Origin: JBDROU01 sp043809745 [NCBI: bacterium]
GTDB lineage: Bacteria; Elusimicrobiota; JBDRMW01
Assembly: GCA_043809745.1 (NCBI GenBank)
Contig: JBDROU010000068.1
Location: 1-45,458, forward strand
Direction of reading: 5' to 3'
Length of the DNA: 45,458 bases
Part shown: one piece after another, positions 1 through 45,458 of the stretch
How the letters are laid out: the number at the start of each line of letters is the position of its first letter
Numbering within the stretch: the stretch's first letter is position 1
Made by a program: the position numbers and the translations under genes
Notes under the pieces: model-generated
What the model was told of the DNA's origin: nothing
Database searches by the model: none
Seen by the model: only the letters and a program-made list of their open reading frames with translations

Positions 1-3000
1 CATTGCCTGCTACATCTGTAGCCTTCATCTTTACCAAATACTGAAGTCCGTTTTGAAGCGCCGGTGCTGTGCTTATCCATATGTTGCTCTCGCTGTTTGT
101 CATGTCCAGAAACTCCTCGCTGGTTGCGCTGAATGTCGAAGCGCTCTCCTTCCACCAGTTGCCGCTTGCTACCTCTTTAATTGAGAACCGCACCAAGCTT
201 ACCCCGGCCAGCGAGTCCGTCGCTGTTCCCGATATTGTTAATAAAGTATTTGTTGTGTTGTTATAATATCCCCCGCTTGTAGGCCTTGTAACCACACTTG
301 TCGGTTTAATTACATCGTAAGTAAATGCTGTTCCGCCTTTAACAGACGCGTTCTCCACATTCCCGGGAGTATCTACACCGCGTGACTTTATAGTATATGT
401 ATAATTATGATTCCATATTAAATCCCCGCTCCCGGGCACAGTATACGTCCAGGTACTGCCGCTGAGTGATGAATGATGAACATACACAGGACTCCCGCTG
501 GACACCCAATTGGCTGTTCCGTCCCCATCCCACCAGTAACTGTCACCGCTTCTCCGTATCGACACCTCAACATAATCCATCCCGGATGTGGCGTCTGTCA
601 CAGTACCGGACAGCACAGGCATACTCTTGGAATATGTTGTTGAAGGAACAATAACATCGGATACCGGCGGTGTATTATCAAATGTAAATGTAGAACTCCT
701 TATATGATACGGGCTCTCCCAGTTTGACGGGTTTGAGTTGTCTCTGGATTTTGTTGTACTGTAATAAGAACTGCCTGATGTCAGATTCCCTGTACTGATG
801 GATGTGTAATACCAATCTGAGGCTGAACCTCCTACAGCATTCCAAACAGCTGCCCCATCTGAGCTGAATGCATTCAGGTCCCACCAGTAGTTATCTGAAT
901 TCCTGCGCACCGCTATCTGCGTCTCCAGCATAACCCCTCCTTCTCCATCACCATTATCCGATGCCGTTCCTGAAATCGTTGTAAGGCCTTTTATTGTGCT
1001 GTCATCCACCGGATACTGCACCAAAGATTCCGGAGCCTTCTTATCATGTATAAATGTTATTGTAGAATATACAATAGTATAATTGCCCGCGTTATCTAAC
1101 GCCCTCGCCTCCACTCTGTACTCATTGCCCTGATCTACGGCTCCCCATATTGTGGGCGTATATGTGGCATACCATACGGCCCAAGTAATCGACGGTGTAG
1201 CTACATTCCAGGCGCTATTGGGATCTGTCTCGCTGAATGATATCCCGTTCCAGTATTTATAGTGTACATTTGCGCTGTATATCCTTAACTGAACTTCCGC
1301 GATTTCAGAGTCTTCAGTCCCGCCGCTTGTATCATTGCTCGTACCCGATATTGAGATAAGTCCTGAATAACGGTCTGCTTCCACAGGAATAACTATATCA
1401 ACCGTCGGACCGTAGTTATCATATGTAAATGTATGCTCCTGCGCCGGCGATTCTATAACATTTGCTCTGTCTATCGCCTGTGCCCTGACCTTATAACTTA
1501 CACCGTTTTGCCAGGTGGGTGTTGAACCTGTGAAATACCAGTTCGCCGTATTTGCTCCGGGTGTTACGTTGCTGGCATCTATCCATATCTCAGAACCCAC
1601 CTGAAATTGCTCGCTGCCGCTGTTCCAGTAATTATTGCTGCCCGGGCTCTTCTCTATAGATAACTGCACTTTACTTAATCCTGAATGATTCCCAGTTGTA
1701 TTCTCCGCCGCGGTTCCGGAAATCGTTTCCAGACTGCTTAAATATGAAGACGCGGGCTTTTGTATTGTAGATGTTGGAAACTGCACATCATATGTAAACT
1801 GAGTTGTTGTATGGTTACACAGATTCCCGGCCTTGTCCAATGCTCTTGCGTATATAACATATACTTTATTTCCATCCCAGTTAGGCGTATCCGTATACTC
1901 CCATGGATTGGTCGCTGCCGCCACCACCCAGGTAGACACACCTATAAATGAAGAACCGTTCCAGTAGTTGCTCCCGTCCTTGATGCTTATCTGCACTTCA
2001 GATACGCCGGAATGGGTATCCACGCTCGTTCCTGAAATTGTGGCAAGTGTTCTTCCTGTACCTCCATAGTATTCATCTGTCACCGGCAGAACAACCACAG
2101 GCGTTGAATCCACATTATCATAATTGAAACTTATAACCTGGGGATATCCTTCGGAGTTCCCCGCAAGATCAACTGCGGCAGATCTTATATAATAATTTAC
2201 TCCTTCAGTTAACTGAGGCGGGCTGTCGCCTCCTGTAGGATACTCCCAGGTAACAGTCCCGGTTACACCGGATTTACTGCAGTTTAAATTACTTACGGCA
2301 GCAGAACTCCAAGCTGAACCTGTCCAATAATAAGTATCGCCATCAACGTAATATATTCTTATTGTAATATTATCTAATCCGGACAAATCCGCATTTGAAG
2401 TACCTGAAATTGTTGGCAGTTCTGATACATAACTGCCTGCCTGAGGCAGTACAACCCTTGATACAGGTGTTGAATCATCAACAATGAAATCAATATAGGT
2501 AGACTGTTCTTCAACATTTCCATCAACGGTAGCCTTTGGTATATTAGCCTTATCATATGCTCTTGTTCTAACCTTATAATTCTTATCACTGACCCAATCA
2601 GCTTCATCAAACGGGAAATGCCAGTTATCGGTGCTTATCGCTTGAGCATAAGTGGTACTCGGTATTGAGTTGCTGAACACATCTGTATCGGGATCCCAGT
2701 AATAACTTGTCCCTCCATCTAAATAAAGAAGCTGGACCTCAACACTGTCCAGATCAGCGCAGTACGGTGAATATGGATCTACGGCTGTCCCTACTATTGC
2801 ATTAGTGCCATTTAAATCGTTTGGCTTATATTTCCCGTTTTGATCAATATTTGTAATTACAGAAATGGGTGGGTCAGTGTCATAAGTAAACGTAACCGAA
2901 GATTGCGAAATTGTAAATAAACTCTGCTGATTACCGGCCTTGTCAACCGCTTTTGAAACAACCGTATAAGTTCTTGAAGATGAAAATACCAGATTGCTAT

Positions 3001-6000
3001 GAGTGTAATACCAGTTTGAAGTACTGTTTACTACATTCCAGTATTCTTCATACTGATACCTTCCTGTACCGGAGTCATAATCACCGTTCCAGTATTTTTG
3101 GGTGTAATTATTGAATATCCTTAATTTAACCTGATATAATTTATCTCCTGAACCGAAATCAGCGGCTGTACCGGAGATAGTAGTCAGGGTTCTTAAAAAT
3201 TGGTTATGAATAGGCTGCTGAATAGCAGCTGTAGCTTTTTGTATATCGTATAGAAAAGTTGATGGTCCGCTTTGAACAGTACCTGCATTTACAGCTTTGT
3301 CAACCGCTTTAGTATTAACTGTATATTCCACATCATTAGTCCATATATCACTTTCAACGGCAATTGAATACTGCCAGGGATTAATACCTGTCACGCCTTC
3401 TGATTCACCCAGATATGTCTCACCAACCTCCCAGCTGTCGCCATCCCAGTAATTATTATCTGACAATCTGTTAATTGAAATATTCACATAATCTACCTGA
3501 CCCGGGCTGTCATCGGTAGCCGTACCTGAAAGCAGTGTCAACGTATTATAATAACCATCATCCTGGGGCAACTCAACTCCTCCGGTTGGCTTAGTTTTAT
3601 CTATCCAGTAATTATTACCGGCTCCTTCGGTTTCTACCTGCTCTCCCGGAGAGTGAGCTCTTGATTTTGCATTATATCTGTACCCGTCCACCATCCAGGT
3701 ATCTGTGGAAAAAGTAAATGTCCAGGAATTTCCTACCGGGCTTATACCGGTATTCCAGGTTAGTGTTGAACTCCACTGTTCTGAGCTGTTAATCCAGTAC
3801 TGAGGTGTAGTACCTCCTTCTATCCTCGTTATTAAGACATCAATACTGGATGCGTTTGAACAGTTGCCCTGTACCCAGGAAAGCGTGTTCTTATAAGTAT
3901 TATGAGCTGGGGATGTTACATTGCTTGTCGGAGCAGGCTCTGTAAAATTAAAAGTGTTGCCGGCTTCACGATCTACCACTGCCGTAATATTCCCGGCTTT
4001 GTCAAGCGCTCTGGATTTAATAGTATAAGTATAAGGAGGCACGTGCGCTGACCAAATATCACCCACAACATAAGTCCAGGTAGCTATATTCACATGATTA
4101 ACAATACCGGAAGAAAGCCATACCTCCTCAGCGCTGGTAAAACCCTCCCCGTCATAATAAAGTCCTGTATTATCATTATCCTTTATACAGACTTGAACCA
4201 CATCCAACTGTCCCGGTGTTTCTTCATAAGCAGTACCTGAGAGTGTAGGCAGACTTGGTATGTCAGCACTGTCCGCAGGCAGTATAGTCAGAGAAAGAGG
4301 TTCATCGGTATCAAAAGTAAAAGTGTTCGTGCTTAAAGTGGTTTCAACATTTCCTACCACATCAACAGCTTTAACGCAAATATCATAAGTTACATTATTC
4401 GTCCAATCATTATCGTTGAAAGTAAATGTCCAGGGATTTGTACTCACGCATGCATTCATATACTGAGTAGTAGCTGTAGTAAAATCTGATCCGTTCCAAT
4501 ATTTTGTAGTAGTTCTATTATATATTGATATAAATACACTTTCCACAGTAGACCTGTATGTATTGGGGTCGTTTGAAGTTCCTGAAATTGTCTCTAATGA
4601 GTTTTTGAATCCATTATGAGCCGGCAGCACTACCGCAGAATCCGGTTGTGAATTATCGAAAATAAAGTTAATTTGTGCCGGAGTCTCCTCGTTAGATGCG
4701 TAATCAAGCGATTTGCTGTAAATAGTATATTGATAGTTATTGCTCCAGGCGCCGCTTAACTCAGCCCCGGTATAATACCAGGTATAGGTTTTTGTTACAG
4801 GATCATCTACACTTAAGATAGCTATAAAAGGATAATTAGGATCGGCTCCCTGCCATGCCGAACCGTTCCAGTACTGATTATCAGACCTTTTTATATTAAC
4901 CCGTATTTCCTGTATGCCGGAAGAACCTGTACCATCCGAAGCGGTTCCGGAAATTGTTGTGAATCCAACCTTTTTATAACCTTCATCGGGAGGATCAATA
5001 ATAAGTGAAACCGGATCCTGACTATCATATGTGAACTCAACAGGAGCGTTAGCTGTAAAATCCGGGTCTGGATTTTCATTACCTGCTTCATCATTGCCGC
5101 GCGTCCAGATACGGTAGCTTTGGTTATTATTCAAATTAGGTAAATCTATGTGCCATGTTGCAGTATCATTAACCGCAACCCATACTGAAGGCAGAGTAGT
5201 TGAAGAGGTAAATGACCCGGGATAATTACCATCCCAGAATGAACCGAGTGTTTGATTCTTCAATACCGCTTCAACGGTATCTATGCCGCTAAAAAGTTTT
5301 CCGCCTCCCGGATTATCAGTTGCTGTCCCCGAAATTGTAGCCAGCGCAGATGAGCTATAGCTGTTATTATCAACTGGCAGTGTTATCAAACTGGTAGATA
5401 CATAATTATCATAAACAAATTTATACTCATCCCCAGGGAGCTGCGTATTACTTGCCCTATCAATTGCTCTGGACACTACCGTAAACTCCTCACCGTTTAT
5501 CCAGGTTACGCTTGAACAATCCTGCGTCCAGTTCCCTCCGGAATATGTAGCTTTTGTATAAACAGCTGTATCTTCGTCAAAATCCACATCTGTTATGCCA
5601 TCCCACCATTTCCCGCCGCTCACCCTTTGGATAGCTATTTCCACATAATCAATATCCGATTTAACTGTATAAGGATCATTTGCGGTTCCTGAGAGCTGTT
5701 CGATTGTTTTATAATATGAAGTAGAAGGTATTATCAAACCTGAAGCGGGCTCCGATGTGTCATACTTAAATGTATTGGAGCTTGAGTATATAATATTTCC
5801 CGCAACATCCCTTGCCCTTGCGCTTACCTGATACTGCCTCTGATCCTTCCATACAAGATCCCCGTCAGTATAAGTCCAGTTCGGCGTATCTGCTGTAACA
5901 ACATAATTAACCGTGGCTGTAAATGTAGAGCCCTCGAAATACTCATCAGGGTTTGAAGAAATATCTACTACAAAAATCTCAATTTGGGAAATTGTAGATG

Positions 6001-9000
6001 GATTTACTCCGGGATCGCTTGCTGTACCGGAAATTGTAACAAGAGTCTGCCCTGCATCATTATAAAATTGTCCTTTTGGTGATTGAAGATATATCTGAGG
6101 TGTAGTTGTATCAAATTTTACATCGAATGAAGCAGGCGATTCTTCCTCATTACCGGCATTATCCGTAACTTTGGAAGTTATTCTGTAAATTGTATCAGTC
6201 ACCCATGAAGGCACTGTAGTTGTATACCACTCAGTTCCACCTGCAATTTCAGTTGTATCCAACCAAAAAATATCTGAATCCCAAACTGCCCCTGTCCAAT
6301 AATAGTTATCCGCCGGATTGGCTATCCTTTTAATGGTAACCTGAACCTGGTCTGTTCCGGAAAGATCAGCGTTAGCTGTACCAGAAATAGTCGGCAGCGC
6401 ATTGACTGTTGAATTTGAGGGTACAGTTATGCCCGAAAGTGGAGCTGTATTATCTACAATAAAGCTTCTGAATCCTGTCCAATTACCTATGCTGCTGTTT
6501 AATGTACCATCCCCTAATGTCGCGTCATCCCTTGCTCTTACCTTCACCCTGAAATTCTGGTCTCCAGGATAGCTCCACTGGGTCGCGTTTGGCATAGCAA
6601 GAAAATTCCAGCTGGCTCCGTTAGCGGTCAGGGTAGTAACAGTCAATGTCCAGGTGGAACCGTTCCAGTAGTATGTACTGCCTCCGCTTAAGAAACTCAT
6701 TTGGACATCAATACCGTCTATTAATAGATCAGCTTTATTTGTATCCGGTTTATCCTGCGCCGTTCCAGAAATGCTGGCAGCGTTTACTGCAGCTGGTGTA
6801 TATTTTTCGCCTTCTGTTGGCGAAGTAATTCCTGATAGCGGTCCTTCTTTATCAACAGTTATTGTTAATGAAGAAAGCCCTACCTGGAAGTTTGTTTGAC
6901 TGTTGTTCGCTTTATCCTTTGCTTTGGTCCACATTGAGTATTTACTGCCGCTGGCTAATAAATCGTTAAACCCGGCGGGTGAAAACACCCAGGAGGATGT
7001 ATACATGGTACATGAGTGCCATTGAGACTGCGACCCTGTAAAATCGCTCCCGTTATAATAACCGCCTGTTGTAATATTCTGTATTGTTATATACACACTG
7101 GTGGAATTACTGGCAAAATAGCCGCTTAAGCCCCCGTCAGGATCAGGATCCGCTACTGTACCGGAAATCGTGTTTAATTCGCTTACGAAAAGATCAGCCA
7201 CAGGCAGCACAATTGCTGCTGTCGGTTTAGCTACATCATATATAAACTCTTTTTCAAAATTCGGCTCGTTTTCAGCCTTATCTTTAACATACATTTTTAT
7301 TTTATATTTTCGGCCGTTGACCCATGGGGTATCCGAACCTATATCCCCATCTGTATATGTCCAATTTGGGCCGTCCTGTGAAGCTGCAAGAAAGCTCCCC
7401 GTACCTGCAGGCACAAATGTACTGGTAGCTGTTTTCCACTCAGCAGCATCAACACTCCTGATTATCTTATAATTAATTGGATCAGTATCATTTAAGGCTC
7501 CGGGAGAATTATCTGATGCGGTGCCGTAAATTGTTGTTAATGTATTCGTAGAAGTTGAAATATCATATATTGGACTGCCGGACGGATTGGTATCATCTAT
7601 AACGAACTCCCGGTACTCAAAAGGTGATGCCTCAGGAGTAGCATCGAAAAACGCTTTGGATTCTACCTTATATAAGAATCCCTCATTCCACTCGCCTGCG
7701 CTCATACCGAATGTCCAGTCCGGATTCACATAGGTATCCACACCCACAAATGTATCTCCTGTTTCCCAGGAGTCGCCGTCCCAGTAATATGTAGTTCCGG
7801 TATCAATGTACGATATCCTTAATTGCGCGGTTGTTGCTGTGGTAGCTGTACCTGTTATTAATGTAAGCGCGGCTGATTTGAAATGCGGCGTACCAACACC
7901 CGGATATTTTATAGCTGACTCCGGAACAGGTGAAGGAACCGTAACTTGAACCCTTGCGGTGCCAAACGCGGCCGAGCCCGGTATACTGCTTACATTCTGA
8001 GCTTTATCCTTAGTCTTTGCATATATTTGATATGTCTGGTCATTATTAAAGGAAGGTACTGAAGAACCAGTAACATACCAGTCGGTGCCGGATAACTCTG
8101 CAGGCACATATGCCCCTGCTGGAGGGCTGTTTGGATCGCCGGCTAATGTGAAAGTTTTGGGCCCCGGGTCCCAGAATTTTGTGTCCGTATTGCTGTAATA
8201 AGCTACCTTTACTTCAGTTACACCGGCTCCCTGACCCGCAAATCCATTAGCATCATTTGCCGTGCCGGAAATGGTTGTAAGCTCATTGGTGTTCTCAAAA
8301 GGATAGGTTATAACCGCAACCGGTGCGGTTGTATCTATAACAAAAAATCTCGCATTGGAATCCGCATCGCTCACATCATCATTGATTTTATTAGACGCAT
8401 CCTCCCAATTTCCCAATTTATCATTATTCTCATCAAGCCCGTTATCCACAGCGCGTGTTCGGACCCTTATCTTCCTTCCCGCGGATGATATATAATTCGC
8501 CACAGGTATACTTCTGTACCAGGGAAGCCCGTCAATAAGCACATCATGAGTACTCTCTAAAATAGTGTAAGAGTCAAACTGAAAAGTAATGGGATTAAAC
8601 CATAAATCATCGCCTCCGCCGGATACACCGTTCGGCCCCAAATCAACAACTTCTATTAATACCTTCCATAACCCTGCGCCGCCGGTTGTCGGGTAATCGA
8701 TAGCTGTTCCAGAAATAGTAGGAAGTGTATTACCGCTTTTGTTAAAATAGCTGCCGCTATCAGCCCACTCTACACTGGGCACTGTAATGGTGGACGAAGG
8801 CTTAAGAGACTCGTAATTAAACTGCCTTACAATCGTGGTTGAGTCACCTATATTCTGGTATGTTAAATCCGGTTTTGTAACGTTATCAAATGCCCAGTTC
8901 CATATCTTAAAAGTATCGCTGGATGTATTAAAGAAGGCATCCTCATCAAAACTTAAACTCCAATCAAGCCCGCTTAAGTTCGCGGTATTGGTTGCAACAG

Positions 9001-12000
9001 CGCTCTGCCATGAAGCCGTGGCCTGCTTCCACCACTTATCATCAGATGTTCTCTGTATCTTGATCTTTACTCCGCTTGACGGTATACCTGATTGTTTCCC
9101 CGTTAAAGGATAATCCTTAGCTGTACCTGATATTACAGAAAGCTTTTCTACATAGGTAGATCCGTCTGATGGGGGATGAACAACATCTACTTGAGGCGCT
9201 GATTCATCATACTTAAACTGCACAGTAGTACTATACTGCAACACATTCCCGGCGACATCTATAGCTCTTACCTTAAGACTAAACTCCTGCCCGTTAGCAG
9301 CCGCAAAATTTATACCTGTCGCAAGCCAAATTTCGTAAGGGATAGTGGTTGTAGTACCCGCAACATTCCATTTATCCGTATCCGGAAACGGGTCATACCA
9401 GGTCTCTGTATCAGAGTTCCAATAGGCATCGGCCGCATAAGTAAGAGAATATTCAACATAATCAATACCAGAATGAGAATCCGAAGATGTCCCGGAAATT
9501 GTGGCCAAAGAATCAGCCCCGTAGGAATATGACGGCTCACTATGCTCAGGATACACAATAGCCACATCCGGATCTATCTCATCATAATAGAAGTACCCGT
9601 TTTCAACCGGGCTTCCTTCGCTTCCGTGCTGGTTCCCGGCAGCATCTTTTGCATACATCTCAACATGATACCAGTATCCGTTCTGCCAGTTTGTAGTAGA
9701 TACATCTATATACCAGGCAGCTGTACTTACTGACGGAGTAATCTCCTTCTCATGCCAGTTCCACAGCGGGCTTCCGCCCTGTTCTGTAATTTTAAGATAC
9801 ATATATCTTTTACCTATAACATTATCCACCACATTATCGGAGATTGTACCGGAAATTGTAGTAAGCGAATTTTTCCAGGTGGCATTAGGCACATCAGGCC
9901 CTAACGGATTAGGGGGAGAAATAAATGCGACAGTCGGCCTTGACACATCATAATAAAACTCCCTCTCTGTTGCCGAAGCTGTGCTCATCTGCACCAGATC
10001 ATCTGTAGCTCTAATCATTATCCGGTATTTACCGCCATTTGTAAAACTCGGCCATTCTCCATCAGTATTAAATAAATTAAACGTTGCAGGAGTTACATTA
10101 TCGGGCTCTCCGACCGGTGTATCACCGGGTGAATCAAACCAGTTTATTGCACCCGGGGCGCTCCATCCAGAACCGGTCCAGGTATAATCATCCGCGGTTT
10201 CCACAGTACCTCTGGTATCCGCAACAAACAGCTCAATAGTATTCACACCGCTGGCATCTATATCCGAAGCCGTACCCGCTATAGCAGAGAATGATGTCCC
10301 CTGACTGGAATTTGCGGCTGGCTGTGTAAAACTCACAAGAGGGGCTTTTTTATCTATTGTCATCTGCACGTCCGATGTAACAGGCCCTATGCCTTGATCT
10401 GAGGATTTTCCTCTAACCTCAATTTTATATTCATGTACATCCTCCTGATAAGCCGCACCCCAGGCTGTATACTGCCAGGTGGAGCTTGAAGGGTTTGTTG
10501 GCGCAACATTAAGCCACATATCAGCAGATGTCCAGCCTGAACCTGTAAAAGTATACCCGTCATCACCTCCATTAGGATCGTTCTCGAGCGTTATCCTTAC
10601 CTGGGCTACACCAGTCTCAGCAGGCGAAAAAACAGGATTAATGCCGGCCGTACCATTTATTATAGCCACACCGCTTGAATAATTAACCGAAACCGGCTCG
10701 ATGATACCTGAAATCGGTACGGTTATAATAAAAGATGAAATTATTACATTGGTATTCTGGGCGTCAGGATTCGTCAATCTTATATCTTTATATCCTGCAG
10801 CGACATTGTTGCTCACGGAAAAAGTAATTGTCCCGCTGCTGGCTGTATGATATGTAGCGGAAGAAACGCTTATATTCGGATCCGGCGTAGTGGTCCCGCT
10901 TAAAAAGAACGCAGCGCTTATATTCCCGAATGATTGATCCTGAAAACCCTCACCGTAAAATTCAACATCACCTGAAAAACTCGCTCCTACTGAAGAAGGA
11001 TCTGTCTCTTCCTGCGGGTCTTTTATATAATCCAAACCTGGCGGATCGTATGTTGAGGTTACTATATAATCAAAATAAATATTCGTCCCATATTCATAAA
11101 CAACAGGAAGCGGCTTAGGCGGTTCCAATCCCTGATATATAACATTCGGCTTATCACCTCCTCTGGGAGCCCATTTATTTGATGCTAATTCGGATATGGT
11201 AGTATGATATCCATCCCCGCCGTTATATGCAACTTTGAAAACGCGGATTATCGAACTTGAATCGCAGGCTACCACATAGACATCATCCTGCTCGTCTAAT
11301 CCAGCCAATGCAACACTTATGTTTTCCCATGGTGTATCAACATTGTTAATTAATTTTCGACCGGCATCACTCCCGTCCTCTTTTCTTTCGCTGTAATAAA
11401 GATTATTATCATCTCTGCAGAATGCTGTAAAAACCCTGCCGTCCTGATCCGGCGAGGCAACACCCGGAAGCATATAGTCCGGATCACCAGCAATAGGAAC
11501 TTTTGTCATTTCCCGCTTAGCACCCCAAATAAAAGATGTACTCAATGGATAAATGTTGCATGTATCAACCCTCATTTGAAGAACTCCTATATCCCCGCTT
11601 GCAGAGATTGGGAATATGGCTCCTTCATCAGCTCCCAAATTTGCATCATCCCCTACAGGGCATTCGGTTGGCGAAGCAAAATTGCTGAAACTCGTCCCTC
11701 TTGTTACACCGGTTCTGCTTTTATTTATTTGGTTGAACTCCCTGTAACCCCAGGCGATCCAAATACCTCCGTCACCGGAATTATAAGTTATAGTCGGGTA
11801 AGTAGGGTTCTGTATTATATCCTTCCCGTCATTCTTTGTCAGATCCCTTGTTTCGGTAGTACTGGTCTGCCAGGTTATTGACCCATCAGAAGTTAAAAGT
11901 CCTCTTCTGCAGTACAAATAAGAAGCATCATATTGAACAGAAGGATAGGTTGCAGGGTCGCATACAACATACACCTGCGATGAACTCGCCACATACCAGA

Positions 12001-12328
12001 CCGAACCGTTGCCGCCTTCAAGGGCTGTATCATTCATAACCTCTACCGGTTCATCCCAACTGTTGAAATCAAAATACCTGTATGAAAATGTGCCGTCGTT
12101 GTTGTAAAACACCCATATGCCCCAACCGTTCTGGACTATATTTCTTGCATAAGAATAATGTGTAAAACCGGTTCCTAAATCCGTAGCAGAATTTAGTTTT
12201 TGTAAATTTGCAGTTATGATCAAAATAGCAATAGCAAAGATAAAAAAACAAGAAATTATTCTCTTGCTGAGTTTGCGGTCTTCTATTATTGAATAGGCAT
12301 TTTTTATAAGACTTTTGTTAAATCCCAT
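1..12328 (-). CDS. Giant secreted Ig-like repeat surface protein (3' end outside window)
   Basis: The frame is open from an ATG at 12328 to the left edge: at least 4,109 codons, no stop seen. Residues about 24-42 form one hydrophobic segment after a basic N-terminus, so it is a signal peptide or anchor. Residues about 50-430 are non-repetitive and rich in W/Y/G, possibly a beta-propeller-like head (inference). Residues about 440-525 look like an IPT/TIG-type Ig domain (a G-x-G-F turn). The rest is about 29 Ig-like units. Each has an ISGTAxD-type opening, a YWNG/YWDG-W core, a closing RAxDxAGN motif and an FxYDxxxP linker. This is typical of cell-surface adhesins or matrix proteins. It starts 3 bp after the lipoprotein stop, so the two are almost certainly cotranscribed and coupled. 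The C-terminus, and so the anchoring or secretion system, is not visible. Family and surface location are confident; function is not known. Confidence 0.9.
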   Translation of the reverse strand, partial: MGFNKSLIKNAYSIIEDRKLSKRIISCFFIFAIAILIITANLQKLNSATDLGTGFTHYSYARNIVQNGWGIWVFYNNDGTFSYRYFDFNSWDEPVEVMNDTALEGGNGSVWYVASSSQVYVVCDPATYPSVQYDASYLYCRRGLLTSDGSITWQTSTTETRDLTKNDGKDIIQNPTYPTITYNSGDGGIWIAWGYREFNQINKSRTGVTRGTSFSNFASPTECPVGDDANLGADEGAIFPISASGDIGVLQMRVDTCNIYPLSTSFIWGAKREMTKVPIAGDPDYMLPGVASPDQDGRVFTAFCRDDNNLYYSERKEDGSDAGRKLINNVDTPWENISVALAGLDEQDDVYVVACDSSSIIRVFKVAYNGGDGYHTTISELASNKWAPRGGDKPNVIYQGLEPPKPLPVVYEYGTNIYFDYIVTSTYDPPGLDYIKDPQEETDPSSVGASFSGDVEFYGEGFQDQSFGNISAAFFLSGTTTPDPNISVSSATYHTASSGTITFSVSNNVAAGYKDIRLTNPDAQNTNVIISSFIITVPISGIIEPVSVNYSSGVAIINGTAGINPVFSPAETGVAQVRITLENDPNGGDDGYTFTGSGWTSADMWLNVAPTNPSSSTWQYTAWGAAYQEDVHEYKIEVRGKSSDQGIGPVTSDVQMTIDKKAPLVSFTQPAANSSQGTSFSAIAGTASDIDASGVNTIELFVADTRGTVETADDYTWTGSGWSAPGAINWFDSPGDTPVGEPDNVTPATFNLFNTDGEWPSFTNGGKYRIMIRATDDLVQMSTASATEREFYYDVSRPTVAFISPPNPLGPDVPNATWKNSLTTISGTISDNVVDNVIGKRYMYLKITEQGGSPLWNWHEKEITPSVSTAAWYIDVSTTNWQNGYWYHVEMYAKDAAGNQHGSEGSPVENGYFYYDEIDPDVAIVYPEHSEPSYSYGADSLATISGTSSDSHSGIDYVEYSLTYAADAYWNSDTETWYDPFPDTDKWNVAGTTTTIPYEIWLATGINFAAANGQEFSLKVRAIDVAGNVLQYSTTVQFKYDESAPQVDVVHPPSDGSTYVEKLSVISGTAKDYPLTGKQSGIPSSGVKIKIQRTSDDKWWKQATASWQSAVATNTANLSGLDWSLSFDEDAFFNTSSDTFKIWNWAFDNVTKPDLTYQNIGDSTTIVRQFNYESLKPSSTITVPSVEWADSGSYFNKSGNTLPTISGTAIDYPTTGGAGLWKVLIEVVDLGPNGVSGGGDDLWFNPITFQFDSYTILESTHDVLIDGLPWYRSIPVANYISSAGRKIRVRTRAVDNGLDENNDKLGNWEDASNKINDDVSDADSNARFFVIDTTAPVAVITYPFENTNELTTISGTANDANGFAGQGAGVTEVKVAYYSNTDTKFWDPGPKTFTLAGDPNSPPAGAYVPAELSGTDWYVTGSSVPSFNNDQTYQIYAKTKDKAQNVSSIPGSAAFGTARVQVTVPSPVPESAIKYPGVGTPHFKSAALTLITGTATTATTAQLRISYIDTGTTYYWDGDSWETGDTFVGVDTYVNPDWTFGMSAGEWNEGFLYKVESKAFFDATPEASPFEYREFVIDDTNPSGSPIYDISTSTNTLTTIYGTASDNSPGALNDTDPINYKIIRSVDAAEWKTATSTFVPAGTGSFLAASQDGPNWTYTDGDIGSDTPWVNGRKYKIKMYVKDKAENEPNFEKEFIYDVAKPTAAIVLPVADLFVSELNTISGTVADPDPDGGLSGYFASNSTSVYITIQNITTGGYYNGSDFTGSQSQWHSCTMYTSSWVFSPAGFNDLLASGSKYSMWTKAKDKANNSQTNFQVGLSSLTITVDKEGPLSGITSPTEGEKYTPAAVNAASISGTAQDKPDTNKADLLIDGIDVQMSFLSGGSTYYWNGSTWTLTVTTLTANGASWNFLAMPNATQWSYPGDQNFRVKVRARDDATLGDGTLNSSIGNWTGFRSFIVDNTAPLSGITVPSNSTVNALPTISGTANADLSGTDQVQVTIKRIANPADNYYWTGAVWDSDIFWLDTTEIAGGTEWYTTTVPSWVTDTIYRITSKVTDNAGNEEESPASFDVKFDTTTPQIYLQSPKGQFYNDAGQTLVTISGTASDPGVNPSTISQIEIFVVDISSNPDEYFEGSTFTATVNYVVTADTPNWTYTDGDLVWKDQRQYQVSARARDVAGNIIYSSSNTFKYDTSEPASGLIIPSTSYYKTIEQLSGTANDPYTVKSDIDYVEIAIQRVSGGKWWDGITDVDFDEDTAVYTKATYSGGNWTQDCSSVTWINGEEFTVVSRAIDRASNTQLPGDEYKFVYDNYVSTSLITLPVDNNSYSSSALATISGTATDNPGGGKLFSGIDTVEAVLKNQTLGSFWDGNYPGSFTSSTTLPSVWVAVNDTATWHIDLPNLNNNQSYRIWTRGNDEAGNENPDPDFTANAPVEFTYDSQDPVSLIIDPPDEGYKKVGFTTISGTASDGTGSSGIQEIRVNIKRSDNQYWNGSAWQGADPNYPFIAILSVDDPVTKTYTWYYTGAELSGAWSNNYQYTIYSKSLDYASNEETPAQINFIFDNSQPDSAVVLPAHNGFKNSLETISGTSNDPNTYRSTVESVFISIYNRTTTKYWNGSDFTTATTQYMNACVSTNPWTFTFNDNDWTNNVTYDICVKAVDVVGNVETTLSTNTFTFDTDEPLSLTILPADSADIPSLPTLSGTAYEETPGQLDVVQVCIKDNDNTGLYYDGEGFTSAEEVWLSSGIVNHVNIATWTYVVGDIWSAHVPPYTYTIKSRALDKAGNITAVVDREAGNTFNFTEPAPTSNVTSPAHNTYKNTLSWVQGNCSNASSIDVLITRIEGGTTPQYWINSSEQWSSTLTWNTGISPVGNSWTFTFSTDTWMVDGYRYNAKSRAHSPGEQVETEGAGNNYWIDKTKPTGGVELPQDDGYYNTLTLLSGTATDDSPGQVDYVNISINRLSDNNYWDGDSWEVGETYLGESEGVTGINPWQYSIAVESDIWTNDVEYTVNTKAVDKAVNAGTVQSGPSTFLYDIQKATAAIQQPIHNQFLRTLTTISGTAADFGSGDKLYQVKLRIFNNYTQKYWNGDYDSGTGRYQYEEYWNVVNSTSNWYYTHSNLVFSSSRTYTVVSKAVDKAGNQQSLFTISQSSVTFTYDTDPPISVITNIDQNGKYKPNDLNGTNAIVGTAVDPYSPYCADLDSVEVQLLYLDGGTSYYWDPDTDVFSNSIPSTTYAQAISTDNWHFPFDEADWVSDKNYKVRTRAYDKANIPKATVDGNVEEQSTYIDFIVDDSTPVSRVVLPQAGSYVSELPTISGTSNADLSGLDNITIRIYYVDGDTYYWTGSAWSSAAVSNLNCSKSGVTGTVTWEYPTGGDSPPQLTEGVNYYIRSAAVDLAGNSEGYPQVISFNYDNVDSTPVVVLPVTDEYYGGTGRTLATISGTSVDTHSGVSEVQISIKDGSNYWNGSSFIGVSTWVVAAATNPWEYTDTPNWDGNKVYVIYARALDKAGNLCNHTTTQFTYDVQFPTSTIQKPASSYLSSLETISGTAAENTTGNHSGLSKVQLSIEKSPGSNNYWNSGSEQFQVGSEIWIDASNVTPGANTANWYFTGSTPTWQNGVSYKVRAQAIDRANVIESPAQEHTFTYDNYGPTVDIVIPVEADRYSGLISISGTSNDTSGGTEDSEIAEVQLRIYSANVHYKYWNGISFSETDPNSAWNVATPSITWAVWYATYTPTIWGAVDQGNEYRVEARALDNAGNYTIVYSTITFIHDKKAPESLVQYPVDDSTIKGLTTISGTASDNGDGEGGVMLETQIAVRRNSDNYWWDLNAFSSDGAAVWNAVGGSASDWYYTSISTGNLTSGSSYYSTTKSRDNSNPSNWESPYHIRSSTFTFDNTPPVSDVIVPSTTYSKSMPVLSGTVTDATSGMDYVEVSIRRSGDSYWWDGDGTANWVSSGSPVYVHHSSLSGSTWTYTVPGSGDLIWNHNYTYTIKSRGVDTPGNVENASVKGGTAFTYDVIKPTSVVTRPTSGGYYNNTTNTLLTISGTATDSLAGVSLVRFSIKEVASGNWWKESASTFSATSEEFLDMTNSESNIWISTAPALQNGLQYLVKMKATDVAGN
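230..10690 (-). repeat. About 29 diverged Ig-like coding repeats
   Basis: The ISGTA-type motif recurs in one frame near plus-strand positions 229, 598, 963, 1338, 1710, 2029, 2401, 2784, 3168, 3519, 3870, 4228, 4578, 4946, 5321, 5682, 6023, 6379, 6761, 7157, 7522, 7847, 8260, 8704, 9120, 9489, 9846, 10270 and 10645. Mean spacing is about 372 bp (124 residues). Units are diverged at DNA level, with a conserved pattern rather than conserved sequence, so they are old duplications and not a recent tandem expansion. The array continues past the left edge. Confidence 0.85.
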
Positions 12329-12331
12329 AAT

Positions 12332-12868
12332 TTACCTGTTTTGCTCCCGATCAATTTTAGGTTTAGCAAGCAGATCCTGTCTGATCTTCATCAACTCCAC
12401 ATACAATCCCTTCAGCTCTCCCGGAAGATTCTCATCAAATAGAACTTTCTCTTCCCTGGTGGAAGTTATTAAAAACAGTTCCTCTTCAAGTTTAGGATTT
12501 CTCTTTCGCACCGGGTTAGCATTCCAGGATATTGATATTGCCTTTTGGGCCAGCTTCTTAAACTCAGACTCTTCAAATTCCATAACAGCCGGCTCCGTTT
12601 TTTTACCGCCGAATCTTTCGATTTTTGCCTCATTTGATTTAAGCGTTACTGTTTCGAAAGCTCCGGAATCAACATTTCTTCTGATGAGCTTTAGTTCTTT
12701 GACTTCCTCGGGCTTGGATGTTAGATTTACATACTGGATAACCGGCAAGTTCTTGTGAACGGCACAGCCGTTTATCAGCAAAAGCGCAAATGCAAATATA
12801 TATGCGCTGGCCTTAAAAACACCGCATGCAAACGCGCTTATCTCAGATCCCTTAACAGCCATACGCAT
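12332..12868 (-). CDS. Small putative lipoprotein, first gene of the giant-protein operon
   Basis: This gives 178 residues from the ATG at 12868 (a second ATG at 12862 is equally possible; neither has a strong Shine-Dalgarno site). A basic start is followed by a hydrophobic stretch ending in LLLINGC, a lipobox-like site with Cys at about residue 35. The mature part is hydrophilic, charged and probably helical at the end, and I recognise no domain. The frame stays open upstream to 13189, but that would run through the terminator and riboswitch, so I reject the longer form. The stop lies 3 bp before the giant gene's ATG. By position it could be an outer-membrane or periplasmic partner (export, anchoring or control) of the giant protein; this is inference. 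Confidence 0.72.
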   Translation of the reverse strand: MRMAVKGSEISAFACGVFKASAYIFAFALLLINGCAVHKNLPVIQYVNLTSKPEEVKELKLIRRNVDSGAFETVTLKSNEAKIERFGGKKTEPAVMEFEESEFKKLAQKAISISWNANPVRKRNPKLEEELFLITSTREEKVLFDENLPGELKGLYVELMKIRQDLLAKPKIDREQNR

Positions 12869-13042
12869 ATGTGTTCTTTCTCTAACTATAAAACAATCCT
12901 TAGCCTTGCATGCGCGCTCGCTAGCTACAAAACCTGCGCAAAATGTATTAGCTATCTTGAGTACATTAATAGCTCCGCACATATGCGCGCCTAATTTAGC
13001 AGCCGCACAACCTGCATTAGCTATGCTTAACACAACTCTTTT

Positions 13043-13104
13043 AAAATAAAAAACCGGGAGCTTAAGATACTTATAACACAATAAGTACATTAAACACCCG
13101 GTTC
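13043..13104 (-). terminator. Intrinsic terminator between GEMM riboswitch 1 and the lipoprotein gene
   Basis: In the minus-strand transcript, AACCGGG (13103-13097) pairs with CCCGGTT (13058-13052). Inside, TACTTAT pairs with ATAAGTA, with a short TGTGTT loop, and the hairpin is followed directly by TTTTTTATTTT. It sits about 50 nt downstream of the aptamer and upstream of the first gene, the layout of a transcription-attenuating riboswitch. I could not identify the competing antiterminator pairing. Confidence 0.85.
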
Positions 13105-13150
13105 TCTTGGCACGTATTACTGACGTATATTTACACATACCTTTTCCCTT

Positions 13151-13254
13151 CGGCAACCCGACTGCCATGCTTAGCCTTACGGCTAACAACCCGGCTAGAG
13201 TTTAGGCTCGTAGCTTTGCGTCGCCAGCTTTCGCTGACTTTGCTATTATCGGTT
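13151..13254 (-). promoter_or_regulatory. GEMM (cyclic-di-nucleotide) riboswitch 1
   Basis: The minus-strand RNA contains the GEMM-I landmarks in order: AGCAAA, then a stem GTCAGC/GCTGGC closed by a GAAA tetraloop, then GACGCAAAGC, GCCTAAA, a second stem-loop, and a terminal CGGGTTGCCG. This matches the published Vc2-type c-di-GMP-I aptamer. The base aligned with Vc2 G20 is A; the base aligned with C92 is C. A20 with C92 is the feature described for GEMM-Ib RNAs that bind 3',3'-cGAMP, though some A20 RNAs also bind c-di-GMP. It precedes the terminator at 13043-13104 and the lipoprotein/giant-protein operon. A TTGACA lies at 13327-13322 upstream, but I see no convincing -10 at proper spacing. 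Confidence 0.88.
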
Positions 13255-13359
13255 AACTCCAATAATATTAAATCTTTTGGTTTTTTACCTTCGTTATAAG
13301 CTTAACCCCCCTTTTTAATTTTGTCAACCCCTTTTTAGTCACGTAACCATTCTGTTACA

Positions 13360-13387
13360 GGGGACGTTGTTTACAGATTGACAGTTG
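13360..13387 (+). repeat. Left inverted terminal repeat of the RAYT element
   Basis: Begins GGGGACGTTGTTTACAGAT. It matches the reverse complement of 14423-14450 with one mismatch in 28 bases. Confidence 0.88.
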
Positions 13388-13416
13388 CGCACAAAATAAT
13401 ATACACTTGCTTTACC

Positions 13417-14418
13417 ATGCCAAGGAAACCACGCATAGATTTACCAGGATATGTCTATCATGTAATAACTAGAGGTATCGAAAAACGAAAAATTTTTATT
13501 GACTCTAAAGATTATCAGGAGTTTTTGAGGAGATTTGGACTGGTACTCGAAAATGATAGAGGTAAATGTTTTGCTTGGAGCCTTATGCCAAACCATATAC
13601 ATCTTCTCTTAAGAAGCGGGCACTTTGGTATTGCCCATATGATGAGAAGTCTGTTGACGGGATATGCGGTATATTTTAATTTAAGACATAAACGAGCTGG
13701 TCACCTATTCCAAAATAGATATAAAGCCACGCTGTGCAATCATGATGAGTATTTGCATGTGTTGGTTAGATATATACATTTAAATCCATTAAATAGCGGA
13801 TTAGTGAGGGATCTTGAAGAATTGAAACTATTTCAATGGTCAGGAGACAGTGTTTTGATGGACATACGAAAATATGAATGGCAGGATACTGAATCGGTGT
13901 TAGGACTGTTTGGCAAAACGACAGATGAAGGACGGAAAGGATATCGAAGGTTTATTGCAGAAGGACTTAATTCCAAAGAATCTTTAGAGGAAAGTGGATT
14001 AGTTATGGGTAAAAAGGAATTAGATGCATTCCTTAAGTTTAAAATTAATAAAGAAAAAGAAGAATCTGATAATCGGATTTTAGCCGGCGGTGATTTTGTT
14101 CGTGAAATCAAAAAACAAGTACTTGATGATCAACCTGTTGCGCGAACTCCTAAGAAAAAAATTGAAGACATTATAAGGATTATCACTGAAATGAACTCAC
14201 TTAATAAAAATATTTTCCAGAAAAAAACTCAAAACAGAAATGTTGTATTAACAAAATCAATTATAGCGTATTATGCTCACCATATTTGTGGATATTCTCT
14301 GACTGAAATTTGCAAGGAACTTAATACTGGTTTGAGTGGAATTTGCAGACTACTTGCACGAAATAATAAAAAAATAGAAAAGTTTCCATTTGCAGAAATT
14401 GAAAAAAGATTAAGTTAG
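13417..14418 (+). CDS. REP-associated tyrosine transposase (RAYT, Y1_Tnp / TnpA_REP-like)
   Basis: 333 residues from the ATG at 13417. The product then starts MPRKPRIDLPGYVYHV, the classic RAYT N-terminus; an upstream TTG at 13378 lies inside the terminal repeat and is unlikely. The catalytic HUH motif is in MPNHIHLLL, and the candidate nucleophile Tyr is in the VRYIHLNP segment. RAYTs are single-strand DNA transposases that mobilise or process REP-like palindromes. The C-terminal about 70 residues (around YYAHHICGYSLTEIC) look like a helix-turn-helix similar to DnaA domain IV, which some RAYTs carry. The gene looks intact. The only gene between the inverted repeats, it probably acts on those ends. 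Confidence 0.93.
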   Translation: MPRKPRIDLPGYVYHVITRGIEKRKIFIDSKDYQEFLRRFGLVLENDRGKCFAWSLMPNHIHLLLRSGHFGIAHMMRSLLTGYAVYFNLRHKRAGHLFQNRYKATLCNHDEYLHVLVRYIHLNPLNSGLVRDLEELKLFQWSGDSVLMDIRKYEWQDTESVLGLFGKTTDEGRKGYRRFIAEGLNSKESLEESGLVMGKKELDAFLKFKINKEKEESDNRILAGGDFVREIKKQVLDDQPVARTPKKKIEDIIRIITEMNSLNKNIFQKKTQNRNVVLTKSIIAYYAHHICGYSLTEICKELNTGLSGICRLLARNNKKIEKFPFAEIEKRLS

Positions 14419-14422
14419 TTTC

Positions 14423-14450
14423 CAACTGTCCATCTGTAAACAACGTCCCC
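14423..14450 (-). repeat. Right inverted terminal repeat of the RAYT element
   Basis: Reverse complement of the left end at 13360-13387 with one mismatch. It starts 4 bp after the transposase stop and abuts the 3' end of GEMM riboswitch 2. Confidence 0.88.
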
Positions 14451-14458
14451 CAAAAGAA

Positions 14459-14550
14459 AACCTCCGGCAGCCCAGCCTCCTGCGTTTGTAATGCGGGACT
14501 GTGGGCTTTGCGCCCCCCGGTATACCCGAGGTTTGCTCTTGTCGGAGATT
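14459..14550 (-). promoter_or_regulatory. GEMM-type riboswitch 2 (outer aptamer)
   Basis: Minus-strand RNA. A P1 helix of 8 bp joins AATCTCCG (14550-14543) and CGGAGGTT (14466-14459). Inside are GAGCAAACC, a CCTCGG/CCGGGG stem, GGCGCAAAGCCC, and GGCTGGGCTGCC, matching the GEMM-I order GCAAA / GACGCAAAGC / GGGTTGCC. The base aligned with Vc2 G20 is A, and C92 is kept. It departs from consensus in having a GTATA-type loop instead of GAAA and GGCGC instead of GACGC. P1 is followed at once by TTCTTTT, so a ligand-stabilised P1 could itself act as a weak terminator (inference). Only the RAYT element lies directly downstream. Confidence 0.75.
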
Positions 14551-14594
14551 TTCGTATAATCTTATTTTATTTATTTTATTATTTTTGCAGCTCC

Positions 14595-14624
14595 ATTCTA
14601 GCTCTTTAAACAAGCTGATGTCAA
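14595..14624 (-). promoter_or_regulatory. Sigma70-like promoter for GEMM riboswitch 2
   Basis: Reads TTGACA (14624-14619), 18 bp, TAGAAT (14600-14595) on the minus strand. The predicted start near 14588 gives an A-rich leader of about 38 nt before the aptamer. It is the best promoter in the locus and points toward the lipoprotein/giant-protein operon. Confidence 0.72.
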
Positions 14625-14676
14625 GTGTTTTCGGGCTGTTCTTAAATATCAAGAAAGCAATGATTAAAATACCTAA

Positions 14677-14706
14677 TTGACTTTATATTAGTAAAACAGT
14701 TAAAAT
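14677..14706 (+). promoter_or_regulatory. Promoter for the secreted glycosidase-like gene
   Basis: Reads TTGACT, 18 bp, TAAAAT, ending about 30 bp before the ATG. It is divergent from the riboswitch promoter, about 50 bp away. Confidence 0.55.
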
Positions 14707-14737
14707 CCATAAGTAAATAAAATTTATGAGGTTGATT

Positions 14738-16666
14738 ATGCGTTTAAGTTTAACATTATGTTTAATTGTTCTCGGTAGTTTTTGGCATGCTAATTGCCAG
14801 GAATTAAAACTTTCTAACCCAGGTGATGAGACGGTAGTGAATTATGCTGACTACGGAATCTTCCATAATATAGGGACACAGAAGTACAGATACGAGATAA
14901 CTAAACGGAAAGAACTCATGGCTGCGGTAGGCGAAGGCATCTTCCCGAATAACAAGGTTTACCAGGACCCGGAATACAAAAAACTCCTAAAGGAGGGTAA
15001 ACTTGAAGGCACCCACTGGAATTTTATTGACAACAAAAATACAAAAATAAATTTTTACAAATGGGCAACAGCTCAGGAAGATCCGGGAGTCAAACAATAC
15101 TACACCGCAGTTTTGTTTGAGCGGTTAGGTATGCTAAAAGAAGCAATAAAAGCTTACTACGCGGTAGTAGTTCACTTCCCCAGAACAACAAGTTTAACTT
15201 ACTGGCAGACACCATGGTATATGGGCGCTAATTCCATAGATAAAATTGAAATTATCACAAGACGAAATCCAGAGCTTGGCATTAAATTAGTAGATGCTAA
15301 AATTAATGTATTAAACGGATTCAACGTTGATAAAAAAGATGATGAGTTTATAGTTAATCCAGGCAAATTAATAAAAGTAAACCCTAAGAAAGTACTTGAA
15401 AGTAAAGTTAAGCTTTTAAAAAAGAATATAGTAAAAACAATTGGCGGGGACAATGTTAAATTAGTCAAATATGGAAACGGCCACTGGCAGCTTCTGGTAG
15501 ATGATAAGCCATACATAATTAAGGCTTTTGCATACACACCTAATAAAGTTGGATTAAGCCCTGATAGAAAAACACTGAATGCTTCACAGGACTGGCAGAT
15601 TCAGGATTTTAATAATAACGGGATACACGACAGCGCTTATGAATCCTGGATAGATAAAAATTATAACAATAAAAAAGATTCAGACGAACCAACTATAGGA
15701 GATTTTGCGCTGCTTAAAGATATGGGATGCAACACTTTAAGGATATATCATCACGTAATAAATAAAGAGCTTTTTAGGGATTTATATAATAATTATGGAA
15801 TTATGCTTATTATAGGTGATCTAGTTGGCGGTTATGCTATGGACAGCGGCGCAAACTGGGATAAAGGCACTGATTATGAAGATCCCAAACAACGGGAAAA
15901 AATGCTGGGGAACATCCGTAAAATGGTAATTGAGAATAAGGATGAACCATACACTCTCATGTGGGTTCTTGGCAATGAAAATGTTTACGGAGCAGGAAAT
16001 AATTCGGACAAAAAACCGGAAGCATTTTTTAAGTTTCTCAGCAAAGCTGCTTCGCTTATACATGAATTGGATCCTAACCATCCGGTTGCTATCAGCAATG
16101 GGGATCTAAAATTCTTAAAAATAGCTGCCGAGAACTGCCGTGAAATCGATATATTTGGCGCAAATGCGTATCGCGGAATATATGGTTTCGGCAGAAGTTT
16201 TTTTGAAAACGTTAAAGATACTTTTGACAAACCGGTGCTTGTAACTGAATTTGGTTGTTCAGCTATCGGAGAAGGATTCACCAAAGAGGAATCGGCAATA
16301 TTTCAGTCAGAATACTTTAAGAATAATTGGGAGGATATCTCATACCATACAGCCGGCTCAGGAGCAGGCAACTCTCTTGGTGGTGTAGCTTTTGAATGGA
16401 TAGATGAGTGGTGGAAAGCAAATTCTGATCTTCCAATTAGAATCCAGAAACAAAAGCAAGAATGGTACAAAAAAAGAAGCGCCCTCTATAAGGACCTGCA
16501 GCCAGAAAACCATGACGAGCTGCCGCAATTCGGGGCACCGTTTATAGATGGATGGAGTTACGAAGAATGGTTCGGGGTTTTCTCGCAGGGAGATGGAAGC
16601 AAGAGTCCTTTCTTAAGGCAGAAAAGGCCGGCTTTTGAAGCTCTTAAAAATTTGTGGAGCAAATAA
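14738..16666 (+). CDS. Secreted glycoside hydrolase-like protein (GH2-type TIM barrel, clan GH-A)
   Basis: 642 residues from ATG 14738, chosen because GAGGT lies 5 bp upstream; an ATG at 14726 gives four more residues. An N-terminal hydrophobic signal peptide (LSLTLCLIVLGSFW) implies export. Residues about 118-145 resemble one TPR-like helix pair. A conserved TIM-barrel part begins around residue 250. WVLGNEN supplies a likely acid/base Glu (E414) and VTEFG a likely nucleophile Glu (E504), the strand-4/strand-7 pair of clan GH-A. An Asp/Asn-rich insertion at about 289-318 (DFNNNGIHD, KKDSDEP) looks like an EF-hand/dockerin-type calcium loop. Substrate is unknown. It could also be a transglycosylase. 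It is monocistronic and faces a convergent gene. Confidence 0.78.
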   Translation: MRLSLTLCLIVLGSFWHANCQELKLSNPGDETVVNYADYGIFHNIGTQKYRYEITKRKELMAAVGEGIFPNNKVYQDPEYKKLLKEGKLEGTHWNFIDNKNTKINFYKWATAQEDPGVKQYYTAVLFERLGMLKEAIKAYYAVVVHFPRTTSLTYWQTPWYMGANSIDKIEIITRRNPELGIKLVDAKINVLNGFNVDKKDDEFIVNPGKLIKVNPKKVLESKVKLLKKNIVKTIGGDNVKLVKYGNGHWQLLVDDKPYIIKAFAYTPNKVGLSPDRKTLNASQDWQIQDFNNNGIHDSAYESWIDKNYNNKKDSDEPTIGDFALLKDMGCNTLRIYHHVINKELFRDLYNNYGIMLIIGDLVGGYAMDSGANWDKGTDYEDPKQREKMLGNIRKMVIENKDEPYTLMWVLGNENVYGAGNNSDKKPEAFFKFLSKAASLIHELDPNHPVAISNGDLKFLKIAAENCREIDIFGANAYRGIYGFGRSFFENVKDTFDKPVLVTEFGCSAIGEGFTKEESAIFQSEYFKNNWEDISYHTAGSGAGNSLGGVAFEWIDEWWKANSDLPIRIQKQKQEWYKKRSALYKDLQPENHDELPQFGAPFIDGWSYEEWFGVFSQGDGSKSPFLRQKRPAFEALKNLWSK

Positions 16667-16754
16667 TCTTGTTTACTCTAATATAAACTACATACCGACC
16701 CCTTTTGATCAGTATGCACACTTCCAATTAAAAGTCTGCTTTAATCAATATCAA

Positions 16755-17429
16755 CTATTCTTTTTTCTTGAACAAACCTCTCAGAAACTCGGCTGCTATA
16801 TCTTTACCGCCTAAGCCGAACGCTATACCCGCAGCTATAGCAACACTGGCAAGTATAATACGAAGAGTATCAGATACTATTAATGTCCCTATTTGCAGCT
16901 GCTCTAAAGCTATTACGCTTACAAAAATAATGATTACTATTTTGGCTATTTTGCCCAGTTTTTCTGCGGGTTCAATCTTATTCGCATACGCGATTTTAGA
17001 AATCAACTCATCCAAGAAATTACCTATAATTAGTCCTACAGCAAGCACAAAGATTGAAGCAACTAATCTGGGTATAAAGAGTATGAAGTGGTTAAGTAAT
17101 TCGGATACTATCTTAAACTCTAGAACCTCGGCAGCTGCCATAAGAAAGGTAAGAAATATAAGCCAGTAAACAAGAAAGCCTATAATTACTGCCGGGGATC
17201 TGCCTAACCCAATTTTGTATGTAACTTCGCTAATCCCAATTTTCTCACTTATCGTATCCAGCTTGCCAATTACAAGAACTTTTTCAACTACCTTCTTTAT
17301 AACTTTCCCAACGATTACACCGATAAACAACAAAAAGACCGCGCCAACAAACTTAGGAAGAACTTCAACAACCTTAACCCCAACATTCTTAAACGGCAGA
17401 TACACAAGATTACTTATTTTTTCGATCAT
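16755..17429 (-). CDS. Small MscS-related conserved TM-helix membrane protein
   Basis: 224 residues; the ATG is preceded by AGGAGGT. There are four or five hydrophobic segments (around residues 28-47, 77-97, 112-137, 165-182 and 190-205). The glycine/alanine-rich end AAGIAFGLGGKDIAAEFL resembles the pore helix of MscS-family channels and the conserved TM-helix repeat. The cytoplasmic beta and vestibule domains of a full MscS are absent, so it is a membrane-only variant. It may be an osmotic channel or a pore-forming relative. It lies 153 bp after pyrG with no clear terminator, so it may be the last gene of the nucleotide operon. Between them GATCGC and GCGATC form an inverted repeat (about 17468-17498) of unknown role. 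Confidence 0.75.
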   Translation of the reverse strand: MIEKISNLVYLPFKNVGVKVVEVLPKFVGAVFLLFIGVIVGKVIKKVVEKVLVIGKLDTISEKIGISEVTYKIGLGRSPAVIIGFLVYWLIFLTFLMAAAEVLEFKIVSELLNHFILFIPRLVASIFVLAVGLIIGNFLDELISKIAYANKIEPAEKLGKIAKIVIIIFVSVIALEQLQIGTLIVSDTLRIILASVAIAAGIAFGLGGKDIAAEFLRGLFKKKE

Positions 17430-17582
17430 TCTACCTCCTCTTTCATAAAACTATAAGATACTATCTAAGATCGCCCAAAAATCCCTTCTTAAGCGATCCT
17501 ATACTCTAATTTATAGTATTAAATAATATTTTATCTTGCAACCTAAACTTTTTGTTAATTAAAGACTCATTATATAAAAGAA

Positions 17583-19169
17583 CTACTTAAAAGCAGCCGA
17601 AGCTTTAACAAATTCTCTAAATAACGGATGAGGCTTAAGAAAACGAGACTTAAATTCCGGATGGAATTGAACCGCTAAGAACCATGGATGACTATCCAAT
17701 TCAATAATTTCAACCAGATCTTTTGCTTTATAAAGACCAGAGAACTTTAGGCCTTTCTTCTTAAATAATTCCTTATATTTATTATTAAGCTCGTACCTGT
17801 GCCTGTGTCTTTCACGTATTAAAACATCTTTGTAGGCTTCAAATGCTTTAGACCCCTCAATAACTTTACATGGGTATGCTCCTAAACGCATAGTACCGCC
17901 TTTTGAGCTAATAGATTTTTGTTCCGGAAGTAAATCAATAACCGGATGCTTGGTATTAGGGTTGAATTCTGTGCTGTGCGCACCCTTAAGATTGCACACA
18001 TTCCTGGCAAACTCTATAACCGCACACTGCATACCCAAACATATACCAAAAAAAGGTATTTCTTTAACTCTTGCATATCTGGTTACAGCAATTTTACCTT
18101 CTATCCCTCTATCCCCAAAACCACCCGGCAATAATATCCCGGATGCTGTTTCCAGTTCCTCTTTATAGTTCGCTTTTTCTACATTTAAATATTTGACGTT
18201 AACTTTTATCCCATTTTCAATGCCGGCATGTACCAAAGCCTCCCAGATACTTTTATAAGAATCTTTTAATTCTGTATATTTCCCCGCGACCGCGATGTTT
18301 ATGGAACGTTTCAGCGAGCAACTCTTCTTAAACTGCTTCTCCCATGCAACTATATCAGCTTTTTTACCTTTAATGCCTAAATAACTTAACACAAGCTTAT
18401 CCAAACCATCTTTCTTAAACTGCAGCGGGACTTCATAGATGTTATGTTTAACATCTCTTTCCTCGATCACTGAATCCTGCCTTACATTACAAAATAGAGC
18501 AATTTTTTGTTTCATACTTTCCGGCATTGGGACCTCTGTCCTGCAAATTAGTATCTGCGGTTCTATGCCTATCTCCCTTAATTTTGCAACGCTTTGCTGG
18601 GTAGGCTTTGTCTTTAACTCCTCCGCAGCTTTAATAAAAGGAAGAAGGGTAACATGAACATATAAGACATTCTCTATTCCTACATCCTGTTTGAATTGTC
18701 GTATAGCTTCTAGAAAATGCAGCCCTTCGATATCACCGGTTGTCCCCCCAATTTCAGTAATCACTATGTCATGATCTCTTGCAAGGGCCTTTATTTTAAG
18801 TTTTATTTCATTGGTTAGATGAGGTATGACCTGTACGGTTTGTCCTAAATATAAACCCTGTCTTTCTTTGCTGATAACAGAATCATAAATCTGACCACTT
18901 GTAATATTATTTCTTTTTGAAGTATTAATATCTATAAACCGCTCATAATGACCCAAATCTAAGTCTGTTTCAGCACCGTCTTCCGTAACAAACACTTCTC
19001 CGTGTTGATAGGGGCTCATTGTCCCCGGATCAACATTTAAGTACGGATCAATCTTAAGCATAGCAACTCTCAATTTACAGCTTTTTAATAAATAACCCAG
19101 AGAAGCAGCTGTAATGCCCTTCCCCAACGAAGAAACAACACCACCGGTTACAAATATATATTTAGCCAC
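17583..19169 (-). CDS. pyrG: CTP synthase
   Basis: 528 residues from a GTG start with AGGGGG upstream. It converts UTP to CTP using ATP and glutamine. The N-terminal synthetase domain begins [16 protein letters not shown] (P-loop), followed by [21 protein letters not shown] and the [10 protein letters not shown] segment. The C-terminal class I glutamine amidotransferase domain has GGFGDRG, the nucleophile Cys in FGICLGMQ, and the catalytic His/Glu in AVQFHPEF. The length is normal for the family. It is the last core gene of the operon, 21 bp after purF, and turns pyrimidine flux started by CarAB into CTP. Confidence 0.98.
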
Positions 19170-19190
19170 TCTACCCCCTATATAGATCTA

Positions 19191-20561
19191 TTACTCTCCG
19201 CAACATCTTTTGTTTACATTTTTATCAACCTCTACAGGATATTCACCTGTAAAGCACGCCGTACAGAATTTTTCACCCTTAATAGGCATTGCTTTTAACA
19301 TACCTTCTAAACTCAAGTAGCCAAGCGAATTTAAATCCAACAACTTGGTAATATCACTCACACTGTTATGACTGGCTATTAATTCATCCTTTGTTGGAAA
19401 ATCAATTCCATAAAAACACGGACTTATTAGAGGAGGACAACTCACCCTCATATGCACCTCTTTTGCCCCGGCCTCTCTTAATGTCTTTATCCTTATACGG
19501 CTGGTAGTTCCCCTAACAATTGAATCCTCTATAATAACAATTTTTTTTCCTTTAATAACTTCTTGAACCGGATTTAACTTTACCTTTACCCCCAAATCTC
19601 TAATCTTCTGCAGAGGTTGAATAAATGTCCGCCCGACATAATGATTCCTTATAATACCCATCTCCAGTTTAATACCTGATTCCTCTGCAAAACCCAGGGC
19701 TGCATAGTTGCCGGAATCCGGAACTGCTAAAACTATATCCGCATCAACAGGCCATTCTTTGGCCAGCTGTCTGCCAAGCTCTTTCCTGGTAAAATATACA
19801 TTGCCTTCAAAGATGTTGCTGTCAGGCCTAGCAAAATATATAAACTCAAAAATACAAAATGATTTTTTTTCTGATTCAGAAGGCTTATAAGAATTTAATC
19901 CTTTATCATCGATTACAAGAACCTCTCCCGGTTCTATATCACGGATATATTTTGCTTTTATCAGATCGAAAGCGCAAGTTTCTGAGCTGACTAAATATGT
20001 GTCGCCAAGCCTGCCTAAGCACAACGGCCTAAAACCATTCACATCCCTGGCGGCTATTAACTGATTTTTTGTTAAAATCAAAATAGAATGAGCGCCCCTA
20101 ACCTGACTGAAAGCATCAAAAATCTTTTCTTTAAAATCAGCTTTCTTCGATCTAGCAATTAAATGCAAAATCAGTTCGGAATCCATAGTTGATTGGAAAA
20201 TTGAGCCTTCTTCTTCTAACTTTGTACGCAAGTTTGCTGAATTTACAAAATTTCCGTTATGGGCGATAGCTATGGAAGCATTGGAAAACTCCGCAACAAA
20301 AGGCTGTGCATTTTTTATCACCGATGACCCTGTTGTTGAATAACGCACATGACCAATGGAAATTTCTCCTTGTAATTTTTGCAAACTATCTCTATCAAAT
20401 ACTTCTGAAACGATACCCATGTCAACTACACCCTTTAACTGATTCTTATCTGAAGCAACAATACCAGCGCTTTCTTCGCCGCGATGTTGTAAAGCATATA
20501 AACCTAAATATGTTAGATCTACCGCTTCTTTATTACCATACACACCAAATATTCCGCACAT
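19191..20561 (-). CDS. purF: Amidophosphoribosyltransferase
   Basis: 456 residues; ATG with GGAG 9 bp upstream. It catalyses the first committed purine step, PRPP plus glutamine to phosphoribosylamine. The protein begins MCGIFGVYG, so Cys2 is the N-terminal nucleophile with no long propeptide. The PRPP-binding loop is VIIEDSIVRGTTS. Cysteines around FCIFEF, VSCPPL and FCTACF fit the 4Fe-4S-binding, Bacillus-type PurF (assignment from family knowledge). The gene sits 27 bp after purL in the operon. Confidence 0.97.
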   Translation of the reverse strand: MCGIFGVYGNKEAVDLTYLGLYALQHRGEESAGIVASDKNQLKGVVDMGIVSEVFDRDSLQKLQGEISIGHVRYSTTGSSVIKNAQPFVAEFSNASIAIAHNGNFVNSANLRTKLEEEGSIFQSTMDSELILHLIARSKKADFKEKIFDAFSQVRGAHSILILTKNQLIAARDVNGFRPLCLGRLGDTYLVSSETCAFDLIKAKYIRDIEPGEVLVIDDKGLNSYKPSESEKKSFCIFEFIYFARPDSNIFEGNVYFTRKELGRQLAKEWPVDADIVLAVPDSGNYAALGFAEESGIKLEMGIIRNHYVGRTFIQPLQKIRDLGVKVKLNPVQEVIKGKKIVIIEDSIVRGTTSRIRIKTLREAGAKEVHMRVSCPPLISPCFYGIDFPTKDELIASHNSVSDITKLLDLNSLGYLSLEGMLKAMPIKGEKFCTACFTGEYPVEVDKNVNKRCCGE

Positions 20562-20588
20562 ACTCGCCTCTCCTTTTGAGCGATCTCG

Positions 20589-22796
20589 TTATACATTAAT
20601 CAGTGAATTATACCAACTGGAAGCTATTATGTTCAGCGGCAATTGAATCAATTTCTTTTTTCCAGAAAATATTTCGAACTTACTGCCGCCCGTCTTCCCA
20701 ATAACCATGAAAGGCATACTTGCTTTTTTTAATATTTCCTTTACTTCAGGGGTATTCTTCTTGTTCGAGGAAATTATTATTCTTCCCTGCGATTCTCCGA
20801 ATAAAAGAGCATCTTTTCTTTCAAGCGGTTCTAAATTATCGATCACGGCTCCTATTAAATTATCTCTCCTTGAAATACAACTTTCCGCCACAGCCACAGC
20901 CAAACCGCCTTCCGAACAATCGTGAGCAGAATTGATCAAACCTTTATGTATAAGTTCCAACATCGTCTTCTGCAGCTGCTTCTCCAGGTTTAAGTCTAAA
21001 TATGGAGCATCACCCCCAACCAATCCATGAATTACACTTAAATATTCACTGCCGCCTAATTCTTCTCTTGTTTCTCCAATTAATATGATATCATTACCAT
21101 CTTCTTTGAAATAAGAGCTGCACCTCTTGCTAATATCATCGATAACTCCAATCATGCCTATAGTTGGAGTCGGGTAAATAGCCCCTTTTGGGCTTTCATT
21201 ATAAAAACTGACATTCCCGCTTACTACCGGAAGATTAAACTTTACACACGCATCAGTAATACCTTTCACAGAATTAACGAATTGCCAGAATCTATCTTCC
21301 TTATGCGGATTCCCAAAATTCAGACAGTCTGTAACACCCGCTGGTTCAGCACCAGAACACACCAAATTACGACAGGCCTCTGCTACCGCAATCTGAGCGC
21401 CCTTATATGGATTTAAAAAACAATATCTACCGTTACAATCGCTGGTAGCGGCAATAGCTTTATTAGTTCCTTTTAATCTCAAAACAGCCGCATCAGATCC
21501 GGGCAGCTCTACTGTATTGGTCTGGACCATATGGTCATACTGTTCGTAAACCCAGGATTTGTTAGTAATATTTGGCGACGCTAGTAATTTCAATAATACT
21601 TTAGAATAATCCTTTTTCTCGCTGACTTTCTTTAAATTTAAATTCTGTGTATTAAAATGGTTTTCCGGTTCCTTAAAAGGAAGGTTATATACAGGAGGAT
21701 CCGTCAATTCTTCGGCATCTATATCAGCAACAACTTTGCCATTATCTTTAATCACAACTTTTTTTGTATCTGTAACATGCCCTATAATAGCCGCATTTAA
21801 ATCCCATTTTTTAAATATATCTTCTACTTCCTTCTCTCTGCCCTTTTGGACGCAAACTATCATGCGCTCCTGCGATTCAGACATCATTATCTCCCATGGT
21901 TCCATATCGCTTTCACGTTTGGGAACGTTATCCAAACTCATATTTATACCTACACCGCCGGCAGCGGCCATTTCAACGGTTGCGCATGTTAACCCTGCCG
22001 CCCCCATATCCTTTATTCCAACAACAGCACCTGTTGCCAGGGTTTCTAAAGTTGCTTCAATTAAGCACTTCTCAGTGAATGGATCTCCCACTTGAACGGT
22101 CGGCCTTTTTTCCTCACCTTCCTGAAACTCTTTTGAAGCAAGTATGCTGCATCCGCCTATTCCATCCCGTCCGGTACTTGCACCTACATACATTATAGCA
22201 TTGCCCTTACCCTTAGCCTGAGCCCTCATAAGATTTTTTCTCGGAGCTACCCCGATGCACATCACATTCACCAAACAATTCCCGTTATAACTTTCATCAA
22301 AATATATCTCACCACCAACCGTAGGCACACCCACACAGTTGCCGTAAAACTGTATTCCGTCAACTACTCCATTTAATAAATATTTATTATATTTTTTTTC
22401 TAAAGATCCAAATCGAAGCGAATCCAAACATGCTATCGGCCTTGCCCCGGCCGTAAAAATATCTCGAATAATCCCGCCAACCCCTGTGGCCGCGCCTTGT
22501 TTAGGTTCAACATAAGAAGGATGATTATGGCTCTCCATCTTGAACACTATCGCCAAATCCCCTACTACAATCCCTCCTGAATCCTCCCCGACCAAACACT
22601 CGTACTTGCCTGTTTTTGGAAAATTCTTCAGCCATTTCCTTGAACTTGGATACCCGCAATGTTCGCTCCATTCAACAGAAAACATAGCAAGCTCGGTTAC
22701 TGATGGCTCCCTGCCAAGAATTTTTAATATCTTCTTGAATTCCGCATCACTAAGCCCAAGTGATTTATAAAGGTCTGTTATATTTTTTTTAGCCAT
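20589..22796 (-). CDS. purL: Phosphoribosylformylglycinamidine synthase subunit PurL (small type)
   Basis: 735 residues from ATG 22796, which gives the expected start [15 protein letters not shown]. An upstream in-frame ATG at 22856 adds 20 atypical residues lying wholly inside purQ. It makes FGAM from FGAR with ATP, with ammonia delivered from PurQ through PurS. Motifs include [17 protein letters not shown], the metal-binding [10 protein letters not shown], and GAATGVGGI, then two AIRS-type halves. The length matches the Bacillus/archaeal small PurL, which needs PurS and PurQ; both are directly upstream. The start overlaps the purQ end by 19 bp, so the two are translationally coupled. Confidence 0.97.
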
Positions 22797-23473
22797 TTTT
22801 TTATAGATTGAAAAATTAATAAGCCATCTGACGAACCTAACACCTGTTCTGAGCATCTCTCAGGATGAGGCATCATACCCAGCACATTCCCCTTTTTATT
22901 TACTATCCCTGCGATATTCTCTAAAGAACCGTTGGGATTTGACTCGTTTGTTATTCTGCCATCTTCATCAGAGTATTTAAATACTATCTGCTTGTTTTTT
23001 ATAAGCTCATTTAATCCTGATCTTTCGATATAGTAATTTCCCTCACCATGAGCGATAGGAATTTTAATAACTTCATTTTTTTTATATTTCTTGGTAAAAA
23101 GCGTGGAATTATTCTCAACCCTTAAATTCACATATTTACATATAAATTTTAAGGTTTTATTCTTAAGCATAGCGCCCGGCAAAAGCCCGGTCTCAAGAAG
23201 TATCTGAAAACCGTTGCAGATACCTATTACAGGTTTTCTTGATTCAGCAAATTCCACAAGCTTGCTCATCGCTTTAGAAAATCTGGCAACCGCGCCGGTT
23301 CTTAAATAATCTCCATAACTAAATCCACCGGGCAGTATTATACAGTCATACTTCGACAAATTGGTATCCTGATGCCATATGTATGACACATCTTCCTTTA
23401 TTACATCCTTTATTACATGGTAGCAATCCATATCGCAATTGGATCCGGGAAATACCAAAACACCAAATTTCAT
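22778..23473 (-). CDS. purQ: FGAM synthase glutaminase subunit PurQ
   Basis: 231 residues; ATG with GGAG upstream. A class I glutamine amidotransferase that releases ammonia for PurL. It begins [18 protein letters not shown] and has [13 protein letters not shown], the nucleophile Cys in VIGICNGFQ and the catalytic His/Glu in MMPHPER. It lies between purS (27 bp upstream) and purL (overlapping), completing the PurLQS complex. Confidence 0.97.
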
Positions 23474-23500
23474 ATTTAAACTCCTAAATAAAACTAATCA

Positions 23501-23743
23501 CTATTTGATAACAAAACTGTAATCTTCTATAACCGGATTGGCAAGAAGTTTTTTACACATCTCATCGACTTGTTTTTGAGCCTTTTTCACATCCTTTAAG
23601 TTTAACTCAACGGTCACGAATTTTCCTATACGAACCTGCTCATTATTCTTAAAACCTAATGATTCCAAAGCATGCTTGATAGTCAAACCCTGCGGATCAG
23701 ACACAGTCTTTTTTGGCGTTATATAAATCTCTGCTTTTAACAT
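23501..23743 (-). CDS. purS: FGAM synthase subunit PurS
   Basis: 80 residues, the usual size, with AGGAGG before the ATG. A small alpha/beta protein that bridges PurQ and PurL and helps pass ammonia. The typical DPQGLTIKHALESLGF segment and the C-terminal LLANPVIEDYSF are present. It lies 10 bp after guaA. Confidence 0.95.
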   Translation of the reverse strand: MLKAEIYITPKKTVSDPQGLTIKHALESLGFKNNEQVRIGKFVTVELNLKDVKKAQKQVDEMCKKLLANPVIEDYSFVIK

Positions 23744-23753
23744 ATTATTCCTC

Positions 23754-25301
23754 CTACTCCCATTCTATTGTGCTGGGCGGTTTTGAAGATATATCATATA
23801 CCACCCTATTTACACCCTTCACTTCATTAACTATTCTGTTCGATATATTTTCAAGTACATCATAAGGCAGCCTGGCCCATTGTGCAGTCATAGCATCTAC
23901 ACTGTTAACCGCCCTTATGGCTATTATTTTTTCATAAGTCCTCTCATCACCCATTACACCTACAGTTTTTATAGGCAGCAGTACACAAAAAGACTGCCAC
24001 AATTTGGAGTAAAGATTGGATCTTTTTATCTCCTCCATAAGTATCCAATCAGCAGCTCTTAATATATTCAGCTTCTCCTTTGTTACCTCGCCAATTATTC
24101 TTATAGCGAGGCCGGGACCTGGGAACGGATGCCTGTTAACAATCTCTTCCGGCAACCCCAGCTCACTTCCCAAAGCACGGACCTCATCTTTGAATAAATA
24201 TCTTAAAGGCTCTATTAGATCAAACTTCAATCTTTTAGGCAGACCGCCAACATTGTGATGCGTTTTAATTACGGCAGAAGGGCCTCCAAAAGCAGATACG
24301 CTTTCTATTACGTCCGGATATAAAGTGCCCTGCGCAAGGTATTTAAAACTCCCTATCTTTTTAGCCTCCCGTTCAAAGAGTTTAATAAATGTCCTGCCGA
24401 TAATCTTTCTTTTTTTCTCCGGATTTACTACACCTTTAAGAGCCTTAAGAAATATATTTTCAGCTTTTACAAATATTAAATTTACTTTATAATGCTTCCT
24501 GAAACGATCATTAACCATACGGGCCTCATTTTTACGCAAAAGCCCGTTATCTATAAAAACAGCTACCAAATTCTTTCCAATAGCTCTTTTTATAAGAATT
24601 GAAAGCACGGAAGAATCAACCCCGCCGCTTAGAGCGCAAAGCACTTTATCCTTACCAACCTTCTCTTTTAATTCATCAATAGAACTTTTTATAAAAGATT
24701 TCATCTCCCATGATCTTCGGCATTTTGATATTTTAAAAAGAAAATTTTCTAATATTTTTTTTCCGTGTATTGTATGTACAACCTCCGGGTGAAACTGCAA
24801 TCCATAGAAATTTTTTGCAGTATCTGCCATAGCGGCCACAGAAGCATCCCTGGTATATCCGATAACCTTAAATCCTTTTGGGAGCTTAGCTATTCTATCT
24901 CCATGGCTCATCCATACCTGCTCATTATGAGCTAACCCTTTGAATAAGCCTTCCTGCTTTTTTATGTTTAATATAGCCTTACCGTACTCGCGGGCTTTAG
25001 CCTTTATTACACGCCCATCGATCAAAGATGCCATCAACTGGGCGCCATAGCATATCCCCAGAACAGGGATACCCAATTGAAAAATATTTTTATCGCATAC
25101 AGGAGCTTTAGACTGGGTTACGCTCGCAGGGCCGCCGGAAAGAATCAGCGCTGACGGTTTATTCTTTAAGATTTCTTCTGCCCGCGCAGCACAGGGAATT
25201 ATCTCTGAATACACACCGCATTCACGTATTCGCCTGGCGATCAGGTGCGTGTACTGAGAACCAAAATCCAGTATAGCGATCCAATCCTTTTTGTTATTCA
25301 A
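23754..25301 (-). CDS. guaA: GMP synthase (glutamine-hydrolysing)
   Basis: 515 residues from a TTG at 25301, chosen because the product then begins [19 protein letters not shown] as in other GuaA proteins and AAGGA lies just upstream. The ATG at 25367 would add 22 residues inside carB. It aminates XMP to GMP. The class I amidotransferase domain has Cys84 in LGICYGAQL and the His/Glu of LQFHPEV. The ATP-pyrophosphatase loop is SGGVDSS, and the C-terminal dimerisation domain ends KPPSTIEWE. The TTG start 4 bp after the carB stop means coupled, perhaps deliberately weak, translation. Confidence 0.96.
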
Positions 25302-25305
25302 TTGC

Positions 25306-28300
25306 TTATGTTCCTTTCTTGCTGCCTGCCAATATCGGCTTTCTCTTTTCAGAATGGATCTCCTCATGATACTCCTGCAGAGACTTTACTTCAATCTGGG
25401 AATGTTTCTTTTCCTTGATACCTTCTACGCTCGCTTCAGCAGCCATTATTGACGTGATATAAGGAATCTTGTTTTGAATCGCTGCCATACGGATATAACT
25501 GTCATCATGTTTACCGCTTTTACCTAAAGGCGTATTAATAATAAGCTGGATTTCATTATTCTTTATAGCATCTACAATATTCGGCCGTCCTTCATGCAGC
25601 TTCTTTATATGGATCGCATCAATTTCGTTTTCTTTCAGGAAGTTTAGTGTACCTTCAGTAGCATATATCTTAAACCCAAGTTCATTAATCTTTCTGGCAA
25701 GAGGGATTAATGCTTTCTCATCCTTCTGCGCTATTGTAAGTAATATATTACCCTCCGTTGGTAACTTCATACCGGTTGCTTCCTGGGCTTTATAGAATGC
25801 AAGTCCAAATGAATCGGCAATACCCATAACCTCGCCAGTTGCCCTCATCTCCGGACTTAAAAGAGGATCAACCTCCGGAAACATATTAAACGGGAAAACT
25901 GCCTCCTTAACACCTACAAAATGCAGTGGTTGTTTTTTTAACTCTTTGAAATCTTTAATCTGTTTGCCAAGAATGATCTGGGTAGCAATCCTCGCGATAG
26001 GAATCCCCATAACCTTGGAAACAAACGGAACAGTCCTAGAAGCTCTTGGATTCGCTTCTAAAATATAAACAACACCGTCGCAAAGAGCATATTGAATATT
26101 GATAAGACCTCTTACATTAAGATGCTGGGCAATTTGCGCGGTATACCCTTCAATTTTTTTTATATCTTCCTTTTTTAATGTCCTGGTAGGTATAGTACAG
26201 GCAGAATCCCCTGAATGCACGCCCGCCAGCTCTATGTGTTCCATTATTGCGGCGACAAATGTGTTTTTACCGTCACAAACCGCATCTACCTCAATCTCCG
26301 TGGCATGTTCTAGGAACCTATCAATAAGCATCGGATGTTCTGGGCTGACGTCAATAGCTTCAAGCGCGTACCTCTTGAGCGCTACTTCATCATACACAAT
26401 TTCCATACCGCGGCCGCCTAAAACATAAGACGGACGCACAATAATCGGGAATCCTATTTTTTCTGCAATAGCCAGAGCTTCCTCAAGCGATCTTGCCGTA
26501 TCACTTTCCGGCTGTGGAATCCCGAGCTGTATCATTATCTTCCTAAAACGCTCTCTGTCTTCCGCTAAATGTATGTTCTCCGGGGAAGTGCCGATTACGG
26601 GAACCCCGTTATTTTTTAACTCCTGGGCAATATTTAAAGGCGTCTGGCCTCCAAATTGTACAATCACTCCAAAAGGCTTTTCTTTTTCGTAAATTCTTAG
26701 GATATCTTCTACTGTTAATGGTTCAAAATAGAGTTTATCCGACGTATCATAATCCGTTGAAACGGTCTCAGGGTTGCAGTTCACCATGATAGTTTCATAA
26801 CCTTCGTCCTTAAGCGCAAAAGCAGCATGGACGCATGTATAATCAAACTCAATCCCCTGCCCAATCCTATTGGGGCCGCCTCCCAAAATCATTATTTTTT
26901 TCTTATTTGGCGAAACCGGCACTGAATCCTTCGCATTGTATGTGGAGTAGTAGTATGCCGCATCCAAAACACCGCTGACCGGAACAGCTTCAAAACCTCC
27001 AAGCATCCCAAGTTTTTTTCTTCTATTCCTTACTTCTTCTTCCTTAACATTAAAAATATTTCCCAGATATTTATCAGAAAAACCTAATTCTTTTGCCTTT
27101 ATTAAATTTGCATCAGTTAATTTTTTCCATGAATCTTTCAGCAACTCCTCTTCAAAATCTACAACTTCCTTCATCTCGCTGATGAACCATCTGCCTATAT
27201 GTGTAATTTCATAAAGATCTTCTACATCCATACCCTTACGCAAGGCTTCATACATCAAAAATATCCGTTCACTGCTCGGCAGCGCAAGCTTTCTTTTAAG
27301 CTCGTCTAGCGGCAATGTCTTGAAATTCGCAGCCCCGCCAACCCCGTATCGCTTAATCTCAAGCGATCTTATAGCTTTTTGGAAAGCTTCTTTGAATGTC
27401 TTCCCGATGCTCATTACTTCACCTACTGCTTTCATCTGCGTGCCTAACACATCTTTTGCCTGCGGAAATTTTTCAAATGCCCAGCGAGCGAACTTAACTA
27501 CAACATAATCACCGCTTGGTTTATATTTATCAAGCGTTCCTTCTTTCCAATACGGGATTTCATCCATAGTTACACCGGCAGCAAGCATAGTAGACACCCG
27601 CGCGATTGGAAACCCAGTAGCCTTAGAAGCAAGAGCGGACGATCTGGAAGTCCGCGGATTAATCTCAATTACCACAAGCCTGTCGTCTATTAAGTTATGC
27701 GCAAACTGAATATTCGTGCCTCCAACCACCCCGATGGCATCAACAATTTTATAGCTTAACTCTTCCATACGTTTTTGCAGCTTTTCCGGAACTGTCAACA
27801 TAGGCGCAACGCAAAAACTGTCTCCCGTATGAACCCCCATAGCATCGATATTTTCTATAAAACATACCGTTATCTTTTGATTTTTTTGATCCCTTACTAC
27901 TTCCAGCTCCAGCTCCTCCCACCCTAATACCGATTCCTCGACAAGCACCTGATGAATAAGACTTGCATTAAGCCCTCGGTTAACGATTGTCCTTAATTCT
28001 TCCACATTAAATGCAATTCCGCCTCCGGTCCCGCCCATAGTATATGCAGGCCTTAGTACAACCGGATAATTGAGCCTCTCTGCAATCCTTTCTGCTTCTT
28101 CCTGCGAATAGCAGGGTTCAGACTTTGGTAATCCTATGCCTAATTTTTTCATGGTTTCTTTGAAAGCTATCCGATCCTCGCCGCGTTCAATCGCATCAGG
28201 CTTAACACCGATAACCTCTACACCATATTTTTTTAATACCCCGCTTTTATAGAGGGAGGATGCCAGATTAAGCCCGGTCTGCCCGCCTAAATTAGGAAGC

Positions 28301-28557
28301 AACGCATCCGGCTTTTCCTTTACAATAATCTTCTCTATATTTTCTGCTGTTAATGGTTCAATATAAGTTCTGTCTGCCATACCCGGATCAGTCATAATTG
28401 TTGCAGGATTGGAATTCACAAGGACAACCTCGTACCCTTGCTCTTTCAAAGCCTTGCACGCCTGGGTCCCGGAATAATCAAACTCACACGCCTGCCCGAT
28501 TATTATTGGGCCTGATCCAATTATAAGCACCTTGTGTATATCATCTCTGCGCGCCAT
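25306..28557 (-). CDS. carB: Carbamoyl-phosphate synthase large subunit, second copy
   Basis: 1,083 residues; ATG preceded by AGGAGGTAATT. It makes carbamoyl phosphate from bicarbonate, ammonia and 2 ATP. Both ATP-grasp halves are present: N-half [30 protein letters not shown] and [19 protein letters not shown]-half [27 protein letters not shown] and [18 protein letters not shown]. The oligomerisation domain separates the halves, and an MGS-like allosteric domain ends the protein. All expected parts are present, so it is not a fragment. It differs clearly from its neighbour (in the segments I compared roughly half the positions match), so it is not a recent duplicate. It follows the first carB by 21 bp; no second carA is near. 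Confidence 0.96.
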
Positions 28558-28578
28558 TATAATTACCTCCTTAAGATA

Positions 28579-31500
28579 CTATTTTTTATTTATTTCTTCG
28601 TGGTATTCCTGCACAGTTTTCACGGCAAACCCGTATGTCTTATATGCCTCAATACCATTAACGACATTCTGGGCTCCATCAATAGTTGTTATGCAGCTTA
28701 CCCCGTGCAGCACAGCCAACGAACGTATAGTTTTTTCGTCTCTAAAAGGCTTCTCTCCGGACGGCGTATTAATTACCAGATCAATTTCCCCGTCCTTTAA
28801 CATATTTCCTATGTTATACCCTTTTTCAAACACTTTTTTTACTTCCTTAACAGGAATATTATTCAATTGCAGCACACGCGCGGTGCCGAAAGTGGAAAAA
28901 ATTTTGAATCCCAAATAAACCAGTTTCTTTGCGATAAATATTATATCCCTCTTATCCTCATCCTTAACGCTCATAAAAACATTACCCTTAACAGGGAGCT
29001 CCTGATTGGCTGCTATCTGCGATTTTGCAAAAGCTATGCCAAAATTATTATCAATACCCATAACCTCTCCAGTAGATTTCATTTCCGGTCCGAGTACAGC
29101 ATCAATACCGGAAAATCTCGAGAAAGGCAAAACTGACTCCTTAACAGCAATATGATCCACCACAACTTCTTTTTTTATACCTAGTTCAGCCAAACTTTTT
29201 CCGGTCATAATCTTTGCGGCAATCCTCGCAAGAGAAACACCTGTTGCTTTGCTTACAAATGGGACGGTCCTGCTCGCCCTCGGATTTACTTCCAATACAT
29301 AAATATTTTTATTTTTCACTGCAAATTGAATATTCATCAATCCCTTTACTTTGAGCTCACTCGCGAGAGCATAAGTAGCATGTTTGATCTTATCAATCAC
29401 TTCCCTGCCAATAGAATACGGGGGAAGCGCGCAAGCGCTGTCACCGGAATGAATACCGGCTTCTTCTATATGCTCCATAATGCCGCCAATATAGCACCTC
29501 TTTCCATCACTTACCGCGTCTACATCAACTTCAATAGCATTCTCAATAAACTTATCTACAAGCACAGGATGGTCAGGCGAAACCTCAACCGCCTGATGGA
29601 AGAATTCAACCAATCCGTCTTTATCATAGACTACCCTCATGGCCCTTCCGCCAAGCACATATGACGGCCTGACCAAAACTGGATAGCCTATCATCTGGCC
29701 GATTCTTAAAGCTTCTTTCAGCGAGAATGCCGTCCCGCTCGCCGGCTGAATCAGACCTATTTTCTTAAGCAACTTGCTAAATCGTTTTCTGTCTTCAGCC
29801 CTGTCAATTGAATCTACGCTGGTACCAATAATTTTAACACCTGCCTTATGCAACCTCCTGGCTAAATTAAGAGGTGTCTGACCTCCAAACTGCACTATAA
29901 TACCATCCGGCTTTTCCACTTCAACGATATTCATTACATCTTCAAACGTAAGCGGCTCAAAATAGAGTTTATCCGCCGTATCGTAATCCGTTGACACGGT
30001 CTCGGGATTGGAGTTAACCATGATAGACTCATACCCGAGTTCGCTTAAAGCAAAACATGCCTGGCAGCAGCAGTAATCGAACTCAATCCCCTGTCCAACC
30101 CTGTTCGGCCCTCCGCTCAAAATCATTATCTTTTTCTTTTTGGATACCCTGGCTTCATTCTCACTCTCATATGTGGAATAATAATACGGGGTATAAGCTT
30201 CAAATTCAGCCCCGCACGTATCAACCAATTTATAAACCGGCTTAAGCGACAATCTTTTTCTAAGCGCTCTAATTTTATGTTCATCGCTATTTAACAGTTC
30301 CCCAAGCTGATGATCGCTGAATCCCATTTGCTTGCATTCATATAACAGTTGTTTCTGTTCTTTAGTGGAAATTTTTTTCAATTCTGTTTTTTTCAGTCTT
30401 TCTTCCGCTTCAACTATTTTCTTTATGCTGTCTAAGAACCATGGATCAATCTTGGACAAACTATATATTTCTTTCACACTTATCTTTCTTTGAATAGCTT
30501 TCTTAATATAGAAAATACGATCGCAGTTCGGCACCCTAATCTTTGCCCTAAGTGTTTTATTGTCTACAGATGCAATCTTATTATCTAATCCGGAATGACC
30601 GGTTTCAAGTCCCCTCAAAGCCTTTTGCAGAGCTTCAGGAAAATTTCTGCCTATGGACATCGTTTCGCCCACAGATTTCATAGAAGTATTCAAAGTTGGA
30701 TCAGCCTCAGGAAACTTTTCAAAAGTAAACCTAGGCACCTTTACAACACAGTAATCTATTGTAGGTTCAAAACAGGCCGGGGTTACTTTGGTAATATCAT
30801 TTCTAATTTCATCAAGTGTAAAACCGATTGCAAGCTTCGCGGCAATTTTTGCAATCGGAAATCCGGTAGCCTTGGAAGCTAAGGCAGAACTCCTGGAAAC
30901 CCTCGGATTCATCTCTATAACAACCATTTTACCGTTTCTGGGATTCACAGCAAACTGAATATTTGACCCTCCTGTATCTACGCCTATCTCACGGATAACA
31001 TTAATTGAGGCATCCCTCATCTTCTGATAACATTTATCTGTAAGCGTCTGCGCAGGAGCTACGGTAATGCTGTCTCCAGTATGAATCCCCATAGGATCAA
31101 AATTCTCTATGGAACAAATTATAACAACATTATCATTGTGATCCCGCATTACCTCAAGCTCGTATTCCTTCCAGCCCAACACGGATTCCTCAACTAATAT
31201 TTCACCTACCAAACTGCTTTCTATGCCAATTTTTGCTAAACGTTCTAATTGCTTAACATTATAAGCAACTCCGCTGCCAGTTCCTCCCAATATGAAACTT
31301 GGCCTTATTATTACGGGGAAACCTATAGATTCCGCAATCTTAACAGCCTCTTTTACATTATAGGCTAATGCGCTGTTCGGGAGCTCCAGGTTGATCCGTT
31401 CCATAGCTTTCTTAAACTGCAAACGGTTTTCCGCTTTTTTAATCGCATCATAGTTTGCGCCTATCATTCTTACATTATATTTATCCAAAATACCTTTTTT

Positions 31501-31809
31501 TGCTAAACTGAAAGCAACATTCAATCCTGTCTGTCCGCCCAAAGTAGGAAGTATGCAATCCGGCCTTTCCCTGATAATTACTTTTTCAAGCACCTCAGTT
31601 GTAATCGGTTCAATATATGTTCTGTGCGCGGTTTCAGGGTCGGTCATTATTGTAGCCGGATTGGAATTAACAAGAATTACCTTTATTCCTTCCTCTTTCA
31701 ATGCCTTGCATGCCTGTGTTCCGGAATAATCAAATTCACATGCCTGTCCGATAACAATCGGACCCGACCCCACTATCAAAACGCTTTTAATACTCTTATC
31801 TACTGGCAT
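28579..31809 (-). CDS. carB: Carbamoyl-phosphate synthase large subunit, first copy
   Basis: 1,076 residues. The start overlaps the carA end by 14 bp, the standard coupling for a CarA-CarB pair. The N-half ATP-grasp domain has [30 protein letters not shown] and [18 protein letters not shown]. The C-half has [29 protein letters not shown] and [18 protein letters not shown]. The C-terminal MGS-like domain, which binds UMP or ornithine in known enzymes, is complete. Because of the overlap it is the more likely partner of CarA. The oligomerisation region (around residues 400-550) differs strongly from the second copy, including an added [10 protein letters not shown] stretch. Confidence 0.96.
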
Positions 31810-32887
31810 AAAATTCTTCCGTTATAGAAATAAACCTATCAAATATAATTCTGGCTTCCCGAGGACCCGGCGATGCCTCGGGATGAAACTGGACTGAATA
31901 TACAGGCAAAAATTTATGCTTCAAACCCGCTTCAGTATTATCGTAAAGATTTACGTGTGTTAACTGCACAGAATCAGCCGGCAGTGTTGAAGAGTTAACG
32001 CAATAATTATGATTTTGCGCTGTAATTAAAACCCTGCCTGTTTGAATATCCTTTACTGGATGGTTAGCTCCGTGATGCCCGAATTTTAATTTGTAGGTTT
32101 TCCCGCCTAATGCAAGCCCGATAAGCTGATGGCCTAAACAAATACCAAAAACTGGCAGTTTCCCCAATAAACTTTTTATTGTGTGTATAAGATAATGTAT
32201 AACCGATGGATCACCGGGCCCGTTTGAAACGAGTACCGCATGAGGATTAAATTTCAATATCTCTTCACTTGAGTATAATGCAGGCACAACAACCACTTTA
32301 CAGTTCCGCATACTCAGCTCCTCTAAAATTGCTCTTTTCACACCGCAATCAACCACCACAACTGTGAATTTTCCTTTATTAGAAAATACTTTTGGTTTGG
32401 CAATAGTTATATCCTTAACTAAATCAACACCCGTTATGCCTTTCCATTTGCTCAGCTTATTCATTAATGTTTTTGTATTAAAATTTTTTGTAGATACAAT
32501 ACCTCTCATCGCGCCGCGTAACCGCAGCTGGCGCGTAAGCAGCCTCGTATCAATATTAGAAATCCCAATGATATTGTTTTTAATAAGATAATCTGAAAGC
32601 GAGGATTTTGCTCTATAGTTTGAGTAAATTCTGCTGTTACGGCCGACAATAAAAGCTTCACAGTATATTTTTTCGGATTGAACATCCTTTGGATTTACAC
32701 CGTAGTTTCCTATTAAAGGGTAAGTCATCACCACCATCTGACCTCTATAAGAGGGGTCCGTCAGTATCTCCTGATAACCGGTCATGCTTGTATTAAAAAT
32801 TACTTCTCCAAGCTTTTCACCCTGAGCACCGAAAGATTCGCCTAAAAATTCAGAACCGTCTTCTAATAAAAGTATCGCCTTTTTCAT
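31796..32887 (-). CDS. carA: Carbamoyl-phosphate synthase small (glutaminase) subunit
   Basis: 363 residues. It hydrolyses glutamine and channels ammonia to CarB. The N-terminal CPSase small-chain domain ([25 protein letters not shown]) is followed by the class I amidotransferase domain, with nucleophile Cys250 in FGICLGHQL and the His/Glu of [12 protein letters not shown]. It is the first gene of the operon. The predicted mRNA leader is only about 30 nt, with no obvious Shine-Dalgarno site and no room for a PyrR- or arginine-type attenuator. Confidence 0.96.
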
Positions 32888-32923
32888 TTATATTTGATTA
32901 CAAAACTGGATTATTAATCAGTT

Positions 32924-32951
32924 ATTATACAAATTAAAACTGAAAGTGCAA
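32924..32951 (-). promoter_or_regulatory. Promoter of the carA-to-pyrG operon
   Basis: Reads TTGCAC, 16 bp, TATAAT (perfect -10) on the minus strand, about 37 bp before the carA ATG. Confidence 0.68.
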
Positions 32952-33188
32952 AATGTTTTTAAATTTTTTTACTTTATATTCGTAAAATAATACTGCGGAT
33001 CATTACAGTATTCGTAAGCGTTATATATTTCTGAAATAATTACGCATTTAACTATAACTAATGAGAATAATACGGACAACAGATTAATATTTTGCTGAGG
33101 TGAAGATAAAGACAGCTATATCATCCAGGAAAGTCCAATTTTATTTTAGCGAAAATGTTATAATATCTCATTCCACTATGCCCTTAAG

Positions 33189-33197
33189 TTATCCACA
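33189..33197 (+). promoter_or_regulatory. DnaA box
   Basis: A perfect TTATCCACA, the high-affinity DnaA-binding consensus. Confidence 0.6.
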
Positions 33198-33272
33198 AGA
33201 TATTAACACCAACTAACAAGCACCCATAATGCACCGTATATTCTCTACTTATAGACTTTTTTTAAGTTCAAC

Positions 33273-33281
33273 TTATCCACA
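33273..33281 (+). promoter_or_regulatory. DnaA box
   Basis: A second perfect TTATCCACA in the same orientation, 84 bp from the first. Confidence 0.6.
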
Positions 33282-33320
33282 GGTTAATAACCTTATTAAC
33301 AAGTTTAAGACATAAATTAA

Positions 33321-33452
33321 AATAATGCTTCTGACAAGGCTTACTGGTACGGCAAGAACTCAGGCGGGAGCACAATAGCTAGCGGCATATATATTGTCTA
33401 TATAGACAGCCCAGAAGGGCAAAAGAGCTTTAAGATCGCGGTAAAGAAATAA
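33321..33452 (+). pseudogene. Orphan C-terminal tail of a FlgD-Ig-type secreted protein
   Basis: The frame encodes about 43 residues ending at TAA 33450-33452. It includes WYGKNSGGSTIASGIYIV and ends SFKIAVKK. The W-x-G-x-N-x-x-G-x-x-x-A-S-G-x-Y pattern is typical of the last strands of FlgD-like Ig domains at the C-terminus of large secreted proteins, including T9SS-type cargo. A stop at 33318 closes the frame upstream and there is no start codon or other part of the gene. It is the surviving end of a deleted surface-protein gene. Confidence 0.75.
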
Positions 33453-33467
33453 TTAATTAGGATGAAG

Positions 33468-33478
33468 TAAATAGAACC
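33468..33478 (+). repeat. 11-bp direct repeat, left of the DUF4143 ATPase gene
   Basis: TAAATAGAACC, identical to 34696-34706. The left copy continues CGTCCAC. Confidence 0.6.
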
Positions 33479-33488
33479 GTCCACATTA

Positions 33489-34670
33489 TTACTGGTTCAA
33501 GCCCAGATCATCAGCCCACAGTTTCTGAAGAAACATAGTCCATGGCATGATTTCAATATTATTATGAATGATGCGGGGTTCTTTTTCAAGACACACTACA
33601 ATAATTCGTTGTATAGGCCCATCTTCAAGAATTGCCTTTAACGAGCGAATATCACCTTCATGTACCCGTTGTGAAGACTTAATTTCTAATGCGATTTGTT
33701 TGTCCCCCAAGATAAAATCAACTTCCTGCCCGGTACTGGCTTTCCAGTATGAAAGCTGCATGTCGGGCTGACGGTATGCCTGGAATGCCCTCAGTTCCAT
33801 GAGTATGTATTGTTCGAATGATTTACCGAATTCCGGACTTCCTATAGATGGCCTTCGTTTCATAAGAAAGTTCGTTACACCCACATCAAAAAGATAGAAC
33901 TTTTCAGCAAGAATCATTCTGCGGGTTTTAGACTTCTTCCAGGGTTGTAACCGAAATCCAAGCAATGTGTCTTCTAAAATGTTAAAATAATTGCGCACAA
34001 CTTTTTGCGAAATACCTGCTTCTCGAGCAACATTGGTATAATTAAGAAGCTCACTCGATGTCACTGCAGCAACACTCAAAAAATCAGAAAATGAAGGGAT
34101 ATCATGAACCCGTGCTTCTGAAGAGATTTCTTCTTTTAAATAATCTGCGATATATGAACGTAAATCTTCATAAGGGGTAGCTGATAGAAAATGAGGCGGC
34201 AACAAACCTGATATCATAACCTGTTCTAAATCAAAACCCTCTGTTTCCATATAACTTAGAGGAACCATTATACGCCGCCACGCGCGTCCACCTAATAAAT
34301 TCGCATGTCCGCGTCGCAGTTTCCTCGCACTCGACCCTGTCAATAGAAATGCTTTATGCTTGTTTTCGATGAGCCAGTGGATCTCATCAAGTAATTGAGG
34401 AATCTTTTGAATTTCATCGACTACAAGCAATCCTTTATGGTTACCATGGCGTTCGCGCAATAACGAAGGACGGCTTGCATATTCAACATATACATCAGTT
34501 TTTAGCAGATCAATAACAGTCGCTTCGGGTAGATGATGGTGAATCCAGTAACTTTTACCAACTTTTCTCGGGCCCCATAGAAAAGCTGATTTTCCAACAG
34601 GAAGATCTAATGAAAACAGCCGTTTTATAATATTCCCCATACGGTAATTATATCCGGATAAATTTCCCAT
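33489..34670 (-). CDS. AAA family ATPase with DUF4143 domain
   Basis: 393 residues from ATG 34670 (ATG 34640, starting MGNIIKRLF, is also possible). The N-terminal AAA_14 ATPase has Walker A WGPRKVGKSY, Walker B LLVVDEIQK and a sensor-type LLTGSSARKL. A middle winged-helix segment (REAGISQKVVRNYFNILEDTLL) and a C-terminal DUF4143 part with a PD-(D/E)XK-like core (EVDFILGDKQIALEIKSS) follow. Members are widespread and often laterally transferred; their physiological role is not established, though toxin-antitoxin and defence roles have been suggested. The gene stands alone between a gene remnant and a HAMP protein and is flanked by 11-bp direct repeats, which supports acquisition. Confidence 0.9.
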   Translation of the reverse strand: MGNLSGYNYRMGNIIKRLFSLDLPVGKSAFLWGPRKVGKSYWIHHHLPEATVIDLLKTDVYVEYASRPSLLRERHGNHKGLLVVDEIQKIPQLLDEIHWLIENKHKAFLLTGSSARKLRRGHANLLGGRAWRRIMVPLSYMETEGFDLEQVMISGLLPPHFLSATPYEDLRSYIADYLKEEISSEARVHDIPSFSDFLSVAAVTSSELLNYTNVAREAGISQKVVRNYFNILEDTLLGFRLQPWKKSKTRRMILAEKFYLFDVGVTNFLMKRRPSIGSPEFGKSFEQYILMELRAFQAYRQPDMQLSYWKASTGQEVDFILGDKQIALEIKSSQRVHEGDIRSLKAILEDGPIQRIIVVCLEKEPRIIHNNIEIMPWTMFLQKLWADDLGLNQ

Positions 34671-34695
34671 GTCAAGGAATATATGAGAAAGTAGC

Positions 34696-34706
34696 TAAAT
34701 AGAACC
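34696..34706 (+). repeat. 11-bp direct repeat, right of the DUF4143 ATPase gene
   Basis: TAAATAGAACC, the partner of 33468-33478. The copies bracket only the ATPase gene. Confidence 0.6.
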
Positions 34707-34711
34707 ATACG

Positions 34712-35281
34712 CTACAGCTTAAAGTCATCACAAAGCGTGTTCAGATCTTTGTCGGTTTCTTCGATTGCCTTAGCTTGTTCGGACAAACCTTTTTGATTAA
34801 GAATATCTATCAAATCTTTGTTTTTTTTAACGATTTGTTCTATTAATTCATGCTGATAACTTAACTTTTTGTGCAGAGCTATCGTCATCTTATTAAAGGC
34901 TACCTCTATGCCCTTTAACTCATCTTTTTTTCTGAAATGCACATCGAAGCTTAAATCCCCATCCCTTACAGCATTAATACTTTTTTCTAAACGGTAAATA
35001 GGCCCTGCGATATAATGAGACAAAAAAACAGCGATGGTAGCTATCAAAATTACACCTATCGCTACTTTAATTAAAACAACCTGGTTAAGTATGCCTAAAA
35101 CACCTTCAATATCCATATCCTGAACTCCGATCTGCTTTAAGACACTGTTTACAGTAGTACGGGTTTCCCACCACACCATGAAGGCTCCAATAACAACAAA
35201 AGCAACGGCATACAATATATATCTGCTTTGGATGCGCTTCCCAACAAAATAGTTCCTTCTTCTAAACTTACCAGAGTTCAC
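34712..35281 (-). CDS. HAMP-domain membrane protein without an output domain
   Basis: 189 residues from a GTG start with GGAGG 5 bp upstream. TM1 is at about residues 20-38 and TM2 at about 68-90, with only about 30 residues between them, too short for a usual sensor domain. A HAMP domain (GPIYRLEKSINAVRDGDLS ... DELKGIEVAFNKM) spans about 91-140. The remaining about 50 residues are coiled coil. No kinase, cyclase or chemotaxis output follows. HAMP domains relay conformational signals, so it may be a signalling or scaffold fragment working with another protein. A TTGACA lies at 35329-35324 with only a weak -10. Confidence 0.85.
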   Translation of the reverse strand: MNSGKFRRRNYFVGKRIQSRYILYAVAFVVIGAFMVWWETRTTVNSVLKQIGVQDMDIEGVLGILNQVVLIKVAIGVILIATIAVFLSHYIAGPIYRLEKSINAVRDGDLSFDVHFRKKDELKGIEVAFNKMTIALHKKLSYQHELIEQIVKKNKDLIDILNQKGLSEQAKAIEETDKDLNTLCDDFKL

Positions 35282-35362
35282 ATTCCCCTCCTTATGAAAC
35301 CCATTAAATTAACAAACATACACTGTCAAATTGAATGATTTTAATACTATTAATAAAACTGA

Positions 35363-35731
35363 TTATTGACCCTTTTCCAAAACTTCTTTTCTCTTTTTTA
35401 AATGGACTATATATCTAGAACTACCTCCGCCCATATTCTTTTGGGCTTTAGTCAATCTAGCAACAATTTCATCCAATGTTAATTTGTCTATTTTTTTACT
35501 CTTTTTTTCTTCTGGTTTTTTTTCGTGTGTTTCTTGCTTTGGGGTTTCTTTTTCAGGAGTTTTTTCTTTTTGCTGTTGTTTTTGCTGTTCATTTTCTTCT
35601 GCTTTTGGGCTCTCTGCTCCTTTTTTATCTTTTTCGCTATCCTGATCTTCTTTTTTCGTATTCTCTTGCTTTCTTTCCTCGGGAGAATTGGTTTCACTAT
35701 TATTCTCTTCCTTCTTATCTTGTTCGGTCAT
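35363..35731 (-). CDS. Lys/Glu/Gln-rich disordered protein with conserved-looking C-terminus
   Basis: 122 residues; ATG with GGAG upstream. Residues 1-80 are almost entirely K, E, Q, N and S, with no hydrophobic core, so probably disordered. The last about 42 residues (KIDKLTLDEIVARLTKAQ, then a GGGSSRYIVHL segment) look ordered, basic and perhaps nucleic-acid binding. I recognise no family. It lies 25 bp after the PAC2 gene in the ssb-PAC2 run and is probably cotranscribed. Codon use is very A-rich, which creates long spurious frames on the other strand. Confidence 0.75.
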   Translation of the reverse strand: MTEQDKKEENNSETNSPEERKQENTKKEDQDSEKDKKGAESPKAEENEQQKQQQKEKTPEKETPKQETHEKKPEEKKSKKIDKLTLDEIVARLTKAQKNMGGGSSRYIVHLKKRKEVLEKGQ

Positions 35732-35756
35732 TTAACGTCTCCTTTTAATTTTTTCA

Positions 35757-36719
35757 TTATTGTTTTTCCTTAAACAAATTTAAGAATCTGTCTTCATAAA
35801 GTTTATACAGATTCCATCTATCAAGCTCAGCCTTAAGCATGTAAGCCTTCTTTTTATCACTTTGAGCTTCCTTAAACAGTTTTTCAATTTTATCCAGCAC
35901 ATGGGATGGTATATTATCTTTTTCTATAGGTTGGTCAGTCGGTAATTTGTCTGGGGAATCGCCTTGCTGCTCATCGCTGGTAATTCCCGGGAATAACTCC
36001 TTAATATTTTCCTCTAACGCATCCATCTTCTTATTCATCTCCTCTATTGCTGCGTCAATTTCAAACATATCAACATCAAGAGAGAGCATCTGTGCCAATT
36101 TACTGACAATAGCCTTTGAAGCTTTGGGATTAGGAAGATTTACCGCATACAACGGCATTGTGGCAAGTAAACATATGGATTCCAGTTTTCTCTTTGTTGC
36201 ATATCCTAAAATCAAACCGTTCATCCCGGAGATCTGTCCTTCGTTCATAATCTGAATATTATATTCTTTTATATAATCTTTCAATTTATCTTTGCTGACT
36301 ACACCATAAAGTTCAGATTCAGCATGATGAGTGATAGGCAACGAATATGCCGCCCCTGTATATACTTTTTTAATAGAGAACTCTGATATAAACCCCAATA
36401 TCTTATCCAATAAATTCATAGCCCCTATCCCGCTTAACTGGACATCACTCTCGAAAAATATTATTGGCGGATCTGTCAGGTAATAAAAGAAGTTTTTAGG
36501 CAGCTCGGGCAGCTCAACTACCCCATTATTAACTACTATAGCATCAGGAGAAAATAGATAACCCAAATCAATCTCCGCAAAAAGTTTTGCGCCGGTCATC
36601 CTCCTCAAATAATCCACTGCGCCCAAAGCGACATTGCCCATACCAGGCCACGCCGAGATAAAAGTAACATTGCGTATGTTAATTTGCTCGTGCACCGTTA
36701 TCATATCATGTTTCTTCAT
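35757..36719 (-). CDS. PAC2-family protein
   Basis: 320 residues from ATG 36719; a TTG at 36731 would add four residues. The N-terminal two-thirds has the proteasome-assembly-chaperone-2 fold signature: ISAWPGMGNVALGAVDYL, FAEIDL, then the GAAYSLP, SGMNGLILGYA and MPLYAVNLPNPKAS segments. The last third is charged and helical. PAC2 proteins occur in archaea, actinobacteria and several candidate phyla; bacterial roles are largely unknown, and no proteasome gene is in the window. It lies 20 bp after ssb. Confidence 0.88.
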   Translation of the reverse strand: MKKHDMITVHEQINIRNVTFISAWPGMGNVALGAVDYLRRMTGAKLFAEIDLGYLFSPDAIVVNNGVVELPELPKNFFYYLTDPPIIFFESDVQLSGIGAMNLLDKILGFISEFSIKKVYTGAAYSLPITHHAESELYGVVSKDKLKDYIKEYNIQIMNEGQISGMNGLILGYATKRKLESICLLATMPLYAVNLPNPKASKAIVSKLAQMLSLDVDMFEIDAAIEEMNKKMDALEENIKELFPGITSDEQQGDSPDKLPTDQPIEKDNIPSHVLDKIEKLFKEAQSDKKKAYMLKAELDRWNLYKLYEDRFLNLFKEKQ

Positions 36720-36739
36720 ACACTTATCCAACTACATTA

Positions 36740-37129
36740 TTAAAACGGAACTTCTTCAATACTTTCAGCTTCATCAACTACCGGAGCTTGCTCTTCAGGC
36801 TTTGAATCCTGGCCTTGGTCCTTTTTACCTACGAACTCAAGATCTGAAACATATACCCTTACATTAGTATATGTCTTGCCGTTCTCTGCAGCTCTCTTTG
36901 ATACATCCAACCTTCCTTCTACAATGATGCTCTTGCCCTTCTGGAGATAAGTATTTAATGCCTCCGCTCTTTTTCCCCAAACAACCATATCCAAAAACAA
37001 TGTTTGCTTATCATCTTTACGTCTATACTGCCTTACTGCTAATGGAAAATTTGACACAGGTGTGCCATCTGGAGTAAAACGAAGCTCCGCATCCTTTGCA
37101 ATATTACCGGACAAAACAATCTTGTTCAT
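36740..37129 (-). CDS. ssb: Single-stranded DNA-binding protein
   Basis: 129 residues, with an AAGGAGG ribosome-binding site. An OB-fold (residues 1-105) begins MNKIVLSGNIAKDAELRFTP and contains LFLDMVVWGKRAEALNTYL and GKSIIVEGRLDV. A short acidic linker ends in EEVPF, the C-terminal tip that docks replication and repair partners. It coats single-stranded DNA in replication, recombination and repair. It is the first gene of a run with PAC2 and the Lys/Glu-rich protein. Confidence 0.95.
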   Translation of the reverse strand: MNKIVLSGNIAKDAELRFTPDGTPVSNFPLAVRQYRRKDDKQTLFLDMVVWGKRAEALNTYLQKGKSIIVEGRLDVSKRAAENGKTYTNVRVYVSDLEFVGKKDQGQDSKPEEQAPVVDEAESIEEVPF

Positions 37130-37174
37130 ATTATCCTCCTTTGTGTTAATAATTTTGAGCAGAATTTAGCTTGT

Positions 37175-37203
37175 AGTATAGTAAATAAATCCTTTTTCTT
37201 CAA
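37175..37203 (-). promoter_or_regulatory. Promoter of ssb
   Basis: Reads TTGAAG, 17 bp, TATACT on the minus strand, about 46 bp before the ssb ATG. Confidence 0.58.
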
Positions 37204-37229
37204 TATGTTTTGAGAAATCTTTTAAATCA

Positions 37230-38582
37230 TCACTTACTCATATCCTTAACGGCATCTCTTAAAGACACGTTTCCCAGGCCTGCATATAATGATTTATTGA
37301 GTTTTGCTTCAATTTCAGCGATATAATCGGTTTTGATCTCTTTCACAAACGGGACTTCCCCGCCGGTAAAATTGCGTAAGGCTTGAATAATATCAGCTAA
37401 AGCTATTCTCTCTAAATCACGCGTTGGCACAAATGTGGATTGTCCGCTGTTAGCCTCAATAAATATTGAGGCTTTTGACAGCTCGTAAAGGATTTCATTC
37501 ACCAATCTTACAGGAATATTCAGTTCAGCAGAAACAATTTGAGCATTTACCGCTTCACCTTTAAGAAAATTCCTGGCAATTAAGAAGCTCACCCTCAATG
37601 CCAGCATCTCCTTTTGTGTTTGGCTTAGATTAAGGGATTGGGATTCCCACTCAAAAGTCTGAAGATTCTGAAAAGCAAAAGACACCTCTGCCCCAAATAA
37701 TATGATTATCCAGCTTATATATATCCAAACAAGTAAAATCGGCAGCTGAGCCATAGCTCCATATAAGGCGTTGTAGGTGCCGACACTAAATTGGAAGTTG
37801 ATATATACCCCGCTAACTATCTGCCATAATGTTCCCCCGATAATACCACCTACAAAAGCCGCTGAGAATTTCACCTTTGTATTCGGAATAAACATATATA
37901 TAAATGTAAATAATCCCCACATAAATATATATGGAATTAACTGGAAGAATTTTGGGAAGAATGATTTCATAGTTACAAACAGATAAGGGAAATAACCTAA
38001 TTTCGCGAGTTTCTCCAAAAGGACTGTACCTTCAATCTTAAAAGTAGTTGTAAAACTGACCGCAGCAAATACAAAAACAGGGCCCATAATGATAACAGTA
38101 AAGAAATCACTAAATCTTCTAAAAAAATTACGCCTTTTCTTTATGCCCCATATTGTGTTGAACGATAATTCTACATTCTCTATAACATAGAGCACTGTAA
38201 AAATTAAGATTATTAACCCTCCCGCGCCTAATGTTTTAACACTCGTGTTATTTATATATTCAAATACCCCCTTCACGATTCCCTGCGTTCCGATAGCGAC
38301 CCTGTTAAATATTATTGGCTCAAAAAAATTGTGCACCCCGAATCCCTTAAGCAAAGAGAACATCAAGGCAAAAAATGGCACAATCCCAAGAATTGTAGCA
38401 AATGTAAGCGCTGAAGATCTTAGAGTAAGATTATCCTGTATAAAACCCTTAGTTACAATTACAGCCATCTTTAATAGATTTAGCAGGAGTTTTTTTATGC
38501 GGGATAATTGCCTCAGATCGCTGATCCAAAGGTCCGTTTTTATAAAATTAATTATAGATTTAATTTTTTTTGCGGTATTCAT
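37230..38582 (-). CDS. YihY/virulence factor BrkB family membrane protein
   Basis: 450 residues. Residues about 35-310 form the YihY/BrkB membrane domain of about six helices. It has the conserved LTLRSSALTFATILGIVPFFALMFS start, WGIKKRRN after a helix, the FIPNTKVKFSAAFVGGIIGG segment, and GTYNALYGAMAQLPILLVWIYISW. The C-terminal about 130 residues are a soluble winged-helix-like region. Older annotation as ribonuclease BN is considered wrong; transport is suspected. It lies 20 bp after the glycosyltransferase in the same run. Confidence 0.92.
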   Translation of the reverse strand: MNTAKKIKSIINFIKTDLWISDLRQLSRIKKLLLNLLKMAVIVTKGFIQDNLTLRSSALTFATILGIVPFFALMFSLLKGFGVHNFFEPIIFNRVAIGTQGIVKGVFEYINNTSVKTLGAGGLIILIFTVLYVIENVELSFNTIWGIKKRRNFFRRFSDFFTVIIMGPVFVFAAVSFTTTFKIEGTVLLEKLAKLGYFPYLFVTMKSFFPKFFQLIPYIFMWGLFTFIYMFIPNTKVKFSAAFVGGIIGGTLWQIVSGVYINFQFSVGTYNALYGAMAQLPILLVWIYISWIIILFGAEVSFAFQNLQTFEWESQSLNLSQTQKEMLALRVSFLIARNFLKGEAVNAQIVSAELNIPVRLVNEILYELSKASIFIEANSGQSTFVPTRDLERIALADIIQALRNFTGGEVPFVKEIKTDYIAEIEAKLNKSLYAGLGNVSLRDAVKDMSK

Positions 38583-38602
38583 ACTTTACAGGAATTTTTC
38601 AG

Positions 38603-39751
38603 CTAAAAACTCGGTTCTATGCATATAACCTTATCTTTGAAGAACCGCTTCAATCCGCCCTTGATAAATTCCCAGTTAGTAAGGTATTTATAGCGCAACC
38701 ATGTAAAATAATGTTTTCTGGGATTCATATAATAGGCATGCAGATGGAAAGGATAAAAGAAATAAATGCTCAATAAAAAGAAAATAATTGATAAAATTTC
38801 ACATATCCCAAAACCACTAATAAACATCCCAATTATAAAGAATACAAAGCTAAAAAATATACTTATATGGGTCATATGGAAGCTGCCTAAGTAGATAAAA
38901 CCTTTTAGCGGAAACGGTATACTAATTTGCGGCAATCCTTTTATAAACTGGAAAACGATCTCTAACTTTTTTTCAGCATGGGCTTTTAATAATGGGCCCT
39001 GTCCAGCACCGTAACTCTGCCAAACTTTTCTTAAAGCCGGAAAAGACGAACGGTGCATGTGATCTACACTGGCTTTAGGATCAAAATATAATTTCCACCC
39101 TTTCAATCTAGCCTGATAGCTAAACTCCACATCCTCGCCGGTAGGATAATCCCAAAACTTAAGCCCCTCCTTGGTAAATAACTCTCTTCTGCAGCTCATA
39201 TTAGCGGTAACAAAAAAGTAAGCTCTATGACCTGCAATCGAAGTAGGCAGATGATCTTTTAGATCCGGGAAACACCCTTCTCCAATGCCGCCGTATCTCC
39301 ATGAAACACGATTAAAACCAAAATTTTCGCAGTACAACTCCACTAAATTATCCGGCTCCACCATCAAAGTAAAGATTTCGCCTCCAACCAATCCTATTAA
39401 ATCATCCCTGTAAAAATGATTTAACATCCTTTTAATCCAATCAGTGCAAGGGGCACAATCCCCATCTGTAAAGAATATAAACTCTCCCTTTACATGCTCT
39501 AATGCCCTGTTTCTGGCATAACCAGGTGAAGGACAATTTACAAGCTCTACAAGTTTGATATAGGGGTCTTTCTGTTGTTTTTGCTTTATAATGTCTTTAG
39601 TCTTGTCAGTGCTGCCGCCGTCTGAAAATACGATCTCCATTTTTTCTATTGGATAATCTATTTTACTTAAATAACTGAGTGTTGTTTCAACAGTACCACC
39701 TGCATTTTTAACCGGCAAAATAATCGATATAAATGGATTTCCATCTGTCAT
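38603..39751 (-). CDS. Family-2 glycosyltransferase with C-terminal membrane segments
   Basis: 382 residues; ATG with GGAG upstream. The GT-A domain begins ISIILPVKNAGGTVETTL and has FSDGGSTDKT, the GYARNRALEHVKGEFIFFTDGD segment with its DxD-like metal site, and a PTGEDVEFSYQARLKGW acceptor region (ED motif). Two or three hydrophobic helices lie at about residues 295-355. It transfers a sugar from a nucleotide donor at the inner face of the membrane, probably for a polysaccharide or lipid; substrate unknown. Confidence 0.92.
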   Translation of the reverse strand: MTDGNPFISIILPVKNAGGTVETTLSYLSKIDYPIEKMEIVFSDGGSTDKTKDIIKQKQQKDPYIKLVELVNCPSPGYARNRALEHVKGEFIFFTDGDCAPCTDWIKRMLNHFYRDDLIGLVGGEIFTLMVEPDNLVELYCENFGFNRVSWRYGGIGEGCFPDLKDHLPTSIAGHRAYFFVTANMSCRRELFTKEGLKFWDYPTGEDVEFSYQARLKGWKLYFDPKASVDHMHRSSFPALRKVWQSYGAGQGPLLKAHAEKKLEIVFQFIKGLPQISIPFPLKGFIYLGSFHMTHISIFFSFVFFIIGMFISGFGICEILSIIFFLLSIYFFYPFHLHAYYMNPRKHYFTWLRYKYLTNWEFIKGGLKRFFKDKVICIEPSF

Positions 39752-39805
39752 AAATTTTCTCCGTTCTATTAGCGTTTTATTTAATTGGCTATGTATTTAT
39801 AAGCA

Positions 39806-39834
39806 ATTGTACTAAATGAAAGCACAAATGACAA
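39806..39834 (-). promoter_or_regulatory. Promoter of the glycosyltransferase-yihY pair
   Basis: Reads TTGTCA, 17 bp, TACAAT on the minus strand, about 55 bp before the ATG. Confidence 0.58.
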
Positions 39835-40029
39835 TATCAGATTTTTTTTGTGTCAAGCCATTATCCATTGCATGTTCTAATGTAAATTGTTAAAATTTTA
39901 GAATAAGCAGTCTTAATAAATATAAGCTATTGATTCTTGGATCGAAACATTAAATTAGATGTGAAAGTTGAATTTTGAAAGCGAAAAGAATTTTGAGAAA
40001 AGTTTTGCTAACTAATTGATAGATTAAAC

Positions 40030-40938
40030 ATGAATAAAATTAAAGCACTATTTTTTTTATCATTAATTTGTTCGTTCACTACTTTTGTATATTCAGGTAC
40101 TCTTGAATTGGAAAAAATATTTGAAATTATTGAAAATGATAAATTTAGTTCGCTAGAAGAAATGTTGAATAAAAGTCCTACCCTAATAAACACTAAAAAA
40201 AATGATTGGACAAATCTATTACATCATGCTGTCATAAATAATAATAATAAAATTACTCGGTTACTTTTAGAAAAGGGGATTGATCCGAATGAAGTTAAAG
40301 AAGGCGGAGTAACTCCTCTTCATTTAGCGGTTTTTTCTAATAACATAGTTGGTGCCAATTTATTGATGGATTACGGCGCTAATGTTCATTACAAAGACAC
40401 AGCAGGCTGGAATTCGATCTATATAGCATCCGCTATGGGATTCAAAGACATAATCGAAGCATTAAAAAATAATGGCGCAAAAGAAGATATATTTACTTAT
40501 GCTGCAACCGGGAATATAGAAAAAGTTAAAAGTGTAATAAAAAGAGATGAAAGTTTAATCCTTCCCATTAAAGAAAGCGGATTTTCATTATTGCATATAG
40601 CGGCAACAGCGGGTCAATTAGAAATTGTCAAATTGTTGATTTCAAAGGGGAGTCATTTAAATCACAAAACAAGAGAAGGAACTCCATTAATTTTAGCTTC
40701 GTTAATGGGACATTCAAAAATAGTGAATGTTCTATTAGATAATAATGCAGAAATTAATTTAACAGATTCAAATGGGATGACAGCTCTTCATTGGGCTTCC
40801 TCAGAAGGAAATTTTGAAATAGTAAAAACTCTTCTCGATCATAATGCAGATTCTAATAAATTAACGAATAATGGATTGAAACCAATAGATTTGGCTATTC
40901 AAAATAAAAAGGCGAATATAATTAAAATTTTAAAATAA
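40030..40938 (+). CDS. Secreted ankyrin-repeat protein
   Basis: 302 residues. It starts with a signal peptide (residues about 1-22, FFLSLICSFTTFVYSG). Seven or eight ankyrin units follow, with repeated TPLHLAVFSNN, SLLHIAATAGQLEIVKLL, TPLILASLMGHSKIV and TALHWASSEGNFEIVKTL motifs. Ankyrin repeats bind proteins; an exported ankyrin protein may act in the periplasm, at the surface or toward another cell. Base composition is much more AT-rich than neighbouring genes, with no Shine-Dalgarno site, and the gene stands alone on the opposite strand: signs of acquisition. A TTTTTGG/CCAAAAA hairpin follows at 40942-40961 but lacks a U-run. Confidence 0.9.
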   Translation: MNKIKALFFLSLICSFTTFVYSGTLELEKIFEIIENDKFSSLEEMLNKSPTLINTKKNDWTNLLHHAVINNNNKITRLLLEKGIDPNEVKEGGVTPLHLAVFSNNIVGANLLMDYGANVHYKDTAGWNSIYIASAMGFKDIIEALKNNGAKEDIFTYAATGNIEKVKSVIKRDESLILPIKESGFSLLHIAATAGQLEIVKLLISKGSHLNHKTREGTPLILASLMGHSKIVNVLLDNNAEINLTDSNGMTALHWASSEGNFEIVKTLLDHNADSNKLTNNGLKPIDLAIQNKKANIIKILK

Positions 40939-41104
40939 TTGTTTTTGGGTGTAACCAAAAATATCTGCTTCAAAGACCACATTCTCAAGCCTTCGCATCT
41001 TGGGACTATATTTATACTTCCTATTATTTAGTGAATGCCAGCAGGATATTTTACGTTACTTATTTTGTCTATTGTTTTTTATCTAATTTTTCAATTTTTT
41101 TTCA

Positions 41105-42367
41105 CTACTCAGGGAACAACTCGGGTACATCTTCCCATTTCTTGATTTCAATCTGCCCTTCATTCCAGCGCATAATTTCACCAAAATTTGGCATATGAGG
41201 CAATCCTTCTTTATCACCTTTCAGGTTGTCATCATAAGTATATGTTCTTCCTAATTGAAACATATCTGCAACATTAACACCCAACCTGACCATAAAACCC
41301 CCATTAAATTTAAGCGTATTATCATTAGAGTGATCAGAATCTACAGTAAACATCCCGTAAGGTACCAGCATAAATCCGTTGATCTCAAGGTAATTATCTG
41401 CTCCAGGCGCATCTTTATGAATAATAATATTTTTTTTCGCAATAAATCCAGCCAATCCTGGATCAACAGATCCCTTCTTTATATCACCGGTAATTACTAT
41501 ATCACTTTGTGCAGTCACAAAAATAAATTTACCGTTTATTGTCCCTTTGATGTTTAATGGTACGTTTTCAGCCCCATCATAAAAATATATCGCAGGCACA
41601 TCACCCTCAGGAGGATCTATGAAGCCACCTAAATTAAAACGGTTAGGATCTTTAATAAGTCCATCACCATCACCTACTAATTCTCGGTAATACTGTATAA
41701 GACCGTCATCCAGCTCAGGTATTGTCAACATTGCATTTGCCCGAACAGGTATATTGGGAGGGTCAGATATAATTATGCCAGTATCAGGATTGGAAAAATC
41801 ATAATCAGTATCTTCATAAAAAGTTGCAGATCTAACCTTAATAGTATCATCGACGCCAGGATCATCTGATCTAAGTAGATAAAGCCTGCTTCCGAAAACC
41901 TTACCCTGGGAAACATCCACTGGATAAGATATATACAGATCCCCCATAGAAGCTGCAAAATAATCACCAAGGTACTCAACTTTGATTAGTGCGCTAATAG
42001 TCTTAACATATAGTTTATTTTTATGCTTGCCGCTGTAACCTGTTGATTTTGCTATTACCAGACTTTTATCATTTTGTAATTCCATAGTAACTTTGTAGCA
42101 TAACATATTGTTGCTCTCTTTTCTTGATAAGATATCTGCAACATTATTTGGATCTTGCCTTAGTTGACCAATTGCTTCATGAATACCTGCTTCTGCGAAG
42201 TAAAATGACTGCTGTTTTAAGTTATTGTCCAAAGAATTTCGAATTATGGCTCGATTAGCTGTTAAAAAGTAACTCAGCAGCGCCATTAACACAATAGAAA
42301 ACACGGCAACAATCGGGATGAAGATGCCTTTATCGCTTATTTTAACTTTTCTTATTTTGGTTAACAT
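41105..42367 (-). CDS. PilX-like type IV pilus-associated membrane protein
   Basis: 420 residues; ATG with AGGAGG upstream. A short basic N-terminus is followed by a hydrophobic helix at about residues 16-38 (IFIPIVAVFSIVLMALLSYF), then FYFAEAGIHEAIGQLRQDPN, the pattern of PilX_N/minor-pilin-type proteins. The rest is a beta-rich soluble domain without cysteine-rich or adhesion motifs that I recognise. It lies 22 bp behind the prepilin gene and probably belongs to the same pilus or type II-like assembly system, whose ATPases and peptidase are outside the window. Confidence 0.75.
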   Translation of the reverse strand: MLTKIRKVKISDKGIFIPIVAVFSIVLMALLSYFLTANRAIIRNSLDNNLKQQSFYFAEAGIHEAIGQLRQDPNNVADILSRKESNNMLCYKVTMELQNDKSLVIAKSTGYSGKHKNKLYVKTISALIKVEYLGDYFAASMGDLYISYPVDVSQGKVFGSRLYLLRSDDPGVDDTIKVRSATFYEDTDYDFSNPDTGIIISDPPNIPVRANAMLTIPELDDGLIQYYRELVGDGDGLIKDPNRFNLGGFIDPPEGDVPAIYFYDGAENVPLNIKGTINGKFIFVTAQSDIVITGDIKKGSVDPGLAGFIAKKNIIIHKDAPGADNYLEINGFMLVPYGMFTVDSDHSNDNTLKFNGGFMVRLGVNVADMFQLGRTYTYDDNLKGDKEGLPHMPNFGEIMRWNEGQIEIKKWEDVPELFPE

Positions 42368-42389
42368 GAACGCCTCCTGAAACTAAATT

Positions 42390-43202
42390 TCATTGGTGCT
42401 CTCGTATGCGCACCACTGTAGTATATCGAAAATTCTCATTACCTTTTAGTTCTCGATAACGACTATAAATTCCAAAACATATTCTTATGATTCTAACTAA
42501 TCCCGGTTCGATAATTTTATCTGAATCAAAAGTTCCATCTGCGTTTTTAACTCCGTTAGGATTTGAAAATATAGGATAAACTCTTTTATCCGGGACTCCT
42601 TCTATTGCCGATTTGACTAAAATTTCAGGGTATTCAACAAGAGTATCTATTGGTTTATCATAATCACCATCTTTAAAAAGAAAAATATCAAGCTGTTTTT
42701 TATCAGGTAATAGAATATTCCTAGCAAATACTTTGCTTTTTATAGTTGCAGGTTTAACCGCGCCGAACTGATCAACTTCAACAAAGCTTCGAATGATTTG
42801 CATATGGTCTGCATCATACTGATACTTAACTCTGCCAGCAACTTCATTTGCAATTAAATTATTTTTGTCAAATATTTCGAACTCAATTGTATGATTAACA
42901 GGGTCCCATTCAGTAAGCTGTTTGGCGTTACGCAACTCAAAAGCCATCTTTTCCATAATGCTCTGCGCCTCATATTGTGCTTTAATCTTCTCCTGAGTTG
43001 TTCTGCTGTTATCTATCTGCTTGATTATCATTGCAATGAATATCATTATCACTGTAAATATGGCAACACTGAGTGTGAGTTCAATTAGATTAAAACCTTT
43101 GCTGTTGTTATTTCTGTTGAATATATCTACATTATATGGAAACTTCAGCGCAGTCCTGATTGTATTTATTATTCTATGAATGCTAGCTGTTATCCTTCTC
43201 AT
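42390..43202 (-). CDS. Type IV prepilin-like protein with an unusually long leader
   Basis: 270 residues from ATG 43202, with AGGGGG 8 bp upstream (a TTG at 43220 would add six residues). A prepilin peptidase site G|FNLIELTLSVAIF lies at residues 36/37, with the conserved Glu5 and a following hydrophobic helix. Most leaders are 6-15 residues; here it is 36 and contains no internal Met. Either the leader is truly long or a non-ATG start is used. The C-terminal domain is beta-rich and minor-pilin or PilW-like in length. It is coupled to the PilX-like gene. Confidence 0.85.
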   Translation of the reverse strand: MRRITASIHRIINTIRTALKFPYNVDIFNRNNNSKGFNLIELTLSVAIFTVIMIFIAMIIKQIDNSRTTQEKIKAQYEAQSIMEKMAFELRNAKQLTEWDPVNHTIEFEIFDKNNLIANEVAGRVKYQYDADHMQIIRSFVEVDQFGAVKPATIKSKVFARNILLPDKKQLDIFLFKDGDYDKPIDTLVEYPEILVKSAIEGVPDKRVYPIFSNPNGVKNADGTFDSDKIIEPGLVRIIRICFGIYSRYRELKGNENFRYTTVVRIREHQ

Positions 43203-43220
43203 TCTTATGCCCCCTAACAA

Positions 43221-43633
43221 TATAACCCCTATAACAAGTTTAACGAGTTATTGTAAAGTTTGCATTAAGGTTACGTAAAATACTTGTAAACTTTTAGCAA
43301 GCTGCTTATTGCATATATCTCTATATTAAGTATAAGTCAAATTAGTCAATTTTCAAGTAACAATAATATTACACGATTACCTGAAATTTAGCCTCATAAA
43401 TAGATTTAATTTAACTCGAAATATTAATAATATCTGAAGAATTAATTTATAAATCTGCGTTTTGCACATTTCTGCTTAACAGGGCCTGGCATGATTAATA
43501 ATGCTTGAACAAGCATATTGAAAATTATAGAATGCTTTTGGAACTAGCATGTATTTATAACGCCAAAACCGCGGTTCTGTTGTATATTGATTTTGGTCTA
43601 ATTATTACAAAAACATATCCATAGGGGAATTAT
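43221..43633. other. Gene-free AT-rich intergenic region
   Basis: No coding sequence was recognised in 413 bp. It holds a 16-bp palindrome ATGCTTGAACAAGCAT (43501-43516) and a perfect 10-bp palindrome AACCGCGGTT (43567-43576), both upstream of the small membrane protein gene. They could be operator sites. Confidence 0.5.
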
Positions 43634-43858
43634 ATGCATATAACTAATAAATGTTTTAATTTTATTTTATTATTTATACTCTTTCAATTTCTTTTCTACA
43701 AGAAACTTCACGCGTACATTGACCCTGGATCCGGCAGTTTTCTTTTCCAATTTATTGTCGCAAGCATATTAGGCATAGTATTTTCGCTGAAAATATATTG
43801 GGTAAAAATCAAAGGTTTTTTCAAAAAGTTATTCGGAAAAGAACATAATGACAAATGA
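43634..43858 (+). CDS. Small membrane protein with AYIDPGSGS motif
   Basis: 74 residues; ATG preceded by AGGGGAA. An N-terminal hydrophobic segment (residues about 8-25) looks like a signal peptide or helix. The motif AYIDPGSGSFLFQ follows, then a second helix and a basic tail (IKGFFKKLFGKEH). Small proteins with AYIDPG[ST]GS followed by a helix recur in many bacteria without an assigned role, often beside a methyltransferase gene; I rely on memory for this. The last 11 bp overlap the methyltransferase start, so the pair is coupled. Confidence 0.78.
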   Translation: MHITNKCFNFILLFILFQFLFYKKLHAYIDPGSGSFLFQFIVASILGIVFSLKIYWVKIKGFFKKLFGKEHNDK

Positions 43859-45224
43859 AATTTTGCATGGCTCTTTTAGAGATCCGAACGGAAATATATT
43901 TATTAAAAATGGAAGAATATGCCGAAGCATTAAGAAAACATATCAGCAAAATTATGATTTTCTTATTGACAGCGGATTGTATGGCAATCTGATTAGCAAT
44001 AACCTGCTTATACCCCATCTCGAAGCAAATCATTTCGATAAAGACGAAAATGAATACAAAATAATAGAACCTGAAATTATTCCATTCATATCATATCCAT
44101 ACGAATGGTGCTTTGATCAACTAAAAGATTCTGCTCTAACTACACTTGAAATCCAGAAGACTGCTCTAGAATACAACATGATATTAAAAGATGCTTCTGC
44201 ATATAATTTGCAGTTTAAGAATGGCAGGCCGATTCTTATAGATACGCTTTCATTTGAAATCTATGATGAGGGGAGTCCTTGGATTGCTTACAGGCAATTT
44301 TGCGAGAATTTTCTGGCCCCGCTGGCGCTTATGAGCTATGTGGACTGCGACCTACTTAATTTACTAAAGACATATCTGGACGGAATACCCTTAAGTACTG
44401 CAAAAAATCTTTTACATTATAAGGCCAGGTTCAACATGTCATTGTTGTTAAACATTTATCTCCAAAATTTAACAAAAACTATAAGTGAAAGTAAAAATAT
44501 CGGACATAGAACATATTTTATTAAAAAAAATAAATTGACAGTTCTCATGAATCAGCTCGAAGAATCGATTACGAAACTTAAAGTAAAAAAGTCCAGCACG
44601 GTATGGACCAATTACTATGATATAGCTGATTATACAGAAAACGGAATGAATCACAAAAAACTTATTGTTGAAAGCTATTTGCAGGAAACAAAACCGGCGA
44701 TTGTGTGGGATTTGGGCGCGAATGACGGCAGATTCAGCAAACTGGCTAGCAGAAAGGGGATATTAACTGTTTCCATTGACAAGGATCATTCGGCAGTCGA
44801 AGAAAATTATCTAATTTCAAAGAGTGATTCTGATGGTTTTATTCTGCCGTTAGTTATAGATATTACTAATCCTTCTCCAAAATTGGGTTTCAAGCTAGAA
44901 GAAAGGATGTCCCTCATTGACAGAGGACCGGCAGACACAGTAATAGCGCTTGGACTGATACATCATCTAATAATCACCAATAATATACCTATTAATTTTG
45001 TCGCAAGCTTTTTTAATGCAATATCCCGCTTTTTGATAATTGAGTTTATACCAGAATATGACAGTAAAGCAAAAATGATGCTTGAAAGAAAAAAGTATTT
45101 TCATAAAGATTTGACTCAAGAGAGATTCGAGGCAGAATTTAAGAAATTTTTTAATATACTTAAAATAACAAAGATAAAGGACTCAGAAAGGATTTTATAT
45201 TTATTGAAAAACCATGATAATTAA
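43848..45224 (+). CDS. Class I SAM-dependent methyltransferase with kinase-like N-terminal segment
   Basis: 458 residues. The C-terminal half has the SAM-binding motif VWDLGANDGRFSKLA (about residues 285-300), an acidic residue ending the next strand (VSIDKDH), and the ALGLIHHL segment. The N-terminal half contains LKDASAYNLQFKNGRPILID (about 107-135), which resembles the catalytic loop and DFG-like Asp of aminoglycoside-phosphotransferase/kinase folds (D...N...D). Substrate is unknown. The overlapping AYIDPGSGS membrane protein suggests action at the envelope, perhaps on a lipid or polysaccharide (inference). Confidence 0.85.
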   Translation: MTNEILHGSFRDPNGNIFIKNGRICRSIKKTYQQNYDFLIDSGLYGNLISNNLLIPHLEANHFDKDENEYKIIEPEIIPFISYPYEWCFDQLKDSALTTLEIQKTALEYNMILKDASAYNLQFKNGRPILIDTLSFEIYDEGSPWIAYRQFCENFLAPLALMSYVDCDLLNLLKTYLDGIPLSTAKNLLHYKARFNMSLLLNIYLQNLTKTISESKNIGHRTYFIKKNKLTVLMNQLEESITKLKVKKSSTVWTNYYDIADYTENGMNHKKLIVESYLQETKPAIVWDLGANDGRFSKLASRKGILTVSIDKDHSAVEENYLISKSDSDGFILPLVIDITNPSPKLGFKLEERMSLIDRGPADTVIALGLIHHLIITNNIPINFVASFFNAISRFLIIEFIPEYDSKAKMMLERKKYFHKDLTQERFEAEFKKFFNILKITKIKDSERILYLLKNHDN

Positions 45225-45322
45225 ACTTCACCCTTTATTTCTCCCTCTCCTGCTAGGGATATACCCTCTCATTAATGTATATCAAAATAATTTGAATGAA
45301 ATCACAACCGGAGATTTATTGA

Positions 45323-45458
45323 TGTTCCCCCGAAAAAGTGGACATGGAGTTAAGAGACTTTTAAGACTTGTTCAAACATGATCTGTTCAAACGCCTCGGG
45401 GCTTTTATAACCTAACAAAGAATGACGTCTTTGTCTATTATAAAATATCTCGATGTAC
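45323..45458 (-). mobile_element. IS3-family element, one end, cut by the window edge
   Basis: A terminal sequence TGTTCCCCCGAAAAAGTGG starts at 45323 and has the TG...CCCC...AAAGTGGACA form of IS3-family ends. The transposase C-terminus ends 6 bp inside it. The rest of the element lies beyond position 45458. Confidence 0.75.
45350..45458 (-). CDS. IS3-family transposase OrfB, C-terminal part (rest outside window)
   Basis: Thirty-five residues in one frame end at TAA 45350-45352. The visible FYNRQRRHSLLGYKSPEAF is the hallmark C-terminal motif of IS3-family DDE integrase-type transposases (F-N-x-x-R-x-H-x-x-L-G-Y-x-x-P). The catalytic core is outside the window, so intactness cannot be judged. 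Confidence 0.85.
   Translation of the reverse strand, partial: YIEIFYNRQRRHSLLGYKSPEAFEQIMFEQVLKVS

Follow-up and report, generated by a model that had tools for sequence, protein, structure and literature searches.

Upstream of a very long repeat-protein gene, one bacterial contig carries what looks like an RNA sensor of cyclic dinucleotides, raising the questions of whether this sensor decides on the transcription of a giant surface protein and whether the same organization recurs in related genomes. The stretch of DNA analysed (contig JBDROU010000068.1, positions 1 to 45,458, hereafter the window, 45,458 nucleotides in length) had been described in a sequence-only reading as a GEMM aptamer followed by an intrinsic terminator, a lipoprotein gene and a giant repeat gene. 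The features considered here are the following.

2 to 12328, minus strand: gene of a giant repeat protein with Ig-like repeats of about 120 aa, at least 4,109 codons, running off the window end.
12332 to 12868, minus strand: small gene P0001, encoding 178 aa if ATG 12868 is the start and possibly a lipoprotein (ING-C), from translation, hexamer score and structure model.
13043 to 13107, minus strand: intrinsic terminator with a long stem and a U-run (RNAfold -29.9 kcal/mol, z -8.09, unequalled in 200 shuffles).
13149 to 13254, minus strand: full-length GEMM-I (c-di-GMP-I) aptamer, aptamer 1 (RF01051, 70.0 bits, E 8e-12, model positions 1-87).
13244 to 13267, minus strand: putative 5' hairpin, which in the ligand-free RNA would tie up the 5' strand of P1 of aptamer 1 (minimum-energy leader folds).
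13360 to 14450, no strand assigned: RAYT-like mobile element between the aptamers, with 28-nt inverted ends (inverted repeats 13360-13387 and 14423-14450, 96%).
13378 to 14418, plus strand: IS200-like Y1 transposase carried by the element and containing a DnaA-type HTH (PF01797, 1.7e-11).
14463 to 14547, minus strand: GEMM-I aptamer 2, its P1 lengthened by a long stem, with a U-rich tract behind it (RF01051, 45.8 bits, E 6.4e-06; fold).
14595 to 14624, minus strand: promoter-like site 5' of aptamer 2 (TTGACA-18-TAGAAT, 11/12).

Both aptamers were recovered by the RF01051 covariance model above its gathering score of 35 (70.0 and 45.8 bits, the E value of aptamer 1, 8e-12, being computed over the whole window), which confirms the well-formed GEMM aptamer claimed earlier and adds a second one that the sequence-only reading did not include. 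A feature of GEMM-I RNAs is the GAAA tetraloop of P2, which docks into a receptor in P3. According to the Rfam alignment, aptamer 1 possesses the GAAA loop and the CUAA..AUGG strands, and aptamer 2 has neither the GAAA loop nor the CUAA strand. Inspection by eye of the aptamers surveyed indicates that GAAA loops are accompanied by CUAA as the receptor strand and that GUAA-like loops often have CCCG, a pattern that looks like co-variation of a tertiary contact.

The ligand contacts named for Vc2 are G20, A47 and C92 (PMC4744006). These positions were transferred to the Rfam consensus using an equal spacing of 27 and the general layout of Vc2. On this mapping, we take G20 to be consensus position 12, A47 position 39 and C92 the first C of the closing CC. 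In both window aptamers the G20 equivalent is G, the C92 equivalent is C and the A47 equivalent, read by eye in GCAAAG, is A. Because of these three bases, c-di-GMP rather than cGAMP is predicted as the most likely ligand, so that the earlier claim of a cyclic-dinucleotide riboswitch holds as a class-I GEMM and is narrowed to one dinucleotide. A G occupies the G20 equivalent in 121 of the 123 aptamers read, those of the window included, and the other two look like offset errors of our simple reading. It is very improbable that the window harbours a cGAMP-sensing GEMM-Ib: the fold family is common to GEMM-I and GEMM-Ib, and an A adjoins the pocket at position 11 in both window aptamers, but GEMM-Ib is distinguished by an A in place of G20, where both have G. 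A cGAMP reading built on the A at position 11 was rejected, since the spacing of the contacts puts G20 at position 12. In the structure of a cGAMP switch, A14 stands directly before C15 (PMC6274999), and by our own reading of that report A14 occupies the place of G20. The G20-equivalent base is described as guiding selectivity without fully inhibiting binding (PMC9262584).

The intrinsic terminator that had been placed about 50 nt past the aptamer was found as a hairpin starting 41-45 nt past aptamer 1 (z -8.09), with no strand common to the two structures; a simple consensus scan did not list this terminator (13107-13043). Taken together, the leader is probably a class-I riboswitch for c-di-GMP through which premature termination governs transcription of the operon, an explanation in which ligand binding, switching and its sign, and the two-gene operon itself are the parts that we infer. 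RNA polymerase would copy first the aptamer (13254-13149) and next the terminator (13107-13043), and a competing pairing able to block the terminator would form or not depending on c-di-GMP occupancy of the aptamer; this outcome would settle the transcription of both the small gene and the giant Ig-repeat gene.

Upstream of aptamer 1, the leader is interrupted. The element 13360-14450 was classified as RAYT-like on the basis of a Y1_Tnp domain (PF01797, 1.7e-11) encoded by a gene lying between 28-nt inverted ends; the DnaA-type HTH of the transposase (PF08299, 1.1e-05) is under its cut-off. Beyond the element, the P1 extension of aptamer 2 (GAAAAUCUCCG / CGGAGGUUUUC) leads directly into the U-rich tract. 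Since only about 117 nt would separate the aptamers without the element, the ancestral leader probably carried tandem GEMM aptamers that were later split by the RAYT-like insertion. Promoter-like sites of all grades number 9 in the region for 6.6 +/- 2.4 expected, which is near chance. The best-scoring one (14595-14624) lies just 5' of aptamer 2; the promoter-consensus scan of the region listed no good promoter between the element and aptamer 1, and the site nearest to aptamer 1 (13423-13396, 10/12) is inside the element. The position of the element between the aptamers, with the best promoter-like site (11/12) on the far side of aptamer 2, would also fit a decaying leader, in which the insertion severed the promoter and aptamer 2 and left aptamer 1 poorly transcribed or driven by the element. 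We regard this as unlikely, however, as both aptamer 1 and its terminator have remained intact with high scores, and the site at 13423-13396 may be an outward promoter supplied by the element itself.

To place the organism, we used PurL. The best matches (63-70% identical, among the best 80 listed in genome_contigs) are mostly Omnitrophota MAGs. In a tree that took in 38 of the best 80 loci, the window adjoins 18 rows, mostly Omnitrophota but including one Ratteibacteria, one Aminicenantes-labelled and two further MAGs, and one Omnitrophota row is placed elsewhere. Because both the matches and the tree neighbours are mostly Omnitrophota, PurL assigns the window organism to Omnitrophota or a deep relative. 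GEMM-I was surveyed in the phylum sample, that of genome G010 (Candidatus Omnitrophota): it is present in 338 of 384 genomes at E<=0.001, above the cut-off in 329, and in 14 of the 20 genomes carrying near PurL genes. Several GEMMs per genome are common (16 in G099), and tandem or clustered aptamers occur in several Omnitrophota genomes (L227, L172, L164; G015:C3). GGDEF proteins were found in all of the 117 Omnitrophota genomes searched, a set other than the window genome and a result that speaks of domain presence, not of cyclase activity. From the best GEMM matches listed, 120 regions covering 121 matches were fetched, a sample thus skewed to high scores.

This sample bears on the mechanism. 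A terminator-like hairpin lies within about 150 nt past 113 of the 121 Omnitrophota GEMMs, compared with 32 of 121 random positions, and the stem reaches -12 kcal/mol or better in 94 and 17 cases, respectively. The terminators of these 121 GEMMs are of two types, 77 standing apart from the aptamer, like the one in the window, and 36 overlapping its 3' end. Terminators of the overlapping type exclude the aptamer and would thus make ON switches. Separate terminators need an antiterminator. With terminators taken outside the aptamer at 84 loci plus the window, left arms pair with their own aptamer better than with those of other loci (11 of 2000 permutations as extreme), and OFF switches of the Cd1 kind are predicted on this basis; the effect is small, with a mean gain of 0.58 kcal/mol, and in several cases the pairing partner is the P2 3' strand. 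The right arms gave no signal across loci (617 of 2000 permutations).

For the window, the position of the terminator entirely beyond the aptamer tips the balance slightly towards an OFF switch if the riboswitch works. In this version the bound aptamer would leave the terminator free, and in the unbound RNA the 3' half of the aptamer would pair with the left arm of the terminator. Neither the leader folds nor the permutation comparison gave a convincing antiterminator pairing: the left arm ranks 0.39 against other aptamers, so no clean antiterminator was found in the window, and when transcript prefixes were folded, pairing of the left arm with the 3' half of the aptamer brought only about 2 kcal/mol in comparison with shorter prefixes lacking this pairing. 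The opposite sign, in which c-di-GMP binding promotes read-through, is the less probable of the two and still a serious alternative. It is the sign of Bc2, an ON switch for a large adhesin (PMC4933901), it agrees with the adherent lifestyle being mostly favoured by c-di-GMP (review PMC6366702), and the 36 overlapping terminators among the 121 Omnitrophota GEMMs include those of giants (L214, L217, L238, L249); against it, the window terminator starts 41-45 nt past the aptamer and has no strand in common with it. According to the same review, direction is not extrapolable between species (PMC6366702). Among known GEMM-I aptamers with transcription terminators, like the one proposed here, are Cd1 of C. 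difficile and pilM of G. metallireducens; in Cd1, an OFF switch, the aptamer is compatible with the terminator, as it is in the window, whereas pilM is a cGAMP sensor of the ON type (PMC9262584). Cd1 controls the flgB operon (PMC6366702).

Past the terminator, the first gene of the putative operon is the small gene, which had been described as a lipoprotein gene. Read from ATG 12868, its product begins with a signal-like hydrophobic stretch that ends in an ING-C lipobox, and the giant frame starts 3 bp past its stop, so that the proposed order stands, but uncertainty over the start codon makes the term lipoprotein provisional; the lipobox pattern is also a loose one, with a second match elsewhere in the small protein of the window. 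The segment 12869-13036, between the terminator and ATG 12868, is coding-like and rich in Cys and Ala codons. Its in-frame hexamer score of 0.325, the other five frames being negative, compares with a coding mean of 0.44 (sd 0.13); the ORF 12868-12332 itself scores only 0.09, yet this is the best of its six frames. Possible alternative starts are ATG 12982 and GTG 13033. It is thus conceivable, with a probability that we put a little short of even, that the gene starts at one of them, just past the terminator, and encodes a longer protein that is not a lipoprotein and has an internal hydrophobic segment: the coding-like score 5' of 12868, in the same frame, argues for it, and the hydrophobic stretch ending in ING-C argues for the start at 12868. 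The structure model of P0001 has low confidence (pLDDT 62), with an N-terminal helix followed by a beta-sheet/helix domain, and gave no significant fold match (best E 0.17). The small gene had no Pfam match, no PDB match by sequence and a single weak NCBIfam match, far under its cut-off. No relatives were found in viral_contigs, in genome_contigs (a search that finds close relatives only) or in the 384 Omnitrophota genomes, the last search having no positive control. A likeness to emfourin-type inhibitors was considered and abandoned, being unsupported by the Pfam scans.

The giant repeat gene claimed 3 bp further on was confirmed as frame 12328-2(-), with at least 4,109 codons. Its product (P0002) has, by eye, a hydrophobic segment at the N terminus. 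From 18 aligned repeats, a single repeat was modelled as all-beta (pLDDT 88.8), and the top Foldseek matches of this model include Ig-like, FN3 and RbmA domains, none with E<=0.001. Profile matches point the same way at scores that are below the curated cut-offs for the families compared: Pfam Big_3_2 gave 22.5 bits, just below its cut-off of 23.3, NF047446 (OmpL47-type) gave E 1.3e-07 and 31.9 bits, below its cut-off of 40, and the match to 2yn3 is weak (E 0.0029). The entry 2yn3, which carries the database label 'putative inner membrane protein', is presumably the giant adhesin SiiE. The likeness to 2yn3 and OmpL47-type Ig-repeat surface proteins is therefore weak, and the repeat model identifies the giant as a bacterial Ig-like repeat protein, predicted to be made of tandem beta-sandwiches; it is probably a surface or adhesive protein. 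Its N-terminal 440 residues had relatives in none of the 384 Omnitrophota genomes, in a search that had no positive control, and phmmer with pieces of the giant and the small gene gave no match among the frames of the Omnitrophota loci then fetched.

Whether such genes lie behind GEMMs in other Omnitrophota was assessed on 98 GEMMs of 79 genomes that precede a clear same-strand gene, compared with 84 control transcription-unit starts. A first or second gene of at least 1000 aa follows 17 of the 98 GEMMs and 4 of the 84 controls (Fisher p 0.0065); at 1500 aa the counts are 12 and 1 (p 0.0030) and at 2000 aa 8 and 0 (p 0.0062), the p values for these three length thresholds being uncorrected. 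The 40 control regions came from genomes chosen for long contigs, and two were fully masked, so that the control rests on 38. The gene rule discarded 23 of the 121 GEMM matches because no same-strand gene was clear; these include L201 and L249, behind which frames of at least 1,578 and at least 1,263 aa do in fact follow. The giant frames counted contain at most 2 masked letters; a frame of 70,450 residues with a GGDEF domain was discarded as an artefact of a masked run.

The Pfam scan of the 98 downstream genes (the first gene, or the second if the first has fewer than 100 aa, cut to 500 aa) gave the secretion domain of two-partner secretion (TPS) proteins as the commonest family, with 9 of 98. 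In the converse direction, 88 of 285 genomes encode TPS domains. A GEMM above the cut-off precedes at least 22 of 131 TPS domains (20 genomes) by 145-547 nt on the same strand, as judged from pairs picked by eye among the GEMM matches listed for the same contig; the rough expectation is about 0.15, assuming averages of 4.3 GEMMs per 1.9 Mb genome. A GEMM-clan match above threshold accompanies only 3 of the 30 TPS loci with the best scores (1 of 20 and 2 of 10, one being RF03167), so that most of the TPS genes seen lie outside this kind of control. P0002 had no match to the TPS domain (PF05860) at E up to 0.1, and the window giant is thus not of the commonest riboswitch-linked type.

In eight loci that were inspected (L153, L163, L194, L197, L207, L222, L229 and L256), a gene of 64-586 aa intervenes between the riboswitch and a gene of at least 799 aa. 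None of these eight intervening genes has a lipobox by the loose rule that the window gene passes, and the lipoprotein pairing was for this reason not seen again. Of the leader-lipoprotein-giant layout for which a search in related genomes had been proposed, the step from riboswitch to giant does recur in Omnitrophota (12 of 98 GEMMs and 1 of 84 controls; at least 22 of 131 TPS domains), and the lipoprotein as a fixed partner, with 0 of the 8 loci inspected and no relative in the 384 Omnitrophota genomes (no positive control) or in genome_contigs (close relatives only), is so far unsupported.

The sequence-only reading had also proposed that RNA-level control of so large a protein, paired with a lipoprotein, would be a distinct layout. 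As a principle, RNA-level control of a large adhesin was already known: in B. thuringiensis, the class-I c-di-GMP riboswitch Bc2, with its terminator, controls the 202-kDa repeat adhesin Cap (PMC4933901). The window resembles Bc2/cap in its class-I aptamer, adjacent intrinsic terminator and large repeat adhesin downstream, but cap encodes a Gram-positive cell-wall protein under a tested ON switch (PMC4933901). The window protein, in contrast, is much larger, is preceded by a small gene and belongs to an uncultured phylum. The gbpA gene of Vibrio cholerae encodes another adhesin, a smaller protein than the window giant. Its leader contains Vc1, a class-I GEMM as in the window (PMC4744006), but according to a review neither V. 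cholerae class-I switch acts via transcription termination (PMC6366702), unlike what we propose.

Giant genes are likewise documented as common in several Omnitrophota classes, with roles called poorly understood and, as for the window giant, a suspected function in adhesion; some Omnitrophota are suspected predators or epibionts (PMC10066038). That paper names no riboswitch in the text available, and 'c-di-GMP' occurs 0 times in its main text. None of the literature searched joins a riboswitch with Omnitrophota; papers retrieved for riboswitch, two-partner secretion and c-di-GMP were not on this subject, judging by title and start of abstract, and those for riboswitch, 'giant protein' and c-di-GMP were on another subject by title. 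A c-di-GMP-I riboswitch with a terminator before a large adhesin, and giant genes in Omnitrophota, are already known; the novelty lies in the phylum-wide link, namely that GEMMs are nearly universal in Omnitrophota and enriched ahead of genes for giant surface proteins. We consider it fairly probable that c-di-GMP-I riboswitches form a phylum-wide Omnitrophota regulon, with giant surface proteins (TPS adhesins and Ig-repeat proteins thousands of residues long) as a recurrent and strongly enriched target. If so, an RNA switch would decide, before the giant mRNA is made, on paying for a coat for attachment or predation, and early termination in the leader would be economical for an mRNA of 12 kb and more. 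A c-di-GMP riboswitch before a share of the giants would provide a testable regulatory input for proteins of uncultured cells and suggests their likely function class, attachment and lifestyle switching.

Other genes are found downstream of Omnitrophota GEMMs. After the TPS domain, the commonest families in the scan of 98 genes were GH1 (7), pilin N_methyl (5) and DPBB_1 (4), and GH113 hydrolases, PilZ proteins and histidine kinases were also encountered. On contig C2 of genome G096 (L332-L334), a GEMM of 53.5 bits precedes genes that by eye are Tad/Flp-pilus-like, and about 10 kb further, on the same strand, begins a frame of at least 10,737 aa, counted as 42,913 aa, which holds a GGDEF match and whose fetched part is free of masked letters. 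In the leader of L153, inverted GGGACAG/CTGTCCC repeats reminiscent of REP-type mobile repeats lie between the riboswitch and the gene.
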